Source: Streptomyces sp. Tue 6430
GTDB lineage: Bacteria; Actinomycetota; Actinomycetes; Streptomycetales; Streptomycetaceae
DNA length: 64,000 nucleotides
Reading direction: 5' to 3'
Assembly (NCBI GenBank): GCA_021568835.1
Contig: JAKGSH010000010.1
Location: 4,402,001 to 4,466,000, forward strand
The notes below the pieces were generated by a model, which searched no databases, was not told where the DNA came from, and was given only the letters and a program-made list of their open reading frames with translations. Positions 1-64,000 of this stretch are shown here, one piece after another (position 1 is the stretch's first letter; each line of letters begins with the position of its first letter). A program made the translations under genes and the position numbers.

Positions 1-2
1 TG

Positions 3-359
3 GCCGCCCTGACCCCGGTCTCCAACATCGCCGTCGGCGACGAGACGCCCTGGGGCGTGGCCGCGGAGCTGGCCCGGCTCCTGCCCGGCACCGGGACGGG
101 CGGCTTCGTCGGCGAGGACGCGGGACACGCGGCACTGATCGCGGCGGGGGAGCGGCGGATCGTGGCCGTGGTCCGCGACGAGCACCGCCACCCCTGGATG
201 ACGGCGGCCCTGGACGTCCTCCTCGCCGCCCGCCCCGACACGATCGTCGTCGAGATGGGCGTCCCCCGGTCCCCGGCCCGCGGCGCCCTCCACCTCGCCA
301 CCCACGGCGCGGCACGGGTCTGCGGGCGGGCGGCGGCGGAGGTCATCGCGGGCGGGTGA
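3..359 (+). CDS. C-terminal part of a glycoside hydrolase family 3 protein (beta-N-acetylglucosaminidase-like), cut by window edge
   Basis: The reading frame is open from the first bases and ends at TGA 357-359. About 118 residues are visible. They read as the C-terminal Rossmann-like part of GH3 enzymes: alternating hydrophobic strands such as RRIVAVVRDEHRHPWM and DTIVVEMGVP, then a helix rich in Ala and Gly. The catalytic N-terminal barrel lies outside the window. The convergent neighbour is nagB, so a role in releasing N-acetylglucosamine for the NagA/NagB route is likely. That role is inferred from context; substrate specificity cannot be read from this tail. Confidence 0.7.
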   Translation, partial: AALTPVSNIAVGDETPWGVAAELARLLPGTGTGGFVGEDAGHAALIAAGERRIVAVVRDEHRHPWMTAALDVLLAARPDTIVVEMGVPRSPARGALHLATHGAARVCGRAAAEVIAGG

Positions 360-376
360 CGGCCGGCCCCCACGAC

Positions 377-420
377 GGCACAGGCGCCGGATCCCCGGGA
401 AGGGGTCCGGCGCCTGTGCC
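377..420. terminator. Strong bidirectional terminator between GH3 gene and nagB
   Basis: A 15-bp perfect stem (377-391 with 406-420) is followed by a further 4-bp C4/G4 stem (393-396 with 402-405) and a short loop. It lies between two convergent genes and can serve both strands. Confidence 0.85.
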
Positions 421-471
421 GTGGTGCGGCGCGGTGCGGGCGATGCGGGGCGCGGGCGCGGTGCGGGCCCT

Positions 472-1257
472 TCAGATGCCCTGCCACCGCGGTTTGTCGG
501 CGTACGTGTGGCGGAAGTAGTCCGCGAGCTTCAGCTTGGACGCGGCGCCCTCGTCGACGACGACGGTCGCGTGCGGGTGCAGCTGGAGCGCCGAGGCGGG
601 GCAGACGGCCGCCACCGGCCCCTCGACGGTCGCGGCGACGGCGTCCGCCTTGCCCTCCCCCGTGGCGAGCAGCACCAGGTGCCGTGCCTCCAGGATGGTC
701 CCGATGCCCTGCGTGATGACGTGGTGCGGGACCTGTCCGACGTCCCCGTCGAAGAACCGCGCGTTGTCGATCCGGGTCTGCTCGGTGAGCGTCTTGATCC
801 GCGTCCGGGAGGCCAGCGAGGAACAGGGCTCGTTGAACCCGATGTGCCCGTCGGTCCCGATCCCGAGCAGCTGGAGGTCGACCCCGCCGGCCGCGGCCAG
901 CGCCCGGTCGTAGGCCTCGCACGCGGCCTGTACGTCCTCGGCGGCGCCGTCGGGCCCGAGGAAGGCGTCCATGCCGATGCCGAGCGGCTCCAGCACCTCC
1001 CGGCGCAGTACCGAGCGGTAGGACTCGGGGTGCTCGGCGGGCAGGCCGACGTATTCGTCGAGCTGGGCGACGCGCGCCCGCGAGACGTCGACGGCGCCGG
1101 ACCGCACCCGGGCCGTCAGCGCCTGGTAGACGGGCAGGGGGGTGGAACCGGTGGCCACTCCGAGCAGGGCGTCGGGCTTGCGCCGCAGCAGCTGTGCGAG
1201 GGCCTCGGCGACGAGTTCGCCGCCCGACCTGGCGTCCGCAACGATGACAACTTCCAC
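472..1257 (-). CDS. nagB: Glucosamine-6-phosphate deaminase NagB
   Basis: Converts glucosamine-6-phosphate to fructose-6-phosphate and ammonia in the cytoplasm, the last step of N-acetylglucosamine catabolism. The protein (261 residues from the chosen start) carries the family landmarks: LGVATGSTPLPVYQAL near residue 30, the DEYVG loop, GTDGHIGFNEP with the catalytic Asp/His region, and a C-terminal lid. I chose the GTG at 1257 because homologues begin with EVVIVADA; an upstream in-frame ATG at 1308 would add 17 unconserved Ser/Pro-rich residues. A DasR-type operator lies about 50 bases upstream, so induction by aminosugar phosphates is expected. Confidence 0.95.
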   Translation of the reverse strand: MEVVIVADARSGGELVAEALAQLLRRKPDALLGVATGSTPLPVYQALTARVRSGAVDVSRARVAQLDEYVGLPAEHPESYRSVLRREVLEPLGIGMDAFLGPDGAAEDVQAACEAYDRALAAAGGVDLQLLGIGTDGHIGFNEPCSSLASRTRIKTLTEQTRIDNARFFDGDVGQVPHHVITQGIGTILEARHLVLLATGEGKADAVAATVEGPVAAVCPASALQLHPHATVVVDEGAASKLKLADYFRHTYADKPRWQGI

Positions 1258-1309
1258 GCTGGCCTGCCGTTCTGGAGAGGGGCTCGACGGAGGACCGGAG
1301 GGGCCCATG

Positions 1310-1321
1310 TGGTTTAGACCA
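1310..1321. promoter_or_regulatory. DasR operator (dre) of nagB
   Basis: TGGTTTAGACCA differs by one base from the dre core TGGTCTAGACCA and is flanked by the usual AGAT/ACA context. It sits 53-64 bases upstream of the nagB start. DasR, the GntR-family N-acetylglucosamine regulator, is known to control nagB in streptomycetes. Confidence 0.8.
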
Positions 1322-1576
1322 ATCTAACAGAATCGGGTATCCCCGCCCAGGCGGCGGCGGCGGAGCCGGAGGCGGCGGGGAGGGGGCCGGGGGAGTGGTC
1401 GAGAGGGCCGGCGGGGACGGCCGGGGCCGGCCGCGTCCCGGGTGGTCCGGAAACCGCCCCGTCAACCGGGTCCGCAGAGGGCCCCGTACAGGCTAGGCTG
1501 CGTCATGGATGCCAGGGCTTCCGAATGTTCGCCCCGGCTGACGAAGGCGCAGGCTCCCGCACATGGACAGCCGAAG

Positions 1577-1588
1577 TGGTCTAGTCCA
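1577..1588. promoter_or_regulatory. Second DasR-like operator (dre), not adjacent to a known aminosugar gene start
   Basis: TGGTCTAGTCCA matches the dre palindrome at 11 of 12 positions. It lies 320 bases upstream of nagB and 258 bases upstream of the sensor kinase, just before a strong hairpin. Its target is unclear; looping with the nagB site or control of the rightward transcript are both possible. Confidence 0.6.
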
Positions 1589-1613
1589 CAATGGTGGGGC
1601 CGTACAGCAGACT

Positions 1614-1640
1614 TCCGCCTTCCCCGCACAGGAAGGCGGA
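1614..1640. terminator. Strong 10-bp hairpin downstream of the second dre
   Basis: A perfect inverted repeat (1614-1623 with 1631-1640) around a 7-base loop. There is no U-tract, so it may be a factor-assisted terminator, an attenuator or part of a small RNA. No gene obviously ends here. Confidence 0.5.
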
Positions 1641-1846
1641 CCGAGGACCCGGAGCTCTCTGCCCTGACTGCCCCGGATCCTCACCCTCGGCCGACGGGAC
1701 CGCACACCCCGCGGCCGGCATTGCTCCGGGCTGCGGTGCCGGGAGGGCTGAGGGTCCCTCTCAGGCGCCGCGGCCCGCGGGTGTCTCCGGGCGTGCGCCG
1801 CCGGCGTTTTTAGGCCCCGGACATACCCCCAGGTACGCTCACAGAC

Positions 1847-3322
1847 GTGCCCTCCATGAACGAACTCGTACGCCAGCACACCGCACTCGGCGACTCCGAC
1901 CTCGAGTGGCTGCACCTGCTGGTCTCGGAGTGGCAGCTGCTCTCCGACCTGTCCTTCGCCGACCTGGTCCTGTGGGTCCCCACGCGCGACGGCACCCGCT
2001 ACGTCTCCGTCGCCCAGATGCGCCCCAACACCGGGCCCACCTCCTACCAGGACGACATGGTCGGCCACCTCGTCCCGCGCGGCCGCCGCCCCCTGCTGGA
2101 CGCCGCCCTCGACGAGGGCCGGATCGTGCGCGAGGGCGACCCGGAGTGGCGCGAGGAGGTCCCCGTCCGGGTCGAGTCGATCCCCGTGCGGCGCGAGGGC
2201 CGGGTGCTCGGCGTGATCGCCCGCAACACCAACCTCCTCACCGTGCGCACCCCGAGCCGCCTGGAGCTGACCTACCTCCAGAGCGCCTCCGACCTGGCAC
2301 AGATGATCGCGGCCGGTTCCTTCCCCTTCCCCGACCAGCAGATGGACATGGACGCGGCCCCGCGCGTCGGCGACGGCCTGATCCGCCTCGACGCCGACGG
2401 GGTCGTCCAGTACGCCTCCCCGAACGCCCTCTCCGCCTACCACCGGATGGGCCTCGCCTCCGACCTGGTCGGCCACAACCTCGGCCTGACCACCGCCGAA
2501 CTCGCCCCCACCCGGGGCCCGGTGGACGAGGCGCTCGCCAAGGTCGCCAGCGGCTGGGCGCCGCGCGAGTTCGAGGTCGAGGCGCACGACGGCGTCATCC
2601 AGTTCCGGGCCATCCCGCTCAAGCCCAAGGGCGTCCGCATCGGCTCGCTCGTCCTGTGCCGGGACGTCACCGAACTGCGCCGCCGCGAGCGTGAGTTGAT
2701 CACCAAGGACGCGACCATCCGGGAGATCCACCACCGGGTGAAGAACAACCTCCAGACCGTGGCCGCCCTGCTGCGGCTCCAGGCCCGCCGGATCGAGTCC
2801 GAGCGGGGCAGGGAGGCCCTGGAGGAGGCGGTCCGGCGCGTCGGCTCGATCGCCATCGTCCATGAGACGCTGTCCCAGAACCTGGACGAGCGCGTGGAGT
2901 TCGACGAGATCGCCGACCGCGTCCTGGCGATGGTCGCGGAGATCTCGCCGGGCAAGGTGACCGGCCGGCGCACCGGACGCTTCGGCATCCTCGACGCGGA
3001 GGTCGCCACCCCGCTGTCCATGGTGCTCACCGAGATCCTCCAGAACGCGCTGGAGCACGGCTTCCGCGAGGGCGACACCGGCACGGTCGAGGTCTCGGCG
3101 GTCCGCGGCGGCACCACGAAGGAGGGCCGCCTGCTGGTCACGGTCCAGGACGACGGCGTCGGCCTGCCGGCGGGGTTCGACCCGCACACCTCGGGCAACC
3201 TCGGCCTCCAGATCGTACGGACGCTGGTGGAGGGGGAGTTGGGGGGATCCTTCGACATGGTCCCGGCTCCGGAGCGCGGTACGCAGGTGATCCTGGACAT
3301 TCCGGTGCGGGCGCAGAAGTGA
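1847..3322 (+). CDS. PdtaS-like sensor histidine kinase (GAF-PAS-HisKA_2-HATPase)
   Basis: Cytosolic sensor kinase of 491 residues with no membrane segment. An N-terminal GAF-like domain (about 20-160) and a PAS domain (about 170-290) precede the HisKA_2-type phosphoacceptor region, whose H box reads IREIHHRVKNNLQTVAALL, and a C-terminal HATPase domain with the N box ILQNALEHGF and G box DDGVGLPAGF. This architecture matches mycobacterial PdtaS, which signals to an ANTAR response regulator; none is adjacent here. The GTG at 1847 is only 7 bases after a -10-like TACGCT (1834-1839) and has no ribosome-binding site, so a leaderless transcript is likely; ATG 1856 is the alternative start. Confidence 0.85.
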   Translation: MPSMNELVRQHTALGDSDLEWLHLLVSEWQLLSDLSFADLVLWVPTRDGTRYVSVAQMRPNTGPTSYQDDMVGHLVPRGRRPLLDAALDEGRIVREGDPEWREEVPVRVESIPVRREGRVLGVIARNTNLLTVRTPSRLELTYLQSASDLAQMIAAGSFPFPDQQMDMDAAPRVGDGLIRLDADGVVQYASPNALSAYHRMGLASDLVGHNLGLTTAELAPTRGPVDEALAKVASGWAPREFEVEAHDGVIQFRAIPLKPKGVRIGSLVLCRDVTELRRRERELITKDATIREIHHRVKNNLQTVAALLRLQARRIESERGREALEEAVRRVGSIAIVHETLSQNLDERVEFDEIADRVLAMVAEISPGKVTGRRTGRFGILDAEVATPLSMVLTEILQNALEHGFREGDTGTVEVSAVRGGTTKEGRLLVTVQDDGVGLPAGFDPHTSGNLGLQIVRTLVEGELGGSFDMVPAPERGTQVILDIPVRAQK

Positions 3323-3344
3323 CTCCCGGCCGGGCGCAGCACGA

Positions 3345-3373
3345 AGCCCCGGACCGTTCAGGGGTCCGGGGCT
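3345..3373. terminator. Terminator between sensor kinase and wblE
   Basis: An 11-bp perfect GC-rich stem (3345-3355 with 3363-3373) and a 7-base loop, 22 bases after the kinase stop and downstream of convergent wblE. Confidence 0.75.
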
Positions 3374-3491
3374 CGGATGCTCGTTGCCAGCGTGTGCTGC
3401 GCATCGGGGGTACTGCGCGCTGCGGCTCGGGGGCGGGAGATGCGTACACGCTGTACGCGCCGCCAAGCTCAGGCTTGCGGGGCGGGTGTCG

Positions 3492-3749
3492 TCAGGCGGA
3501 GGCCTGACGGGCCCGGTTGCGGGCGGCGCGGCGCTTCATCGCGCGGCGCTCGTCCTCGCTGAGGCCACCCCAGACGCCGGAGTCCTGGCCGGACTCGAGC
3601 GCCCACTGCAGACACTGATCCATGACGGGGCAGCGACGGCAGACGGCCTTGGCTTCCTCGATCTGCAGCAGCGCAGGACCGGTGTTGCCGATGGGGAAGA
3701 AGAGCTCGGGGTCTTCCTCGCGGCAAACGGCGTTGTGACGCCAGTCCAT
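3492..3749 (-). CDS. wblE: WhiB-family iron-sulfur regulator WblE (WhiB1 type)
   Basis: Small [4Fe-4S] protein of 85 residues that acts as a transcription factor, in this subfamily probably bound to the principal sigma factor. The four cluster cysteines are at Cys9, Cys37, Cys40 and Cys46 (A9-C, CRRCPVMDQC). They are followed by the turn GVWGG and a basic C-terminal tail (RRAMKRRAARNRAR) for DNA contact. Length and sequence place it with WblE/WhiB1. A good ribosome-binding site (AAGGAGAGG) precedes the ATG. A Crp-like palindrome lies 44-59 bases upstream. Confidence 0.93.
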   Translation of the reverse strand: MDWRHNAVCREEDPELFFPIGNTGPALLQIEEAKAVCRRCPVMDQCLQWALESGQDSGVWGGLSEDERRAMKRRAARNRARQASA

Positions 3750-4068
3750 GGCTGCTACCTCTCCTTGGTATTACATGCACTTTGCTTGTGAATGTGAACG
3801 CTTTCACGAATCCCTCAACAAGTGAAGGGCCATCAGCCAGGTTCCCTGGCGCGGTCCTGTGGATTGAAGAGGGGTTCCGGTGATCAGTGGAGGCCGATCC
3901 TGCGGGCCGTCCCGATCACCACGTAGAGACTCGCAAACCTCAGCGGTGGATACAACCCCTTCCAGAAAGTTTTTTTTGATTCCTCGGTGTCGACTAGGTC
4001 ACAGCCGTACTTCCATGGGGTGGACCCTGGTCTAAACGTTCGAGTGAAAGGACTTCAGCCCTTTCTGC
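3750..4068. other. wblE upstream regulatory region
   Basis: A 319-base non-coding stretch upstream of wblE and downstream of the diacylglycerol-kinase gene. It is noticeably A/T-richer than the surroundings and includes an eight-T run near 3970. It holds the Crp-like site 3793-3808. I see no small open reading frame with coding character. Confidence 0.6.
3793..3808. promoter_or_regulatory. Crp-like palindrome upstream of wblE
   Basis: TGTGA-N6-TCACG matches the Crp consensus TGTGA-N6-TCACA at all but the last base. The inner GTGAACGCTTTCAC is an inverted repeat with 5-base arms. Mycobacterial whiB1 is known to be Crp controlled, so conservation of this circuit is plausible. Confidence 0.45.
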
Positions 4069-5037
4069 TCACACAATCACACGCAGTGCACGGCGTACGC
4101 CTGTGAACGTCACGCTGGTACGCAGCCCCAGGTGGTCACCGTCCATCTGAAGGGGCAGTGGGACCTTCGAATGCAAGGTGAACTGGTCCAGATCGTGCAG
4201 GGAGACCGCGTGCTTTCCATGAGGTCCCCGCTCGGGGGACGAAGTGAGCAACTGGGTCCCATACCGGACAACCGAAGCCGTGGACAGGCGGCTGAGACCG
4301 AGTACGTCGAGCCCGGTATCGAACGAGGCCTTAGGTGAGGCGTACACCGGACGATTGCCCAGATAGGTCCACGGAGCCGTGTTGCACACGATGGACAGCA
4401 CCAAATCGGTCACCGGATCCGCGCCCGGCCGCTCCAGCGTGATCGAACCCTGCCGGCGCTGCGGCTCGCCGAGGAGCTGGCGCACGGCCTGACGGATGTA
4501 GAGCGCGTGGGTGGATCTGCGGCCGCGCTCACGCTGCTGTTCGACCCGGCCGACGACCCCGGCGTCGAAACCGAGACCGGCGTTGAAGGTGAACCAGCGC
4601 GCCGGCACCGCTTCGTCCTCGGTGCCGGGCGTACCGGAGGCGAGCCCCAGTCCGACCGTGCGCTCCCTGCCCTCGCGCAGCGCGTCGAGCAGGGCGCCGG
4701 TCGCCTCGACGGGATCGTTGGGCAGGCCGAGGGCGCGGGCGAAGACATTGGTGGAGCCGCCGGGGACCACGGCGATGCCGGGCAGGTTCTCGGGGTCGGG
4801 CCCGGCGTGCAGCAGCCCGTTGACCACCTCGTTGATGGTGCCGTCGCCGCCGAGGGCGACGACCATGTCTATGTCGTCGCTCTGCGCGGCCTGCCGCCCC
4901 AGGTCCCGCGCGTGCCCGCGGTACTCGGTGGTGACCGCCTCCAGTTTCATCTCGCTGGCGAGCGCGTGGATGAGGACGTCACGCGTCCGTGCACTGGTAG
5001 TGGTTGCTGCCGGATTGACCACGAGAAGTGCACGCAT
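4069..5037 (-). CDS. Diacylglycerol kinase/lipid kinase family protein (DAGK catalytic domain)
   Basis: Soluble lipid kinase of 322 residues from the PF00781 family (DAG kinase, YegS, sphingosine kinase). The N-terminus MRALLVVNPAATT is the typical first strand. The nucleotide-binding motif VVALGGDGTINEVVNGL is at about residues 64-80, followed by GGSTNVFAR with the second glycine-rich loop. I started at ATG 5037 because MRALLVVNP aligns with family N-termini; the in-frame extension to 5103 looks non-coding. The physiological lipid cannot be deduced. Confidence 0.85.
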   Translation of the reverse strand: MRALLVVNPAATTTSARTRDVLIHALASEMKLEAVTTEYRGHARDLGRQAAQSDDIDMVVALGGDGTINEVVNGLLHAGPDPENLPGIAVVPGGSTNVFARALGLPNDPVEATGALLDALREGRERTVGLGLASGTPGTEDEAVPARWFTFNAGLGFDAGVVGRVEQQRERGRRSTHALYIRQAVRQLLGEPQRRQGSITLERPGADPVTDLVLSIVCNTAPWTYLGNRPVYASPKASFDTGLDVLGLSRLSTASVVRYGTQLLTSSPERGPHGKHAVSLHDLDQFTLHSKVPLPLQMDGDHLGLRTSVTFTGVRRALRVIV

Positions 5038-5182
5038 GGAGGGCAGCGTACCTACTGGGTGGTACCGAGACACAAGGCCGAACGGGGATCGGCCCGCACC
5101 CACGGCGTGAGCCCTGACACGACGGGGGCGCGGGGCCGGAGGGGACCGGGCCGGGCCGGGGGAGGGCGGCTACCCTTCTGGG

Positions 5183-5734
5183 GTGAGCAGCGAGCGGAAC
5201 CCCGCCACCCCGGAGACCCCGAAGCCCCCGAAAACCACGGAGAACGCCGGGAAGACCGGGAACGCCGGGAAGACCGGGAAGACCGGGAACGCCGGGAACG
5301 CGGAAGAAACGGAACCCGCGGGCCCCCGTCCGCGCCGCCTGACGTACGCCGCCGCGCTCGTCGCCCTGGAAGGGCTGGCGCTGGTCGTCGGCGGGCTCTG
5401 GATCCTCGTCCTCGGCATCACCGGGGACCCCGACGACCGGCAGCAGGCCGTCACCGGCGGGGTGACGCTGGTGGTCCTCGCCCTGCTGCCCCTGCTCGCC
5501 GCCCGTGGGCTGCTGGGTTGCCGGAGCTGGAGCCGCGGGCCGGCCGTCATCACCCAGATCATGGCGCTGCCCGTCGCCTACAACCTGCTCCAGGCCGACA
5601 GCATGGCGATCCCGGCGGGCATCGCGCTGGCCGCGGCCGCCGTCGCCGCGTTGGTCCTGATCGTCAACGGCGAGACGACCCGGGCCCTCGGCATCCGGGG
5701 GCCCGGCGACGCGGGTGGCGCGGAGAAGAAGTAG
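5183..5734 (+). CDS. Small integral membrane protein with Lys/Thr/Gly-rich N-terminal repeat
   Basis: Predicted 183-residue membrane protein of unknown function. The first 50 residues are hydrophilic and repetitive, with several copies of NAGKTG-like units (5243-5307), and probably face the cytoplasm. Four hydrophobic segments follow, at about 55-77, 90-108, 118-135 and 142-160, then a short charged tail. The start is the GTG at 5183. No domain is recognised. The gene converges with the sigma-factor gene, so a functional link is not implied. Confidence 0.75.
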   Translation: MSSERNPATPETPKPPKTTENAGKTGNAGKTGKTGNAGNAEETEPAGPRPRRLTYAAALVALEGLALVVGGLWILVLGITGDPDDRQQAVTGGVTLVVLALLPLLAARGLLGCRSWSRGPAVITQIMALPVAYNLLQADSMAIPAGIALAAAAVAALVLIVNGETTRALGIRGPGDAGGAEKK

Positions 5735-5746
5735 CGGCCTCGACGG

Positions 5747-5766
5747 GACCCTGCCGCGGCAGGGTC
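5747..5766. terminator. Perfect palindrome between convergent genes
   Basis: The 20-bp sequence is an exact palindrome and would fold into an 8-bp stem with a 4-base loop. It overlaps the last two bases before the sigH stop and lies 13 bases after the membrane-protein stop. Confidence 0.6.
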
Positions 5767-6919
5767 ACTCCTCGACGAGCAGCTTCTCCCGCAGCTGGGC
5801 CAGCGTGCGCGCCAGCAGGCGGGAGACGTGCATCTGGGAGATGCCGACCTCCTGCGCGATCTGCGACTGCGTCATGTTGCCGAAGAAGCGCAGCAGCAGG
5901 ATCCGCTTCTCGCGCGGCGGCAGATCCTCCAGGAGCGGCTTGAGCGACTCGCGGTACTCGACCCCCTCCAGAGCCTCGTCCTCGGCGCCGAGGGTGTCGG
6001 CGACCGCCGGAGACTCGTCGTCGGTGTCGGGGACGTCGAGCGACAGGGTGGAGTAGGCGTTGGCCGACTCCAGGCCCTCCAGGACCTCCTCCTCCGAGAT
6101 CGCCAGCTTCTCGGCCAGCTCGTGCACGGTCGGGGAGCGGCCGTGCAGCTGGGACAGCTCGGCCGTGGCCGTCGTCAGCGACAGCCGCAGCTCCTGGAGC
6201 CGGCGCGGCACCCGCACCGCCCAGCCCTTGTCACGGAAGTGCCGCTTGATCTCACCGACGACCGTCGGCGTCGCGTACGTCGAGAACTCCACGCCACGGT
6301 CCGGGTCGAAGCGGTCGACCGACTTGATCAGGCCGATGGTGGCGACCTGCGTGAGGTCGTCCAGCGGCTCCCCGCGGTTGCGGAAGCGGCGGGCGAGGTG
6401 CTCGACGAGCGGCAGGTGCATGCGGACCAGCTGGTTGCGCAGCTCCGCGTACTCCGGGCTGCCCTCCTTCAGCCCGCGCAGCTCGACGAACTTCGCGCGT
6501 GCCCCGCTGCGGTCCTGGGGCTCGCGCGCCTGGGGTACCGGCTGCTGGGGCGCGAGCCGGTGCGGCGCGGGCTGCTGAGGCCCGTGCCGGGTGCCCGGCA
6601 CGCCGCCGTGTTCGTGGTCTCGCTCGTGCTCGCTCATCGTCCCGCCCGTCGCCCTGTGTCGAGCCTCTTTCTCGGCCCGGCCCGGGGTGCCCCCGATCCG
6701 CCTCTCCCGAGGCGGCTCCTGCTCTGCACTCCCAGGGAAGCCGGTCCCCGCGGAGGCCGGGTCGTCCTCCGGATGCGGCCGGGCCTGCTCGGGAATGCCG
6801 TCGATGCCGTCCGCCATGCGTCGGGAACCGTCCGCGGAGACCGCCGTCCCGGCGCTCTCGGCCGGCAGTTCCCATGTGCCGCGCTCTTCGTCCCGCACCG
6901 GCCCGTCCCCGTTCGTCAC
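5765..6919 (-). CDS. sigH: SigH-type (SigB/SigF/SigG family) stress sigma factor
   Basis: Alternative sigma factor of the Gram-positive stress/sporulation group. Region 2 reads VEHLARRFRNRGEPLDDL then ATIGLIKSVDRFDPDRGVEF. Region 3 follows, and region 4 has the HTH MTQSQIAQEVGISQMHVSRL. The first GTG (6917-6919) overlaps the anti-sigma stop as GTGA, giving a 384-residue product with a Gly/Glu/Arg-rich extension. A second strong start, ATG 6637, would give 290 residues. Multiple SigH forms are known in S. coelicolor, so both starts may be used. The upstream gene encodes the cognate anti-sigma factor, so activity is probably set by sequestration. Confidence 0.9.
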   Translation of the reverse strand: MTNGDGPVRDEERGTWELPAESAGTAVSADGSRRMADGIDGIPEQARPHPEDDPASAGTGFPGSAEQEPPRERRIGGTPGRAEKEARHRATGGTMSEHERDHEHGGVPGTRHGPQQPAPHRLAPQQPVPQAREPQDRSGARAKFVELRGLKEGSPEYAELRNQLVRMHLPLVEHLARRFRNRGEPLDDLTQVATIGLIKSVDRFDPDRGVEFSTYATPTVVGEIKRHFRDKGWAVRVPRRLQELRLSLTTATAELSQLHGRSPTVHELAEKLAISEEEVLEGLESANAYSTLSLDVPDTDDESPAVADTLGAEDEALEGVEYRESLKPLLEDLPPREKRILLLRFFGNMTQSQIAQEVGISQMHVSRLLARTLAQLREKLLVEE

Positions 6920-7329
6920 GCCGGCCCGGGTCCCGCGCCGCGCTGTTTGTAGAGGCTGATCGAAACGGTTCTGTCCTCGTCCACGGCGGAGGAGACCTTG
7001 CCCGCGAGGGCGGACAGCACGGTCCACGCGAACGTGTCGCGCGCGGGGGCGTGCCCGTCGGTGGTCGGCGCCGAGACGGTGACCTCCAGCGAGTCGTCGA
7101 TCAGGCGGAAGACACAACTGAGCACAGAACCGGGCACGGCCTGCTGGAGCAGGATCGCGCAGGCCTCGTCCACCGCGATGCGCAGGTCCTCGATCTCGTC
7201 CAGGGTGAAGTCCAAACGGGCCGCGAGGCCGGCCGTGGCCGTCCGCAGCACCGACAGGTAGGCACCCGCAGCCGGCAGCCGGACTTCCACGAAGTCCTGG
7301 GTCGCGGGCTCGCCTGCGATCTGGGACAC
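6916..7329 (-). CDS. rshA: Anti-sigma factor of SigH (RsbW-like, PrsH/RshA/UshX)
   Basis: A 137-residue GHKL/HATPase_c anti-sigma protein that should bind SigH and hold it inactive. The N box IAVDEACAILLQQAV is at about residues 50-64 and the C-terminal strand is TVSISLYKQRG. I chose GTG 7329 (MSQIAGEP) because a GGAGG at 7335-7339 sits five bases upstream; a TTG at 7341 is the longer alternative. The stop overlaps the sigH GTG by four bases, which couples translation of the partners. No anti-anti-sigma gene is adjacent. Confidence 0.88.
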   Translation of the reverse strand: MSQIAGEPATQDFVEVRLPAAGAYLSVLRTATAGLAARLDFTLDEIEDLRIAVDEACAILLQQAVPGSVLSCVFRLIDDSLEVTVSAPTTDGHAPARDTFAWTVLSALAGKVSSAVDEDRTVSISLYKQRGAGPGPA

Positions 7330-7457
7330 CCTCACCTCCAAGGTGGTACAAGCTTTCCGGGGGCCGAGGGTCGCCCCCCGGGGTAACGCGTGTGTGGTGC
7401 AGCGGTGACGCTACCGCGCCCTCGTCCGTCCTGTCCCGGGACCCCGACCCCTCACCG

Positions 7458-7478
7458 TCACTCACAGTAAAGCTGTGA
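7458..7478. promoter_or_regulatory. Candidate BldD-box/inverted repeat upstream of the rshA-sigH operon
   Basis: TCACTCACAGTAA (7458-7470) fits the BldD consensus TNACNCAGNGTNA with one mismatch. The overlapping TCACAG-N5-CTGTGA (7462-7478) is a perfect inverted repeat. It lies about 130 bases upstream of the anti-sigma start. BldD repression of a sigH promoter is established in S. coelicolor; this exact site is my inference. Confidence 0.4.
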
Positions 7479-7604
7479 ATACGCTCCGTGTCTAGGGGTC
7501 TGTCGGCCCAAAAGGGAACAGGGCGCGCCGGGTTGACGTACCCAGGCGTCAGATGCCCGAACCGTACCCGGTCGACGGACGGACCGTCCCCGGCACGGCG
7601 CGGC

Positions 7605-7865
7605 TCAGACGAGGACGTGGTCGACGAAGCACCAGCGCCAGTTCTCACCGGGTTCGAAGGTCCGCATGATCGGATGACCCGAGTCCTTGTGGTGCTCCGT
7701 GGCGTGCCGACCCGGCGAGGAGTCGCAGCAGCCCACGTGGCCGCACGTCATGCAGAGCCGTAGTTGCACCGGGTCGGTGCCGTCGCGCAGGCACTCCGGA
7801 CACGTCTCGCCGAGCGGGACGGGTTCGGGGTGCGGCAGCGCTTCGGCGTGCGTGCACTGTTTCAT
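7605..7865 (-). CDS. UBP-type zinc-finger domain protein
   Basis: An 86-residue soluble protein made almost only of a UBP (ZnF-UBP/BUZ) finger. The ligand series is visible: CTH near the start, CPEC at about 22-25, CMTCGHVGC at about 38-46, then His residues in RHATEHHKDSGHPI. In eukaryotes this fold binds ubiquitin C-termini; the bacterial stand-alone version has no settled role. The start is ATG 7865. It is divergent from the antiporter gene with a 60-base gap. No enzyme domain is attached. Confidence 0.85.
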   Translation of the reverse strand: MKQCTHAEALPHPEPVPLGETCPECLRDGTDPVQLRLCMTCGHVGCCDSSPGRHATEHHKDSGHPIMRTFEPGENWRWCFVDHVLV

Positions 7866-7925
7866 GATTGCCAGATTACGACGGTCGCGCGGACGGTCGC
7901 GCGGAAAAACGAGGGTGGGCGGGAC

Positions 7926-9524
7926 ATGGACGTGATGCCACTGCTGTTGCTGGTGGCGGGCAGCGCGGCGGTCGCCGGGGCGGCCCGGCGCACACCGGTG
8001 CCGGCGCCGCTGCTGCTCGTCGCCGTGGGCCTGGCCGTGTCGTACGTCCCCGGGGTGCCGGACTACACCCTCGACCCCGACGTCGTGCTGCCGCTCCTGC
8101 TGCCCCCGCTGCTGTACACCTCCGCCACCGACAGCTCCTACCTCGACCTCCGTGCCCAGTTGCGGCCCGTGGCACTGCTGTCGGTCGGATACGTCCTCTT
8201 CGCGACCCTCGCCGTCGGGTGGGCCGCCTACCTGATGGTCCCCGGACTGCCGCTGACCGCGGCGCTGGTGCTGGGCGCGGTGGTGGCACCGCCGGACGCG
8301 GTCGCGGCGACGGCGGTGGCGCGCCGGGTGGGCCTGCCGTCGAAAGTGACCACGATCCTCCAGGGCGAGTCCCTGCTGAACGACGCGACCGCGATCACCG
8401 CCTACAAGGTGGCCCTCGCGGTCGTCGTCGGCGAGGGCGCGTCCTGGGCCGGCGGGATCAGGGAGTTCCTGGTCGCGGCGGTCGGCGGTACCGCCGTCGG
8501 CCTGATCCTGATGGCCCCGCTGCACTGGCTGCGCACCCACCTGAAGGAACCGCTCCTCCAGAACACCCTCTCCCTGCTCATCCCGTTCGTCGCGTACGCG
8601 GCCGCCGAGCAGTTCCACGCCTCCGGCGTCATCGCCGTCGTCGTCGTCGCCCTCTACCTCGGCCACCGCGCGTGGGAGGTCGACTTCGCCACCCGGCTCC
8701 AGGAGGAGGCGGTGTGGAAGATGGTCGCCTTCGTGCTGGAGTCGGCGGTCTTCGCCCTGATCGGCCTGCAGCTCCAGATCGTCCTCAGGGGCCTCGGCGA
8801 CTACGAGGGTCTGGACGCCGGCCTGTACGCGGTCGCCCTCTTCCTCGTGGTCGTAGCGGTCCGCTTCCTGTGGGTGTACCCGGCGACCTTCCTGCCCCGG
8901 CTGCTGTCGGCACGCGTCCGCGCGCGCGAGGAGAACCCGACCTGGCGGGGACCGGTCGTCATCGGCTGGGCCGGCATGCGCGGCGTGGTCTCGCTGGCCA
9001 TCGCCTTCTCCATCCCCGTCACCGTGGACCACGGCGGAGCGCCCTTCCCGCACCGCAACCTGATCCTCTTCCTGACCTTCACCACGGTCATCGGCACCCT
9101 GGTCGTGCAAGGGCTCACCCTGCCGCCGCTGATCCGCCTGCTGAAGTTCCCCGGCCCCGGCCCGCAGGCCGCCACCCTCGCCGAGGCCAACGCGCAGGCC
9201 CAGGCCTCCCGGGTCGCCGAGCGGCGGCTGGAGGAACTGCTGTCCGACGAACGCAACGCCCTGCCCCTGCCCCTCGCCGACCGCCTGCGCACCGTCCTCG
9301 AACGCCGCCGCAACGCCGTCTGGGAACGCCTCGGCCAGGTCAACCCGGTCACCGGCGAGACCGTCGACGACACCTACCGCCGGCTGTCCCGCGAGATGAT
9401 CAGCGCCGAGCGGGAGGTCTTCGTGCGGCTGCGCGACGGCCGCCACATCGACGACGAGATGTTGCGGACGCTGCTGCGCAGGCTCGACCTGGAGGAGGCC
9501 GCCGCCTACCGGGAGGCAGGTTAG
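7926..9524 (+). CDS. CPA1-family Na+/H+ antiporter
   Basis: Inner-membrane cation/proton exchanger of 532 residues. About twelve hydrophobic helices span residues 5-415. Conserved NhaP-type motifs are present: GAVVAPPDAVAATAVAR at about 117-133 and LQGESLLNDATAITAY at about 145-160, with the ion-binding Asp. The last 110 residues are hydrophilic and helical, as in the cytosolic regulatory tail of bacterial NhaP-like proteins. I chose ATG 7926 after GGGCGGGAC because the membrane domain begins directly behind it. Sodium versus potassium preference cannot be told. Confidence 0.9.
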   Translation: MDVMPLLLLVAGSAAVAGAARRTPVPAPLLLVAVGLAVSYVPGVPDYTLDPDVVLPLLLPPLLYTSATDSSYLDLRAQLRPVALLSVGYVLFATLAVGWAAYLMVPGLPLTAALVLGAVVAPPDAVAATAVARRVGLPSKVTTILQGESLLNDATAITAYKVALAVVVGEGASWAGGIREFLVAAVGGTAVGLILMAPLHWLRTHLKEPLLQNTLSLLIPFVAYAAAEQFHASGVIAVVVVALYLGHRAWEVDFATRLQEEAVWKMVAFVLESAVFALIGLQLQIVLRGLGDYEGLDAGLYAVALFLVVVAVRFLWVYPATFLPRLLSARVRAREENPTWRGPVVIGWAGMRGVVSLAIAFSIPVTVDHGGAPFPHRNLILFLTFTTVIGTLVVQGLTLPPLIRLLKFPGPGPQAATLAEANAQAQASRVAERRLEELLSDERNALPLPLADRLRTVLERRRNAVWERLGQVNPVTGETVDDTYRRLSREMISAEREVFVRLRDGRHIDDEMLRTLLRRLDLEEAAAYREAG

Positions 9525-9564
9525 GGAACTTCGTCCGGACCGGGCCGGCGGGCCGGTCAGGAGG

Positions 9565-10476
9565 TCAGGAGGGGAACGGCGCTCCCGTCACGACCGCCGC
9601 GAGCCGCGTCCCGCGGGGGAAGGCGCCCTCCTCGGCGAGGACGACAAGTCCGTACAGCGACTTGGCGACATAGAGGCGCTCGACCGGCAGGCCGTGCCGC
9701 TCCTCGAAGTCCCGCGCGAAGTCCTCGAGAGCCGGCGTGGTGCGGGCGTACCCGCCGAAGTGGAAGCGCTCGTCCAGCCGCCAGTCGCCCACCGGGCCGC
9801 CGAAGGCCTCCCGCTGCAGGGCCCGTATCGCGTCGCCGAGGAAGCCGCCCCTGAGGACCGGTATGCCGAGGGCCCGCCGGCCGGGGCCCAGGCCGGCGGC
9901 GAGGCCCGCGAGGGTGCCGCCGGTGCCGCAGGCGAGGGCCACGACATCGGCGTGGGCGCGCAGCTCCTCGCCGAGGGCCCGGCAGCCGCGGACGGCCGGC
10001 GCGTTGCTGCCGCCCTCGGGCACCACGTACGCGTCCTCGGCGCCCGCCGCGCGCAGGATCGCCGCCAGCGTGGCGGGGGCGGCCTTGCTGCGGTAGGCCG
10101 CCCGGTCGACGAAGTGCAGCCGCATGCCGTCGGCCGCGCAGCAGGCCAGGGAGGGGTTCAGCGGGCGGCCGGCCAGCTCGTCGCCGCGCACCACCCCGAC
10201 CGTGGGCAGGCCCAGCAGCCGGCCGGCGGCGGCCGTCGCCCGCAGATGGTTGGAGTACGCGCCCCCGAACGTGACGACCGGCCGCCCGGCCGCCGCCTCC
10301 AGGTTCGGCACGAGCTTGCGCCACTTGTTGCCGATCAGCTCCGGGTGGATCAGGTCGTCCCGCTTGAGGAGCAGCCGTACGCCGTGCCGGGCGAACCGGT
10401 CGTCGGCCACCTCCTCCAACGGCGAGGGCAGCCGGGGGCGCAGGGCGCCGGAGTCGAACGGAACGGGCCTGGTCAC
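9565..10476 (-). CDS. PLP-dependent 1-aminocyclopropane-1-carboxylate deaminase/D-cysteine desulfhydrase family protein
   Basis: Fold-type II PLP enzyme of 303 residues. The PLP lysine lies in LIGNKWRKL near residue 50, followed by TFGGAYSNHL, which binds the substrate carboxylate. The phosphate-binding loop is GTGGTLAG at about 185-192. The family includes ACC deaminases and D-cysteine desulfhydrases, and sequence alone does not separate them here. The start is GTG 10476; the in-frame extension to 10524 is less conserved. It is divergent from the encapsulin gene, sharing a 174-base intergenic region, but I see no evidence that it is a cargo enzyme. Confidence 0.82.
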   Translation of the reverse strand: MTRPVPFDSGALRPRLPSPLEEVADDRFARHGVRLLLKRDDLIHPELIGNKWRKLVPNLEAAAGRPVVTFGGAYSNHLRATAAAGRLLGLPTVGVVRGDELAGRPLNPSLACCAADGMRLHFVDRAAYRSKAAPATLAAILRAAGAEDAYVVPEGGSNAPAVRGCRALGEELRAHADVVALACGTGGTLAGLAAGLGPGRRALGIPVLRGGFLGDAIRALQREAFGGPVGDWRLDERFHFGGYARTTPALEDFARDFEERHGLPVERLYVAKSLYGLVVLAEEGAFPRGTRLAAVVTGAPFPS

Positions 10477-10650
10477 CCCGCCATTGTCGAACACCGCTCG
10501 GGCGGAAACCCGCCGTGCCCACACCGGCGATGATCCATTCCCGCTCTTTCGGGTAATGGCACGAACACACTGGGTGATGGAAGGCTTGCCCGTGAGAGCA
10601 GTGCGTCGGAGCAGTACGGCTCCGGCGTATCACCGGGAGGGCAATTCTCT

Positions 10651-12057
10651 ATGTCGGTAGGCGAAGAAGTCCGCGCTGAGCAGGGCAAGCCGCAGCAGAG
10701 CCTCGGCACCGCGGCCGCGCGGAACCTGGCCACCACCACCAAGTCCGTACCGCAGATGCAGGAGATCAGCTCCCGCTGGCTGCTGCGGAACCTGCCCTGG
10801 GTCGACGTGCAGGGCGGCACGTACCGGGTGAACCGGCGCCTGACGTACGCCGTCGGTGACGGCCGCGTCACCTTCGTCAAGACCGGAGACCGTGTCGAGG
10901 TCATCCCCGCGGAGCTGGGTGAGCTGCCCGCGCTGCGGTCCTACGAGGACGAGGACGTCTTCTCGGAGCTGGCCTCCCGCTGTCGGCAGCGGGAGTACGC
11001 GCCGGGCGAGGTCGTCGTCTCCTTCGGCAGCCGGACCGACAAGGTCTACCTCCTCGCGCACGGCAGGGTCGAGAAGGTCGGCACCGGCCCCTACGGCGAC
11101 GACCAGGTCCTCGGGGTCCTCGCCGACGGCGCGTACTTCGGCGACCAGGCGCTGCTCGACCCGGACGCCATCTGGGAGTACACCGCCCGCGCGGACACCG
11201 CCTGCACCGTGCTGATCCTGTCGCGCCAGGACTTCGAGCAGGTCGCCGAGCGCGCCGACTCGCTGGCCGAGCACCTGCGCGGCCTGCGCTCGATCCCCGC
11301 GCAGCCGACCAACCGCTACGGCGAGAAGGCCGTCGACCTGGCCGCGGGGCACGCCGGTGAGCCGGACATCCCGCACACCTTCGTGGACTACGAGGCCCGG
11401 CCGCGCGAGTACGAGCTGAGCATCGCCCAGACCGTCCTGCGCATCCACTCCCGCGTGGCCGACCTGTACAACCAGCCGATGAACCAGACCGAGCAGCAGT
11501 TGCGGCTGACGGTCGAGGCGCTGAAAGAGCGTCAGGAGCACGAGCTGGTCAACAACCGTGAGTTCGGCCTGCTCCACAACTGCGAGTACGACCAGCGGAT
11601 CCAGCCGCACGACGGCGTGCCGGGCCCGGACGACCTCGACGAGCTGCTCAGCCGCCGGCGTGGCACCAAGATGCTCCTCGCCCACCCGCGCGCGATCGCC
11701 GCGATCGGCCGCGAGCTCAACAAGCGGGGGCTCGTCCCCGAGACGATCGACGTCGCCGGCAACCGGATCCCCACCTGGCGCGGGGTGCCGATCTACCCGT
11801 GCAACAAGATCCCGGTGACCGAGGCCCGCACCAGCTCGATCATCGCGATGCGTCTCGGGGAGCAGGACCAGGGTGTCATCGGCCTGCGCCAGTCCGGCAT
11901 CCCGGACGAGATCGAGCCGAGCCTGTCCGTGCGGTTCATGGGCATCAACGAACAGGCCGTCATCAAGTACCTGGTCACGGCCTACTACTCGGCGGCGGTG
12001 CTGGTTCCGGACGCGCTGGGCGTGCTGGAGAACGTCGAGATCGGCCGCTGGCGGTGA
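10651..12057 (+). CDS. Family 2B encapsulin shell protein (EshA-like) with inserted cyclic-nucleotide-binding-like domain
   Basis: A 468-residue protein of the EshA type, now recognised as an HK97-fold encapsulin of family 2B that assembles protein nanocompartments. Residues 1-35 form an N-terminal arm. The start of the shell fold includes [24 protein letters not shown] cyclic-nucleotide-binding-like beta-roll follows at about residues 100-205 ([11 protein letters not shown], then [12 protein letters not shown]). The main HK97-like shell part runs from about 225 to the end, with [22 protein letters not shown], a [15 protein letters not shown] helix and [11 protein letters not shown]-like strands near the C-terminus. 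A GGAGGG precedes the ATG by 10 bases. The next gene encodes a polyprenyl synthase, the usual cargo class for one 2B subgroup. The arginine that normally binds cAMP phosphate is not obvious. Confidence 0.92.
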
Positions 12058-12166
12058 CCTCACCCGTGCGGACGCCGTGTCCCCGCCCACCCGGGCGGGT
12101 ACACCCAGGGGGTGCGCGCGGGGCCACGCATCCGCCGCCGTGCGCGGACCCGGCGAGGGGGACTCG

Positions 12167-13290
12167 ATGACCGAGTACGTGACGCGGACCAGACCGCATC
12201 CCGGCGGGGCACGGGGGAGGGGGAGGGCCGTTCCGGGCCGGACCGACAGCGGCCCCGACGCGCTCGACGGGCACGAGGCGGCCGCGATCCTGGAGGAGAC
12301 CCGGGGGTTCGTCGACCCCGTGCTCCGTGCGGCGATCGACTCGCTGCCCGGCTCGATGCGGCGGATCTCGCTCTACCACTTCGGCTGGGAGCACGCGGAC
12401 GGCACACCGGCCGCGGGCAACGCGGGCAAGGCGATCCGGCCTGCGCTGGTGCTCGCCGCGGCCGCCGCACTCGGCGGCCCGGCGGCCGGGACGGCGGCTC
12501 TCCCGGCGGCCGCCGCCGTCGAACTGATCCACAACTTCACGTTGTTGCACGACGACGTGATGGACCGCGACACCACCCGCCGGCACCGGCCCACCGCCTG
12601 GACGGTGTTCGGTGACGCCGACGCCGTCCTCGCCGGGGACGCGCTCCACGCGCTCGCTCTCGGGATGCTCGCCGCGCATCCGCATCCGGCGTCCTCGGCC
12701 GCCGTCGCCCGGCTCGCGGACTGCGTGATCGAGCTCTGCGCCGGCCAGCACTCGGACACCGCCCTGGAGAAGCGGGGCCCGGCGGAGGTCACCCTCGACG
12801 AGGTGCTCGCCATGGCCGAGGCCAAGACGGGGGCCCTGCTCGGCTGCGCCTGCGCCCTCGGCGCGCTGTACGCGGGGGCGGCCGGGGAGGACGTCGAGGC
12901 GCTGGACGCGTTCGGCCGTCAGGCAGGGCTCGCCTTCCAGCTCATCGACGACGTGATCGGCATATGGGGAGACCCGCGGCACACCGGCAAGCCGGCCGGC
13001 GCCGACCTGGCCGCCCGCAAGAAGTCCCTGCCGGTGATCGCCGCACTCGGCTCCGGCACCCCGGCCGCCGCGGAACTTGCGGAGCTGTACGCGTCCCCCG
13101 CGAGCAGGGGGACGACGTGGAGCGCATGACCCTGGCCGTCGAGCGGGCCGGCGGCCGGGAATGGGCCCAGGAGCAGGCGGCGGACCGCATGGCCCGGGCG
13201 GTTTCCGAGCTGGCCCGCGCCGTCCCGGACCCGGAAGCGGCGGGCGGTCTGCTGTCCCTGGCGGAGTTCGTGACGCGCCGCAGCCTGTGA
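12167..13290 (+). pseudogene. Polyprenyl diphosphate synthase, probable encapsulin cargo (single-base frameshift near 13095-13099)
   Basis: Isoprenyl diphosphate synthase that condenses isopentenyl diphosphate with allylic primers. The first Asp-rich motif is LLHDDVMDRDT at about residue 125; the second is LIDDVIGIWGD, with Gly in place of the last Asp, a common variant. The GKAIRPAL basic motif is present. The first 45 residues are Gly/Arg/Pro-rich and look disordered, as expected of a cargo-loading segment. The frame breaks at a five-C run (13095-13099). Restoring one C joins ...AELYAS to PREQGDDVERMTL and gives about 374 residues ending at TGA 13290. The start is ATG 12167 after GGGGGA. 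The gene lies 109 bases downstream of the shell gene. Confidence 0.85.
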
Positions 13291-13340
13291 GGGGGAGGTC
13301 CTCACCGAGGCGGTCCTCGCCTCTCGCAGTCCCCGGACCT

Positions 13341-13377
13341 CCGGAACCGTACGGCTCCTGACTCCGTACGGTTCCGG
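13341..13377. terminator. Terminator after the encapsulin/polyprenyl synthase unit
   Basis: A 14-bp perfect stem (13341-13354 with 13364-13377) and a 9-base loop, 50 bases after the synthase stop. It supports shell and synthase forming one transcription unit. Confidence 0.8.
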
Positions 13378-13518
13378 TGGTCCGGTCCGGCGGGCCCCGC
13401 GCATCCCCACGGCGCGCGGGACCCGCCTCTTCGCGTGCGGGGCCCGCGCCCAGGACCCCGGTCATGCGGAATGCCTTCTCCCACTTATCGCGGTGGCCGG
13501 TCCGGTCCGGGGAAACGC

Positions 13519-13548
13519 TTGTCATCACTACAGATGAAGTACTACAAA
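13519..13548 (+). promoter_or_regulatory. Candidate promoter of the reductase-like gene
   Basis: TTGTCA (13519-13524) and TACAAA (13543-13548) are 18 bases apart, in a locally A/T-rich stretch that contains two ACTACA-like direct repeats (13528 and 13541). The repeats could be a regulator site. Confidence 0.4.
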
Positions 13549-13585
13549 TGGAGTTGTTCTGTTCGGACCACGGAAAGAGACCGGC

Positions 13586-14170
13586 TTGCGCAAGCTCACC
13601 TACTACATCGCCTGTTCCATCGACGGCTTCATCGGAGACCCGCAGGGCGACGCGTCGTCGATGTTCGCCTTCCTGGACGAGGAGTTCCTCGCCTACCTGG
13701 CCTCGACGTATCCGGACACCATCCCCGCCCAGGGCCGTGAGCAGATGGGCCTCGAGGGCGCCGGGAACCCGAACTTCGACACCGTGGTCCAGGGCCGGGC
13801 CAGCTACCAGCTCGCCCTCGACGCGGGCATCACCAGCCCCTACGGCCACCTGCGCGAGTTCGTCGCCTCCCGCACCCTCGGTCCCTCGCCCGACCCGAAC
13901 GTCGAGGTCATCGACACGGACCTGGTCGCCCGGGTGCGCCGGCTCAAGGCCGAGGACGGCGAGCTGGGCATCTGGCTCTGCGGCGGCTCACGCGTCGCGG
14001 GCGAACTGCTCGACGAGATCGACGAACTCGTCATCAAGACCTACCCGCAGGTCTACGGCTCCGGCCTGCCGATGTTCGGCGCCGACTTCTCCGTGACCGA
14101 CTTCAGCCTGGAGTCGGTGCGCACCTTCTCCAACGGTGTCCTCGTCCGCAGATACGCGCGGAAGCGGTGA
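13586..14170 (+). CDS. Dihydrofolate reductase-like (RibD C-terminal domain) protein
   Basis: A 194-residue single-domain protein of the RibD_C/DHFR-like superfamily. The opening strand RKLTYYIACSIDGFIGDP, the central glycine loop IWLCGGSRVAGEL (about 128-140) and LPMFG near the C-terminus are typical. NADPH-dependent reduction is the usual activity, but the substrate is unknown; stand-alone actinobacterial members are rarely characterised. The start is TTG 13586 with GGAAAGAGA upstream. It follows a terminator and has its own candidate promoter, so it is probably monocistronic. Confidence 0.82.
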   Translation: MRKLTYYIACSIDGFIGDPQGDASSMFAFLDEEFLAYLASTYPDTIPAQGREQMGLEGAGNPNFDTVVQGRASYQLALDAGITSPYGHLREFVASRTLGPSPDPNVEVIDTDLVARVRRLKAEDGELGIWLCGGSRVAGELLDEIDELVIKTYPQVYGSGLPMFGADFSVTDFSLESVRTFSNGVLVRRYARKR

Positions 14171-14188
14171 CCGGCCTACCCTGAGGAC

Positions 14189-14410
14189 ATGGACAGGGAA
14201 AAGCACGTCTGTCCCGAATGCGGGCAGACCGTGGACACGGTGGTCCGGCGCCACAAGACGCTGGGCGCATGGGTACCGCGCTGGACGGCGGGCCCGTGCC
14301 ACAACCCCGACTGCGCGTCGTTCCTCGAACCCGGCACCGCGCAGCACGGCCACCCCGAGTCTCCGGAACACGCCGACGAGCCCGGCACCCCCGCCGCCCC
14401 CGCCTCCTGA
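14189..14410 (+). CDS. Small zinc-ribbon-like protein
   Basis: A 73-residue protein with two cysteine pairs: CPECGQT at residues 8-14 and a later CHNPDC at about 37-42. These could bind one zinc ion. The tail is rich in Pro, Glu and Ala and probably disordered. It starts at ATG 14189, 18 bases after the preceding stop, so it is probably cotranscribed with the reductase-like gene. No function is assigned. Confidence 0.6.
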   Translation: MDREKHVCPECGQTVDTVVRRHKTLGAWVPRWTAGPCHNPDCASFLEPGTAQHGHPESPEHADEPGTPAAPAS

Positions 14411-14436
14411 CGCCCGGCCGCGCGGTCCCCGGCGCC

Positions 14437-15189
14437 CTAACCGCGCGGCAGCCCGCCCGTCTCCGCGTCGCGGCCGGTCAGGCAGTACAGGCCGCCCGCC
14501 GGGTCGCGCAGCACCGTCCAACGGGGGTGGCCGGCGACGAACCGCGCGCCCAGCCGCTCGTGCCGGGCCCGCACCGCCTCGATGTCCGGGCCGCACGCGA
14601 GGTCGAGGTGGGCGGAGACCGGCCGCTCCTCGCCGAGGCGCTGGAGCAGGATCCGCACGGGCAGTCCCGGCGGCGGCGCCACCACGTGGAACTCCGGCAG
14701 TGAGCCGGACCGGGACGCCCAGTCGGGCAGGAGCCGACCCCAGAAGGCGACTTCGGCGTCGTACGCGGACGGCGGTATGTCGATGCTGACCTGGTCCAGG
14801 CGGCCGCCGGCCACCACGGGCGGGCGGACGGACTCGCCGTCCCAGGGGACCGCGCAGAACGGCTGGCTGGCGGGGGAGCGCAGCACGGCCCAGCCGTCGT
14901 GGGCGGCGACCGTGCGCGCGCCCGCGTCCAGCGCCGCCGCGACGAAGGCCGCCACGTCCTCGACGCAGAAGTCGAGGTGCGCCCCGCCAGCCCCGTCGGC
15001 GACCGCCTGCGCCTTCACGCAGGCGTCGGCCTCCTCCGGCAGGAGGGTGACGAACTCGCCCCCGTCCCCACGGGGCTCGGACAGGGCCGTGCCGGTGACG
15101 GCGGTCCAGAACGCGCAGGCCCGCTCGAAGCGCTCGGCGGGCCGGTCGAGGAAGGCGTACGTCCAGCGGACACGGGTGCGGGAGCTCAT
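14437..15189 (-). CDS. VOC-superfamily (glyoxalase/bleomycin-resistance fold) protein, two domains
   Basis: A 250-residue cytosolic protein with two tandem VOC modules. The first (about 8-120) starts VRWTYAFLDRPAERF and contains AHLDFCVEDV. The second (about 128-243) starts LDQVSIDIPPSAYD and contains SAHLDLACGPDIEA and DPAGGLYCLTGR. Paired beta-alpha-beta-beta-beta units form metal or ligand sites across this family, which includes dioxygenases, isomerases and drug-binding proteins. The substrate is unknown. It starts at ATG 15189. Confidence 0.85.
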   Translation of the reverse strand: MSSRTRVRWTYAFLDRPAERFERACAFWTAVTGTALSEPRGDGGEFVTLLPEEADACVKAQAVADGAGGAHLDFCVEDVAAFVAAALDAGARTVAAHDGWAVLRSPASQPFCAVPWDGESVRPPVVAGGRLDQVSIDIPPSAYDAEVAFWGRLLPDWASRSGSLPEFHVVAPPPGLPVRILLQRLGEERPVSAHLDLACGPDIEAVRARHERLGARFVAGHPRWTVLRDPAGGLYCLTGRDAETGGLPRG

Positions 15190-15279
15190 GCGGCGATCGT
15201 AGGCCGGTGCGCACCCGGAGCCGCCCCGGTTTTCCCGGGCGCCCGCGGGGGGCCGCGGTCACCGTCCCGGGCACGGCGA

Positions 15280-15310
15280 AGGGGCCCGGTCGTGTGCCGA
15301 CCGGGCCCCT
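15280..15310. terminator. Terminator of sodN
   Basis: A 13-bp perfect stem (15280-15292 with 15298-15310) with a 5-base loop, about 60 bases beyond the sodN stop on the minus strand. Confidence 0.85.
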
Positions 15311-15371
15311 CGGCGAAGTCCCTCGTCCCGCGGTGGTGCACCGACCGCCGGTGTCGGGAACGGCCCGGGTG

Positions 15372-15767
15372 TCAGGCCTTCTTGGTCTCCCAGAAGATCT
15401 TGTCGATCTCGGCGATGAGTTCCAGCGCCTTCTCGCCCGTCTTCGGGTCGGTCGACGCCTTCGCGGCCGACAGGGCCTTGAGGGTGTCGTTGACCAGATG
15501 GTGCAGCTGGGGGTACTTCTCGAAGTGCGGGGGCTTGAAGTAGTCGCTCCACAGCACGGAGACGTGGTGCTTCGCGAGCTCGGCGCGCTGCTCCTTGATG
15601 ACGGTGGCGCGCGCCTGGAAGTGCGGGTCGTCGTTGGCGGCCATCTTCTCCTGCACGGCCTTCACCGACTCCGCCTCGATGCGGGCCTGGGCCGGGTCGT
15701 ACACGCCGCAGGGCAGGTCGCAGTGCGCGCTGACCGTGACCTTGGGGGCAAACAGGCGGGAAAGCAT
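15372..15767 (-). CDS. sodN: Nickel superoxide dismutase SodN precursor
   Basis: Cytosolic Ni-SOD precursor of 131 residues that dismutates superoxide. The nickel hook is explicit: HCDLPCGVYDP at residues 15-25, giving His1, Cys2 and Cys6 of the mature enzyme plus the Asp3 and Tyr9 residues. The 14-residue leader MLSRLFAPKVTVSA must be removed by SodX, encoded divergently. The rest is the four-helix bundle that forms the hexamer. The start at ATG 15767 is fixed by the conserved leader. Family members respond to nickel; no clear Nur box was found here. Confidence 0.97.
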   Translation of the reverse strand: MLSRLFAPKVTVSAHCDLPCGVYDPAQARIEAESVKAVQEKMAANDDPHFQARATVIKEQRAELAKHHVSVLWSDYFKPPHFEKYPQLHHLVNDTLKALSAAKASTDPKTGEKALELIAEIDKIFWETKKA

Positions 15768-15912
15768 GGAGCGTTCCTTCCTCGTGATCGTCTTCTCAGG
15801 TGGGACATTACTCCCTGAGGGAGCGGTTTTCGCGAGTGCCCCCATGGGCTTAGGGCAAAAGTCCGGGTCAGACTGGGACTGGTGGAGGAACGGACCAGGG
15901 GAGGTGCCGGCG

Positions 15913-16347
15913 ATGCCGGAGCCGTCGCAGGACGCCGAGCGCGGGAGGGCCACCGCGCCGTTCGGACTGGCCGAGGTGACCGGCCCGTCCATGGTTCCCA
16001 CGCTGCACCACGGCGATCAGCTGGTGGTGCGGTACGGGGCCCGGGTGCGGCCGGGGGACGTGATCGTGCTGCGGCACCCCTTCCAGCAGGACCTGCTCGT
16101 CGTCAAGCGGGCCGTGGAGCGCCGCGACGGCGGCTGGTGGGTGCTCGGCGACAACGCGTTCGCCGGCGGTGACAGCACCGACTACGGCACCGTGCCCGAC
16201 GAGCTGATCCTCGGGAAGGTGCGGTTCCGCTACCGGCCCCGGAAGGCGGATCAGCGTTCGCCGCTGGCGGCGCTGCGCTGGGCGCTCTCCGCGGCCAGGC
16301 CCGTGCTCGCCGACCGGTCGGCCTCCAGGCGTTTGCGGGCGCGGTAG
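15913..16347 (+). CDS. sodX: SodX, nickel-type superoxide dismutase maturation protease
   Basis: Signal-peptidase-I-like (S26) serine protease of 144 residues that removes the SodN leader so that nickel can bind. The catalytic Ser lies in TGPSMVPTL (about residue 25) and the general-base Lys in LLVVKRAVE. The conserved GDNAFAGGDSTDYG box is present. There is no N-terminal membrane anchor, unlike export signal peptidases, which suits cytosolic maturation. I chose ATG 15913 with GGGGAGG upstream. It is divergent from sodN with a 145-base shared promoter region. Its last 97 bases overlap the convergent CGNR gene. Confidence 0.9.
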   Translation: MPEPSQDAERGRATAPFGLAEVTGPSMVPTLHHGDQLVVRYGARVRPGDVIVLRHPFQQDLLVVKRAVERRDGGWWVLGDNAFAGGDSTDYGTVPDELILGKVRFRYRPRKADQRSPLAALRWALSAARPVLADRSASRRLRAR

Positions 16348-16880
16348 GCGGCCACGTTGGCGCGGGTCGCGCAGCGGTCGGAGCAGTAGCGCCGGGAGCG
16401 GTTCGTGGAGGTGTCCAGGTAGGCGTTGCGGCACGGGCTCGCCTCGCACAGGCCCAGCCGGTCGACGCCGTGCTCCGTCAGGTGGAAGGCCAGGCCCATC
16501 GCGGCGATGGCCGCGAAGCCGGCGGTCGCGTTCGACGGGTGGTCGGCGAGGTGCATGTGCCACAGCGGGCGGTCGTCGTCGTCGCGGTGGTCGTGCCCGG
16601 AGATCTGCGGGCTGACCGGGAACTCCAGCAGGAGGGAGTTCAGCAGGTCGACGGCGAGGGTCTCGTCACCGCGGTCGGCCGCCTCGAAGACCGCGCGCAG
16701 CCTGGCCCGGACCGAGCGGAACCGGGTGACGTCCGCGTCGGTGGCGCGGCGGGCCGCCGACGCGTTGCCGCCGAACAGGCCGCGGACGGCCTCGACCGAG
16801 GTCAGCGAGTCCTTGCCCCGGGCCGGTTCCTCGCTGTTGACGAGGCGGACGGCGTAGTCCGAGTAATAGGCCAGTTCCAC
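16251..16880 (-). CDS. CGNR zinc-finger (ABATE domain) putative regulator
   Basis: A 209-residue protein with an N-terminal ABATE-like helical domain and a C-terminal CGNR-type zinc finger, GLCEASPCRNAYLDTS then RRYCSDRCATRANVAA (about 143-178), which is a probable DNA-binding module. A histidine-rich segment, GHDHRDDDDRPLWHMHLADH (about 94-113), could bind a metal. It starts at GTG 16880. The 3' end overlaps sodX tail to tail by 97 bases. The neighbourhood suggests a link to metal or redox control, but that is only inference. Confidence 0.85.
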   Translation of the reverse strand: MELAYYSDYAVRLVNSEEPARGKDSLTSVEAVRGLFGGNASAARRATDADVTRFRSVRARLRAVFEAADRGDETLAVDLLNSLLLEFPVSPQISGHDHRDDDDRPLWHMHLADHPSNATAGFAAIAAMGLAFHLTEHGVDRLGLCEASPCRNAYLDTSTNRSRRYCSDRCATRANVAAYRARKRLEADRSASTGLAAESAQRSAASGER

Positions 16881-17003
16881 GTGAAGTCCTTACGGATGGG
16901 CTCTGTGGTCGTCGGTGCGGCCGGGTAACGGCTGATTGCGCTCCCAGGGTATTACGCCGACGAAGTGGGAGCGGGATCCCCGCTCCCACGGCGGCTCGTT
17001 CTC

Positions 17004-17039
17004 CGCCACCGCCACCGCCACCGCCACCGCCACCGCCAC
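17004..17039. repeat. Tandem hexamer repeat, six copies of CGCCAC
   Basis: Six exact copies followed by degenerate copies to about 17060, in the gap between the CGNR gene and the ABC-transporter operon. It is a simple-sequence repeat likely to vary in copy number. Confidence 0.85.
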
Positions 17040-17142
17040 CATCGCCACCCCGCCACCGTCACCGGAACGACGCGAGGGGCGGTACCGGGATCTGTGCCCG
17101 TACCGCCCCTCGGCCGTGCGTCGCGGCCGGTCGGAGAACCGG

Positions 17143-17912
<770 letters not shown>

Positions 17913-17916
<4 letters not shown>

Positions 17917-18851
17917 GCCGGGACTCCCTTCGAGCGGCGCGCCGGCAGGACGGCGGCCCTGATGCGCTGGAGCGGCGTGGGCGGCAGGCTGCGGCTCGAA
18001 CCGCGCGCGTAGTACCGCTCGACGTAGTACTGCCCCACGCTCAGGATCGAGGTCATGATCAGGTACCAGGCGGCGGCGAGGAAGTACATCTCCACCGTGG
18101 AGCCGGCGTTCTGACCGATGTCCTGGGCCTCCTTGAAGAGGTCGGCGAACTGCACCGCCGAGACGAGCGAGGTCGTCTTCAGCATGTTGATGACCTCGTT
18201 GCCCGTCGGCGGCACGATCACCCGCATCGCCTGCGGGATGACGATCCGGCGGAGCGTCTTGGTGTGGCTCATGCCGAGCGCCTGCGACGCCTCCGTCTGC
18301 CCCTCGTCGACCGAGAGCAGGCCGGCGCGGCAGATCTCGGCCATGTAGGCGGCCTCGTTCAGGCCCAGGCCGAGGAGCGCCGTCAGCAGCGGCGTCATGA
18401 ACGACGACCAGTAGTCCTTGTAGATCGGACCCAGGTTGATGTACTCGAAGACCAGGCCCAGGTTGAACCAGACGAACAGCTGGACCAGGACCGGGGTGCC
18501 GCGGAAGAACCAGATGTAGAACCATGCGACCGACGAGGTCACGGGGTTCTTCGACAGCCGCATCACGGCGAGCAGGATGCCGCCGGCGATGCCGATCACC
18601 ATGGACAGCACGGTGAGCAGCAGGGTGTTCCAGACGCCGTGCAGGATGCGGTCGTCGAAGAAGTAGTCGGGGATCGCGCCCCAGTTGATGTTGCCCTGCG
18701 CGAAGGCGTAGACGACCGAGCCGAACAGGGCCAGCGCGACGACCGCCGAAACGTAGCGCCCCGGGTGCCGGACCGGGATGGCCTTGATGGCCTCCGGCCC
18801 GGCGGGGGGCGTCGCGTCGGGACCGTCCGTCTTGTTGACGTCAACAGTCAC
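17913..18851 (-). CDS. Polar amino-acid ABC transporter permease
   Basis: A 312-residue inner-membrane permease of the HisMQ/GlnP type. About 30 cytosolic residues precede a first helix (about 33-52). Further helices follow, and the permease signature containing the EAA-like loop reads [20 protein letters not shown] (about 205-224). The single permease probably works as a homodimer, since no second one is present. It starts at GTG 18851. Its stop overlaps the ATPase start by four bases. Confidence 0.94.
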
Positions 18852-18889
18852 GGGTGGAGCCTTTCAGAGCCGAGTCGAACCGTGGCGGT

Positions 18890-19858
18890 TCAGGAACCGC
18901 CGTTGATCTTGGACTCGGTGACCGCGCCGTCCGCGACACCCCACTTCTCGACGATCTTCTTGTACTCGCCGTTGTCGATGATCGCCTGGACGGCCGCCTG
19001 GAGCGCGTCACGCAGTTCGGTGTTGTCCTTGGCGACGGCGATGCCGTACGGACCGGCCTCGACCTGGTCGCCGACGACCTCGAAGTACTTGCCGCCCCCG
19101 GCGTTCTTCACGGAGTAGGCGGCGATCGGGAAGTCCGCGGAGACGACGTCGGCACCCTTGGAACGCATCCGGGTCTCGGCCTCGGGGTTGGTGGCGAAGT
19201 CCTCGATCTTGAGGGCCGCCTTGCCGTCCTTCTTGCACTTCTCCGCCTGGTCCTTGGCGAGGTCGTGGGAGAAGGTGTTGCGCTGCACGGCCATCGTCTT
19301 CCCGCACAGGTCGTCCCAGGTCTTGATGCCCTGGTCGTCGCCCTTGTTGGTGTAGAGGGAGACGCCCGCGGTGAAGTAGTCGACGAAGTCGACGCCCGCG
19401 CCGACCTTCTTGCCGGTGTCGGAGTCGACGCCTTCCTGGCGGTCCTTGGTGTCGGTCATGGCCGACATGGCGATGTCGTAGCGCTTGGACGCCAGACCAC
19501 CGATGAGGGTGTCGAACGTGGCGTTCTGGAACTCGAACTTCACGCCGAGCTGCTCGCCCATGGCGGCCGCGATGTCGGGGTCGATGCCGGCCACCTTGCC
19601 GGAGCTGTCCTTGAACTCGACCGGCGCGTACGCGATGTCGGAACCGACCTTGATGACGCCCTTGTCACGGATGGCCTGGGGCAGCTTGCCGGCCAGCGGG
19701 GCCGAGCCGGCCGAGGCGGTGTCGCTGCTCCCGGAGCCGTTGTCCTTGGTCTGGTCACCGCACGCGGTGAGCAGCAGGGCGCCCGTGACCGCGAGGGTTC
19801 CGACCGCGGCGAGCCGGGTGCGCGCGGCGGTGGTACAGCGGATGGAGCGTGCGGTCAT
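18890..19858 (-). CDS. Polar amino-acid ABC transporter substrate-binding lipoprotein
   Basis: A 322-residue secreted lipoprotein of the SBP_bac_3 family that captures amino acids for the adjacent permease. The signal peptide ends in the lipobox LLTAC (Cys at about residue 32), followed by a Gly/Ser-rich linker. Typical motifs include GVIKVGSDIAYAPVEF and GIDPDIAAAMGEQLGVK. I chose ATG 19858; upstream codons up to 19948 lack a signal-peptide pattern. Ligand identity (glutamate, glutamine or another polar amino acid) is open. Confidence 0.93.
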   Translation of the reverse strand: MTARSIRCTTAARTRLAAVGTLAVTGALLLTACGDQTKDNGSGSSDTASAGSAPLAGKLPQAIRDKGVIKVGSDIAYAPVEFKDSSGKVAGIDPDIAAAMGEQLGVKFEFQNATFDTLIGGLASKRYDIAMSAMTDTKDRQEGVDSDTGKKVGAGVDFVDYFTAGVSLYTNKGDDQGIKTWDDLCGKTMAVQRNTFSHDLAKDQAEKCKKDGKAALKIEDFATNPEAETRMRSKGADVVSADFPIAAYSVKNAGGGKYFEVVGDQVEAGPYGIAVAKDNTELRDALQAAVQAIIDNGEYKKIVEKWGVADGAVTESKINGGS

Positions 19859-19992
19859 GGTGAGTGCCTCCGGCGGATGGATGGAGATGCCGATGGGTCG
19901 ACGAGAACACACACCTTCGGGTGTCGCGACCTCGTGTGATGACGGCATCCTGCCATTCGGACTACGCCATTCGAGGGGCCAGCTATGTCAAA

Positions 19993-20022
19993 ATCGGATA
20001 ACGGGCGACACCCGAATCCGAT
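19993..20022. promoter_or_regulatory. Inverted repeat upstream of the amino-acid transporter operon
   Basis: ATCGGAT (19993-19999) and ATCCGAT (20016-20022) enclose a second short CGGG/CCCG pairing. It is 135 bases upstream of the binding-protein start and could be an operator or a leader hairpin. Confidence 0.35.
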
Positions 20023-20402
20023 CAGTCCGGTACATCACGACCGGACCGGGCCGGATCATCTGCGGGCATCCACACTCGCGGCCGGAAGATCTTCGGCCCA
20101 TCTCGCCATATGGACGAACGTGCTCCGCCGGACGCCGACAAGTCACCCCTTGTCAAGGGTTTGGCCGAGACTTGTCCGCGCTTCACGCATGAGTCATGTC
20201 ACTGAGATATGACGGTGCAGGTGAGGAGGCGGAGTCCTGCCGGCAGCGGCATGTGACCTTGCACCGAATGGACTCGTCGTCGGTGGTGTCCGTCCGGTAA
20301 GAAGGTTCTTTACACCCCTCATCCGGGGCTCAGGGCGCGTGTGCGGCGCGCCCGACGCGCAGTGCCCGTACGTATCACCGCTGGGTCCTGCGCGGTGCCC
20401 GC

Positions 20403-20423
20403 CCACTTCTCAACCAGAAGTGG
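20403..20423. promoter_or_regulatory. Hairpin in the malic-enzyme leader
   Basis: An 8-bp perfect stem, CCACTTCT with AGAAGTGG, and a 5-base loop end 37 bases before the GTG start. It could be an operator or a structure that affects translation; there is no U-tract for termination. Confidence 0.4.
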
Positions 20424-20460
20424 CCACCCTCATCCATGAACACCTAAGGGGTAAGACACA

Positions 20461-21693
20461 GTGGCAGCGGAGATCGTCAATCCTCGCAGCGAGAGCGAAA
20501 CGGACCATACGGGTCGGGAGGGCGGTGCGGAGCCTCTCGACTCGTTCGACCCGGTGTTCGCGCTGCACCGGGGCGGAAAGATGGCCGTGCAGGCCACCGT
20601 TCCGATCCGCGACAAGGACGACCTGTCCCTCGCCTACACGCCTGGCGTCGCGCGGGTGTGCACCGCGATCGCGGAACAGCCGGACCTGGTGGACGACTAC
20701 ACGTGGAAGTCGTCCGTCGTCGCCGTCGTGACCGACGGCACGGCCGTGCTCGGCCTCGGGGACATCGGGCCGGAGGCCTCCCTTCCGGTGATGGAGGGCA
20801 AGGCCATCCTCTTCAAGCAGTTCGGCGGGGTCGACGCGGTGCCGATCGCGCTCGCCTGCACGGACGTGGACGAGATCGTCGAGACCGTGGTGCGCCTCGC
20901 GCCCTCGTTCGGCGGAGTGAACCTGGAGGACATCTCGGCGCCGCGGTGCTTCGAGATCGAGCGCCGGCTCCAGGAGCGGCTCGACATCCCGGTCTTCCAC
21001 GACGACCAGCACGGCACGGCGGTCGTGACGCTGGCGGCGCTGCGCAACGCGGCCCGGCTGAGCGGACGCTCCATCGCGGACCTGCGGGCCGTCATCTCGG
21101 GCGCCGGTGCGGCCGGGGTCGCCATCGCCCGGATGCTGATCGAGGCCGGCATCGGGGACGTCGCGGTCACCGACCGCAAGGGCGTCGTCTCGGCGGACCG
21201 CGAGGACCTGACCGACGTCAAGCGCGAGCTGGCCGGGTTCACGAACAAGGCCGGCCTCACCGGCTCCCTCGGGGACGCGCTGTCCGGCGCGGACGTCTTC
21301 ATCGGCGTCTCCGGCGGTACGGTCCCGGAGGACGCGGTCGCCTCGATGGCGAAGGGCGCCTTCGTGTTCGCGATGGCCAACCCCACGCCGGAGATCCACC
21401 CCGAGATCGCCCACAAGTACGCGGCGGTCGTCGCGACCGGGCGGTCGGACTTCCCGAACCAGATCAACAACGTGCTGGCGTTCCCGGGGATCTTCGCCGG
21501 TGCGCTCCAGGTGCGGGCGTCCCGGATCACCGAGGGAATGAAGATCGCGGCGGCCGAGGCGCTGGCGGGTGTCGTCGGCGACGATCTCGCGGCGGACTAC
21601 GTCATCCCCTCGCCGTTCGACGAGCGGGTCGCTCCTGCGGTCACCGCGGCGGTCGCCGCGGCCGCCCGTGCCGAAGGTGTCGCCCGCCGCTGA
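20461..21693 (+). CDS. NAD(P)-dependent malic enzyme
   Basis: Oxidatively decarboxylates malate to pyruvate in the cytosol. It is 410 residues long, the short bacterial type without a phosphotransacetylase domain. The malate-binding Tyr lies in LAYTPGVARVC and the catalytic Lys in MEGKAILFKQFGGVDAVP. The acid triad region is VFHDDQHGTAVV, and the Rossmann glycines are GAGAAGVAIARML. A further conserved segment is FPNQINNVLAFPGIFAGAL. It starts at GTG 20461 with AAGGGG upstream. Coenzyme preference is not decided by the sequence alone. Confidence 0.93.
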   Translation: MAAEIVNPRSESETDHTGREGGAEPLDSFDPVFALHRGGKMAVQATVPIRDKDDLSLAYTPGVARVCTAIAEQPDLVDDYTWKSSVVAVVTDGTAVLGLGDIGPEASLPVMEGKAILFKQFGGVDAVPIALACTDVDEIVETVVRLAPSFGGVNLEDISAPRCFEIERRLQERLDIPVFHDDQHGTAVVTLAALRNAARLSGRSIADLRAVISGAGAAGVAIARMLIEAGIGDVAVTDRKGVVSADREDLTDVKRELAGFTNKAGLTGSLGDALSGADVFIGVSGGTVPEDAVASMAKGAFVFAMANPTPEIHPEIAHKYAAVVATGRSDFPNQINNVLAFPGIFAGALQVRASRITEGMKIAAAEALAGVVGDDLAADYVIPSPFDERVAPAVTAAVAAAARAEGVARR

Positions 21694-21705
21694 CGTACGG
21701 CTGAG

Positions 21706-21736
21706 ACGGCCCCGCCCGTTCCTCGGGCGGGGCCGT
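21706..21736 (+). terminator. Rho-independent terminator of malic enzyme
   Basis: A 13-bp perfect stem (21706-21718 with 21724-21736), a 5-base loop and a short T-rich tail (TCTTTA). It is 12 bases after the stop. Confidence 0.9.
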
Positions 21737-21814
21737 TCTTTACCCACCGGGGCGTCCGTTCGGGTGGGTCGAGGAGGGAGCCCCGCCCCCGGCGGTGGTG
21801 ATGGCTGCGACGGT

Positions 21815-21840
21815 GGCTGTGGCTGTGGCTGTGGCTGTGG
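21815..21840. repeat. Tandem hexamer repeat GGCTGT, about 4.3 copies
   Basis: Four exact copies of GGCTGT in the non-coding gap. It is a second simple-sequence hexamer array in this window. Confidence 0.8.
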
Positions 21841-21999
21841 TCGCGGTCGTGCGGTGGCCGTGGGGCACGAGGGCCGGTCGCGTCTCTCCCCACCCCTGCG
21901 GGGGCGGGTGCTCACGTCCCTGAGCCGGCCGCGCAAGAGGGCATGTCTCACAGTGCCCTCCGGTTTCGCCGGGCGCCGAGGGACCCTATCGTCGGGGGC

Positions 22000-22965
22000 A
22001 TGTTCGCCGTCTACGCCGCCCGAATCGACCGCGACCAGCCGCTTTCCGGACTGGAGTTGGGGGAGCGACCGGCTCCCGACGCCCGCCCCGGCTGGAGCAC
22101 CGTCACCGTCCGGGCCGCCTCCCTCAACCATCACGACCTCTGGTCCCTGCGGGGCGTCGGCCTCTCGGAGGACAAGCTGCCGATGATCCTCGGCTGCGAC
22201 GCCGCCGGCGTCGACGAGGACGGCAACGAGGTCGTGCTGCACTCCGTCATCGGCCAGACCGGCCACGGGGTCGGCCCCCGGGAGCCCCGGTCCATCCTCA
22301 CCGAGCACTACCAGGGCACCTTCGCCGAGCAGGTCGCCGTGCCGACCTGGAACATCCTGCCCAAGCCGAAGGAACTGTCCTTCGAGGAGGCGGCCTGTCT
22401 GCCCACCGCCTGGCTGACGGCCTACCGCATGCTGTTCACCAACGCCGGGGTGCGACCCGGTGACTCGGTGCTCGTGCAGGGCGCCGGGGGCGGAGTGGCC
22501 ACGGCCGCGATCGTGCTCGGCAAGGCGGCCGGACTGCGGGTCTTCGCGACCAGCCGGGACGAGGCCAAGCGGAAGCGGGCCCTGGAACTGGGGGCCGTCG
22601 AGGCCGTCGAGCCGGGGGCGCGGCTGCCTCAGCGCGTGGACGCCGTCATCGAGACCGTCGGCGCCGCCACCTGGTCCCACTCGGTGAAGTCGCTGCGGCC
22701 CGGCGGCACGCTCGTCATCTCCGGAGCGACCAGCGGCGACCGCCCCTCCCACGCGGAGCTGACCCGGATCTTCTTCCTGGAGCTGAAGGTGGTCGGCTCC
22801 ACGATGGGCACGAAGGACGAACTGGAGGACCTGCTCGCCTTCTGCGCCGCGACCGGGGTCCGGCCCGTCATCGACGAGGTGCTCCCGCTGGACCGCGCCC
22901 GGGAGGGCTTCGAACGGCTCGCGTCCGGCGACCAGTTCGGCAAGATCGTCCTCACCCGTTCCTGA
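22000..22965 (+). CDS. Zinc-binding dehydrogenase/quinone oxidoreductase-family (MDR) protein
   Basis: A 321-residue medium-chain reductase. The N-terminal GroES-like domain includes VTVRAASLNHHDLWSLRG. The Rossmann fold begins at VLVQGAGGGVATAAIVLG (about 162-179), and ATSRDEAKR marks the coenzyme ribose/phosphate site. The catalytic-zinc cysteine is present in GCDAAG (about 66-71), but the structural-zinc Cys4 lobe is absent, as in quinone-oxidoreductase relatives. It starts at ATG 22000. It probably reduces enones or quinones with NADPH; the substrate is unknown. Confidence 0.87.
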   Translation: MFAVYAARIDRDQPLSGLELGERPAPDARPGWSTVTVRAASLNHHDLWSLRGVGLSEDKLPMILGCDAAGVDEDGNEVVLHSVIGQTGHGVGPREPRSILTEHYQGTFAEQVAVPTWNILPKPKELSFEEAACLPTAWLTAYRMLFTNAGVRPGDSVLVQGAGGGVATAAIVLGKAAGLRVFATSRDEAKRKRALELGAVEAVEPGARLPQRVDAVIETVGAATWSHSVKSLRPGGTLVISGATSGDRPSHAELTRIFFLELKVVGSTMGTKDELEDLLAFCAATGVRPVIDEVLPLDRAREGFERLASGDQFGKIVLTRS

Positions 22966-23039
22966 ACCGATTCCTGAAGCCTCTTCGCGTCCCTGACGGC
23001 GGGCCCGGATACCGGGCCCGCCTTTCGCGCACCTCGCAT

Positions 23040-23055
23040 GTCAACTTGGGTTGAC
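23040..23055. promoter_or_regulatory. Operator copy 1 upstream of the HTH/Clp-N pair
   Basis: GTCAAC-TTGG-GTTGAC, a perfect inverted repeat with 6-base arms. Confidence 0.65.
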
Positions 23056-23067
23056 ATATGGGTGAGT

Positions 23068-23083
23068 GTCAACGTAAGTTGAC
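23068..23083. promoter_or_regulatory. Operator copy 2 upstream of the HTH/Clp-N pair
   Basis: GTCAAC-GTAA-GTTGAC, with the same arms and spacing as the copy 28 bases upstream. It ends three bases before the ATG of the HTH gene, so binding would block transcription or translation start. Autoregulation by that HTH protein is likely. Confidence 0.65.
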
Positions 23084-23086
23084 GTC

Positions 23087-23296
23087 ATGACCGAAGCAAC
23101 GGATCTCGCCGAGCGCGCGGGCGACCGTGATCCACGGGTCGGACTGCGCGCCGTCGCCGCGCTGCGCCGGCTGCTGGAGCGGCTGGAGGCGGTGCAGGTG
23201 CGCAGTGCGCGCCACCAGGGATGGTCGTGGCAGGAGATCGCCGCGGAACTCGGGGTCAGCAGACAGGCCGTGCACAAGAAGTACGGGAGGCAGTGA
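23087..23296 (+). CDS. Small helix-turn-helix regulator
   Basis: A 69-residue DNA-binding protein. A helical N-terminus (LRAVAALRRLLERLEAVQV) precedes a clear HTH, WSWQEIAAELGVSRQAVHKK (about 48-67), close to the C-terminus. It starts at ATG 23087 directly behind two identical palindromes. Its stop overlaps the ATG of the Clp-N gene (TGATG arrangement at 23294-23298), so the two are translationally coupled and the product probably controls this small operon. Confidence 0.85.
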   Translation: MTEATDLAERAGDRDPRVGLRAVAALRRLLERLEAVQVRSARHQGWSWQEIAAELGVSRQAVHKKYGRQ

Positions 23297-23891
23297 TGTT
23301 CGAGCGGTTCACGAAGGACGCCCGGGAGGTGGTGCGCGGCGCGGTCGCGCACTGCCAGAACACCGGCGGGGGACCGTGGGCCCCGAGCATCTGCTGCACG
23401 CCCTGCTGGACCGTGGGGCGAGCCGCGGCTCCTTCGCGCTGGCTGCCCTCGGCCTCCCGGCGGAGGGCAGGGAGCCGGTCCGCGAGGCACTGGACGAGGC
23501 GCGCCGGCGCGCGGGCCTCTCCCGGGCGGACGCCGACGCCCTCGCCGACCTCGGCATCGACGTGTCGGAGATCGTCTCCCGGGTCGAGGAGGCGCACGGG
23601 GTCGGCGCGATGGCCGGGGACCGGCGCGACACGGGGCGGCGGGGCACGGGACAGCGGACCGGCCGTCCGGGCGTCGGTCGTCCCGGCTTCGGGCGGGAGG
23701 CCAAGGACGTCCTGGAGAAGTCCCTGCGCATCGCCCTGGCCCACCGCGACCGGCACATCGGCGACGAGCACTTCCTGCTCGCCCTGACCGCCCGCCCCGG
23801 CCCCTCCGCCGAGATCCTCGCCGACCACGGCGTCACCCACACCTCCCTGACCCGGGTCCTGTACGCGGAGGGAGAGGCCCCGGCGGGCTGA
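23296..23891 (+). pseudogene. Clp N-terminal (ClpN) repeat-domain protein (single-base frameshift near 23368-23372)
   Basis: Stand-alone Clp-N protein without AAA+ ATPase domains. The first repeat starts MFERFTKDAREVVRGAVAHC and continues, after the break, EHLLHALLDRGASRG. The second repeat contains VLEKSLRIALAHRDRHIGDE and HFLLALT. A Gly/Arg-rich linker joins them. The frame breaks at a five-G run (23368-23372); one extra G restores NTGGGTVGPEHLL and about 198 residues to TGA 23891. Such proteins may bind substrates or adaptors of Clp proteases; that role is inferred from the domain only. Confidence 0.8.
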
Positions 23892-23909
23892 CGCTCCGAC
23901 CGCCTGTGC

Positions 23910-25040
23910 TCAGTCCTTGCCCGTCCGCAGCACCGCCCCGATGCGGGCCGCCGCCGTCGACAGGTGGCGGCGGGCCTCGCGGAGCTGGTCGTCGGTGACG
24001 CCGTGGTCGCGGGCCGCGTCGCGGATGTCGTCGCGGAAGCGGTCCAGGAGCCGGTCCAGGTCACGGGCCGGGTCGGCGCCGGGCGCCTCGTGGGTCCAGG
24101 ACGGCTCGAAGCCGGCCGGGAAGTCCGCGGGGGTCTCGGAGTAGACCGGGCCCCGGCCGCGGCACCCGCGCCTTCCGCCGGCTCCGCCGGTCCCGCGGCG
24201 GCCCGCGGCCCCCGGCCTCCCCGGCTCGCTCCGGGCCCCCGGTGCCGCCCCGGCCGAAGCCGAAGTCCTTGCCGAACCCCTTCCCGAAGTCCTTTCCGAA
24301 CTCGCCGAACTCCTTGGCCAGTTCGGTCAGCCCCTCCCGGACACCCGTCGGCCAGTCGCCCCGCGCGAAGTGGTCCTGGACCTGATCCTGAACCCGTCGC
24401 GCTATGCGCTGGACCTCCTCCTGAGCCTGGGCCACGGCCCGGTCCTGGGCCTCCTTGGCCTGGCGGCGGGCCCGCTGGGCCTCCTCGCGGGCCCGCCGGC
24501 TCTCGTCCTTGGCCCGGCGGGCCTGTTCCTTCCACTCCTGCTTGGCGCGCCGCATCTCCTCCTTGGCCGCCCGCCAGGACTCCCCGTCGCCGTACTCCCC
24601 GTACTCGCCGGAGCCCTGGCCGGCGCCGGATCCGCTGTCCGCCCCGGTGTCCTGCCGGGCCTCGGAGGCGGCCGCCCGCATCTCACGCCGCAGCTCGCCC
24701 GCCGCTCCGCGCACGTCGGCCCTGATCTCCGCGGCCAGTTCGGCGACCGACTCGCGGATCTCCAGCTCCAGGTCGGCGAGTTCACCGCTGCGGTCGGCCA
24801 GCTCGGCCCGGCCCGCGTCGGTGATGGCGTACACCTTGCGGCCGCCCTCGCTGGTGTGGGTGACCAGGCCCTCGGCCTCCAGCTTCGCCAGCCGGGGGTA
24901 CACGGTGCCCGCCGACGGCGCGTACAGCCCCTGGAAGCGTTCCTCCAGGAGACGGATCACCTCGTAGCCGTGGCGCGGAGCCTCGTCCAGGAGCTTGAGC
25001 AGGTAGAGGCGGAGGCGGCCGTGGGCGAAGACGGGGGCAT
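23910..25040 (-). pseudogene. PadR-family transcriptional regulator with long C-terminal coiled-coil extension (three frameshifts)
   Basis: The winged-helix PadR domain is evident: HGYEVIRLLEERF, YAPSAGTVYPRLAKLEAEGL and GGRKVYAITDAGRAEL. It is followed by an unusual extension with Arg/Glu/Ala-rich coiled coil (about 135-205) and a Gly/Phe-rich segment (FGKDFGKGFGKDFGFGRG). The C-terminus reads VYSETPADFPAGF and ends in ARIGAVLRTGKD. ATG 25040 follows the DUF4097 stop by one base. Three single-base losses are needed: in the G run 25033-25037 (C run on the coding strand), between about 24190 and 24240, and at about 24148-24150. With them restored, about 377 residues read through. Confidence 0.75.
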
Positions 25041-25041
25041 G

Positions 25042-25977
25042 TCAGAGCACCTTCTTGTCGGTCGTGCTGTCGTCCGGGCCGGATGCTGAACCGGCCCCGG
25101 ACGGGGGACGGTCTCCCGGAGCGGCGGAGTCGCCGTCGTCCGGAGCCGGTCCCGTCTCCCACGGTCCGTCCTCCGCCGGAGGCCGCCGCAGCAGGGCGAT
25201 CGAGCCGGAGACCGTCGTGGCCTTGAGGCTGCCGCTGCCCGTGCCGAGGCGGCCGGTGATCCGCTTGGCGCCCCACCGGCCGCTGACCCGGAGGTCCTCG
25301 AAGGCGTTGGAGACCGAACCGCTCGCGGTGTTCGCCTCCACCTGCGCGTCCGCCGGCTGGGGCAGCCGGATGGCGATCCCGCCCGAGACGCTGGTCAGGC
25401 TGATGTCGGTGGCGCGGCCCGCCGGGTCGAGGTCGACGATCATCGACCCGCTCACCGAGTCGGCCTTCACGGAGGAGCCCGCCTCGACGACGGTCAGGTC
25501 CCCGGAGACGGAGTTGAAGCGCAGGTCGCCGGTGAGGGCCTGCGCCTCCACGTTCCCCGAGACGGTGTCCGTGCGGACCGGCCCCGCCAGGCCGACCAGG
25601 GTCGTGTCGCCGGAGACGCCCCTCACCTCGGCACGCCCGTCGATGCCGGAGACCACCGCGCCGGCGCTCACCACGCCGACCTCCACGCGGGTGCCGGCCG
25701 GGACGGCGAGCGAGACGACGGCACTGCGCCGCCAGCCCTTGCGGTCGAGCCACGTGAGGAAGCCCTTCCAGTTCAGGTCCTCGTACGCCACCGTCAGCGC
25801 CCCGTCCTGGTGGGTCACGACGAGAGGGGGTCCCTCGAGGTGGGAGACCTCCAGGCGGGCGGAACCCTCGTCGGTGCCCACCACGTTGACCGTTCCGTCG
25901 ACGATGCGGACGTGCAGCTCACTCACCGGCTCGTCGAAGGAGAACTTCCTCGGCTCGGTGACGGACCACTCGGACAT
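25042..25977 (-). CDS. DUF4097-family (beta-helical) protein, partner of the PadR regulator
   Basis: A 311-residue soluble protein without signal peptide. Its core is a series of short beta repeats with VSG turns (VSGDTTLVGLAG, VSGNVEAQALTGD, VSGDLTVVEAGS, VSGSMIVDL, VSGGIAIRLP), typical of DUF4097 beta-helices. The last 50 residues are Pro/Gly/Asp-rich and disordered. It starts at ATG 25977. The regulator gene begins one base after its stop, so this is a regulator/effector operon under the operator at 26019-26046. The molecular role is unknown. Confidence 0.85.
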   Translation of the reverse strand: MSEWSVTEPRKFSFDEPVSELHVRIVDGTVNVVGTDEGSARLEVSHLEGPPLVVTHQDGALTVAYEDLNWKGFLTWLDRKGWRRSAVVSLAVPAGTRVEVGVVSAGAVVSGIDGRAEVRGVSGDTTLVGLAGPVRTDTVSGNVEAQALTGDLRFNSVSGDLTVVEAGSSVKADSVSGSMIVDLDPAGRATDISLTSVSGGIAIRLPQPADAQVEANTASGSVSNAFEDLRVSGRWGAKRITGRLGTGSGSLKATTVSGSIALLRRPPAEDGPWETGPAPDDGDSAAPGDRPPSGAGSASGPDDSTTDKKVL

Positions 25978-26018
25978 GGTGATGACCTCCTCGAGGACAC
26001 GACACGACGTGACACGCC

Positions 26019-26046
26019 ATATCGCGTCTCACGTGAAACACGATAT
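26019..26046. promoter_or_regulatory. Candidate PadR operator upstream of the DUF4097-PadR operon
   Basis: ATATCG (26019-26024) and CGATAT (26041-26046) form an inverted repeat with a 16-base spacer, 42 bases upstream of the start. The A/T-rich arms stand out in this G+C context and fit the ATAT-containing operators of PadR proteins. Confidence 0.5.
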
Positions 26047-26100
26047 ATCGCGGCCCCGGGAAGTCAAGACACTCCTTCCGGTGACCGGCCTCCCACAGCC

Positions 26101-26145
26101 GCCGGGCACGCCGGGCACGCCGGGCACGCCGGGCACGCCGGGCGC
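26101..26145. repeat. Tandem 9-bp repeat GCCGGGCAC, five copies
   Basis: Four exact copies followed by one variant, in non-coding DNA between the operator and the terminator of the next gene. It is not part of a recognised coding sequence. Confidence 0.8.
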
Positions 26146-26178
26146 ACCGGGGGCGCTAAGCGCACCGGGCACGCAAAA

Positions 26179-26200
26179 GGGGCGCCCCTCAGGGCGCCCC
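26179..26200 (-). terminator. Rho-independent terminator of the DUF6104 gene
   Basis: A 9-bp stem (26179-26187 with 26192-26200), a 4-base loop, and TTTT on the minus strand immediately after the stem. Confidence 0.9.
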
Positions 26201-26228
26201 CGCACACGACCGCGTGCCGTCGGTGGAC

Positions 26229-26408
26229 CTATTCGTCGTCCTCGTCGTCGAGCCGGGCCAGCCACGTCGCCAGCCGCTCCACCGGGACCTCGAAGTCCGG
26301 GTTCAGGTCGACGAACGTCCGCAGCTGCTCGGCGAGCCACTCGAAGGTGACCTCCTCCGCGCCGCGCCTCTTCTCCAGCTCTTCGATGCCACGGTCCGTG
26401 AAGTACAT
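26229..26408 (-). CDS. Small acidic protein (DUF6104-like)
   Basis: A 59-residue acidic protein beginning MYFTDRGIEELEKRRGAEEV and ending LARLDDEDDE. It contains aromatic and hydrophobic heptads suggestive of two helices. Conserved small proteins of this form occur in streptomycetes downstream of the 2-oxoglutarate dehydrogenase gene, but I know no function. It starts at ATG 26408. A terminator hairpin (26482-26512) separates it from the upstream gene, and it has its own terminator. Confidence 0.75.
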   Translation of the reverse strand: MYFTDRGIEELEKRRGAEEVTFEWLAEQLRTFVDLNPDFEVPVERLATWLARLDDEDDE

Positions 26409-26481
26409 GAGCCAAGGATAAACGGGCACGAACGGCGGGTCCGCACCGACGGAACGGCCGGTCCGCACCCCGTGAGACAGC

Positions 26482-26512
26482 GGGGCCGCACCCCGTGAAG
26501 AGGTGCGGCCCC
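26482..26512 (-). terminator. Terminator of the 2-oxoglutarate dehydrogenase gene
   Basis: An 11-bp perfect stem (26482-26492 with 26502-26512), extended by ACAGCGG/CCGCTGT on the outside, directly downstream of the stop. Confidence 0.8.
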
Positions 26513-26558
26513 GCCGCTGTCCACTGCCGTCCGCCGCTGTCCCGACGGTCGAGGACGC

Positions 26559-29500
26559 CTACGCCTCGAACACCTCACGCACCAGCTGTTCCTGCTCGGC
26601 CTGGTGGCGCTTGGCCGAGCCGACCGCCGGGGACGAGCCGTGCGGCCGCGAGATGCGGCGCAGGCGCTCGCCGTGCGGCACGTCCGCGCCGACGGCCAGG
26701 TCCAGGTGGTCGATCAGGTTCAGGGCGATGAACGGCCAGGCACCCTGGTTGGCCGGCTCCTCCTGGGCCCACAGGTACTTCTCGGCGTTCGGGTACTTGG
26801 CGATCTCCGCCTGGAGCTCGGCACCCGGCAGCGGGTACAGGCGCTCGATGCGGATGATCGCGGTGTCCGTGATGCCGCGCTTCCGACGCTCGGCGTCCAG
26901 GTCGTAGTAGACCTTGCCGGCGCAGAAGACGACCTTCCTGACGGCGGCCGGGTCCACCGAGGCGTCGCCGATGACCGGGCGGAACTGGCCCGTCGTGAAC
27001 TCCTCCGCCTTCGACGCGGCGGCCTTGAGACGCAGCATCGACTTCGGGGTGAAGACGACCAGCGGCCTGTGGTGCGGGTTGTGCACCTGCCACCGCAGGA
27101 GGTGGAAGTAGTTCGACGGCAGGGTCGGCATGGCCACCGTCATGTTGTTCTGGGCGCACATCTGGAGGAAGCGCTCCGGGCGGGCGGACGAGTGGTCCGG
27201 GCCCTGGCCCTCGTAGCCGTGCGGCAGGAGCAGGGTGACGCCGGACGTCTGGCCCCACTTCTGCTCCGCCGACGAGATGAACTCGTCCACGACCGTCTGG
27301 GCGCCGTTGACGAAGTCGCCGAACTGGGCCTCCCACAGCACGAGCGCGTCGGGGCGGGCCAGCGAGTAGCCGTACTCGAAGCCCATCGCCGCGTACTCGG
27401 ACAGCAGGGAGTTGTAGACGTTCAGGCGCGCCTGCTCGTCCGAGAGGTACATCAGCGGCGTGAACTCCTCGCCGGTCTCCCGGTCGATGATCACGGCGTG
27501 CCGCTGGCCGAACGTGCCGCGCTGGGAGTCCTGGCCGGCCAGGCGGACCGGGACGCCCTCCAGGAGGAGGGAGCCGACGGCCAGCGTCTCGCCCATGCCC
27601 CAGTCGATCGTGCCGTCCTCGACCATCGCGGCCCGGCGCTGGAGCTGCGGCAGCAGACGCGGGTGCGCGGTGATGTGGTCGGGGATGTTGACCTGGGACT
27701 CGGCGATGCGCTTGACGACCTCCGCCGAGATCGCGGTGTCCACCGTGACCGGGAAGCCGTCCTGCGGCTCGTGGGAGTCGCCGGAGGCGGGCTGCGCGGT
27801 GGCCTCGCGGACCTCCGTGAAGACCTTCTCCAGCTGGCCCTGGTAGTCCTGCAGCGCCTGCTCGGCCTCTTCCAGGGTGATGTCGCCGCGACCGATGAGG
27901 GACTCGGTGTACAGCTTGCGCACCGAGCGCTTCTTGTCGATCAGGTCGTACATCAGCGGCTGGGTGAAGGCCGGGTTGTCCGACTCGTTGTGACCGCGGC
28001 GGCGGTAGCAGATGAGGTCGATCACCACGTCCTTGTTGAAGGCCTGGCGGAACTCGAAGGCGAGCCGCGCGACGCGGACCACGGCCTCCGGGTCGTCGCC
28101 GTTCACGTGGAAGATCGGGGCCTCGATCATGCGGGCCACGTCCGTCGCGTACATGGAGGAACGCGAGGACTCGGGGGCCGCGGTGAAGCCGACCTGGTTG
28201 TTGATGACGATGTGGACCGTGCCGCCGGTGCGGTAGCCGCGCAGCTGCGACATGTTCAGGGTCTCGGCCACCACGCCCTGGCCGGCGAAGGCCGCGTCAC
28301 CGTGCAGGGCCACCGGCAGGACGGTGAAGTCCGTGCCGCCCTTGTTGACGATGTCCTGCTTGGCGCGCGCGACGCCCTCCAGGACCGGGTCCACCGCCTC
28401 CAGGTGCGAGGGGTTGGCGACCAGCGAGACCTTGATCTGCTCGCCGTCCAGGCCCGTGAAGGTGCCCTCGGCGCCCAGGTGGTACTTCACGTCGCCGGAG
28501 CCGTGCATCGACTTCGGGTCGAGGTTGCCCTCGAACTCGCGGAAGATCTGCGCGTAGGACTTGCCGACGATGTTCGCCAGCACGTTCAGCCGGCCGCGGT
28601 GGGCCATGCCGATGACGACCTCGTCGAGGCGCGACTCGGCGGCCGAGTCGAGCACCGCGTCGAGCAGCGGGATGACGGACTCGCCGCCCTCCAGGGAGAA
28701 GCGCTTCTGGCCGACGTACTTCGTCTGCAGGAAGGTCTCGAAGGCCTCCGCCGCGTTCAGGCGGCGCAGGATGCGCAGCTGCTCCTCGCGCTCCGGCTTG
28801 GTGTGCGAGCGCTCGATGCGGTCCTGGATCCACCTGCGCTGCTTGGGGTCCTGGATGTGCATGAACTCGACGCCGGTGGTGCGGCAGTACGAGTCGCGCA
28901 GCACGCCGAGGATGTCGCGCAGCTTCATGAGGGACTTGCCCGCGAAGCCGCCGACGGCGAACTCGCGCTCCAGGTCCCACAGGGTGAGCCCGTGCTCGGT
29001 GATGTCGAGGTCGGGGTGCTTGCGCTGGCGGTACTCCAGCGGGTCGGTGTCGGCCATGACGTGGCCGCGGACCCGGTAGGAGTGGATCAGCTCGAAGACG
29101 CGGGCGGCCTTGGTGACGTCGTCGTCGTGGCTGGCGTCGATGTCCTTGAGCCAGCGGACCGGCTCGTAGGGGATGCGCAGCGCCTCGAAGATGTCGTCGT
29201 AGAAGCCCTGCTCGCCGAGGAGGAGGTTCGCGACGATCCGCAGGAACTCGCCGGACGCGGCGCCCTGGATGACCCGGTGGTCGTAGGTCGACGTGAGCGT
29301 CATGACCTTCGAGATGCCGAGCTTGTTCAGGGTGTCCTGGCTGGTGCCCTGGAACTCCGCCGGGTAGTCCATGGAGCCGACGCCCATGATGACCGACTGG
29401 CCGGGCATCAGGCGCGGGACGGAGTGGACGGTGCCGAGGCCGCCGGGGTTGGTCAGGGAGACCGTGACGCCGGTGAAGTCGTCCATCGTCAGCTTGCCGT

Positions 29501-30347
29501 CGCGGGCGCGGCGGACGATGTCCTCGTAGGCCTGCCAGAACTCGAAGAAGTTCAGCGTCTCGGCCTTCTTGATGCCGGCGACGACGAGCTGGCGGTCGCC
29601 GTTGGGCTTCACCAGGTCGATGGCGAGGCCGAAGTTGACGTGCGCGGGCTTGACGAGGGTGGGCTTCCCGTCCTTCTCCGCGTAGTGCCAGTTCATCGAC
29701 GGCATGGCCTTGATGGCCTGCACCATCGCGAAGCCGATCAGGTGCGTGAAGGAGATCTTCCCGCCCCGGGCGCGCTTGAGGTGGTTGTTGATGACGATGC
29801 GGTTGTCGAACAGCAGCTTCACCGGGACCGCGCGCACGGACGTGGCCGTGGGCAGTTCCAGTGAGGCGTTCATGTTCTTGGCGACCGCGGCGGACGGACC
29901 GCGCAGCGTCACGAACTCGGGGCCGTCGGGGGAGGCGGCGGGCGCGGCCTTGGCGGCCGGCTTCGCGGCCGGGGCCTTCGCGGGCGCCGGAGCCGCGGCG
30001 GCGGGCTTCGGGGCGGCCGGCGCCGGCGCGGGAGCCGGGGCGGCGGGCGCGGCCTGGGCAGGGGCGGCCGGAGCTGCCGGTGCGGCGGGGGCCGCGGGCG
30101 TGGCGGGGGCCGCTGCGGCCCCCGCGGCCGCAGCGCTCGCCGGAGCCGACGGCGCGGCCGCGCCCGGCTTGTAGTCGGCGAAGAAGTCCCACCAGGCACG
30201 GTCTACCGAGTTCGGGTCCTGGAGGTACTGCTGATAGATCTCGTCGACGAGCCACTCGTTCGCTCCGAACGCGGCAGCGGGGTTCTTGCCCGCTTGGTCT
30301 GCGTCGGTCGAGATGCTCGATGCGTTACTGGGGGACTGTGGCGACAC
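26559..30347 (-). CDS. kgd: Multifunctional 2-oxoglutarate dehydrogenase E1/succinyltransferase hybrid (Kgd/OdhA type)
   Basis: TCA-cycle enzyme of 1262 residues that decarboxylates 2-oxoglutarate. Order of parts: a short helical N-terminus ([26 protein letters not shown]), an Ala/Pro-rich linker (about 55-110), an E2-like acyltransferase core (about 120-350) with catalytic [10 protein letters not shown], and then the full thiamine-dependent E1 domain (for example [19 protein letters not shown] and [13 protein letters not shown]). This fusion is the actinobacterial form, which pairs with pyruvate dehydrogenase E2/E3. GTG 30347 ([10 protein letters not shown]) was chosen because the upstream 22 codons are not conserved in character. 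Regulation by the FHA protein OdhI/GarA is known in relatives. Confidence 0.95.
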
Positions 30348-30659
30348 GGCGGCAACCGCCCTCTTCCGCTTCACAAGGTGATGGACAGCGGGAATAAAGG
30401 CTACGCCTCCCAACCGGTGAAGGTCAGGCCGGGCCGCCGCATCGTCGCGTAAGTCACATCGCGAGGGCTGTTTCGGGGCCGGAAATGGCGGGAAACAAAC
30501 GCGGTTGCCCGCTGAAACAGGTGCGTCGACGCAGGTCGGTGCGGGTCGCGCACGCTCGGCGTGCGGACCTGGGCCGACCTGGACCGGAGGGGTGCCCGAT
30601 CACACGCGTCCGACCGTGCGAACGCCTGTGGATCTTGGGACTCCGTCGCAGACTTTACG

Positions 30660-31763
30660 TCAATTTTGAACGGACGAGTCTCCCGGAAGAGTGATAAGAA
30701 TCCGGCAACCCCGCTCGGATTCGGCCACTCCGATCCGGCCTCCGTGCAGATCGACCGCCCAGCGGGCGATCGCCAGTCCCAGTCCCGTGCCGCCGTCGCT
30801 GCCCGGACCGTGCGGACGGCTGACGGCACCCCGGTTGAACCGCTCGAACACGCGGTGCCACTCCGAACGCGGGATGCCGGGGCCCTCGTCCAGGACCTCC
30901 AGCTCCAGCGACCCCGGCAGCGGCCCGCGCCGCGCCCTGACCGTCACCCGTCCGTGCGGCGGGCTGTGCTTGACCGCGTTGTCTATGAGGTTGGCGACGA
31001 CCTGGTGGATGCGCTCCGGGTCCGCTTGCGCGGTCAGCTCCGGAGGGGTCACGTCCAGGTGCAGATGGACGTCCGTGCGTGTGTGGCTGCCGCCCGAGCC
31101 CATCGTGGCGCGCGCCGAGGCGACCATGTTGGCCTCCTTCAGCACCCCCGACAGGTACGGCCACACCTCGAAGCGCCGCTTGCGCAGCGGTACGACGCCG
31201 TTGTCGAGGCGGGACAGGTCCAGCAGGGTCTCCACCAGTCGCCCGAGCCGCTCGGTCTGCTTCAGCGCCGTGCGCATGGTCTCGGGGTCGGCCTCGGCGA
31301 TCCCGTCGACCACGTTCTCCAGGACGGCGCGCAGACCCGCGATGGGGGTGCGCAGCTCGTGCGAGACGTTGGCCACCAGTTCCTTGCGCTGACGGTCCTG
31401 CGCCTCCAGCTCGTCCGCCATGACGTTGATCGTCCGGCCCAGGTCGCCCAGCTCGTCACGGCGCTTCTCGCTCACCCGGCGGGTGTAGTCGCCGTGCGAG
31501 ATGGACCGGGCCACGGTGTTCATCTCGTCCAGCGGCAGGGTGAGCGAGTGCGCCACGAACTGCGTGATCAGCAGGGTGGCGATCATCGAGAAGACCATGA
31601 TGAAGCGCAGCTCGGTCTCGGTGCGCATGGCGATCATCATCAGCCCGGTGGTGATCAGCACCGAGATGACGACCAGTGTCCCCAGCTTGGTCTTGATCGA
31701 GAACGGGCGCACACCGCCCCAGCGCTCCCCGGGGCTTCTCGGTCCGTCCGGCCCGCGGCTCAT
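30660..31763 (-). CDS. Membrane sensor histidine kinase
   Basis: A 367-residue kinase with two close transmembrane segments (about 27-45 and 50-70) and almost no extracellular loop, so it probably senses within or at the membrane. The HAMP domain (about 70-125) is followed by the H box VANVSHELRTPIAGLRAVLE (His at about 147). The N box is NLIDNAVKHS, G1 is DEGPGIPRSEW, and G2 is GGTGLGLAIARW. ATG 31763 overlaps the response-regulator stop as ATGA, which couples the pair. Confidence 0.92.
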   Translation of the reverse strand: MSRGPDGPRSPGERWGGVRPFSIKTKLGTLVVISVLITTGLMMIAMRTETELRFIMVFSMIATLLITQFVAHSLTLPLDEMNTVARSISHGDYTRRVSEKRRDELGDLGRTINVMADELEAQDRQRKELVANVSHELRTPIAGLRAVLENVVDGIAEADPETMRTALKQTERLGRLVETLLDLSRLDNGVVPLRKRRFEVWPYLSGVLKEANMVASARATMGSGGSHTRTDVHLHLDVTPPELTAQADPERIHQVVANLIDNAVKHSPPHGRVTVRARRGPLPGSLELEVLDEGPGIPRSEWHRVFERFNRGAVSRPHGPGSDGGTGLGLAIARWAVDLHGGRIGVAESERGCRILITLPGDSSVQN

Positions 31764-32500
31764 GGCGCCGGGGTCTCCAGCGCGTAGCCCACGCCGTGCA
31801 CCGTGCGGATCCGCTCGGCCCCGATCTTGCGCCGCAGCGCCTTGATGTGGCTGTCGACGGTGCGGGTGCCGGAGGCGTCCGCCCAGTCCCACACCTCCGC
31901 CAGCAGCTGCTCGCGGGAGAGCACCGCGCGCGGGGTGTTCGCCAGGCACACCAGCAGGTCGAACTCGGTGGGCGTGAGGTGCACGTCCTCCGAGCGCACC
32001 CGGACCCGGCGCTGCGCGTGGTCGATCTCCAGCTCGCCGAGCCGCAGTATCCCGCTGCGCGGCGTCGAGGCCGCGATCGCGGCGCGCTCCACGCGGCGCA
32101 GCAGGACGTGCACGCGCGCGGCCAGCTCCCGCATGGAGAACGGCTTGGTCATGTAGTCGTCGGCGCCGACGCCCAGCCCGACCAGCATGTCGGTCTCGTC
32201 GTCGCGCGCCGTGAGCATCAGCACCGGCACCGGGCGGGCGGCCTGCACGCGGCGGCAGACCTCCAGACCGTCGAAGCCGGGCAGCATGATGTCGAGGATC
32301 AGCAGATCGGGCTGCCAGGCCTCCGCGGTGTCGACGGCCGCCGGGCCGTCACCCGCCGTTTGCACGAGGAATCCCTCGGCGCGCAGGCGGGCCGCGATGG
32401 CGTCGACGATCGTGGGGTCGTCCTCGACCACCAGAACCCGGCGCTGCGCACCGGGCGTCGCCGTCGCCGTGCCGTTGTGTGCGGTGTGTGTCTGCTCCAT
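31760..32500 (-). CDS. OmpR-family response regulator
   Basis: A 246-residue regulator. The receiver domain (about 20-130) has the acidic pocket VVEDD, the phosphoacceptor Asp in LLILDIMLPGFDG, and Lys in YMTKPFSM. The winged-helix DNA-binding domain ends with TRTVDSHIKALRRKIG. It starts at ATG 32500, after an unconserved possible extension to 32557. It precedes and is coupled to its cognate kinase. The genes it regulates are unknown. Confidence 0.92.
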   Translation of the reverse strand: MEQTHTAHNGTATATPGAQRRVLVVEDDPTIVDAIAARLRAEGFLVQTAGDGPAAVDTAEAWQPDLLILDIMLPGFDGLEVCRRVQAARPVPVLMLTARDDETDMLVGLGVGADDYMTKPFSMRELAARVHVLLRRVERAAIAASTPRSGILRLGELEIDHAQRRVRVRSEDVHLTPTEFDLLVCLANTPRAVLSREQLLAEVWDWADASGTRTVDSHIKALRRKIGAERIRTVHGVGYALETPAP

Positions 32501-32623
32501 CGCCCGCCCCTGAAGTGTGCTTTCCGGAACCAGTGGGGTGATTCCTTTTCTGCGCATGACTGCGGTTGACGCTTTGATGACCTGCGTCAGGGCAGCAGCG
32601 TACGGGGAGTCACCGCGGCTTTG

Positions 32624-33301
32624 CTATCCAGGTCGGACGGCGAGGTGCACGACGTCCGGCACGCCTCGGGCAACCGGGATCTCTTCGGTACGCACCTGTT
32701 GGAACCCGGCATTCCCCAAGGTTCCCTCGAATTTGGGAGACGGCTGGGCGGACCATACCGCGAGTACCCCGCCTGGCCTCAACACCCTTGCGCAGCTTGC
32801 GAGTCCGGCCGGCGAGTACAGGCCGTCGTTGCCCTCCGTGACGGTCCAGTCGGGCCCGTTGTCGATGTCGAGGCACAGGGCGTCGAACGTGTCGGATGTC
32901 TCATTGACGTGGTCGAGGAGATCCGCTTCCACGACGGTGGTGCGCGGGTCGGCGAGGGCGGCGCGGGAGAGGGCGCCGAGCGGGCCGTCGAGGTGCCAGT
33001 CGATCACGGCGCGTTCGCGCTCGACGACCGTGATCCGGCCCCACCGGGGGTCGGCGGCGGCGTGTGCGAGCGAGAATCCGACGCCCAGGCCGCCGATCAG
33101 CACGTCGGGTGCGGGGCGGCCGTCCAGCGCGGTGAGCGCGGCGTCCATCAGGAGGCGTTCCGAGCGCCCGTCGGAGGTGTCCATCAGGAAGCAGCCGTTG
33201 GCGATGATCTGGAGCAGTTCCCCGTGCCGGCGCAGGACGACCTCGCCGTAGGGGCCCTCACGACGGTCCAGGACTTCGGGGGAGTCGTAGGAGACGGTCA
33301 T
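32624..33301 (-). CDS. Spermidine-synthase-like methyltransferase-fold protein
   Basis: A 225-residue Rossmann-fold protein related to polyamine aminopropyltransferases. The nucleotide loop is VLIGGLGVGFSLAHAA (about 68-83), and the acidic strand reads ITVVERERAVIDWH. The CLDIDNGPDW segment takes the place of the substrate-binding Asp loop. It lacks the full N-terminal beta domain of classical spermidine synthases, so the substrate may differ. It starts at ATG 33301. Confidence 0.82.
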   Translation of the reverse strand: MTVSYDSPEVLDRREGPYGEVVLRRHGELLQIIANGCFLMDTSDGRSERLLMDAALTALDGRPAPDVLIGGLGVGFSLAHAAADPRWGRITVVERERAVIDWHLDGPLGALSRAALADPRTTVVEADLLDHVNETSDTFDALCLDIDNGPDWTVTEGNDGLYSPAGLASCARVLRPGGVLAVWSAQPSPKFEGTLGNAGFQQVRTEEIPVARGVPDVVHLAVRPG

Positions 33302-33513
33302 CGGACCATCTTGGCACCGGTCCTGACGGTCGGTCGGGGAATATCGGGCGGAGGGGTGTTCGGACGGGGGTGATCGGGGTAGGCGCGGTTGACGTCCGCC
33401 GGTACCGCCGGTGTCCGAGGGGCTGCTGCGGTCCGACTGCCGCATGGCGTCGGACACGGGCGGGGGCGTCCCGGGAAGCGAAGGGTGCGGGGGAACGGAA
33501 GGAGCACCTCACG

Positions 33514-34515
33514 GTGGAACGCACGCCGACCGGTACGGCGGCATCGCCCGGCCCGCCCGGTACGGCGGCGTCGCCCGGTTCGCCTGGCCTGCCCGGTCCG
33601 TCCGGCCCGATCGGCCTGGCCGACCCGTCCGGTCCGTCCGGCCTGACTCGCGCGTCCGCCCTGCCTGGCCCGTCCGGTCCGTCCAGTCCGTCCGGCGCAT
33701 CCGGCCTGCCCGGCCCGTCCGACCTGATCGGTCTGGCCGGGGCATCCGGCCTGCCCGGCTCGCCCGTGTTCCTCCCCGACGGCCCCGGTCTCCTGGACGG
33801 CGTCCCCCGCCGGCGGACGGTGGCCGGCCCCGGCCGGCGCGGCCCGTCCGCGTCCGGGCTCCCGGCCCCGGCGCGCGAGCGGTCGCGCCCGCGCCCGTGG
33901 CGCCTGCTGCCGACCCCCACCGGCACCCCCTTCACCTTCTTCTACGCCCTCGTCCTCGCCGTCACGTCGTACGTCACCGCGCGCGCCGACCCCGCGCTCG
34001 TGCGGAGCCTGCACGAGAACTCCAGCACCGATGTCGCGCACCTGCTGCACGCCCCGGTGCCGGTGCTGGCGGCCAGCGCGCTGTGGGTGGCCGGGGGGAT
34101 CGCGTCGCCGTTCGTGCCCGGCTTCCTGCTGGTCCTCACCGCGCTGGAGCGGCGCGTCGGAGGCGTCCGTACGGCCGGCGTCTTCCTGCTCGGGCACATC
34201 CTGGCCACCCTGGCGACCGAGATCCCGGTGGGCCTCGCCGTCCTCGCGGGTCACCTTCCGGACAGCTCGCTGCACCGCCTCGACTACGGCGTCAGCTTCG
34301 GCGTCGCGGCGAGCGTCGGCGCTCTGGCCGGCCTGCTGGCTCCCTGGCCGCGCAGGCTGCTGCTCGCGGTGTCCGGGGGAACGCTCCTGAGGGACCTGCT
34401 CGCCCTCACGGACCCGCTGAGCAACTGGGGCCACCTGATCGCGCTGGCGATAGGCGTCGCGACCTGGCCGTGGGTACGGCGCCGGGGGAGCGGTGCGCGT
34501 GAGTGGTGCGTCTGA
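33514..34515 (+). CDS. Rhomboid-like membrane protein with collagen-like N-terminal segment
   Basis: A 333-residue protein. Residues about 10-90 form a Gly-X-Y style repeat (SPGSPGLPGPSGPIGL, GLPGPSDLIGLAGASGLP), followed by an Arg-rich linker. From about residue 140 there are six hydrophobic segments of the rhomboid-like type (YALVLAVTSYVTARA, ASALWVAGGIASPFVPGFLL, TAGVFLLGHILATLATEI, YGVSFGVAASVGALAGLLAP, NWGHLIALAIGVATW). The catalytic Ser-His dyad of active rhomboid proteases is not evident, so proteolysis is uncertain. It starts at GTG 33514 with GGAAGGAG upstream. Confidence 0.75.
   Translation: MERTPTGTAASPGPPGTAASPGSPGLPGPSGPIGLADPSGPSGLTRASALPGPSGPSSPSGASGLPGPSDLIGLAGASGLPGSPVFLPDGPGLLDGVPRRRTVAGPGRRGPSASGLPAPARERSRPRPWRLLPTPTGTPFTFFYALVLAVTSYVTARADPALVRSLHENSSTDVAHLLHAPVPVLAASALWVAGGIASPFVPGFLLVLTALERRVGGVRTAGVFLLGHILATLATEIPVGLAVLAGHLPDSSLHRLDYGVSFGVAASVGALAGLLAPWPRRLLLAVSGGTLLRDLLALTDPLSNWGHLIALAIGVATWPWVRRRGSGAREWCV
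33541..33780 (+). repeat. Collagen-like coding repeat (GGCCCGTCCGG-type units)
   Basis: Imperfect 9-18 bp repeats such as GGCCCGTCCGGTCCGTCC and CCTGCCCGGC encode the Gly-Pro-Ser/Gly-Leu-Pro stretch of the rhomboid-like protein. Copy-number variation between strains is likely. Confidence 0.7.
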
Positions 34516-35225
34516 GCGGCGGGGCCCGGGGCCCGGCGCCCGTGGCACGCGCGCGTGGTGCGGCCGACCGGCAGCCTCGCCGGTCCCCGTGAACTTCGCG
34601 CTGGTCGGCGGCGCCGTCACCGTCCACCCCAGTGACTCGTAGAGGGCCCGGCAGGCCGGGGCCCCCGCCAGGACGCCCGTCTCCGCGCCCTCCGCGGCCG
34701 CCCGCTCCGCCAACAGGCGCACGACGAGGCAGCCCGGGCCGCGGCGCCGGTGCCCGGGCGCGGTCTCGATCTGGTCGACCATCGCCGTGACGCCGGTCGG
34801 GGCGGCCTGGCCGCGGGCCGCGAAGGAGCCGTCGGGCGCGGTGACCGGAACGCGGGTGACGCCGCCGCGCGTCCAGCGGCTCAGGCCGTGGCCGTCGGGC
34901 ACGCGCGCGTGTCCCGTCCGGGCCGGCAGCGGCACGGTCATCAGCCGGCCGGGCTCGGGATCGGTCCACCAGCCCTCCCCGAGCCGGCCCCCGGCCGGCG
35001 CCGGGTCCTGGAACACCTTCAGCCACACACCGGCTCCCCGCACGCCGTCCGCGACCCCGCGCACGGTCTCCTCCTCGACGCCGTCGCCCACCGCCGCGAG
35101 GACGTGCCGCGACACGTGCGCCGGCTGCCCCGCGTCCACGGTGAATCCCCACGGCTCCCGCACGGGCGGGGCCGCCCGTGCGACACGACCCAGCCGTCCA
35201 CCCATGCCCGTACGACACCGTCCAC
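34516..35225 (-). pseudogene. GNAT-family N-acetyltransferase (frameshift near 35168-35171; 3' end uncertain)
   Basis: GNAT acyltransferase. The acetyl-CoA loop is APGHRRRGPGCLVVRLLAERA, followed by LYESLGWTVT near the C-terminus. The N-terminus VDGVVRAWVDGWVVSHGRP lies in a different frame from PPVREPWGFTVDAGQ; restoring one C at the four-base run 35168-35171 joins them. No stop codon occurs in the GNAT frame near the expected end, and the frame runs on into the opposite rhomboid gene. A further sequence error near 34520-34600 is therefore likely, and the end given here is approximate. The substrate is unknown. Confidence 0.6.
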
Positions 35226-35360
35226 GAAGTCTCTCGTAATGGTCTCTCACGCCATTGAACTATTACTGCAAGCCTGTGCGGTCGCCCGTCGGCGGTGGCG
35301 GGAGTGATCGCTGACAGCGAACGGCGGTCGGGGCGGGGAACATTCGGAGACTCACGTGCA

Positions 35361-35379
35361 TTGAGTCGGTGTAACTCAA
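35361..35379. promoter_or_regulatory. HAIR element (HspR operator) at the lon promoter
   Basis: TTGAGT-N7-ACTCAA matches the HspR-binding HAIR consensus CTTGAGT-N7-ACTCAAG, lacking only the outermost C/G pair. It is 23-41 bases upstream of the lon start. HspR control of lon is established in streptomycetes. Confidence 0.85.
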
Positions 35380-35401
35380 CTTGACTGCCTAAGGGGAGAT
35401 C

Positions 35402-37825
<2,424 letters not shown>

Positions 37826-37871
37826 CGCCGGTTCCGGCCGCGGGTCCGGCCCGCGCGGGGACCGGACGAGG

Positions 37872-37907
37872 GAAGGCCCGGGTTTCGTGAGGGAGGCCCG
37901 GGCCTTC
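37872..37907 (+). terminator. Terminator of lon
   Basis: An 11-bp perfect stem (37872-37882 with 37897-37907) and a 14-base loop, 47 bases after the stop. Confidence 0.7.
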
Positions 37908-38058
37908 GCCGTGCGCGGGCCCGGCCGGTGGACGGGCGGGGGCGCAGGGGGGTCGGAAGACGCCGGAGGTCCGGGCCTGCGAAATACTGGGAGAGCTGCG
38001 GCAACGGCGGGAACGGGCGGGAACCTCCCGCGCGGGAAACCTGATCAGGAGCGCTGAC

Positions 38059-38550
38059 GTGCACGAGGACGGAAACGGCGACGGACGAGGGAGCACCCCC
38101 GGGGTGTCGCCGGGCGGTGTGGACCAGGAGTTCCTCTCCCTGGAGCGGGAACTGACGGTGCTGCTGCGCCGCGCCCGCGCCAACCAGGGCGACATGGCCC
38201 GCGAGGTCCACCCCGACCTGGAGCCCGCCGCCTACGGCCTCCTCGTCCGGCTGGAGGAGCTGGGCCGGCAGCGCGCGACCGAGCTGGCCGCCTACATCGG
38301 CGTCGGCAAGGCCACCATGTCCCGCCAGCTGCACGCCCTCGAACAGCTCGGCCTGGTCGCCCGCGAGCCCGACCCGGCCGACGGACGGGCCTGGCTGGTC
38401 GCCCTGACCGAGGAGGGCCGGACCCGGGTCGGCCGCGTCCGCGAGGCCCGCCGCGCGCGGTACGTCAGCCAGCTCGCCCACTGGGACCGCGGCGCCGTCG
38501 CCGAACTGGCCCGTCTGCTGCACGAGTTGAACCAGGGCATGGCCAAGTAG
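38059..38550 (+). CDS. MarR-family transcriptional regulator
   Basis: A 163-residue winged-helix regulator, probably dimeric. After a Gly/Asp-rich N-terminus come the dimer helices and the recognition HTH, TELAAYIGVGKATMSRQLHALEQLGLV (about 74-100, quoted in part). The wing reads REPDPADGRAWLVALTEEG. It starts at GTG 38059. The gene stands alone between lon and a convergent PP2C-like gene, so the regulated target is not visible. Confidence 0.9.
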   Translation: MHEDGNGDGRGSTPGVSPGGVDQEFLSLERELTVLLRRARANQGDMAREVHPDLEPAAYGLLVRLEELGRQRATELAAYIGVGKATMSRQLHALEQLGLVAREPDPADGRAWLVALTEEGRTRVGRVREARRARYVSQLAHWDRGAVAELARLLHELNQGMAK

Positions 38551-38599
38551 AGCCGCACCGGGCCCGCGCGGCATCCGGGCGGGGCCCCGTGCGGGCGGT

Positions 38600-39385
38600 T
38601 CAGAACTCCACGTAGACGGCCGTGGCGTCGTCATGGGTCTTGGCCCGCCCCAGGAACACCCGCTCCGTGTCCGCCCGTTCCAGCTCGCGCACCCGCTCCA
38701 CCACCGCCCGCGGACCACGCCCGGCGACGTAGGCGAACAGGTCCGTCCAGTCGCCCTCCCGGAACGTCTCCACCCAGCGGGTGACCCCGTCGCTCAGGGC
38801 GGCCAGCGCCGTCACGCCCCCGCGCGGGACGGAACCGGTCACCGCGCGGGCGGCCACCGAAGGATCCGCCGCGGCCGTGAAGAAGCCGCCCTCCCGGTTG
38901 CGGGCGCGCGCGTCGCAGATCTCCGCGCTGGCCAGCAGGGCCCGCGGCACCCGGTCGAGGCGGTCGTCGCGGACCGCCGTGACCGTCCCGTCGGGAGAGG
39001 CCAGCAGGAGGACCGCGTCGGACAGCACCAGGTAGTCGACCCGCTCCGGCGACCAGCGCGCCACGGCCACGGTCGCCTGCGGGGTGCGGGGGTGAGAAAG
39101 GTCACAGGTTCCGGCGTGCGCCTCGGCGGTACGCGTGAGGGCGCGGCTCAGCACCTCCGCCAGGGGAACATCCGGGAGGGAAACGGTCAGTTCGGTCAGG
39201 GCGCCGCCCAGCCGTGCCGTGAACCAGGGGACCGAATGCAGACAGCCCGAGCTCCCCGCGGGCGGCGTCACCCCGTCCAGGACGACCAGCGCGCCGCCCT
39301 GTCCGGAGGCGGGAAGCCCGACACCGGCGAAGTCCTCGTTGGGCCGGCCGCGGCCACCGGGCTCCGACACAAGTTCCGTACGCAT
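38600..39385 (-). CDS. PP2C-like phosphatase-domain protein
   Basis: A 261-residue protein related to PP2C/SpoIIE-type phosphatases. The N-terminal GGRGRPNEDFAGVG and the following VVLDGVTPP (about 40-48) occupy the positions of the first two metal-binding motifs, and ALSDGVTRWVETF with THDDATAVYVEF gives the C-terminal Asp motifs. The classical GHG after the second motif is altered, so metal binding may be weakened. I chose ATG 39385 because residues upstream to 39574 look non-coding. The target is unknown. Confidence 0.75.
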   Translation of the reverse strand: MRTELVSEPGGRGRPNEDFAGVGLPASGQGGALVVLDGVTPPAGSSGCLHSVPWFTARLGGALTELTVSLPDVPLAEVLSRALTRTAEAHAGTCDLSHPRTPQATVAVARWSPERVDYLVLSDAVLLLASPDGTVTAVRDDRLDRVPRALLASAEICDARARNREGGFFTAAADPSVAARAVTGSVPRGGVTALAALSDGVTRWVETFREGDWTDLFAYVAGRGPRAVVERVRELERADTERVFLGRAKTHDDATAVYVEF

Positions 39386-39741
39386 CCGGCCAGTCTGCAC
39401 GAGCCCTTCACGCCCTCCGTGAAAGGCCCGCAACGCCTGCCGGGCCGGTGCGCCCGCGCAGGTCAGACGCCTGTTTTGGGCGGTAATGAAGCACTCCGGA
39501 AAGGCGTGGCGGCGAATACTGCCAAAGGCTGCCGCCCACGTCCAACCGGCCCGCCGGACACCGCCGTCGCACACGCCGGGGAAACTTGCCCGCCAACTCC
39601 CCTCCGATGTTCACTCCTTCGGGTGGCGGGGCAGGCGATGCGCGACCCCTGCCCACCGGCACTGGGAGGGTCGGGAACCGTACCGGACAGGACACGCCAG
39701 TTGACGGCGTGTCATCCGGCCCATGGGTACACGAGTCAGGA

Positions 39742-42562
39742 ATGCGAGCACCGGTGCAGAAGACGCGGCCTCGGCGCCCAGGCGGCAACACGGCCTCCGA
39801 GGGGGGCGCGGAGCGCACCCCCGTCGGCAAGGGCCGCCCCACCCACGTACGCAACCGGCTGATCGTCGCGGCGGCGGTCGTCGCCGCCGCCATCGCCGGC
39901 GCGGGCACACCCGGCGTCCTCGACGCCTCCGGGCGGTTGAAGGACTCCCAGGACCTGGTCACCCTGGCGGAGCAGACCCAGGACGCGCTCGCGCTCGCCC
40001 AGGCGCTCGCCGACGAGCGCGACGAGGTCACCGTCTACGTCGCGGCCGGCCGGACCAAGTCCAAGGCGCCCTCCCCGGAGGGCAGCGCCCGCGTGGACCG
40101 GCAGGTGCGCGAGCTGACCGCCGGCACCGACACGCCCGCCGCGCTCCGCGAGGACCTCGACGGCATCGCGACCGTGCGCCAGGAGGCCCTCACCGGCCGG
40201 AGCACCGCGCTCCAGGCCCACCAGGCCTACTCCGAGGCGATCACCGCCCTGCACGGCCTGGCCGAGCTGCTCGCCGAGCGGATGCCGCCCCGCGCGGGCT
40301 CCGGCGCGTACGCCCTCGCCGAACTGGACTCCGCCGTCCAGCAGGCCGCCGCGACCCGCGGACTGCTGCTCGCCGCACTGAACGTGCCCACGTCCACCGA
40401 GAGCGTCTACGACCCCGTCACCGGCGGGACCTCCTCCGAGAAGGTCTCCTCCGACGCCGACACGGAGCGGCGCGACGCCCTGGCGGCCGCCGCCCAGCAG
40501 GCCCGCCTGCGCTCCGACGCGTCCCTCGGCGCCTTCCGGGAGAACGCGCCGGACCAGGCCGTCGAGTCCTACGACTCCACGGTCACCGGCACGGACGTCG
40601 AGGCGGCGGAGAAGTACCTCGCGTCCCTCACCGACCAGCCGGAACTGAGCGACGACGACCTCGAGACCAGCACCAAGAAGCTCGACGCGGCGCTCGCCGC
40701 GCGCGTCGAGCTGATGCGCGGCACCGAGTCCGCCCTCTACGACCGCCGCACCAAGGACCTCGCCCAGCTGCGCGACGACGACGTCACCGCGCTGGAGATC
40801 CGCATCGCCCTGCTCGGCGCGCTGATGCTGCTGGCCGTCGGCATCGCCACCGCCATGGCCCGCAGCCTCACCCGCCCGCTGGCCGTCCTGCGCATCGGCT
40901 CCGCCCGGCTGGCCGGCGCCGAGAACCCGGCGGCCGAGGAGCCCGTCCGGTTCACCGGCCGCAACGACGAGTTCGCCCAGGTCGTCCGCTCCGTCAACGC
41001 CCTCCACGAGCACGCCGTCGCCCTCCACGAGCGCGTCACCACCCTGGAGTCCGACCGCAAGCACCTCGTCGGACAGCGCCAGCGGATGGCCGACGCCCGC
41101 GAGGCGCTGCGCGCCGAACTCGCCGACTCCGCGGCCCAGCTGGACCGGCTGCGCGGCAGCATCGGCGGCACCTTCGTCAACCTCTCGCTGCGCACGCTCG
41201 GCCTCGTCGAACGCCAGCTCGCGGTCATCGAGGGCCTGGAGGAGCGCGAGCAGGACCCCGACCGGCTGGCCACCCTCTTCAAGCTCGACCACTTCGCCAC
41301 CGTCATGCGCCGGCACAGCGAGAACCTCCTGGTCCTCGCCGGCACGGAACACGTCCAGCAGCACGCCGGCCCCATCCCGCTGGTCGACGTCGTCCGCGCC
41401 GCCGTCAGCGAGATCGAGCGCTACGAGCGCGTCCGCATCTCCGCGCTGCCGCCGCACGCGCACGTGGCGGGCTTCGCCGCCGACGACCTCAGCCACCTGC
41501 TGGCCGAACTCATGGAGAACGCCACCTCGTCCTCCCCGCCGGACCTGCCCGTCGAGGTCTCCGGCTGGCTCCTGGAGAGCGGTGAGGTCATGCTCTCCGT
41601 CCAGGACGAGGGCATAGGCATGACCGAGGAGCGCCTGACCCGCCTCAACGCGCGCCTCGCCGAGTTCGCCCCGGACTCGCCGTACGAGCAGGAGGGCGAG
41701 GAGGGTCTCGGCCTCGGCCTGTACGTCGTGGCGCGGCTCGCCCACCGGCACGGGGTGCGCGTGCAGCTGCGCGAGCAGAAGAAGGGCGGGATCGCGGCCG
41801 TCGTCGTCCTCCCGACGTCCCTGCTCGCCACCTCGCCGGCCGCCGAGGTCCCCGCGCCGGCCCAGGGTTCCGGCACGCACGCCTTCGCCCTGCCCGGCGC
41901 GGACGCGGAGGCCAACTCCAACGTCCTGCCCGGCCGCCCGAAGCCCGGCGGCGACCCGCTGGTCGAGGCCGCCGAGCGGGCCGTACGGGCGGCGGAACCG
42001 CAGACGCCGGCCGAGACGACGATGGAACTCCTCATCCCGGCGGACACGGATGCGGACACGGGCGCGGACACGGATGCCGGCGCCGACACCGTTGCCGACG
42101 CGCACGCGCACACCGGACGGGAGACGGCCCCGGCGGCCGCCGAACCGGCCGTCACCGAACCGGAGGCCGGTCCCACCGTCGACCCGGAGGCGGATCCCGC
42201 ACCCACCCCCGCACCCATCCCACGCCCACCCCCGCCCCGAGACCGCCGAAGGCGGTGACCGGGCGGAGCACACCCGGACCCCCGACGCCGTGGAAGACGT
42301 CGTCACCGACAAGGGTCTTCCGAAGCGCACTCCCAAACTGACCTCAACCACCCCGGCCCCCCGCCGGCAGAGCGGGTCCGTGGACGCCGACGCCCTCCGC
42401 CGCCGCCTCGGTGGCTTCCGCCGGGGGGCGGAGGCCGGATACCGCGACGTGGAGGCGGAGATCGCCGAACAGACGGCCCAGAACAAGGTCCCGTCTCCCC
42501 ACGAAGCGCACGCACACGCCGCAGAAGACACGGGGGGCACAGTCGAGGAGGCAAGCAGTTGA
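39742..42562 (+). pseudogene. cvnA: Conservon sensor-kinase-like protein CvnA (nitrate-sensing NIT domain; two single-base frameshifts near 42219 and 42235)
   Basis: First gene of a conservon. An N-terminal membrane helix (RLIVAAAVVAAAIAGAG) is followed by an extracytoplasmic NIT-type domain (about 70-340), a second helix (LLGALMLLAVGIATAMA), HAMP, a four-helix linker with LFKLDHFATVMRRHSENLLV, and HATPase with ELMENATSSS, DEGIGMTEE and GLGLYVVARL. A disordered Asp/Pro tail follows. Two missing C bases (runs 42219-42221 and 42235-42238) explain the break; with them the frame continues PETAEGGD...RRRLGGFRRGAEAGYRD to TGA 42562, overlapping cvnB. As printed the frame stops at 42258. Confidence 0.85.
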
Positions 42563-43062
42563 CCGCGTCCAGTACCTTCGGACTGAGCAGTGAAGCCCGC
42601 AACCTGCACTGGCTGCTGACGAACCTCGTGGAGGAGGTGCCCGGCATCCAGTCCGTCGCCGTCGTCTCCTCCGACGGCCTGCTCCTGCTCTCCTCGGACC
42701 CGGGCCGCCACGACGCGGCACGCGAGTCCCTGGGAGCCAAACCCGCCGGCCCGCGCGGTTCCGCCGCCGACCTGGCCACCATCGTGTCCGGCATCGGCAG
42801 CCTCACCATCGGCGCCGCCAAGCTCATCGGGTTCGGCGGGGTCAAGCACACGATGATCGCCATGGACGAGGGCAGCCTCTTCGTGATGTCGATCAGCGAC
42901 GGCTCGCTGCTCGGCGTGCACGGCTCCGCCGACTGCGACATGAACGTGGTGGCCTACCACATGGCCCTGTTCGTGGGCCGGGCCGGACACGTCCTGACCC
43001 CCGAACTCCGCAGCGAACTGCGCAGATCCCTGGAGTCGGAGACGACGGGGAGCGGCCGATGA
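42559..43062 (+). CDS. cvnB: Conservon roadblock/LC7-domain protein CvnB
   Basis: A 167-residue roadblock protein that in characterised conservons binds the kinase-like and GTPase components at the membrane. The fold begins ARNLHWLLTNLVEEVPGIQ and continues VVSSDGLLLLSS. An insertion (GRHDAARESLGAKPAGPRG) lies between strands. TTG 42559 overlaps the cvnA stop as TTGA, so translation is coupled. The 3' end overlaps cvnC by four bases. Confidence 0.92.
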   Translation: MTASSTFGLSSEARNLHWLLTNLVEEVPGIQSVAVVSSDGLLLLSSDPGRHDAARESLGAKPAGPRGSAADLATIVSGIGSLTIGAAKLIGFGGVKHTMIAMDEGSLFVMSISDGSLLGVHGSADCDMNVVAYHMALFVGRAGHVLTPELRSELRRSLESETTGSGR

Positions 43063-43490
43063 GCACGGCGCCGCAGAACCGCAGGCAGCAGCTCCCCGTC
43101 CGGGGCGGCGACCGCAGGCCGGCCCGCGTCCGCCCCTACTCGCTGACCGGCGGCCGCACCCGCTTCGGTCACGTCCTCCTCGTCGAGACGTTCGTGGCGA
43201 CCACGGCCGAACTCGAGGCGCCCGAGGAGCGCAAGGAACTGACGAACGGCTCCCTCACCACCCGGGTCATGCCGGAGATGCGGGCCATCGTCGAACTGTG
43301 CCGCCGGATGCGCACGGTGGCCGAGATCGCCGCGCTGCTGAAGATGCCGCTCGGCGTGGTCCGGGTGCTCCTCAGCGACCTCGCGGACCAGGGAAAGATC
43401 CGTGTGTACGGCACCGGGACCGGTCACGGTACGGGCCGTCCCGACCGCGCTCTGCTGGAAAGGGTGCTGAGTGGACTCCGTCGTCTCTGA
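43059..43490 (+). CDS. cvnC: Conservon DUF742 protein CvnC
   Basis: A 143-residue DUF742 protein. The hallmark RPYSLTGGRTRFGH is at about 25-38, followed by a winged-helix-like part (EIAALLKMPLGVVRVLLSDL). It is a cytosolic adaptor in the CvnABCD complex by homology. It starts at ATG 43059 within the cvnB stop. Its last 20 bases overlap the GTPase gene. Confidence 0.92.
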   Translation: MSTAPQNRRQQLPVRGGDRRPARVRPYSLTGGRTRFGHVLLVETFVATTAELEAPEERKELTNGSLTTRVMPEMRAIVELCRRMRTVAEIAALLKMPLGVVRVLLSDLADQGKIRVYGTGTGHGTGRPDRALLERVLSGLRRL

Positions 43491-44118
43491 CGCCGACACC
43501 CCCTTCGGTGTGTCCCCACTCCTCGACGAACCGGACGAGGAACTGAAGTCCTGGCAGACGGACCGCACCAGGGCCCCCGTCGCCACGAAGATCGTGGTGG
43601 CCGGCGGCTTCGGCGCCGGCAAGACCACCCTCGTCGGCACCGTCTCGGAGATCACGCCCCTGCGGACGGAGGCGCTGATGACCGAGGCCAGCGAGGAGAC
43701 CGACGACCTCACCGGCACCCCGGACAAGGTCACCACCACGGTGGCCATGGACTACGGCCGCATCACGCTCGACGACGACCTGGTGCTCTACCTGTTCGGC
43801 ACGCCGGGTCAGCAGCGGTTCTGGTTCATGTGGGACGACCTGGTGCGCGGCGCGATCGGCGCCGTCGTCCTCGCCGACACCCGCCGGCTCAAGGACTGCT
43901 TCCCCGCGCTCGACTACTTCGAGAGCTGCGGGCTGCCGTACGTCGTGGCCGTCAACCACTTCGACGGCAGCGAGCTGTTCGAGCCGGAGGACGTGCGGGA
44001 GGCGCTGACCGTCCCGAAGCACATACCTGTCATGATCATGGATGCGCGTCGCCGGATCTCCGTGATCGAGACCCTCCTGGCCCTGGTGGGCCACGCGCTC
44101 GACGAAACCCCCGAGTAG
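43471..44118 (+). CDS. cvnD: Conservon small GTPase CvnD
   Basis: A 215-residue Ras-like GTP-binding protein (ATP/GTP-binding 13 group). P loop: GGFGAGKTTLVGTV (about 46-59). The G3 region reads LFGTPGQQRFWFMWDDL, and the G4-like motif is VNHFDGSEL, where His replaces the usual Lys of NKxD. It starts at GTG 43471 inside cvnC. The cvn GTPase is thought to be the output switch of the complex, analogous to G proteins below receptors. Confidence 0.92.
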   Translation: MDSVVSDADTPFGVSPLLDEPDEELKSWQTDRTRAPVATKIVVAGGFGAGKTTLVGTVSEITPLRTEALMTEASEETDDLTGTPDKVTTTVAMDYGRITLDDDLVLYLFGTPGQQRFWFMWDDLVRGAIGAVVLADTRRLKDCFPALDYFESCGLPYVVAVNHFDGSELFEPEDVREALTVPKHIPVMIMDARRRISVIETLLALVGHALDETPE

Positions 44119-44131
44119 GAGACAGCCCCGC

Positions 44132-45384
44132 ATGCGGAAGATACTCGTCGTCGGAGCCGGCCAGTCCGGCCTCCAGCTCGCCCTCGGCCTCCAGTCGCAC
44201 GGGTACGAGGTCACCCTGATGTCCAACCGGACCGCGGACGAGATCCGTGCCGGCCGGGTGATGTCGACGCAGTGCATGTTCCACACGGCCCTCCAGCACG
44301 AGCGCGACCTCCAGATCAACTTCTGGGAGCAGCAGGCCCCGAAGATCGAGGGGCTCGGCGTCTCGGTGGCGGCCCCCGGTTCGTACGACCCGGGACCGAC
44401 CCAGCGCGCCATCGACTGGGTGGGCCGGCTCGACGGGTACGCGCAGTCCGTCGACCAGCGCGTGAAGATGGCCGGCTGGATGGAGACGTTCGCGCAGCGC
44501 GGCGGCCAGCTGGTGATCCACGGCGCGGCGGTCGGCGACCTCGACTACTTCTCCCGCGCCTACGACCTCGTGCTCGTCTCGGCGGGCAAGGGCGAGCTGG
44601 TGCACATGTTCGGCCGCGACGCGTCCCGCTCCCCGTACGGCGAGCCGCAGCGCGCCCTCGCGGTCGCCTACGTGCACGGCGTGGAACCCCGCCCGGAGCA
44701 CCCGGACATGGAGGCGGTCCGTTGCAACCTGGTGCCCGGGGTCGGCGAGATGTTCATCATGCCGACCTTCACCACCTCGGGCCGCGCCGACATCCTGTTC
44801 TGGGAAGGCATACCCGGCGGCCCGCTGGACGTCTTCAAGGGCGTCAAGGACCCGTCGGAGCACCTCGCCCTGACCCTGGAACTCATGAAGAAGTTCCTCC
44901 CCTGGGAGTACGCGCGGGCCACCAAGGCCGAGCTGACCGACGCCGGCGGCACCCTCGCCGGCCGCTACGCCCCCACCGTCCGCAACCCGGTCGGCCGCCT
45001 CCCCGGCGGGGCCTGGTGCTGGGCGTCGCCGACGTCGTCGTCGCCAACGACCCGATCACCGGCCAGGGTTCCAACTCCGCGTCCAAGTGCGCGGCCTCCT
45101 ACCTCGCCTCGATCCTCGAGCAGGGCGAGAAGGAGTTCGACGAGGCGTGGATGCAGGCGACGTTCGACCGCTACTGGGACACCGCCCGGCACGTCACCAA
45201 GTGGACGAACGCGATGCTCGCCCCGCCGCCGGAGCACGTCCTGGGCCTCATCGGCGCGGCCGGCGCGCTCCAGCCGGTCGCCGACCGCTTCGCCAACGGC
45301 TTCAACAACCCCGCGGACTTCGAGAACTTCTTCTACGAGCCGGAGAAGACGGCCGCCTACCTGGAGACGGTCGCCGGAGCCTGA
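44132..45384 (+). pseudogene. Styrene/indole-monooxygenase-like FAD enzyme in the conservon operon (single-base frameshift near 45008-45011)
   Basis: Flavoprotein of the StyA group (group E monooxygenases), which epoxidise alkenes with FADH2 supplied by a separate reductase. FAD-binding motif: ILVVGAGQSGLQLALGL at residues 4-20. Later segments include FHTALQHERDLQINFWEQQ and, after the break, ANDPITGQGSNSASKCAASY, the FAD-contact helix. One missing G in the run 45008-45011 separates GRLPGG from LVLGVADVVV; restored, the protein has about 417 residues. It starts at ATG 44132, 13 bases after cvnD, so it is probably cotranscribed. No StyB-type reductase is adjacent. Confidence 0.85.
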
Positions 45385-45439
45385 CAGGCCCCGACCGGGT
45401 GACCGGGGCGGCCGTCCGGGGCGGTGGCATACTCGCGCA

Positions 45440-46909
45440 ATGCCGAAACTCACCGACCGGGCCTTAGGCCCGCGCCGCGCCGCGATACGTTCCTTCCACG
45501 AGACCGAGCGCAACCTCGTGGGAGTGAACGGCCCGGACGTGCTGCCCCACAACGAGACCGGCGTGATCGGCTGGGGCACCTCGTGGCGCATGCAGGGGTA
45601 TCTGCTGATGGCGGAGCGCACCGGCCGCCCCGCCTACGCCGAACGGCTCGCGGAGCTGATCGACCAGGTCCTCCGGGCCCGCGACGACGTGCGCGGCGTG
45701 CGCGACTTCCGGGGCCGCAGCCTGCCGGTGTGGAGCAGCGCCCACAAGTTCACCGCCGCCTCCGCCGTCCTGTGCGACACGGACGACCGGCCCGCCCTGG
45801 AGGTCACGGTCTGCCCGCCGCACGCCAGGACCACCAAGGTCACCGTGGCGGCGGACGGCGACCGGCACTTCCGCATCACCGTGACCGGTCCCGACCGGGC
45901 GGACGTGGACGTGACGGGGCTCAGCCTCGACCCGCTGGACGAGCGTCGGGCCGACCGGGTCGTGTACGCCGCGTACGAGCAGCGCACCGCGGTCACCGCC
46001 CGGCTCGTCCCGCGCGACCGGCCGGCGCACGGTCCCCGGCGCCTGCGCCCCGGCACCTTCGCCGTGCGGCCCGCCACGGTCTCGCTCGCCGCTCAGACCG
46101 GCATGATCACCTACCCGATGGCGGGGCTGGCCCGGCTCGCCCGCGACCGCCCGGACGCCGTGCCGGCGTCGGTGCGGCGCCGCGTCGACGGCTACCTCGA
46201 CGCGGCGGACCACGCGCTGCGCGCGCACGACGAGCAGTGGGGGACGACGGACGACGGACGCGGCTTCTACCGCTGGCTGCCCGACGAGCCGGTCTCCTTC
46301 GCGGGTGCCGAACTGCCGACCAACGAGTTCCTCGCGATGGGCCGTACCGCGGTCCAGCTCGCCGTGGTCACCGGTGAGGCCCGCTGGCGCGAACACGCCG
46401 CCGCCATGGCCCGCGCCCTGCACGGCGACCTCGCCGTCACCGACGGCGTGGCGACCTGGCCGTACTGGCCGGGCTTCGGCCGGGTGCACCACGGGTGGCG
46501 GGCGACCGGTTCGCCGAAGACGGACGGTTCCGACGTGCGCCCCTCCTACCGCGCGGTCACCGTGCCCGAGGACGTCACGCACGCCCTCATCGACCTCGAC
46601 TTCCTCTGCCTGTACCACGACGCCCCCGGTCTGCCCGAGGTCTTCACCCGGGCCGACATGCGCGCCGTGGCCCACACCTTCACCCGCAACGCGGTCGAGC
46701 GCCGTGGCCGTGCCCCGCGGCTGCGCCACGACGTCGGGGGCAAGGGCCGCCGCGGCACCGACCGAGAGCAGGCCTACGTCGCCGCCTGGCTTCCGCTGCG
46801 CCGCTGGTCCCGTGAGGTGCCGCGGCTCGTCCGCGCCGTCCGGCCGCCCGCTCCGCCGCTTCCCCTGATGGGCGTGGACACCTACTGCGCGGCCCTGCTG
46901 GCCTCCTGA
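45440..46909 (+). CDS. Protein of unknown function, possible alpha/alpha toroid enzyme
   Basis: A 489-residue soluble protein with no signal peptide. Regions rich in regularly spaced helices with small residues (MQGYLLMAERTGRPAYAERL, EFLAMGRTAVQLAVVTGEAR, GMITYPMAGLARLARDR) suggest an (alpha/alpha)6 toroid like those of sugar epimerases and lyases. A beta-rich middle part (about 125-210) would be a side domain. No catalytic motif is recognised. It starts at ATG 45440, 55 bases after the monooxygenase. Its 3' end overlaps the convergent NlpC/P60 gene by 28 bases. Confidence 0.7.
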   Translation: MPKLTDRALGPRRAAIRSFHETERNLVGVNGPDVLPHNETGVIGWGTSWRMQGYLLMAERTGRPAYAERLAELIDQVLRARDDVRGVRDFRGRSLPVWSSAHKFTAASAVLCDTDDRPALEVTVCPPHARTTKVTVAADGDRHFRITVTGPDRADVDVTGLSLDPLDERRADRVVYAAYEQRTAVTARLVPRDRPAHGPRRLRPGTFAVRPATVSLAAQTGMITYPMAGLARLARDRPDAVPASVRRRVDGYLDAADHALRAHDEQWGTTDDGRGFYRWLPDEPVSFAGAELPTNEFLAMGRTAVQLAVVTGEARWREHAAAMARALHGDLAVTDGVATWPYWPGFGRVHHGWRATGSPKTDGSDVRPSYRAVTVPEDVTHALIDLDFLCLYHDAPGLPEVFTRADMRAVAHTFTRNAVERRGRAPRLRHDVGGKGRRGTDREQAYVAAWLPLRRWSREVPRLVRAVRPPAPPLPLMGVDTYCAALLAS

Positions 46910-48072
46910 CGCCCGGAAGGGTCCTCGCCGTCGGGATCCGGGAGGCCGGTGGTGACGTCGTTGCCCTCGTCCGAGCCGTTCGTCGCGGTCTCCGGGAGGG
47001 CGGGCGGCTCGTACCGGGGGCCGGGCGGCTCCAGCGGGTCCGGGCGCACGGCTCCGAGGATCGGGTTGGCCGCGATCGGGGACACCTTCACCGCGGCCCC
47101 CGGCCGCGGAGCCTGCACGACCCTCCCCTCGCCCAGGTAGATCGCGACGTGCGTGGCCTCGGGGAAGTAGACGACCAGGTCGCCGGGGCGCAGTTCGTCC
47201 AGGGGGATGTGCTCGAGTTCGGCCCACTGCTCCTGGCTGGTGCGGGGGATGGGGGAGCCGGCGGCCCGCCAGGCCTCGGAGGTGAGGCCCGAGCAGTCGT
47301 AGGACGCCGGGCCCTCCGCGCCCCACTCGTACGGTTTGCCGAGCTGGCGCACGGCGTAGCGCACCGCGCGGTCGCCCTCCTCCGACGGGTTGCGGTCGTC
47401 GTTCAGCGCGCCGGACGCCATGATCTCGTCCTGGGCCTCGGCGACGCCGTCGCGTTCGAGGCGGGCGAGGGCCGTGAGCTGGTCGGCGGTGAGGGAGGAG
47501 AGGAGTTCCTCCACGTCGTCCAGCCGGCGGCGCACCGCGTCGCGTTCCTTCTTCCGGCGCTCGGTGAGGGTGAGCTGCGCGTCGAGGGCGGCGCGGGCCC
47601 GGCGGGCGAGGCCGGCGGCCTTGCGTTCGCCGCCCTCCAGCCGGCTCACCGTCTCCACGCGCTCGCGCGCCAGCCGGCCGATCACATGGCCCTGGTCGAG
47701 GGCGCGCTGCGGGTCGCGGGCGAGCAGCAGCCGTACGTAGGGGGAGAGGTCGGTGCTGGTCTGGTACTGCCGGCTGGCCAGCCGGCCGGCCGCGCCCCGG
47801 CTCTCCTGGAGGGACAGGCGGGTCCGGGCCAGCGCCGCGGTGAGCCGGTCGGCCTCGGCCCTGCGTTCCTCGAGTTTCTCCTCGGTGGCGTTGTAGGTCT
47901 CGGTGGCCTGTTCGGCCTGCCGGTACAGCTTCTGAAGATCCGTCAGCAGCTCGGCCACCGACCGCTCGCCGCCCGCCGGCGGTTCCGGTACGGCCGCGGC
48001 GACCCCGGGGGTCAGCAGCACCTGCGCGGCCAGCGCCGTCGTACATGCCAGACGCAGCAGCCTTCCTGACAC
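46882..48072 (-). CDS. Secreted NlpC/P60-family peptidoglycan hydrolase with coiled-coil domain
   Basis: A 396-residue exported cell-wall endopeptidase. The signal peptide (about 1-27, LLTPGVAAA) is followed by a long coiled coil (about 38-210), like RipA/CwlO regulators. The NlpC/P60 domain (about 230-345) has catalytic Cys in YDCSGLTSEAW, His in ATHVAIYLG and the third residue just beyond. A Pro/Glu-rich tail ends the protein. It starts at GTG 48072 with GGAGG seven bases upstream. It is expected to cleave stem peptides during growth or division. Confidence 0.92.
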   Translation of the reverse strand: MSGRLLRLACTTALAAQVLLTPGVAAAVPEPPAGGERSVAELLTDLQKLYRQAEQATETYNATEEKLEERRAEADRLTAALARTRLSLQESRGAAGRLASRQYQTSTDLSPYVRLLLARDPQRALDQGHVIGRLARERVETVSRLEGGERKAAGLARRARAALDAQLTLTERRKKERDAVRRRLDDVEELLSSLTADQLTALARLERDGVAEAQDEIMASGALNDDRNPSEEGDRAVRYAVRQLGKPYEWGAEGPASYDCSGLTSEAWRAAGSPIPRTSQEQWAELEHIPLDELRPGDLVVYFPEATHVAIYLGEGRVVQAPRPGAAVKVSPIAANPILGAVRPDPLEPPGPRYEPPALPETATNGSDEGNDVTTGLPDPDGEDPSGRQEASRAAQ

Positions 48073-48256
48073 TTCATCACCTCCGCCGCGAGGCGGCCCC
48101 TCCGCCCCGCACCGCGAGCATCAGGGGTGCGTGCGGACTCCGCGCGCCGGGTGTGGGCGGTTCGGCGCAACGGGGTCACCCGTCGGCGTCCTCCCGGTCG
48201 CCGCACGGCGTGGCGCCGGGCTCCGGCTCCTCCGGCGTGGCGCCGGGCTCCGGCCC

Positions 48257-48574
48257 TCACGGCGTGACGTCGGGCCTCGGCCCCTCCGGCGCGGCGTCGG
48301 GCCCGGCGTCCGGCTTCGACCACGGCCACTTCGGCCGGGGGTCCTTCCTCCCGCCCTCCGGGTCGTAGGCGTACTTCCAGCCCCGTGGCAGGCCGAGTTT
48401 CCCGCCGGATCCGCGCGGCACGCGCCGGTAGACGAGGACGGTGGGCGGGCCGCCGGCGGCGTCCGGCACCGGGATGCGGTACGTCTTCGGCGGGTGGCCG
48501 GTCGGGCCCAGCAGCACGGGGAGGACGCGGCCGTCCATGGGGCCGCCCTCGAAGGGGGTGTCTTCGCTCTTCAC
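48257..48574 (-). CDS. Small hypothetical protein, Pro-rich C-terminus
   Basis: A 105-residue protein starting VKSEDTPFEGGPMDGRVLPV, with a beta-rich middle (KTYRIPVPD, PTVLVYRRVPRG, GWKYAYDPEGG) and a Pro/Asp tail. The start is GTG 48574, 14 bases downstream of the TetR stop, so the two are probably cotranscribed. No domain is recognised. The Gly/Pro/Asp tail is encoded by a locally repetitive sequence. Confidence 0.65.
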   Translation of the reverse strand: MKSEDTPFEGGPMDGRVLPVLLGPTGHPPKTYRIPVPDAAGGPPTVLVYRRVPRGSGGKLGLPRGWKYAYDPEGGRKDPRPKWPWSKPDAGPDAAPEGPRPDVTP

Positions 48575-48588
48575 CGCACCAGTGTCGA

Positions 48589-49239
48589 TCAGGTCTCCGC
48601 CGCGAGCGCACCACGGAGCAGCTCGGCGGTCTGGGCGTCCCGCTCCGCGGTCACGGCGAGGACGGCGACGAACTGGTCGACCAGCCAGTCCCGCAGCTCG
48701 TCGGCGGGCGGCTGCTTGTCCTCGTCGAGCCAGATCAGCGAGGCCGCCTCGACCGCCGTGATCCACATCCGGACGGTCATCCGCAGCCGTGGGCCGGGTT
48801 CGGCCACGTCCAGGTGGCGGTAGATCCGCTCGGCCGCGGCCCGCCGCACGCCGTCCACGATGGCGGTCGTACGGGAGGTCTCGACGACGCTGCCGCCCTG
48901 GAGGAGGGCGCTGAAACCGGCGTCGTGCCGGCCGACGAAGGTGAGGTAACGGTCCAGGGCGCGGCCGAGCCGGGGGATCGGCGGTCCCTCGTGGGGCTCG
49001 TCGAAGCAGTGCCGCAGCTCGTCGGCGGCGGTCCGCAGCGCGGCCTCGTACAACTGCTGCTTGCCGCCGGGGAAGTACCGGTACACCAGGGGCCGGGAGA
49101 CCCCGGCGGCCTCGGCCACGTCGTCCAGCGAGACGTCCTCGGGGACGCGGTGCGCGAACAGCGACAGGGCGGCCTCCAGCAGCTGGCTGCGGCGCTCCTC
49201 GACGCTGAGGCGACGGTAGGCGGGGGCGGCGGGGCTCAT
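48589..49239 (-). CDS. TetR-family transcriptional regulator
   Basis: A 216-residue regulator. The N-terminal HTH reads VSLDDVAEAAGVSRPLVYRYF (about 36-56, quoted in part), preceded by RRSQLLEAALSLFA. The C-terminal helical domain would bind the ligand and form the dimer. It starts at ATG 49239. It lies directly downstream of the diiron oxygenase gene on the same strand, which it may control; the ligand is unknown. Confidence 0.92.
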   Translation of the reverse strand: MSPAAPAYRRLSVEERRSQLLEAALSLFAHRVPEDVSLDDVAEAAGVSRPLVYRYFPGGKQQLYEAALRTAADELRHCFDEPHEGPPIPRLGRALDRYLTFVGRHDAGFSALLQGGSVVETSRTTAIVDGVRRAAAERIYRHLDVAEPGPRLRMTVRMWITAVEAASLIWLDEDKQPPADELRDWLVDQFVAVLAVTAERDAQTAELLRGALAAET

Positions 49240-49285
49240 GACGTGCAGCGTAATCGCCCGCCCCCGCGGCGCGCCCCCGTGTCTC

Positions 49286-49332
49286 TCGTCGGGATCGTGC
49301 CGGGCTCGCGCGGTCCGGCCTGATCCCGACGA
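49286..49332. terminator. Long inverted repeat between the diiron oxygenase and tetR genes
   Basis: Perfect 11-bp arms (49286-49296 and 49322-49332) around a 25-base GC-rich spacer that can pair further. It starts nine bases after the oxygenase stop. It is most likely a terminator; it could also be an operator of the TetR gene. Confidence 0.6.
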
Positions 49333-49341
49333 AAGACGACC

Positions 49342-50280
49342 CTAGGCCAGCAGCCCGGAGGACTTCCACAGCCGCCGCCCCACCCCGCGCAGCACGCCGA
49401 TGTCGTCGAGGAAGTCCGTCAGGCGCTTCGCGCCGGTCTGCATGACCTCGCGGCGGTGGCCGCTGGCCTTGACCTGGGCGAGCGCCTCCCGCTTGTCCAG
49501 GCCGACGTTGGTGTAGACGTCGGGGTTCACGAAGGCCACCGAGAACACCCGGGCGAACTCGCCGGAGGTCACCCGCGTGAACTCCTGCGACCACCTCGGC
49601 GCGGTCACCATCTGCCGGCGCAGCTCCTCACGGGCGTACCGCACGTGCCGGGCCTCCTCCACCACGTGGATGCGGGTGACCCCCCGGATCAGGGTCTGGA
49701 CCCGCTCGTCGGGGAAGGTCAGCCGCTGCATCCAGTCGAGGATCTCCTCGCCGAGCAGCGTGGCCGTGAACGAGCCGGGCGTGGTGGAGATCGTCTTGAA
49801 CAGGCGGCCGAGCTGCTGGTGGGCGCGGCTCACCGGGTACCAGGGGGTGCCGCCCTGCGCGATCAGCCGGGCGAACATCTTCGAGTGCCGGCACTCGTCC
49901 TCGATCTCGGTGAGCGCGTACCGCACGTGCGCGCTCGTCGCCGCCTTGTCGTAGATGTGCCGGCACAGCAGCTGCATCAGGATGATCTCGAACCAGATGC
50001 CGAGCGAGGCGAGTGCGGCGGACTCGTGCTGGGACAGCAGGATCCGCTGCTCCTCGCCCATCCTCTTCCACAGCGGGGTGTCGTACAGCGACACCAGCTC
50101 CGGCGGCCAGAACCACTTGCCCTCCTCGAAGGGCGCGTCCCAGTCGAGTTCCCGGTCCGGGTCGAAGGAGTGCTTGGCGGAAGAGGCGAGCAGCCGCTCG
50201 GCCACCTGCTCCCGGTCCTTGAGCAGTCCGAGCGCGTCGCGCAGGCCGTCCAGCGCGTCGGCTTCCGTCAGGGTCGTCAT
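49342..50280 (-). CDS. AurF-like diiron oxygenase
   Basis: A 312-residue ferritin-like diiron protein of the AurF/CmlI group (N-oxygenases of aryl amines). Iron-ligand helices are visible: the Glu in SLGIWFEIILMQLL, TEIEDECRHSKMF with EXXXXH, LGEEILDW, and IHVVEEARHVRYAREEL with EExxH. It starts at ATG 50280. Together with the downstream TetR gene it could form a regulated oxidation unit, for a self-made or foreign aromatic amine or a fatty-acid-like substrate. Family identity is firm; the substrate is inference. Confidence 0.85.
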   Translation of the reverse strand: MTTLTEADALDGLRDALGLLKDREQVAERLLASSAKHSFDPDRELDWDAPFEEGKWFWPPELVSLYDTPLWKRMGEEQRILLSQHESAALASLGIWFEIILMQLLCRHIYDKAATSAHVRYALTEIEDECRHSKMFARLIAQGGTPWYPVSRAHQQLGRLFKTISTTPGSFTATLLGEEILDWMQRLTFPDERVQTLIRGVTRIHVVEEARHVRYAREELRRQMVTAPRWSQEFTRVTSGEFARVFSVAFVNPDVYTNVGLDKREALAQVKASGHRREVMQTGAKRLTDFLDDIGVLRGVGRRLWKSSGLLA

Positions 50281-50473
50281 GGCTGATCCACCTCGTCGTA
50301 CGGGGGCCGGTACGGGGTCGTGCGGGAGTTACCGGCGGTTCACTCGCCCAGTGCTCTTATGAGACTGCCTGTCAGCAAGCCCGTCAATCCCCCGGGCGGA
50401 ATTTGTCGGCTCCGCGTCCGCCCCGTGCACCCGTGGGACACTTGCCGGGCTGTCGGTCCAGGGGGGACAACGA

Positions 50474-51400
50474 GTGGACGCCGCACCGCACATCGAGCCG
50501 GACGCCGAACCGCGCAGGGCCGCCGCGCGCCGCAGTCTGGAGGGCCTGGCCCTCGGGGACGCCTTCGGCGAGCGCTGGTTCCCGTTGTTCAGGGACCGGC
50601 GGCAGGCCTACGCCGAGGTCCGCGCCCGCCGGATGCCCGAGGAGCCCCGCTGGCACTGGACCGACGACACCGCGATGGCCCTCGGCCTGTTCCGGGTGCT
50701 CGACCGGTACGGCGAGGTGCGGCAGCGTGAGCTGGCCCTCGCCTTCGCCCTCGGCCACGACGCCGATCCGGCCCGCGGTTACGGCCACGGCATGCACGAC
50801 CTGCTGCCCCGCGTGCTGCGGGAACCGGACCGCTGGCCCGAGTTCGCCCGCGACCTGTTCGGCGGCGAGGGCAGCCTCGGCAACGGGGCGGCGATGCGGG
50901 TGGCGCCCCTGGGAGCCTGGTTCCACGCCGACCTCGCGCAGGTCGTCGAACAGGCCGGCCGCTCCGCCGAGGTCACCCACGCCCACCCCGAGGGCATCGC
51001 GGGGGCGGTCGCCGTGGCGGTGGCGGCGGCCCTGTCGGCCCGGGGCCGGCTGGGCATCGCCGAGGTGGCGGCGCTCACCCCGGACAGCGCCACCCGCGAC
51101 GGGCTCACGCGCGCGGCCGGCCTCCCTTTCACCACCGAGCCGTGGAAGGCCTCCGACCTCCTCGGCAGCGGCCGGCGCATCCGCGCCGACGACACCGTCC
51201 CCTTCGCCGTCTGGACCGCCGCCCGGCACCCCGACGACCTCGTCGGCGCCCTGTGGGCCACCGCCGAGGGCTTCGGTGACGTGGACACGACCTGCGCGAT
51301 CACCGGCGGCATCGTGGCCGCCCGCACGGGCGTCGACGCCGTACCGGAGCAATGGCTCCGGCGACGGGAGGCACTGCCCGCCGCGGTGGACGGTCGATGA
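50474..51400 (+). CDS. ADP-ribosylglycohydrolase family protein
   Basis: A 308-residue DraG/ARH-fold hydrolase that removes ADP-ribose from proteins or small molecules. The first Mg site is WTDDTAMALGL (about 56-66), after GLALGDAFGERW at about 24-35. The second is GDVDTTCAITGGIVAA (about 274-289). An internal segment, GNGAAMRVAPLGAW, is typical. It starts at GTG 50474 after GGGGGG. It is transcribed divergently from the oxygenase gene. The acceptor is unknown. Confidence 0.9.
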   Translation: MDAAPHIEPDAEPRRAAARRSLEGLALGDAFGERWFPLFRDRRQAYAEVRARRMPEEPRWHWTDDTAMALGLFRVLDRYGEVRQRELALAFALGHDADPARGYGHGMHDLLPRVLREPDRWPEFARDLFGGEGSLGNGAAMRVAPLGAWFHADLAQVVEQAGRSAEVTHAHPEGIAGAVAVAVAAALSARGRLGIAEVAALTPDSATRDGLTRAAGLPFTTEPWKASDLLGSGRRIRADDTVPFAVWTAARHPDDLVGALWATAEGFGDVDTTCAITGGIVAARTGVDAVPEQWLRRREALPAAVDGR

Positions 51401-51509
51401 CGGGGGCGGGACCAGGACTGGGATCGAGATCGAGATCGGGCGTGGCCGACGGCGTCCGACGGCGCCCGGCCCGCCCCTGCCGGGGCCTGCCGGGGCCGCG
51501 GGCCAGGGC

Positions 51510-52028
51510 TCAGAGCGAGCACCCCAGGTTCCCGGGCACCTCGAAGGCGACCGGCTCCGCGCCCCGCGCCGGGAACGACGTCCGCAGGGTGAAGGCGTAC
51601 GGCGTCGGGCCGTGGGCGCGCAGGTGGAGTAGCCGGGCCTCCGCCTCCGCGACGGTCGGGCGGTGGCCCGCCTGCACCCACCACAGGGCCGTCATCGCCT
51701 CCTGGACCCGCTCGAACCAGTCCCGCCGACGGGCGAGCATCTCGCGGTGGCGGCCCCGGTACATGTACGCCGTCAGGGCGTCCTGGTCCCGCCACACCGT
51801 CAGGTTGACGATCAGCCAGTCGTCCCCGAAGACCGGGACGTCGGTGGCGTTGCCCTCCTCCGACTGGAGCCGCCACACATAGCCGTCGGCGGCCTCGGCG
51901 TCCGCGTTGACGGGGTCGAGGGCGTCCACGAAGTCCTTCAACTCGGGTGAGTCCAGAGGGAACTTGAGGCGGGCGAGGTTGACCTGGGTGAGTTCGTGGG
52001 CCGGTGCCGCGGCGGTTGCGTCAGTCAT
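51510..52028 (-). CDS. DUF3291 family protein
   Basis: A 172-residue cytosolic protein with ferredoxin-like dimeric alpha-beta barrel features: LTQVNLARLKFPLDSPELKDF at the N-terminus (quoted in part), LIVNLTVWRDQDALTAYMY in the middle, and WWVQAGHRPTVAEAEARL. These mark DUF3291, related to antibiotic-biosynthesis-monooxygenase folds. It starts at ATG 52028. No neighbour suggests a substrate. Confidence 0.85.
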   Translation of the reverse strand: MTDATAAAPAHELTQVNLARLKFPLDSPELKDFVDALDPVNADAEAADGYVWRLQSEEGNATDVPVFGDDWLIVNLTVWRDQDALTAYMYRGRHREMLARRRDWFERVQEAMTALWWVQAGHRPTVAEAEARLLHLRAHGPTPYAFTLRTSFPARGAEPVAFEVPGNLGCSL

Positions 52029-52072
52029 GGGCGCACGGTAGGACGCGCCTTCCGGTGCGGGAAGGCCCCGTC

Positions 52073-53596
52073 TCACGGGGTGAGCACCGCCTCCATGACC
52101 GACCGTGCGATCGGCGCCGCCAGCCCGCCCCCGGTGATGTCCCGCCGTCGCGCCGCCGAGTCCTCCACCACCACCGCGACCGCCACCTTCGGCTCCACGT
52201 CCCGGTCGCCCTGCGCCCAGGAGACGAACCAGGCGTACGGCGTCCCGGCGTTGCCGATGCCGTGCTGGGCGGTGCCGGTCTTGCCGCCGACGGTCGCGCC
52301 CGCGATCGCGGCGTTCTTCCCGGTCCCCTCGCGCACCACGTCCGCCATCAGCTCCCGCAGCCGCCGCGCGGTCGACGGCCGCAGCACCTGCCGTGCCGGA
52401 CGCGGACCGGCCGCGGCGACGGTCGCCCCGCCGCCGCGCGTCGTCCGCTCCACCAGGTACGGCGTCCGCACCCGCCCCCCGTCGGCGACGGCCGCCGAGA
52501 CCACCGCCATCTGCAGCGGCGTGGCCCGCGTGTTGTACTGCCCGATCGAGGACAGGGCCAGCTGGGCCCGGTCCAGCGAGGTGTCGAAGGTGCTCCGCGC
52601 GACGGCGAACGGGATCCGCACGTCCGCCGCGTTGAACCCGAAGGCCTCCGCCGTGCCCACCATGTCGGCGAGCCCCACATCCACGCCGAGTTTCGCGAAC
52701 ACCGTGTTGCACGACCACATGAACGCCTCCCGCAGCGACGCGTCCTCGCAGCCCTCGCCCCCGTTCGCCAGCAGCGTCCTCGTGCCGGGCAGCCGGTACG
52801 GCGCCGGGGAGTCGGTCGGCGCGTCCGGATCCCTGATCACGCCCGCGTCCAGCGCCGCCGCCGCGGTGACCACCTTGAACGTCGACCCCGGCGGGTACGT
52901 CTGCCGCACCGCCCGGTTCAGCATCGGCCGGTCCGGGTCGGAGTTCAGCCGCGCCCACGCCCGCTCGACCCCGGGCCCGTTCCCGGACAGCACGGCGGGG
53001 TCGTACGACGGTGCCGACACCAGCGCCAGGATCCGTCCCGTCGACGGCTCCACCGCCGCCACCGCGCCCTTGCGGCCGGCCAGCCCCTCGTACGCCGCCC
53101 GCTGGGCCCGCGGGTTCAGGGTCGTCACCACGTTCCCGCCGGCCGACAGGGACCGGGTGACGTCGTTCCACAGCGGCAGCGGCGCGAGCCGGGGGTCCGT
53201 ACCGGAGAGGACGCCGTCGTGCGCGTGCTCCAGGAACGTCGTCCCGTACACCTGCGAGGCGAAGCCGGTCACCGGCGCGTACAACGGGCCGTCGAGGTAG
53301 GTCCGTTCGTAGCGCAGCTGCTCCCGGGTGTCCCGGGAGCCGGTGACCGGCACGTCCGCCACCAGGATGTCCCCGCGGGGCTGGCCGTAACGGGCGATGG
53401 AGGCACGCCGGTCGGCCGGGTTGCCGTCGTAGGTGTCGGACCGGACGACCTGGACGCGGGCGGCGTTGACGAGCAGGGCCACCAGGAGGAGGGCGCAGAA
53501 GAACGCGGCGTGGCGGATGTGACGGGTCATCACGAGGTCGCCCCGGATCGCGGGCGTCGGCTTCCGTGCGCGGTCGCGCCGCCGGGGTTCCCTCAC
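52073..53596 (-). CDS. Penicillin-binding protein 2 (class B transpeptidase), partner of FtsW/RodA
   Basis: Membrane-anchored transpeptidase that crosslinks peptidoglycan outside the cell. The anchor helix is HAAFFCALLLVALLVNAARV. The dimerisation domain follows, and the catalytic motifs are SxxK in PPGSTFKVVTA, SxN in WSCNTVF and KTG in GGKTGTAQHG. GTG 53596 overlaps the upstream stop as GTGA and has GGGAAGG seven bases before, giving 507 residues; ATG 53530 (MTRHIRHAAFF) is the alternative start. It pairs with the adjacent SEDS gene as a synthase complex. Confidence 0.93.
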   Translation of the reverse strand: MREPRRRDRARKPTPAIRGDLVMTRHIRHAAFFCALLLVALLVNAARVQVVRSDTYDGNPADRRASIARYGQPRGDILVADVPVTGSRDTREQLRYERTYLDGPLYAPVTGFASQVYGTTFLEHAHDGVLSGTDPRLAPLPLWNDVTRSLSAGGNVVTTLNPRAQRAAYEGLAGRKGAVAAVEPSTGRILALVSAPSYDPAVLSGNGPGVERAWARLNSDPDRPMLNRAVRQTYPPGSTFKVVTAAAALDAGVIRDPDAPTDSPAPYRLPGTRTLLANGGEGCEDASLREAFMWSCNTVFAKLGVDVGLADMVGTAEAFGFNAADVRIPFAVARSTFDTSLDRAQLALSSIGQYNTRATPLQMAVVSAAVADGGRVRTPYLVERTTRGGGATVAAAGPRPARQVLRPSTARRLRELMADVVREGTGKNAAIAGATVGGKTGTAQHGIGNAGTPYAWFVSWAQGDRDVEPKVAVAVVVEDSAARRRDITGGGLAAPIARSVMEAVLTP

Positions 53597-54960
53597 GGCG
53601 CGGCCTTCCCGTCGTACCGGCGGCGTGCCGAATCGCTGACGCGGACCAGCAGCGCCACGATCGCCCAGTTGGTGACGACCGACGAGCCGCCCTGGGCGAG
53701 GAACGGCATCGCCATCCCGGTCAGGGGGATCAGGCCGGTCACCCCGCCCGCGATCACGAACACCTGGAGCGCCCAGATCGAGGCGAGCCCGACCGCCAGC
53801 AGCCGTCCGAAGGGGTCGCGCAGGGCCAGCCCGGCCCGGTACCCGCGCTCCACCAGCAGCCCGTACAGCAGGAACAGCGCGCAGATCCCCGCCAGGCCCA
53901 GTTCCTCACCGGCCGTCGCCAGGACGAAGTCCGACTTGACGGCGAAACCGATCAGGACGGAGTGGCCGCGCCCGAGACCGGTGCCGAAGGCGCCGCCGGC
54001 GGCGAAGGAGAACAGTGACTGCGCCAGCTGGTTGGGGCCCTCGCCCGCCTCGATCGACGCGAACGGGTGCAGCCAGTCCTCGACCCGGCCGTGGACGTGC
54101 GGCTCCAGCAGGCCGACGGCGGCCGCGCCCAGCGAGGCCAGCACCAGCCCCACCGCGGTCCACCCGACCCGGCCGGTGGCCACGTACAGCATCACCACGA
54201 AGAGGCCGAAGAAGAGCAGCGAGGTGCCGAGGTCGCGTTCCAGGACGAGGACGCCGACGCTCAGCAGCCAGATCGTGACGACCGGTCCGAGGACCCGGCC
54301 GGCCGGCAGGTGCAGGAAGCAGACCCGGCGGCCCGCGTGGGCGAGCGCCGTGCGGTTGGCCGCGAGGTACGCCGCGAAGAACACCGCGAGCAGGACCTTC
54401 GCGAACTCGCCCGGCTGGATGGAGAATCCGGCGATCCTGATCCAGATCCGGGCGCCGTTGACCGCCGGGAAGAAGATCGGCAGCGTCAGCAGGGCCAGCG
54501 CGGCGACCACGCACACGTACGCGTACCGCTGGAGCACCCGGTGGTCGCGCAGGGCGGCGACGACGAAGACGAACAGGGCCACGCCCAGCGTCGACCAGAC
54601 GAGTTGGGTGGGCGCCGCCCGGTCGCCGGGCGTCTCCAGGTCCAGCCGGTAGATCAGCACCAGCCCGATCCCGTTGAGCAGCACCCCGATGGGCAGCAGC
54701 AGCGGATCGGCGTACGGCGCCCGCAGCCGGACCGTCAGGTGCGCCAGCAGCGCGAGCACACCGAGGCCGGCGCCGTAGCCGGCGGCGCCGGGCGGGACGG
54801 CGCCGTTCCTGGCGAGGCCGACGGCGCAGTAGCCGTACACCGACAGCAGGACGGCCAGGACGATGAGGGAGAGTTCGACGCCGCGGCGCCTGGGCGGGCG
54901 CGCCACCGGGACCGGCGCGTCCGCCGGCGGGGCGATGACTTCGGCTCCGGCGTGCATCAT
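53593..54960 (-). CDS. FtsW/RodA/SpoVE-family (SEDS) peptidoglycan glycosyltransferase
   Basis: A 455-residue polytopic membrane protein with about 12 hydrophobic segments. SEDS landmarks: GARIWIRIAGFSIQPGEFAKV, LERDLGTSLLFFG with the catalytic-loop Asp region, and PLTGMAMPFLAQGGSSVV near the C-terminus. It polymerises lipid II together with the class B PBP encoded four bases into its stop. It starts at ATG 54960. Streptomycetes carry several such pairs; whether this one serves growth, division or sporulation cannot be told. Confidence 0.93.
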   Translation of the reverse strand: MMHAGAEVIAPPADAPVPVARPPRRRGVELSLIVLAVLLSVYGYCAVGLARNGAVPPGAAGYGAGLGVLALLAHLTVRLRAPYADPLLLPIGVLLNGIGLVLIYRLDLETPGDRAAPTQLVWSTLGVALFVFVVAALRDHRVLQRYAYVCVVAALALLTLPIFFPAVNGARIWIRIAGFSIQPGEFAKVLLAVFFAAYLAANRTALAHAGRRVCFLHLPAGRVLGPVVTIWLLSVGVLVLERDLGTSLLFFGLFVVMLYVATGRVGWTAVGLVLASLGAAAVGLLEPHVHGRVEDWLHPFASIEAGEGPNQLAQSLFSFAAGGAFGTGLGRGHSVLIGFAVKSDFVLATAGEELGLAGICALFLLYGLLVERGYRAGLALRDPFGRLLAVGLASIWALQVFVIAGGVTGLIPLTGMAMPFLAQGGSSVVTNWAIVALLVRVSDSARRRYDGKAAP

Positions 54961-55016
54961 GTCCGGAACTTACCCAAATGGGGCTCCTCGTGAGCCTTGG
55001 CGGACGGTCGGTGTCG

Positions 55017-55118
55017 GTGGTGGTGCGGTCTCAGCAGGGGCGTGGCGCCGGTGGTGGTGCGGCGTCAGTGGGGGCGTGGCGCCGGTGGTGGTGCGGTGTC
55101 AGCAGGGGCGTGGTGTCG
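55017..55118. repeat. 34-bp tandem repeat, three copies
   Basis: Copies begin at 55017, 55051 and 55085, each starting GGTGGTGGTGCGG and containing CAG-GGGCGTGG. The third copy runs into the 3' end of the small secreted protein gene (stop at 55099). The copies differ at a few positions. Confidence 0.8.
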
Positions 55119-55461
55119 GCCCGAGGTCGCGGATGTAGCGCGCCGCGCCGTAGGCCCAGGCGCCGTCCCTGAGGAGGTACCACTGGGAGTTTCCGTCCAC
55201 CTTCTGGCCGGTGGTGCGGCAGTAGACGGTGACGACGTCGTCGCGGAAGGCGACGCGGACCACCTTGCCGCCGCGGTTCGGCGCGTCGCGCAGCAGCAGC
55301 CTGTTCGCGGTGACGACGCCCTTGTACAGGCGCGGGGCCTGACGCTGGGGGCTGCCCTGGCTGCCCTCGCTCGCGGTGGCGGGTGTGACGGCGGCCGCGG
55401 CGGCGAGGGTGCCGGCGGCACCGGCTATGGCGAACCGGGTGAGGGTGGAGCGCAGGGGCAT
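55099..55461 (-). CDS. Small secreted SH3-like-domain protein
   Basis: A 120-residue exported protein. A twin-hydrophobic signal peptide, IAGAAGTLAAAAAVTPATAS, ends near residue 31. The mature part is a single bacterial SH3-like fold: GVVTANRLLLRDAPNRGGKVV, then VVTVYCRTTG, then WYLLRDGAWAYGAARYI. Two cysteines (VYCR and the C-terminal Cys) could form a disulfide. It starts at ATG 55461. A wall-binding role is likely from the fold. Confidence 0.85.
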   Translation of the reverse strand: MPLRSTLTRFAIAGAAGTLAAAAAVTPATASEGSQGSPQRQAPRLYKGVVTANRLLLRDAPNRGGKVVRVAFRDDVVTVYCRTTGQKVDGNSQWYLLRDGAWAYGAARYIRDLGPTPRPC

Positions 55462-55529
55462 GGGGTACCTCCGGGGAGGGGTAGAACCGACTTACCGCCA
55501 CATTAGGAGGAGCCGCCGGCGGCCGCCCG

Positions 55530-56990
55530 TCACGCTGCGCCATCGGGGAGGCCGTGGCCCCCAGGGGGTGTGCTCCCGTCGGGGGAAACCGTCTCCGGGG
55601 GCGGTGCGTGAGGCAGCGTCAGCGTGGCCACCGCGCCGCCGTCCGGCGCGTTGGAGAAGGTCAGCCGGGCGCCCAGCACCTCCGCCTGGCCGGCCGCGAT
55701 CGTCAGCCCGAGGCCGTGCCCCTTCGCGCCCCCTCGGTGCGGAACCGTTGCGGCCCGTGCGCCGTCAGGTACGCGGGATAGCCGTCCCCGTGGTCCCGTA
55801 CGGTCACCACCGGCCCGTCCACCGTCAGCACCACCGGGGCCCGCCCGTGCAGATGCGCGTTGGCGACGAGATTCCCGAGGATCCGCTCCAGGCGGCGCCG
55901 GTCGGTCTCGACCCGGGCGTCCCGCACGACCCTGACCTCGGTGCCGGTGCCGGTGCCGGTGCCGGTGCCGGTGCCCGTGTCGGTGTCGGTGAGGGGGTGG
56001 GTTCCGGTGATCGGGGGGCTGCCCGGGGATGCGCTCGGCGGGGCGCCGCCGGAGGAGGCCGCCGCCGCCCGCACCACCCGGCGGGCCACCGCCCCCAGGT
56101 CCTCGGTGTCCGGCTCCAGCCGCTCACGACCGGTGTCCAGGCGGGAGATCTCCAGCAGGTCCTCGGTGAGCGTGCGCAGGGCCGCCACCCGGTCGCGCAC
56201 CAGTTCCGTGGGCCGGCCCGGAGGCAGCAGCTCGGCCGCCGCGTGCAGCCCGGTCAGCGGGGTGCGCAGCTCGTGCGCCACGTCGGCGGTGAAGCGCTGC
56301 TCGCTCAGCAGCTTGCCCTGGAGCGAGGACGCCATCGAGTCCAGCGCGACGGCGACGGTGGCCACCTCGTCCTGCGGGCGGGTCGGATCCTTGGCCCGGG
56401 GATCGTCCACGCGCGCGTCCAGATCACCGGCGCTGATCCGCCGGGCGACCCGCGCGGTGGCGTGCAGCCGCCGCGTCACCCGGGTCACCGCGAACGCGCC
56501 GACCAGCAGTGTCGCCCCGATCGCCAGCGCCGACGACCACAGGATCGCGTTGTCCAGCGCCTCGATGGTGCGGGCGCTCTGCGCGTAGTCGACGGCGACC
56601 GCGAGGGCCCTGCCCCGCCCTCCGGACGGGGGACCCCCCTCTCGTCCCACCCGCCGTCGGCGGGCCCGGCGGCCCACATCGTCGGCCGCCCCCGGTGCTC
56701 GGCGACCATCGTGCCGCGCTCTCCCGCCACCGCCAGGTCCCGCAGCGCCGCGGGCAGCCCCGGCGGGTCGACGCCCGCGCCGGGGCCGGGCCTGTCCCCG
56801 CCTCGAACGCCGTCGTGGCGTCCTCCAGCCGGGACAGCGCGAGGTCGCGGGCCTCGCCGACGGTCCGGTGGGTCACCGAGACGTGGACGAGGACGCCGAG
56901 CAGCGCGGCGAGCGCACAGCACATCACCGTGATGAACACGGCGGCCTTCACGGCGAGCGTGCCGGACCACCGGGGGAGCGCGAGCCTCAT
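55530..56990 (-). pseudogene. Membrane sensor histidine kinase (three single-base frameshifts)
   Basis: The N-terminal membrane helix VKAAVFITVMCCALAALLGV is followed by an extracellular sensor part, a second helix (ALAIGATLLVGAFAVT), HAMP, the H box RFTADVAHELRTPLTGLHAA and HATPase (NLVANAHLHGRAP, VRDHGDGYPAYL). Three missing bases break it: runs at 56788-56790, 56634-56639 and 55729-55733. With them restored about 487 residues reach TGA 55530-55532, ending GHGLPDGAA. ATG 56990 overlaps the lipoprotein stop as ATGA. No response-regulator gene is adjacent, so the output partner is elsewhere. Confidence 0.8.
55940..55973. repeat. GGTGCC hexamer repeat inside the kinase gene
   Basis: Five GGTGCC copies and variants encode a Thr-Gly dipeptide run (TDTGTGTGTGTGTGTE) in the ATP-binding domain, between the N box region and the flanking strands. 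It is an unusual low-complexity insertion. Confidence 0.75.
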
Positions 56991-57829
56991 CGGCCGCTCA
57001 CGGGGGCCGAGGGGGAGGCCTCTGGCGCGGACGTCGGCGCGGACGTCGGCGTGGTCGTCGGCCGGGGCGGGTGGGTCCGCCCGTCGCCCGGCCCGTCGTC
57101 CCGCCCCCCGGTCCGCACCATCTCGTCGTGCGTGAGCAGCATCGCCCGCTGGTCCTGGTCCCACGTCCACTGGAGGCGGTACTCGTACCCGGCGACCTCG
57201 GAGGGCGAGCGGATGATCACCGACCGCCCGGCCAGCTCCACCGCGCCGACGGCGTCCTCCCAGCCCATGACCCGCACCAGCCGGTGCCTGTCGACCGTGT
57301 ACACGCGGACGGCCGTCAGGTCGCCGGGCAACTGGCGGAAACCCAGAGCCAGTTCGTCCCGTCCGTCACCGGTCAGGTCCCGGTAGTACGGTCGCAGCAC
57401 CGGGCAGGGGGGCCGCCCGGCGCCGCTTTCGGCGCAGTCGGCGATCCGGTCGGCCGTCTCGCGGTACGGGGCCTTGGAGCCGTCGTAGTCGCCCGGATGC
57501 ACGGCGATCTCGCGGCGTACGACCTCCACCGGGTCCACCCGGTGGATGTCGTCGGCGGGAACGGCGACACCCTTCACGACCTCGGTGTTGACCTCGTCGA
57601 TGTCGAACGCCGGGCTCGACGCCGCCGGCAGGTCCGGCCAGAGCTTCTCGGGGCTGACCGCCGTCGGCGTCGCCCCCGCGCCCCGCAGTCCGCCGGCGTC
57701 GCCGCAGGCCGCGGTCGCCGGCGCGAGCAGGGCGACGGCCGCCAGCGCGAGGGCGGTGCGGGTGGGGCGCAGGTGCGGCACGGGGCTCCTGTGATCAGGG
57801 TGACGGGCGGCCCCGTACACCCTATTCAT
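56987..57829 (-). CDS. Lipoprotein coupled to the sensor kinase
   Basis: A 280-residue predicted lipoprotein. The signal peptide LALAAVALLAPATAAC has its lipobox Cys at about residue 42. The mature part includes an FG-GAP-like strand turn, LTGDGRDELALGF, and VIIRSPSEVAGYEYRLQW, then a Thr/Pro/Ser-rich tail. It starts at ATG 57829. The downstream kinase gene begins inside its stop codon, so it may act as the sensory partner of that kinase, as CseA does for CseC. The ligand is unknown. Confidence 0.82.
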   Translation of the reverse strand: MNRVYGAARHPDHRSPVPHLRPTRTALALAAVALLAPATAACGDAGGLRGAGATPTAVSPEKLWPDLPAASSPAFDIDEVNTEVVKGVAVPADDIHRVDPVEVVRREIAVHPGDYDGSKAPYRETADRIADCAESGAGRPPCPVLRPYYRDLTGDGRDELALGFRQLPGDLTAVRVYTVDRHRLVRVMGWEDAVGAVELAGRSVIIRSPSEVAGYEYRLQWTWDQDQRAMLLTHDEMVRTGGRDDGPGDGRTHPPRPTTTPTSAPTSAPEASPSAPVSGR

Positions 57830-58016
57830 GGGGAAGTCCTTTTTGCGTACCGGCCGGGCGTCGGTCGACAGGCCGCTCGGGACATGCGGGACGCGTGACG
57901 GCCGGCCGGTGGGCCCGGCGGCCGCCCGTCCACCCCGAGGCCGGACGACCGGGGAGCCGCGGGAGAGCGGCGGCGGGACGGCCGGGAGAGCGGCTGCGGA
58001 ACGCCGGGAGAAACGA

Positions 58017-58523
58017 TTACTCGGCCAGCTCCTCCAGCAGCCGGGCCGTCGGCAGGCCCGCCCGCAGGTACTCGACGAACAGCTCGTTGTGCAGGGCCCA
58101 GGGAGAGCGCCGCGACCGTATCAGCCCGATCGCCTCGTCGGGCGAGTGGCCCCGGCCCACCAGCGCGTGGGCGACGACCAGGCCCGAGCGGTTGTATCCG
58201 TGCCAGCAGCGGACCAGCACCGAACGGCCCTGGTCCAGCGCCTCCCCGGCCGCCTGCGCCAGCCGCATCACCCCGGCGAGCTGGGTGCCGTCCAGCGGCC
58301 CGTCCGGTATGGGCCAGACCTGATGCGGAACGCCCCGGTCGGGCCCGTGTCCGGGCAGCCGCAACAAGGTCTGGACGAGGTCGAACTCGCCCCTCACCAC
58401 CACGAACTCCCGCTGTCCGCTCCGGCCGCGGAACTCGTGCCCGCCCATCCACAGGCCGGGCACGATCTCGCTCCACGGACTGTCCGGAGCCGGTACGTCG
58501 GGTTGCTTCCTGCGGGTCCGCAA
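58017..58523 (-). CDS. Dual-specificity/tyrosine phosphatase family protein
   Basis: A 168-residue cysteine-dependent phosphatase. The P loop is VLVRCWHGYNRSGLVVAHAL, matching Cx5R with Cys at about 105 and Arg at about 111. Trp follows the catalytic Cys in place of the more usual small or Lys residue. The general-acid region IPDGPL precedes it. I chose TTG 58523 because GGGGAGG lies five bases upstream; a longer TTG start at 58571 is possible. The substrate could be phosphoprotein or phosphoinositide. Confidence 0.85.
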   Translation of the reverse strand: MRTRRKQPDVPAPDSPWSEIVPGLWMGGHEFRGRSGQREFVVVRGEFDLVQTLLRLPGHGPDRGVPHQVWPIPDGPLDGTQLAGVMRLAQAAGEALDQGRSVLVRCWHGYNRSGLVVAHALVGRGHSPDEAIGLIRSRRSPWALHNELFVEYLRAGLPTARLLEELAE

Positions 58524-58633
58524 CGGTGCCTCCCCAACCGCGTCCCTGGGGCATGCCCAACTCCTCCCCAAGGTAATCGCCTCCTTGCCCCCGCAGCACC
58601 CCTCCTGTTCCCATGGTCATGAGGTGATGCCGC

Positions 58634-59439
58634 ATGAACGGACTGCGCGTCGTACCGACCTGGCGCCACGGCCGGGAGCGGCTGTACATCTGTCTCGAGG
58701 ACGGCAGGAGCATCGCCTGGTACGACCGGGAGGCCGGCCGGGTCGACATCATCGGCGACGACCGCCGGGAGGACGTCCTGGAGGTGCTCGGACCCTTCCT
58801 GACCGGCTCCGTCACAGTGGGTCCGCCCCCGTCCCCACCCCCGCCGAACTGGCCCGCCTCGCCCTCCACCCCGACGACGACCTCGCCCCCAACCGCCCCG
58901 GCGAGGCCCTGCTGATCGACCTGGACCGCGACCCCGGCCCCGCCCGCCTGCTGCGGCCCGACCCGCGCCGCCGAGCCCTGGAGGCCGAGCAGGCGGTGGG
59001 CGAGCTGCTGGACCGGCTGGACGGCGCCGGCTGGCACACCCTGCACTCCGTCCCGCTGCCCGGCGGCGACCGCGTCCACCACCTGGCGATCGGCCCCGCC
59101 GGACTGTTCGCCGTGCACACCGTGTACGCCCGCAGGCAGCGGGTCCGCGTCGCCGACCCGGCGGTCGCCGTCGGCCGCCGCGACCCCCTGCCCCTGTTGC
59201 GCCGGGTCCGTGCCGACGCCGACCGTGCCTCCCGCGCCCTGACCGCCGAGGTCTGCCCGGTGCTGGCCCTGGTCGGCCCGGCCGACGTGCGCCTGGTCAC
59301 CACCCCGCGCGAGGTGCGGGTGCTGCGGGACACGGAACTGGCGGGGCTGGCGCGGCTGAGCGGCGTTCTGAAACCGGCGGACGTGGAGGCGCTGCACGCG
59401 ATGGCGCGCGACAGGGGGACCTGGGCCGTCGGCCGCTGA
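58634..59439 (+). pseudogene. NERD (nuclease-related) domain protein (single-base frameshift near 58826-58830)
   Basis: The N-terminal part, starting MNGLRVVPTWRHGRERLYIC, reads in one frame to VTVGPP. After a five-C run (58826-58830) the next frame continues with VPTPAELARLALHPDDDL and carries the NERD core: VGELLDRLDGAGWHTLHSVP, HHLAIGPAGLFAVHTVYAR and ALVGPADVRLV. Restoring one C gives about 268 residues to TGA 59439. The acidic and Gln/Lys nuclease residues are only partly recognisable, so catalysis is uncertain. The next gene encodes the end-joining protein Ku. Confidence 0.8.
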
Positions 59440-59563
59440 GCGGGAGCCGCCGTCCTACCCCTCCGCGAGGGGCGCCGTACGATGAGAATCACGTGGATAA
59501 TAACCATATGTCTGTTGTGTCTCTTATGTGATTTCCGTCGGCGAAGTCAGGAGGGTGCTGCAC

Positions 59564-60610
59564 GTGCGATCCCTATGGAACGGCGCCATCTCGTTCGGCC
59601 TCATCAGCATCCCGGTGAAACTGGTCAACGCCACCGAGAGCCACTCGATCCCGTTCCGCCAGATCCACCTCGAGGACGGCGCCCGCGTCCGCCACCGCAA
59701 GGTCTGCGAGCTGGAGGACCGCGAGGTGAGCCAGGCGGAGATCGGCAAGGGGTACGAGGCGGCCGACGGCACGATCATCCCGATCACCGAGGACGACCTG
59801 TCCCGTCTGCCGCTCCCCACGGCGAAGACGATCAAGATCGTGGCCTTCGTGCCGGCCGACCGGATCGACCCGCTCCAGATGGACGCCGCGTACTACCTCC
59901 AGGCGGGCGGCGCCCTCGCGGCCCAGCCGTACGCGCTGCTGCGGGAGGCGCTGAAGCGCAGCAACAAGGTCGCCGTGACCAAGTACGCGCTGCGCGGCCG
60001 CGAACGCCTCGGCATGCTCCGCGTGGTCGGCGACGCGATCGCCATGCACGCCCTGCTGTGGCCCGACGAGGTCCTCGCCCCCGACGGCGTGGCCCCCGCC
60101 GCCGACGTCACGGTCCGCGTCAGGGAACTCGACCTCGCGGACGCCCTGATGGAAGCCCTCGGCGAGGTCGACCTGGAGGACCTCCACGACGAGTACCGTG
60201 CGGCCGTCGAGGAGGTCGTCGCCGCGAAGGTGGCGGGCGAGACGCCTCCCGAGGCTCCCGGCACCGCCCCCGAGGGCAGGTTCCTGGACCTCGTGACGGC
60301 CCTGGAGAACAGCGTCCGCGCCGCGAGGGAGGCCCGCGCCGGGTCGGCGGGGCGGGAGGGGGGCGAGGCCGGAAGCCTCGCCGGACGCAAGGCGGCCCGT
60401 ACGGCCCCGAAACAGGCCGGCGGCAAGAAGTCCACGTCGACGGCGAAGAAGACGGCGGCGTCCGGGAAGAAGGCGACGAAGTCCGCTCAGCCGGCGAGGA
60501 GGACGGCGGCGACGGGCGGGAGCACGGCGAAGAAGACGGCGGCGACGGCGAACAGCGCGACGAAGAAGACGGCGGCGAGGAAGGCGACGGCCCGCAGACG
60601 GTCGGCGTGA
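59564..60610 (+). CDS. ku: DNA end-binding protein Ku with lysine-rich tail
   Basis: A 348-residue bacterial Ku that binds double-strand DNA ends and recruits ligase D. The N-terminus MRSLWNGAISFGLISIPVK and the core beta-barrel (PLQMDAAYYLQ, KRSNKVAVTKYALRGRERL) are textbook. From about residue 275 there is a long basic tail with AKKTA repeats (KKSTSTAKKTAA, GKKATKSAQP), the extended C-terminus seen in actinobacterial Ku that adds DNA binding. It starts at GTG 59564 with AGGAGGG upstream. No ligD gene is adjacent. Confidence 0.95.
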   Translation: MRSLWNGAISFGLISIPVKLVNATESHSIPFRQIHLEDGARVRHRKVCELEDREVSQAEIGKGYEAADGTIIPITEDDLSRLPLPTAKTIKIVAFVPADRIDPLQMDAAYYLQAGGALAAQPYALLREALKRSNKVAVTKYALRGRERLGMLRVVGDAIAMHALLWPDEVLAPDGVAPAADVTVRVRELDLADALMEALGEVDLEDLHDEYRAAVEEVVAAKVAGETPPEAPGTAPEGRFLDLVTALENSVRAAREARAGSAGREGGEAGSLAGRKAARTAPKQAGGKKSTSTAKKTAASGKKATKSAQPARRTAATGGSTAKKTAATANSATKKTAARKATARRRSA

Positions 60611-60716
60611 GGTTCCGGCTTCGGCCGAACGCATCCCGGGCGACCTCGCGCGCGCCCAACTCGCCTTCTCCGCCACGGAGTGGACGGCTTTCCTGACGTT
60701 CGCGGCCCGCGACTGA
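60609..60716 (+). pseudogene. Remnant of a DUF397 protein (C-terminal part only)
   Basis: Just after ku, a frame reads ERIPGDLARAQLAFSATEWTAFLTFAARD and stops. This matches the C-terminal signature of small DUF397 proteins (AxLxFSxxEWxAFxxFA). The first half of the domain and a start codon are missing, and the frame overlaps the ku stop, so it looks like a relic. Confidence 0.45.
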
Positions 60717-61086
60717 CGACCGTTCGGACCCGGCGGTGCGCCTCGTCGGACCGAGGCCACCGCCGGCCCCGGTGAGCGGTGCGGGCGCGACTGCCGAAAA
60801 GGCCCGCTTCACACGACGACCCTGACGGTCCGCGAACGCGGCCGGATCTCTTGACGCGTGAATTGTTACCGGTAACATCGTCGTCGGAGATTGCGCACCG
60901 CACGCCCACGCCCCGTCGTGGGCCGGCCGGTCTCGGGAGTCCGCGTGGCGGAGCAGCCCACGGCGCAACGCGCGAAGGCCGCCAGGGCGACCCGCACCGC
61001 CGGCCCTCACCATCCGCGCCGCCGGCACCGGCCCTCAGCCCCCCAGCTCTCAGCCTCCAAGCCTCCAGCGCTCGAAGGGACCGCAC
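60717..61086. other. Upstream region of the beta-galactosidase gene
   Basis: About 370 bases without a gene. They contain the promoter/operator at 60851-60878 and a roughly 200-base C-rich leader with no evident ribosome-binding site before ATG 61087. Confidence 0.6.
60851..60878 (+). promoter_or_regulatory. Promoter with overlapping palindromic operator of the beta-galactosidase gene
   Basis: TTGACG (60851-60856) and TAACAT (60873-60878) are 16 bases apart. Between and over the -10 lies the perfect 14-bp palindrome TGTTACCGGTAACA (60864-60877), a LacI/GalR-type site. A LacI-family gene lies downstream. Confidence 0.65.
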
Positions 61087-62844
61087 ATGTCCGCCCTGAC
61101 CACCACCCCCGACGGCTTCCTCCTCCACGGCGCCCCCCTGAGGATCATCTCCGGCGCCCTCCACTACTTCCGGGTCCACCCGGACCACTGGGCCGACCGC
61201 CTCCGCAAGGCCCGCCTGATGGGGCTGAACACGGTGGAGACGTACATCCCCTGGAACCTCCACCAGCCCGAGCCCGGCACCCTCGTCCTCGACGGCCTCC
61301 TCGACCTCCCCCGCTTCCTGCGCCTCGCCGCCACCGAGGGCCTGCACGTCCTGCTCCGCCCCGGCCCGTACATCTGCGCCGAGTGGGACGGCGGCGGTCT
61401 GCCCCACTGGCTCACCGCCGACCCCGACATCCGCCCGCGCAGCAGCGACCCCCGCTTCACGGACGCCGTCGACCGCTACCTCGACCTCCTCCTCCCCCCG
61501 CTCCTCCCGCACATGGCGGCGTCCGGCGGCCCCGTCATCGCCGTACAGGTGGAGAACGAGTACGGCGCCTACGGCGACGACACGGCCTACCTCAAGCACC
61601 TGGAAGCCGCCCTGCGCACCCGCGGCGTGGAGGAACTCCTCTTCACCTGTGACCAGGCCGACCCCGAACACCTCGCCAAGGGCAGCCTCCCCGGCGTCCT
61701 CGCGACCGGCACCTTCGGCAGCCGGATCGACCGCTCCCTGGCACGCCTGCGCGAGCACCAGCCCCAAGGCCCGCTGATGTGCTCGGAGTTCTGGATCGGC
61801 TGGTTCGACCACTGGGGCGGCCCGCACCACGGCCGGGACGCCGCCGACGCCGCCGCCGACCTGGACCGCCTGCTCTCCGCGGGCGCCTCGGTCAACATCT
61901 ACATGTTCCACGGCGGCACCAACTTCGGCTTCACCAACGGCGCCAACCACCACCACACCTACGCCCCCACCGTCACCTCCTACGACTACGACGCACCCCT
62001 CACCGAGCACGGCGACCCCGGCCCGAAGTACCACGCCTTCCGCGAGGTCATCGCCCGCCACGCACCGGTCCCGGACGAACCGGTTCCCGCGCCGGCACGC
62101 AAACTCCCGCCGACCACGGTGGAGTTGACCCACCGCAGGTCTCTCCTCACGTCGGCCGCGGGGAAAGCCGTCCCCGCACCCGAGGACCCCCTCTCCGCCG
62201 ACGCCCTCGGCCGGCGCGCCGGCTACGTGCTGTACCGCACCACGCTCCCCGCGGAGGGGTCCGGCCTCCTCCACTTCACCGGCGGAGTGGGCGACCGCGC
62301 CCAGCTCTTCGTGGACGGCGCCCCCGTCGGCGTACTCGAACGCGAGCGCCGGGAGGAGACCCTGCCGGTCCGGGTGCCGCGAGCCGGCGCCGAACTCCAC
62401 GTCCTGGTCGAGAACATGGGGCGCGTCAACTACGGTCCGCGCATCGGCACCCCCAAGGGCCTGCTGGGACCGGTCACCTTCGACGGCACCCCCCTGCACG
62501 GCTGGGACTGCCACCCCCTGCCCCTGGACGCGCCGCCGCCGCTGCCCTTCGCACCGGACCCCGCCCCCCTGTCGGCGGAACCGGCCTTCCACCACGGCAC
62601 CTTCGAGGTCGGGACCCCCGCGGACACGTTCCTCTCCCTGCCCGGCTGGACCAAGGGCCAGGCCTGGATCAACGGCTTCCACCTGGGCCGTTACTGGAAC
62701 CGCGGCCCCCAGCGCACGCTGTACGTCCCGGCCCCCGTCCTGCGCCCCGGCACCAACGACCTGGTCCTCCTGGAACTCCACGGGACCACCGCCACCCGCG
62801 CCCACCTCACGGACACACCGGACCTCGGCCCGGCGCCGCACTGA
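61087..62844 (+). CDS. Beta-galactosidase, glycoside hydrolase family 35
   Basis: A 585-residue intracellular GH35 enzyme without signal peptide. The catalytic TIM barrel (about 1-330) has the acid/base Glu in VQVENEYGAYG and the nucleophile Glu in MCSEFWIGWFDHWG. LRPGPYICAEWDGGGLPHWL and YMFHGGTNFGFTNGA are further signatures. Two beta-jelly-roll domains (about 360-580) follow, ending with ELHGTT. It starts at ATG 61087. The palindromic operator and the downstream LacI gene suggest substrate induction. Confidence 0.95.
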   Translation: MSALTTTPDGFLLHGAPLRIISGALHYFRVHPDHWADRLRKARLMGLNTVETYIPWNLHQPEPGTLVLDGLLDLPRFLRLAATEGLHVLLRPGPYICAEWDGGGLPHWLTADPDIRPRSSDPRFTDAVDRYLDLLLPPLLPHMAASGGPVIAVQVENEYGAYGDDTAYLKHLEAALRTRGVEELLFTCDQADPEHLAKGSLPGVLATGTFGSRIDRSLARLREHQPQGPLMCSEFWIGWFDHWGGPHHGRDAADAAADLDRLLSAGASVNIYMFHGGTNFGFTNGANHHHTYAPTVTSYDYDAPLTEHGDPGPKYHAFREVIARHAPVPDEPVPAPARKLPPTTVELTHRRSLLTSAAGKAVPAPEDPLSADALGRRAGYVLYRTTLPAEGSGLLHFTGGVGDRAQLFVDGAPVGVLERERREETLPVRVPRAGAELHVLVENMGRVNYGPRIGTPKGLLGPVTFDGTPLHGWDCHPLPLDAPPPLPFAPDPAPLSAEPAFHHGTFEVGTPADTFLSLPGWTKGQAWINGFHLGRYWNRGPQRTLYVPAPVLRPGTNDLVLLELHGTTATRAHLTDTPDLGPAPH

Positions 62845-63163
62845 TCCTCCCCGGCGCCGTACTGCCCCCGGCGTCGCACTTCCCCTCCCGGCGCAGCACT
62901 GCCCCCGGCGTCGCCGCCCCGCTCCCGCCACCCGCCACCTGACCACGGCCCCCGGCACCGACCGGCCTATCCTGTGGACCGGCGGGAGCGGGCCCCGACG
63001 GCCGCGCCACCGGAACCGGAACCGGGCCTGGAACCGGACTCGAAACCGGAACCCGAACCAGGCCTGAAACCGCACCCGGACCGGACCTGGGCCGGACCCG
63101 GCGAAGGACCACCGGATCCGGCGAAGGCCACCGCACCCGGCGAAGGACGGAAGAGGGCACCCG
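62845..63163. other. Intergenic region with degenerate ACCGGA-type repeats
   Basis: About 319 bases between the GH35 and LacI genes. From about 63005 to 63110 it consists of imperfect ACCGGA/ACCCGG units. An open frame across it would encode only Pro/Glu-rich sequence and overlap the LacI start, so I do not call a gene. Confidence 0.6.
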
Positions 63164-64000
63164 ATGACCCCGAGCGCCGCCGACGGCCCGGTCGCCAAGG
63201 CAGGCCGCAGCCGCCGTAACTTCGCGGGCGCGCGCCCCGTGATGGCCGACGTGGCGCAACTGGCCGGCGTCTCCAAGCAGACGGTCTCGCGGGTCCTGAA
63301 CGACCACCCGGCCGTGCGCGCGGAAACCCGTGAGGCGGTCCTCGCGGCGATGCGTACGCTCGGTTACCGCCCGAGCCGCAGTGCCCGCTCGCTGGCCAGC
63401 GGCCGCACCCGGATGCTTGGGGTGATCTCGTTCGACGCGGCCCGCTACGGCCCCGCCTCCACCCTGACCGCGATCAACACGGCCGCGCAGGAGGCCGGTT
63501 ACCTGGTCAGCTCGATCGCCCTGGACACCGCCGACCGCGACACGGTCGTACGGGCGGCGGACCGCCTGTCGGCGGAGGGCGCGGACGGCGTGATCGCGAT
63601 CGCCCCGCAGCTGCGCGTGGCGAAGGCGCTGGCGGAGGCCCGCCTGGACACCCCGCTGGTGGTCCTGGACAACGACCTGGGCGACGGCACCCCGGTGGTC
63701 ACCTCGGACGCCCGCACCGGCGCCCGCGAGGCCACCGCACACCTCCTGTCCCTCGGCCACACCACGGTCTGGCACGTGGCGGGCCCGAGCGGTTGGGCGG
63801 CGGCGGACCGCAGGGCGGAGAGCTGGCGGGCCACCCTGCGGACGGCGGGCGCCCGGGTCCCCGCCCCCCTCCTCGGCGACTGGAGCGCCGACTCCGGCTA
63901 CGACCTCGGCCGCGAACTGGCCCGGAACCCCGGGATCACGGCGGTGTTCGTGTCCAACGACCAGATGGCCCTGGGCGTCCTGCGCGCCCTGCACGAGGCG
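63164..64000 (+). CDS. LacI-family transcriptional regulator, truncated by the window end
   Basis: The N-terminal HTH reads PVMADVAQLAGVSKQTVSRVLN with hinge residues GYRPSRSARSLASGRT. The periplasmic-binding-like ligand domain follows: LGVISFDAARYG, then VVLDNDLGDGTPVV, then VSNDQMALGVLRALHEA at the window edge. 279 codons are visible and about 50-70 more are expected. It starts at ATG 63164 after GAAGAGGG. It probably represses the upstream GH35 gene through the palindrome at 60864-60877. Confidence 0.93.
   Translation, partial: MTPSAADGPVAKAGRSRRNFAGARPVMADVAQLAGVSKQTVSRVLNDHPAVRAETREAVLAAMRTLGYRPSRSARSLASGRTRMLGVISFDAARYGPASTLTAINTAAQEAGYLVSSIALDTADRDTVVRAADRLSAEGADGVIAIAPQLRVAKALAEARLDTPLVVLDNDLGDGTPVVTSDARTGAREATAHLLSLGHTTVWHVAGPSGWAAADRRAESWRATLRTAGARVPAPLLGDWSADSGYDLGRELARNPGITAVFVSNDQMALGVLRALHEA

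Follow-up and report, generated by a model that had tools for sequence, protein, structure and literature searches.

Results

The shell gene, the synthase gene and their surroundings

The window analyzed here, a stretch of 64,000 nucleotides from Streptomyces sp. Tue 6430, carries on its forward strand a gene for a family 2B encapsulin shell protein of 468 aa (10651..12057), and a polyprenyl diphosphate synthase gene starts at 12167 on the same strand, 109 nt past the stop codon of the shell. In a profile search, the shell protein matches NCBIfam NF041163 over residues 17-466 with 767 bits (cut-off 400). It combines an SrpI-like HK97 capsid domain (residues 216-466, 11296..12048, forward strand; PF19307, 453.7 bits) with an inserted domain of cNMP-binding fold (residues 114-201, 10990..11253, forward strand; PF00027, 67.3 bits), in agreement with the family and the fold named in the original prediction. 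The closest solved chains are 9bhu (E = 7.9e-197), 9bix (E = 7.1e-188) and 9bje (E = 6.1e-184), and the latter two, judging by their titles, are presumably the two-component family 2B shell of S. lydicus. An AlphaFold model of the shell built on 24 close orthologues was poor (mean pLDDT 50.3). The nearest relatives of the shell among the matches listed are from named Streptomyces. The assembly to which the window belongs (10 contigs, 85.5% complete) shows two matches to the shell query at E values up to 0.001; because the second one covers only the cNMP-fold part (residues 81-197, 27% identity), a single encapsulin shell was found in this assembly.

The first reading frame of the synthase (12167..13129, forward strand) has 320 codons and is ended by a frameshift. 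It matches positions 1-271 of the 334 positions of NF041169, the NCBIfam model for the polyprenyl transferase cargo of family 2 encapsulins, starting at synthase residue 38 and scoring 424.6 bits, which for this broken gene is below the cut-off of 450; PF00348 is matched with 201 bits. The C-terminal residues, about 60 in number, follow in a different frame (13105..13290, forward strand), as seen both from a match to NF041169 positions 274-333 (56.2 bits) and from a DNA alignment with ten relatives. Thus, the next gene is indeed a polyprenyl synthase as originally predicted, but the assumed single open frame up to 13290 is not present. In the ranking with NF041169, the next best model was the GGPP synthase IdsB model, below its own cut-off, and from this ranking the enzyme, an all-trans polyprenyl diphosphate synthase, probably makes a C20 (geranylgeranyl) product.

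Upstream of the shell gene, a block of 27 bases forming an imperfect inverted repeat (TGATCCATTCCCGCTCTTTCGGGTAAT, 10531..10557, forward strand) is strongly conserved when the window is aligned with 25 relatives, selected for having the nearest shells and sufficient upstream sequence, and is a candidate promoter or operator. The region 10534-10650 folds better than its shuffles (z = -3.25). In the shell-synthase intergenic gap (12058..12166, forward strand) the fold is no better than in shuffles (z = -0.56), and a terminator scan listed no terminator-like site on the forward strand between 10450 and 13600, which bears out the claim that no terminator separates the two genes. The strong terminator claimed to follow the synthase holds in part: a strong hairpin is found at 13335..13383 on the forward strand (-45 kcal/mol; z = -4.77 for the 66 nt of 13335-13400), but it has no U-tract and does not appear in the terminator scan. 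On the opposite strand of the shell gene, positions 10690-11189 match Rfam RF02735 (Sernc350, a Saccharopolyspora antisense RNA) with 124.9 bits, the gathering score being 50; this match may come from mere coding conservation.

The locus, which lies on the chromosome, belongs to the polyprenyl-synthase type of family 2B encapsulins and is probably the eshB locus of Streptomyces. From synteny, we take SCO5249-SCO5250 of S. coelicolor to be the presumed orthologous pair, and SCO5222-5223 (epi-isozizaene synthase and P450) presumably correspond to the matching pair found here about 25 kb upstream. SCO5249 is eshB and is up-regulated in development (PMC3878966), SCO5250 is named an isoprenoid-pathway gene and is raised on glucose (PMC7494193), and SCO5249 is given as a possible AtrA target (PMC13170358); no AtrA binding motif was given in the literature text searched.

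Conservation of the pair in Streptomyces

To survey the genus we used 151 Streptomyces genomes, the window's own included, with E values up to 1e-225 for the shell and up to 1e-95 for the synthase. The shell is present in 117 genomes, the synthase in 115, and both in 112. In all 112 genomes with both, the synthase lies next to the shell on the same strand with match edges within about 660 nt, as read by eye from the listed coordinates. Similarly, among the matches listed, all 103 relatives have the shell upstream of the synthase with both on one strand (match edges from -1 to 865 nt), and G038, G041, G043, G046 and G049, which belong to a second family within the order, show the pairing as well. 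Both family assignments and the conserved adjacency are thus direct readings of the sequence, and the genus-wide counts of the pair, its adjacency and the genomes lacking one partner are new here.

Five of the 117 genomes with a shell have no synthase (G006, G074, G122, G160 and G176), and none of these shells contains a stop. In G006, G122 and G160, the site of the missing synthase is flanked by the D-cysteine-desulfhydrase-like and DHFR-like genes; in G176 the D-cysteine-desulfhydrase-like neighbor alone was found, and in G074 neither. G122 (L198:5727-6065) bears, beside its intact shell, an in-frame synthase remnant of 112 codons, in which the N-terminal extension and the start of the domain are fused to the last 50 residues. 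With a query of ten synthases, nothing better than E = 0.05 was obtained in G006, G074, G160, G176 or G010. In a quick shell tree, in which G074 and G010 are long branches and G006 was entered twice, G160 pairs with the synthase-bearing L056 and G176 with L140, whose genome (G030) bears the synthase; both pairings have starred support, and G122 adjoins L045 and L118 (support 82). The pairings of G160 and G176, together with the scar in G122, indicate that the synthase was lost at least three times.

A synthase without a shell was listed for three genomes. In G149 the shell is cut by the contig end and in G123 the contig ends within the synthase; G099 (L204) is a real case, in which the synthase stands between both usual flanking genes, the stretch gives no match to the shell, and the synthase is nearly devoid of an N-terminal extension.

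Other partners were also found beside related shells. Three of the 117 genomes carry a second shell (G075, G076 and G134). Those in G075 and G076 (75% identity) adjoin a 2-MIB-type cyclase (NF041167, 503 and 504 bits, cut-off 400), with a GPP methyltransferase also at the G075 locus, and the one in G134 is close to a contig end. The shell of G010 (L155:7507-11039), 72% identical with that of the window, is divergently oriented from a geosmin-synthase-type cyclase, which scores 812 bits with NF041168, below the cut-off of 1200. The G010 cyclase contains LTGVLGTSAA, which is near the published targeting motif of terpene cyclases. The shell outlives the synthase in several independent losses, and related shells stand beside 2-MIB-type and geosmin-type synthases; it is possible, and we propose it only tentatively, that the shell has a job of its own and that its cargo is exchangeable. 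If so, the natural strains with one partner would be ready-made tests of the purpose of encapsulating a prenyl synthase.

The N-terminal extension and cargo loading

The original prediction gave the synthase a probably disordered N-terminal extension of 45 residues. About 33 residues, rich in Gly, Arg, Pro and Ala, precede the conserved GHEAA block (12167..12265, forward strand); residues 1-45 include 7 G, 6 R, 4 P and 6 A. Counted up to the anchor used for all N-termini, the extension in the window comprises 32 residues. We compared 101 N-termini, leaving out L103 as well as L026 and L088, which have no anchor. In the 70 with a recognized start, the extension ranges from 8 (L100) to 87 residues (L056), and it has only 8-15 residues in the shell-adjacent orthologues L100, L104 and L107; for the other 31, up to 60 upstream residues were used, some of which may be translated noncoding sequence.

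No general N-terminal loading motif was found across the 101 N-termini. Of these, 17 contain an ERRxPIG-like pattern, compared with 0.06 on average in shuffled sequences, a contrast to be read with the relatedness of the sequences in mind; the pattern was rejected as a common loading motif because it was picked after viewing the sequences and is absent from most of them. The GLGT element reported for terpene cyclases is found in 0 of the 101, and in PMC8346489 the encapsulin-linked polyprenyl synthases likewise yielded no conserved targeting motif. Moreover, a paralogue in the same genome (L144), with no shell of its own in the assembly, has a possible low-complexity extension of about 46 residues, which indicates that an extension by itself does not mark a cargo. 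An N-terminal extension serving as a conserved loading tag in every member thus appears unlikely from these alignments. As to the general premise that family 2 shells package enzymes through disordered segments, loading via a disordered N-terminal domain has been demonstrated for the family 2A cysteine desulfurase (PMC8049743). For the polyprenyl synthase, loading via a disordered N-terminus is predicted, and the idea is already published for this cargo.

These observations bear on whether the synthase is a cargo at all. It could be a neighbor sharing regulation alone with a shell that holds some other or distantly encoded cargo, as might be expected from the shells without synthase (5/117), the synthase without shell in G099, the terpene cyclases adjoining related shells in G010, G075 and G076, the lack of a general N-terminal motif, and the literature searched, in which no demonstration of cargo status was found for the polyprenyl-synthase class. 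We consider this rather unlikely in view of the adjacency in 112 of 112 genomes and in a second family of the order, and of the packaging of an adjacent enzyme, the cysteine desulfurase, by other family 2 shells (PMC8049743).

The break in the synthase gene

Aligned with ten relatives at the DNA level, the window lacks a single base within C-rich sequence immediately ahead of the frame change. The exact position of the missing base is aligner-dependent, and the remaining gaps nearby are multiples of three. A wider comparison comprised 104 distinct rows including the window, obtained from 150 loci after dropping duplicates and those below 300 bits; its relatives were drawn largely with the synthase query and include the best 80 of 570 confirmed loci. 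Among the matches listed, the synthase is unbroken in 103 of 103 relatives: 102 are open through the site, and the row of L103, which began ahead of its start codon, proved open when re-read. A programmed frameshift was rejected on the same ground, the relatives' synthases being unbroken.

To see how often genes are split in this assembly, we compared 264 kb (G000:C2:4202001-4466000) with two relatives, using a filter stricter than that of a 60-kb comparison. Genes of the relatives are split in the window genome in 14 of 151 (G013) and 18 of 166 cases (G009), in contrast to 1 of 143 (G013 in G009) and 3 of 150 (G009 in G013) in the controls. In the reverse direction, ORFs of the window genome are split in 7 of 143 cases in G013 and 6 of 157 in G009. 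All these counts include some overlaps and fusions and give rates for comparison rather than exact numbers. In the 60-kb comparison, the genes split in the window were 2/38, 1/22 and 3/48 against 1/26, 1/35, 0/21, 2/31, 0/36 and 1/34 in controls between relatives, so that an excess is unclear at this scale.

Profile models were run on ten G009 proteins that are split in the window genome; four had a match, three of these above the cut-off, and TypA, with the break inside the GTPase region, is among them. A SigE-type protein is split ahead of its domain, which is perhaps a matter of the start site. The epi-isozizaene synthase gene (L156:2609-3723, on G000:C2), some 25 kb upstream of the shell gene, also lies in two frames, and its albaflavenone-type P450 partner (L156, 3720-5090) is intact. 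Within the window, a styrene-monooxygenase-like gene (44132-45381) holds a second clear frameshift candidate near 45010.

The excess of split genes over 264 kb relative to the controls, and the unbroken synthase in all 103 relatives among the matches listed, make it most likely that the break is an error of an indel-rich assembly and not a property of the organism. Alternatively, the synthase of this strain may have been broken recently beside an intact shell, as in the synthase-less genomes. Such losses do occur, as the 5 of 117 sampled shell genomes without synthase attest, and the window alone shows no clear excess of split genes. We nevertheless give this alternative a small chance: about a tenth of the relatives' genes are split over 264 kb against 1/143 and 3/150 in the controls, a single base within C-rich sequence makes the difference, and the family match continues through the remainder of the synthase, its final 60 or so codons included. 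An assembly error thus remains the preferred explanation, and the apparent abundance of indels calls for caution with other findings drawn from this assembly.

The inserted domain and cyclic nucleotides

The phosphate-binding cassette of cyclic-nucleotide domains has a canonical motif with an arginine. In alignments of the window's shell to cyclic-nucleotide kinases, no Arg is found at residues 165-179 in any register. The pocket columns, read in 105 alignment rows (104 genes, with G006 present twice), show Trp175 in 105/105, Glu176 in 102/105 and Arg180 in 105/105 rows. The loss of the cyclic-nucleotide arginine is therefore plain, and a cAMP-gated shell was rejected because this arginine is missing from the pocket. 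Despite the clear cNMP-binding fold (PF00027), it is very improbable that cAMP or cGMP gates the shell via the inserted domain: beside the absent arginine, the invariant Trp175 and the nearly invariant Glu176, cyclic nucleotides were not bound by a related domain of family 2B, as stated in PMC12407261. The idea of a ligand-responsive shell had already been published.

Discussion

A family 2B shell with the adjacent synthase as its predicted cargo, the break in the synthase being most likely an assembly error, is the explanation we consider likely. It is supported by the matches to NF041163 and NF041169, the solved relatives, the adjacency in 112 of 112 genomes, the unbroken synthases of the relatives, the excess of split genes, typA and the epi-isozizaene synthase gene among them, and the assembly's completeness of 85.5% in 10 contigs. 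It is weakened by the 5 of 117 shells without synthase and the one synthase without shell, by extensions of only 8-15 residues in some shell-adjacent orthologues, by the unclear excess of split genes in the 60-kb comparison, and by a synthase score below the NF041169 cut-off.

By analogy with 9bhu, 9bix, 9bje and other family 2 systems, the shell protein is expected to assemble into an icosahedral particle of 60 subunits (T=1, roughly 28 nm), which would most likely enclose the synthase as its predicted cargo. The inserted domains would sit outside the shell above two-fold pores, a geometry described in PMC12407261, and substrates would pass these pores beneath the inserted domains to reach the enclosed enzyme. 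The loading and any effect on catalysis would likewise be as in other family 2 systems.

The pairing itself was thought to be unusual. The pair does exist, but the literature already describes it as a frequent layout in family 2B: a polyprenyl diphosphate synthase gene is reported as the commonest neighbor of family 2b shells (PMC8049743), and PMC8346489 counted 900 operons of this kind, of which 888 are from Actinobacteria. The literature searched, mostly without subscription journals and bioRxiv, yielded no characterized synthase-loaded 2B shell and no answer as to the purpose of polyprenyl-synthase encapsulins, a pair present in 112 of 151 Streptomyces genomes. The useful additions made here are the indel warning, the list of genomes with one partner and the evidence against a universal N-terminal loading tag.

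Among known systems, family 2A SrpI has a similar HK97 domain (6x8m, E = 3.5e-83) but, unlike the shell in the window, lacks the inserted domain and takes another cargo, the cysteine desulfurase, whose 225-residue loading domain has no counterpart in the window's synthase. The two-component shell of S. lydicus (PMC12407261) belongs to the same family as the shell described here (E = 7.1e-188 and 6.1e-184); it consists of two shell proteins and is of the xylulose kinase type, whereas one shell gene was found in the window genome. The closest likeness is to the family 2B polyprenyl transferase operons of Actinobacteria, which also have the cNMP-fold insertion and an adjacent synthase with an unannotated N-terminus. 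The extension in the window, of about 33 residues, is shorter than the reported 50-100, and the gene is frameshifted in the assembly; apart from these two points, there is no substantial difference between the window and the published operons.
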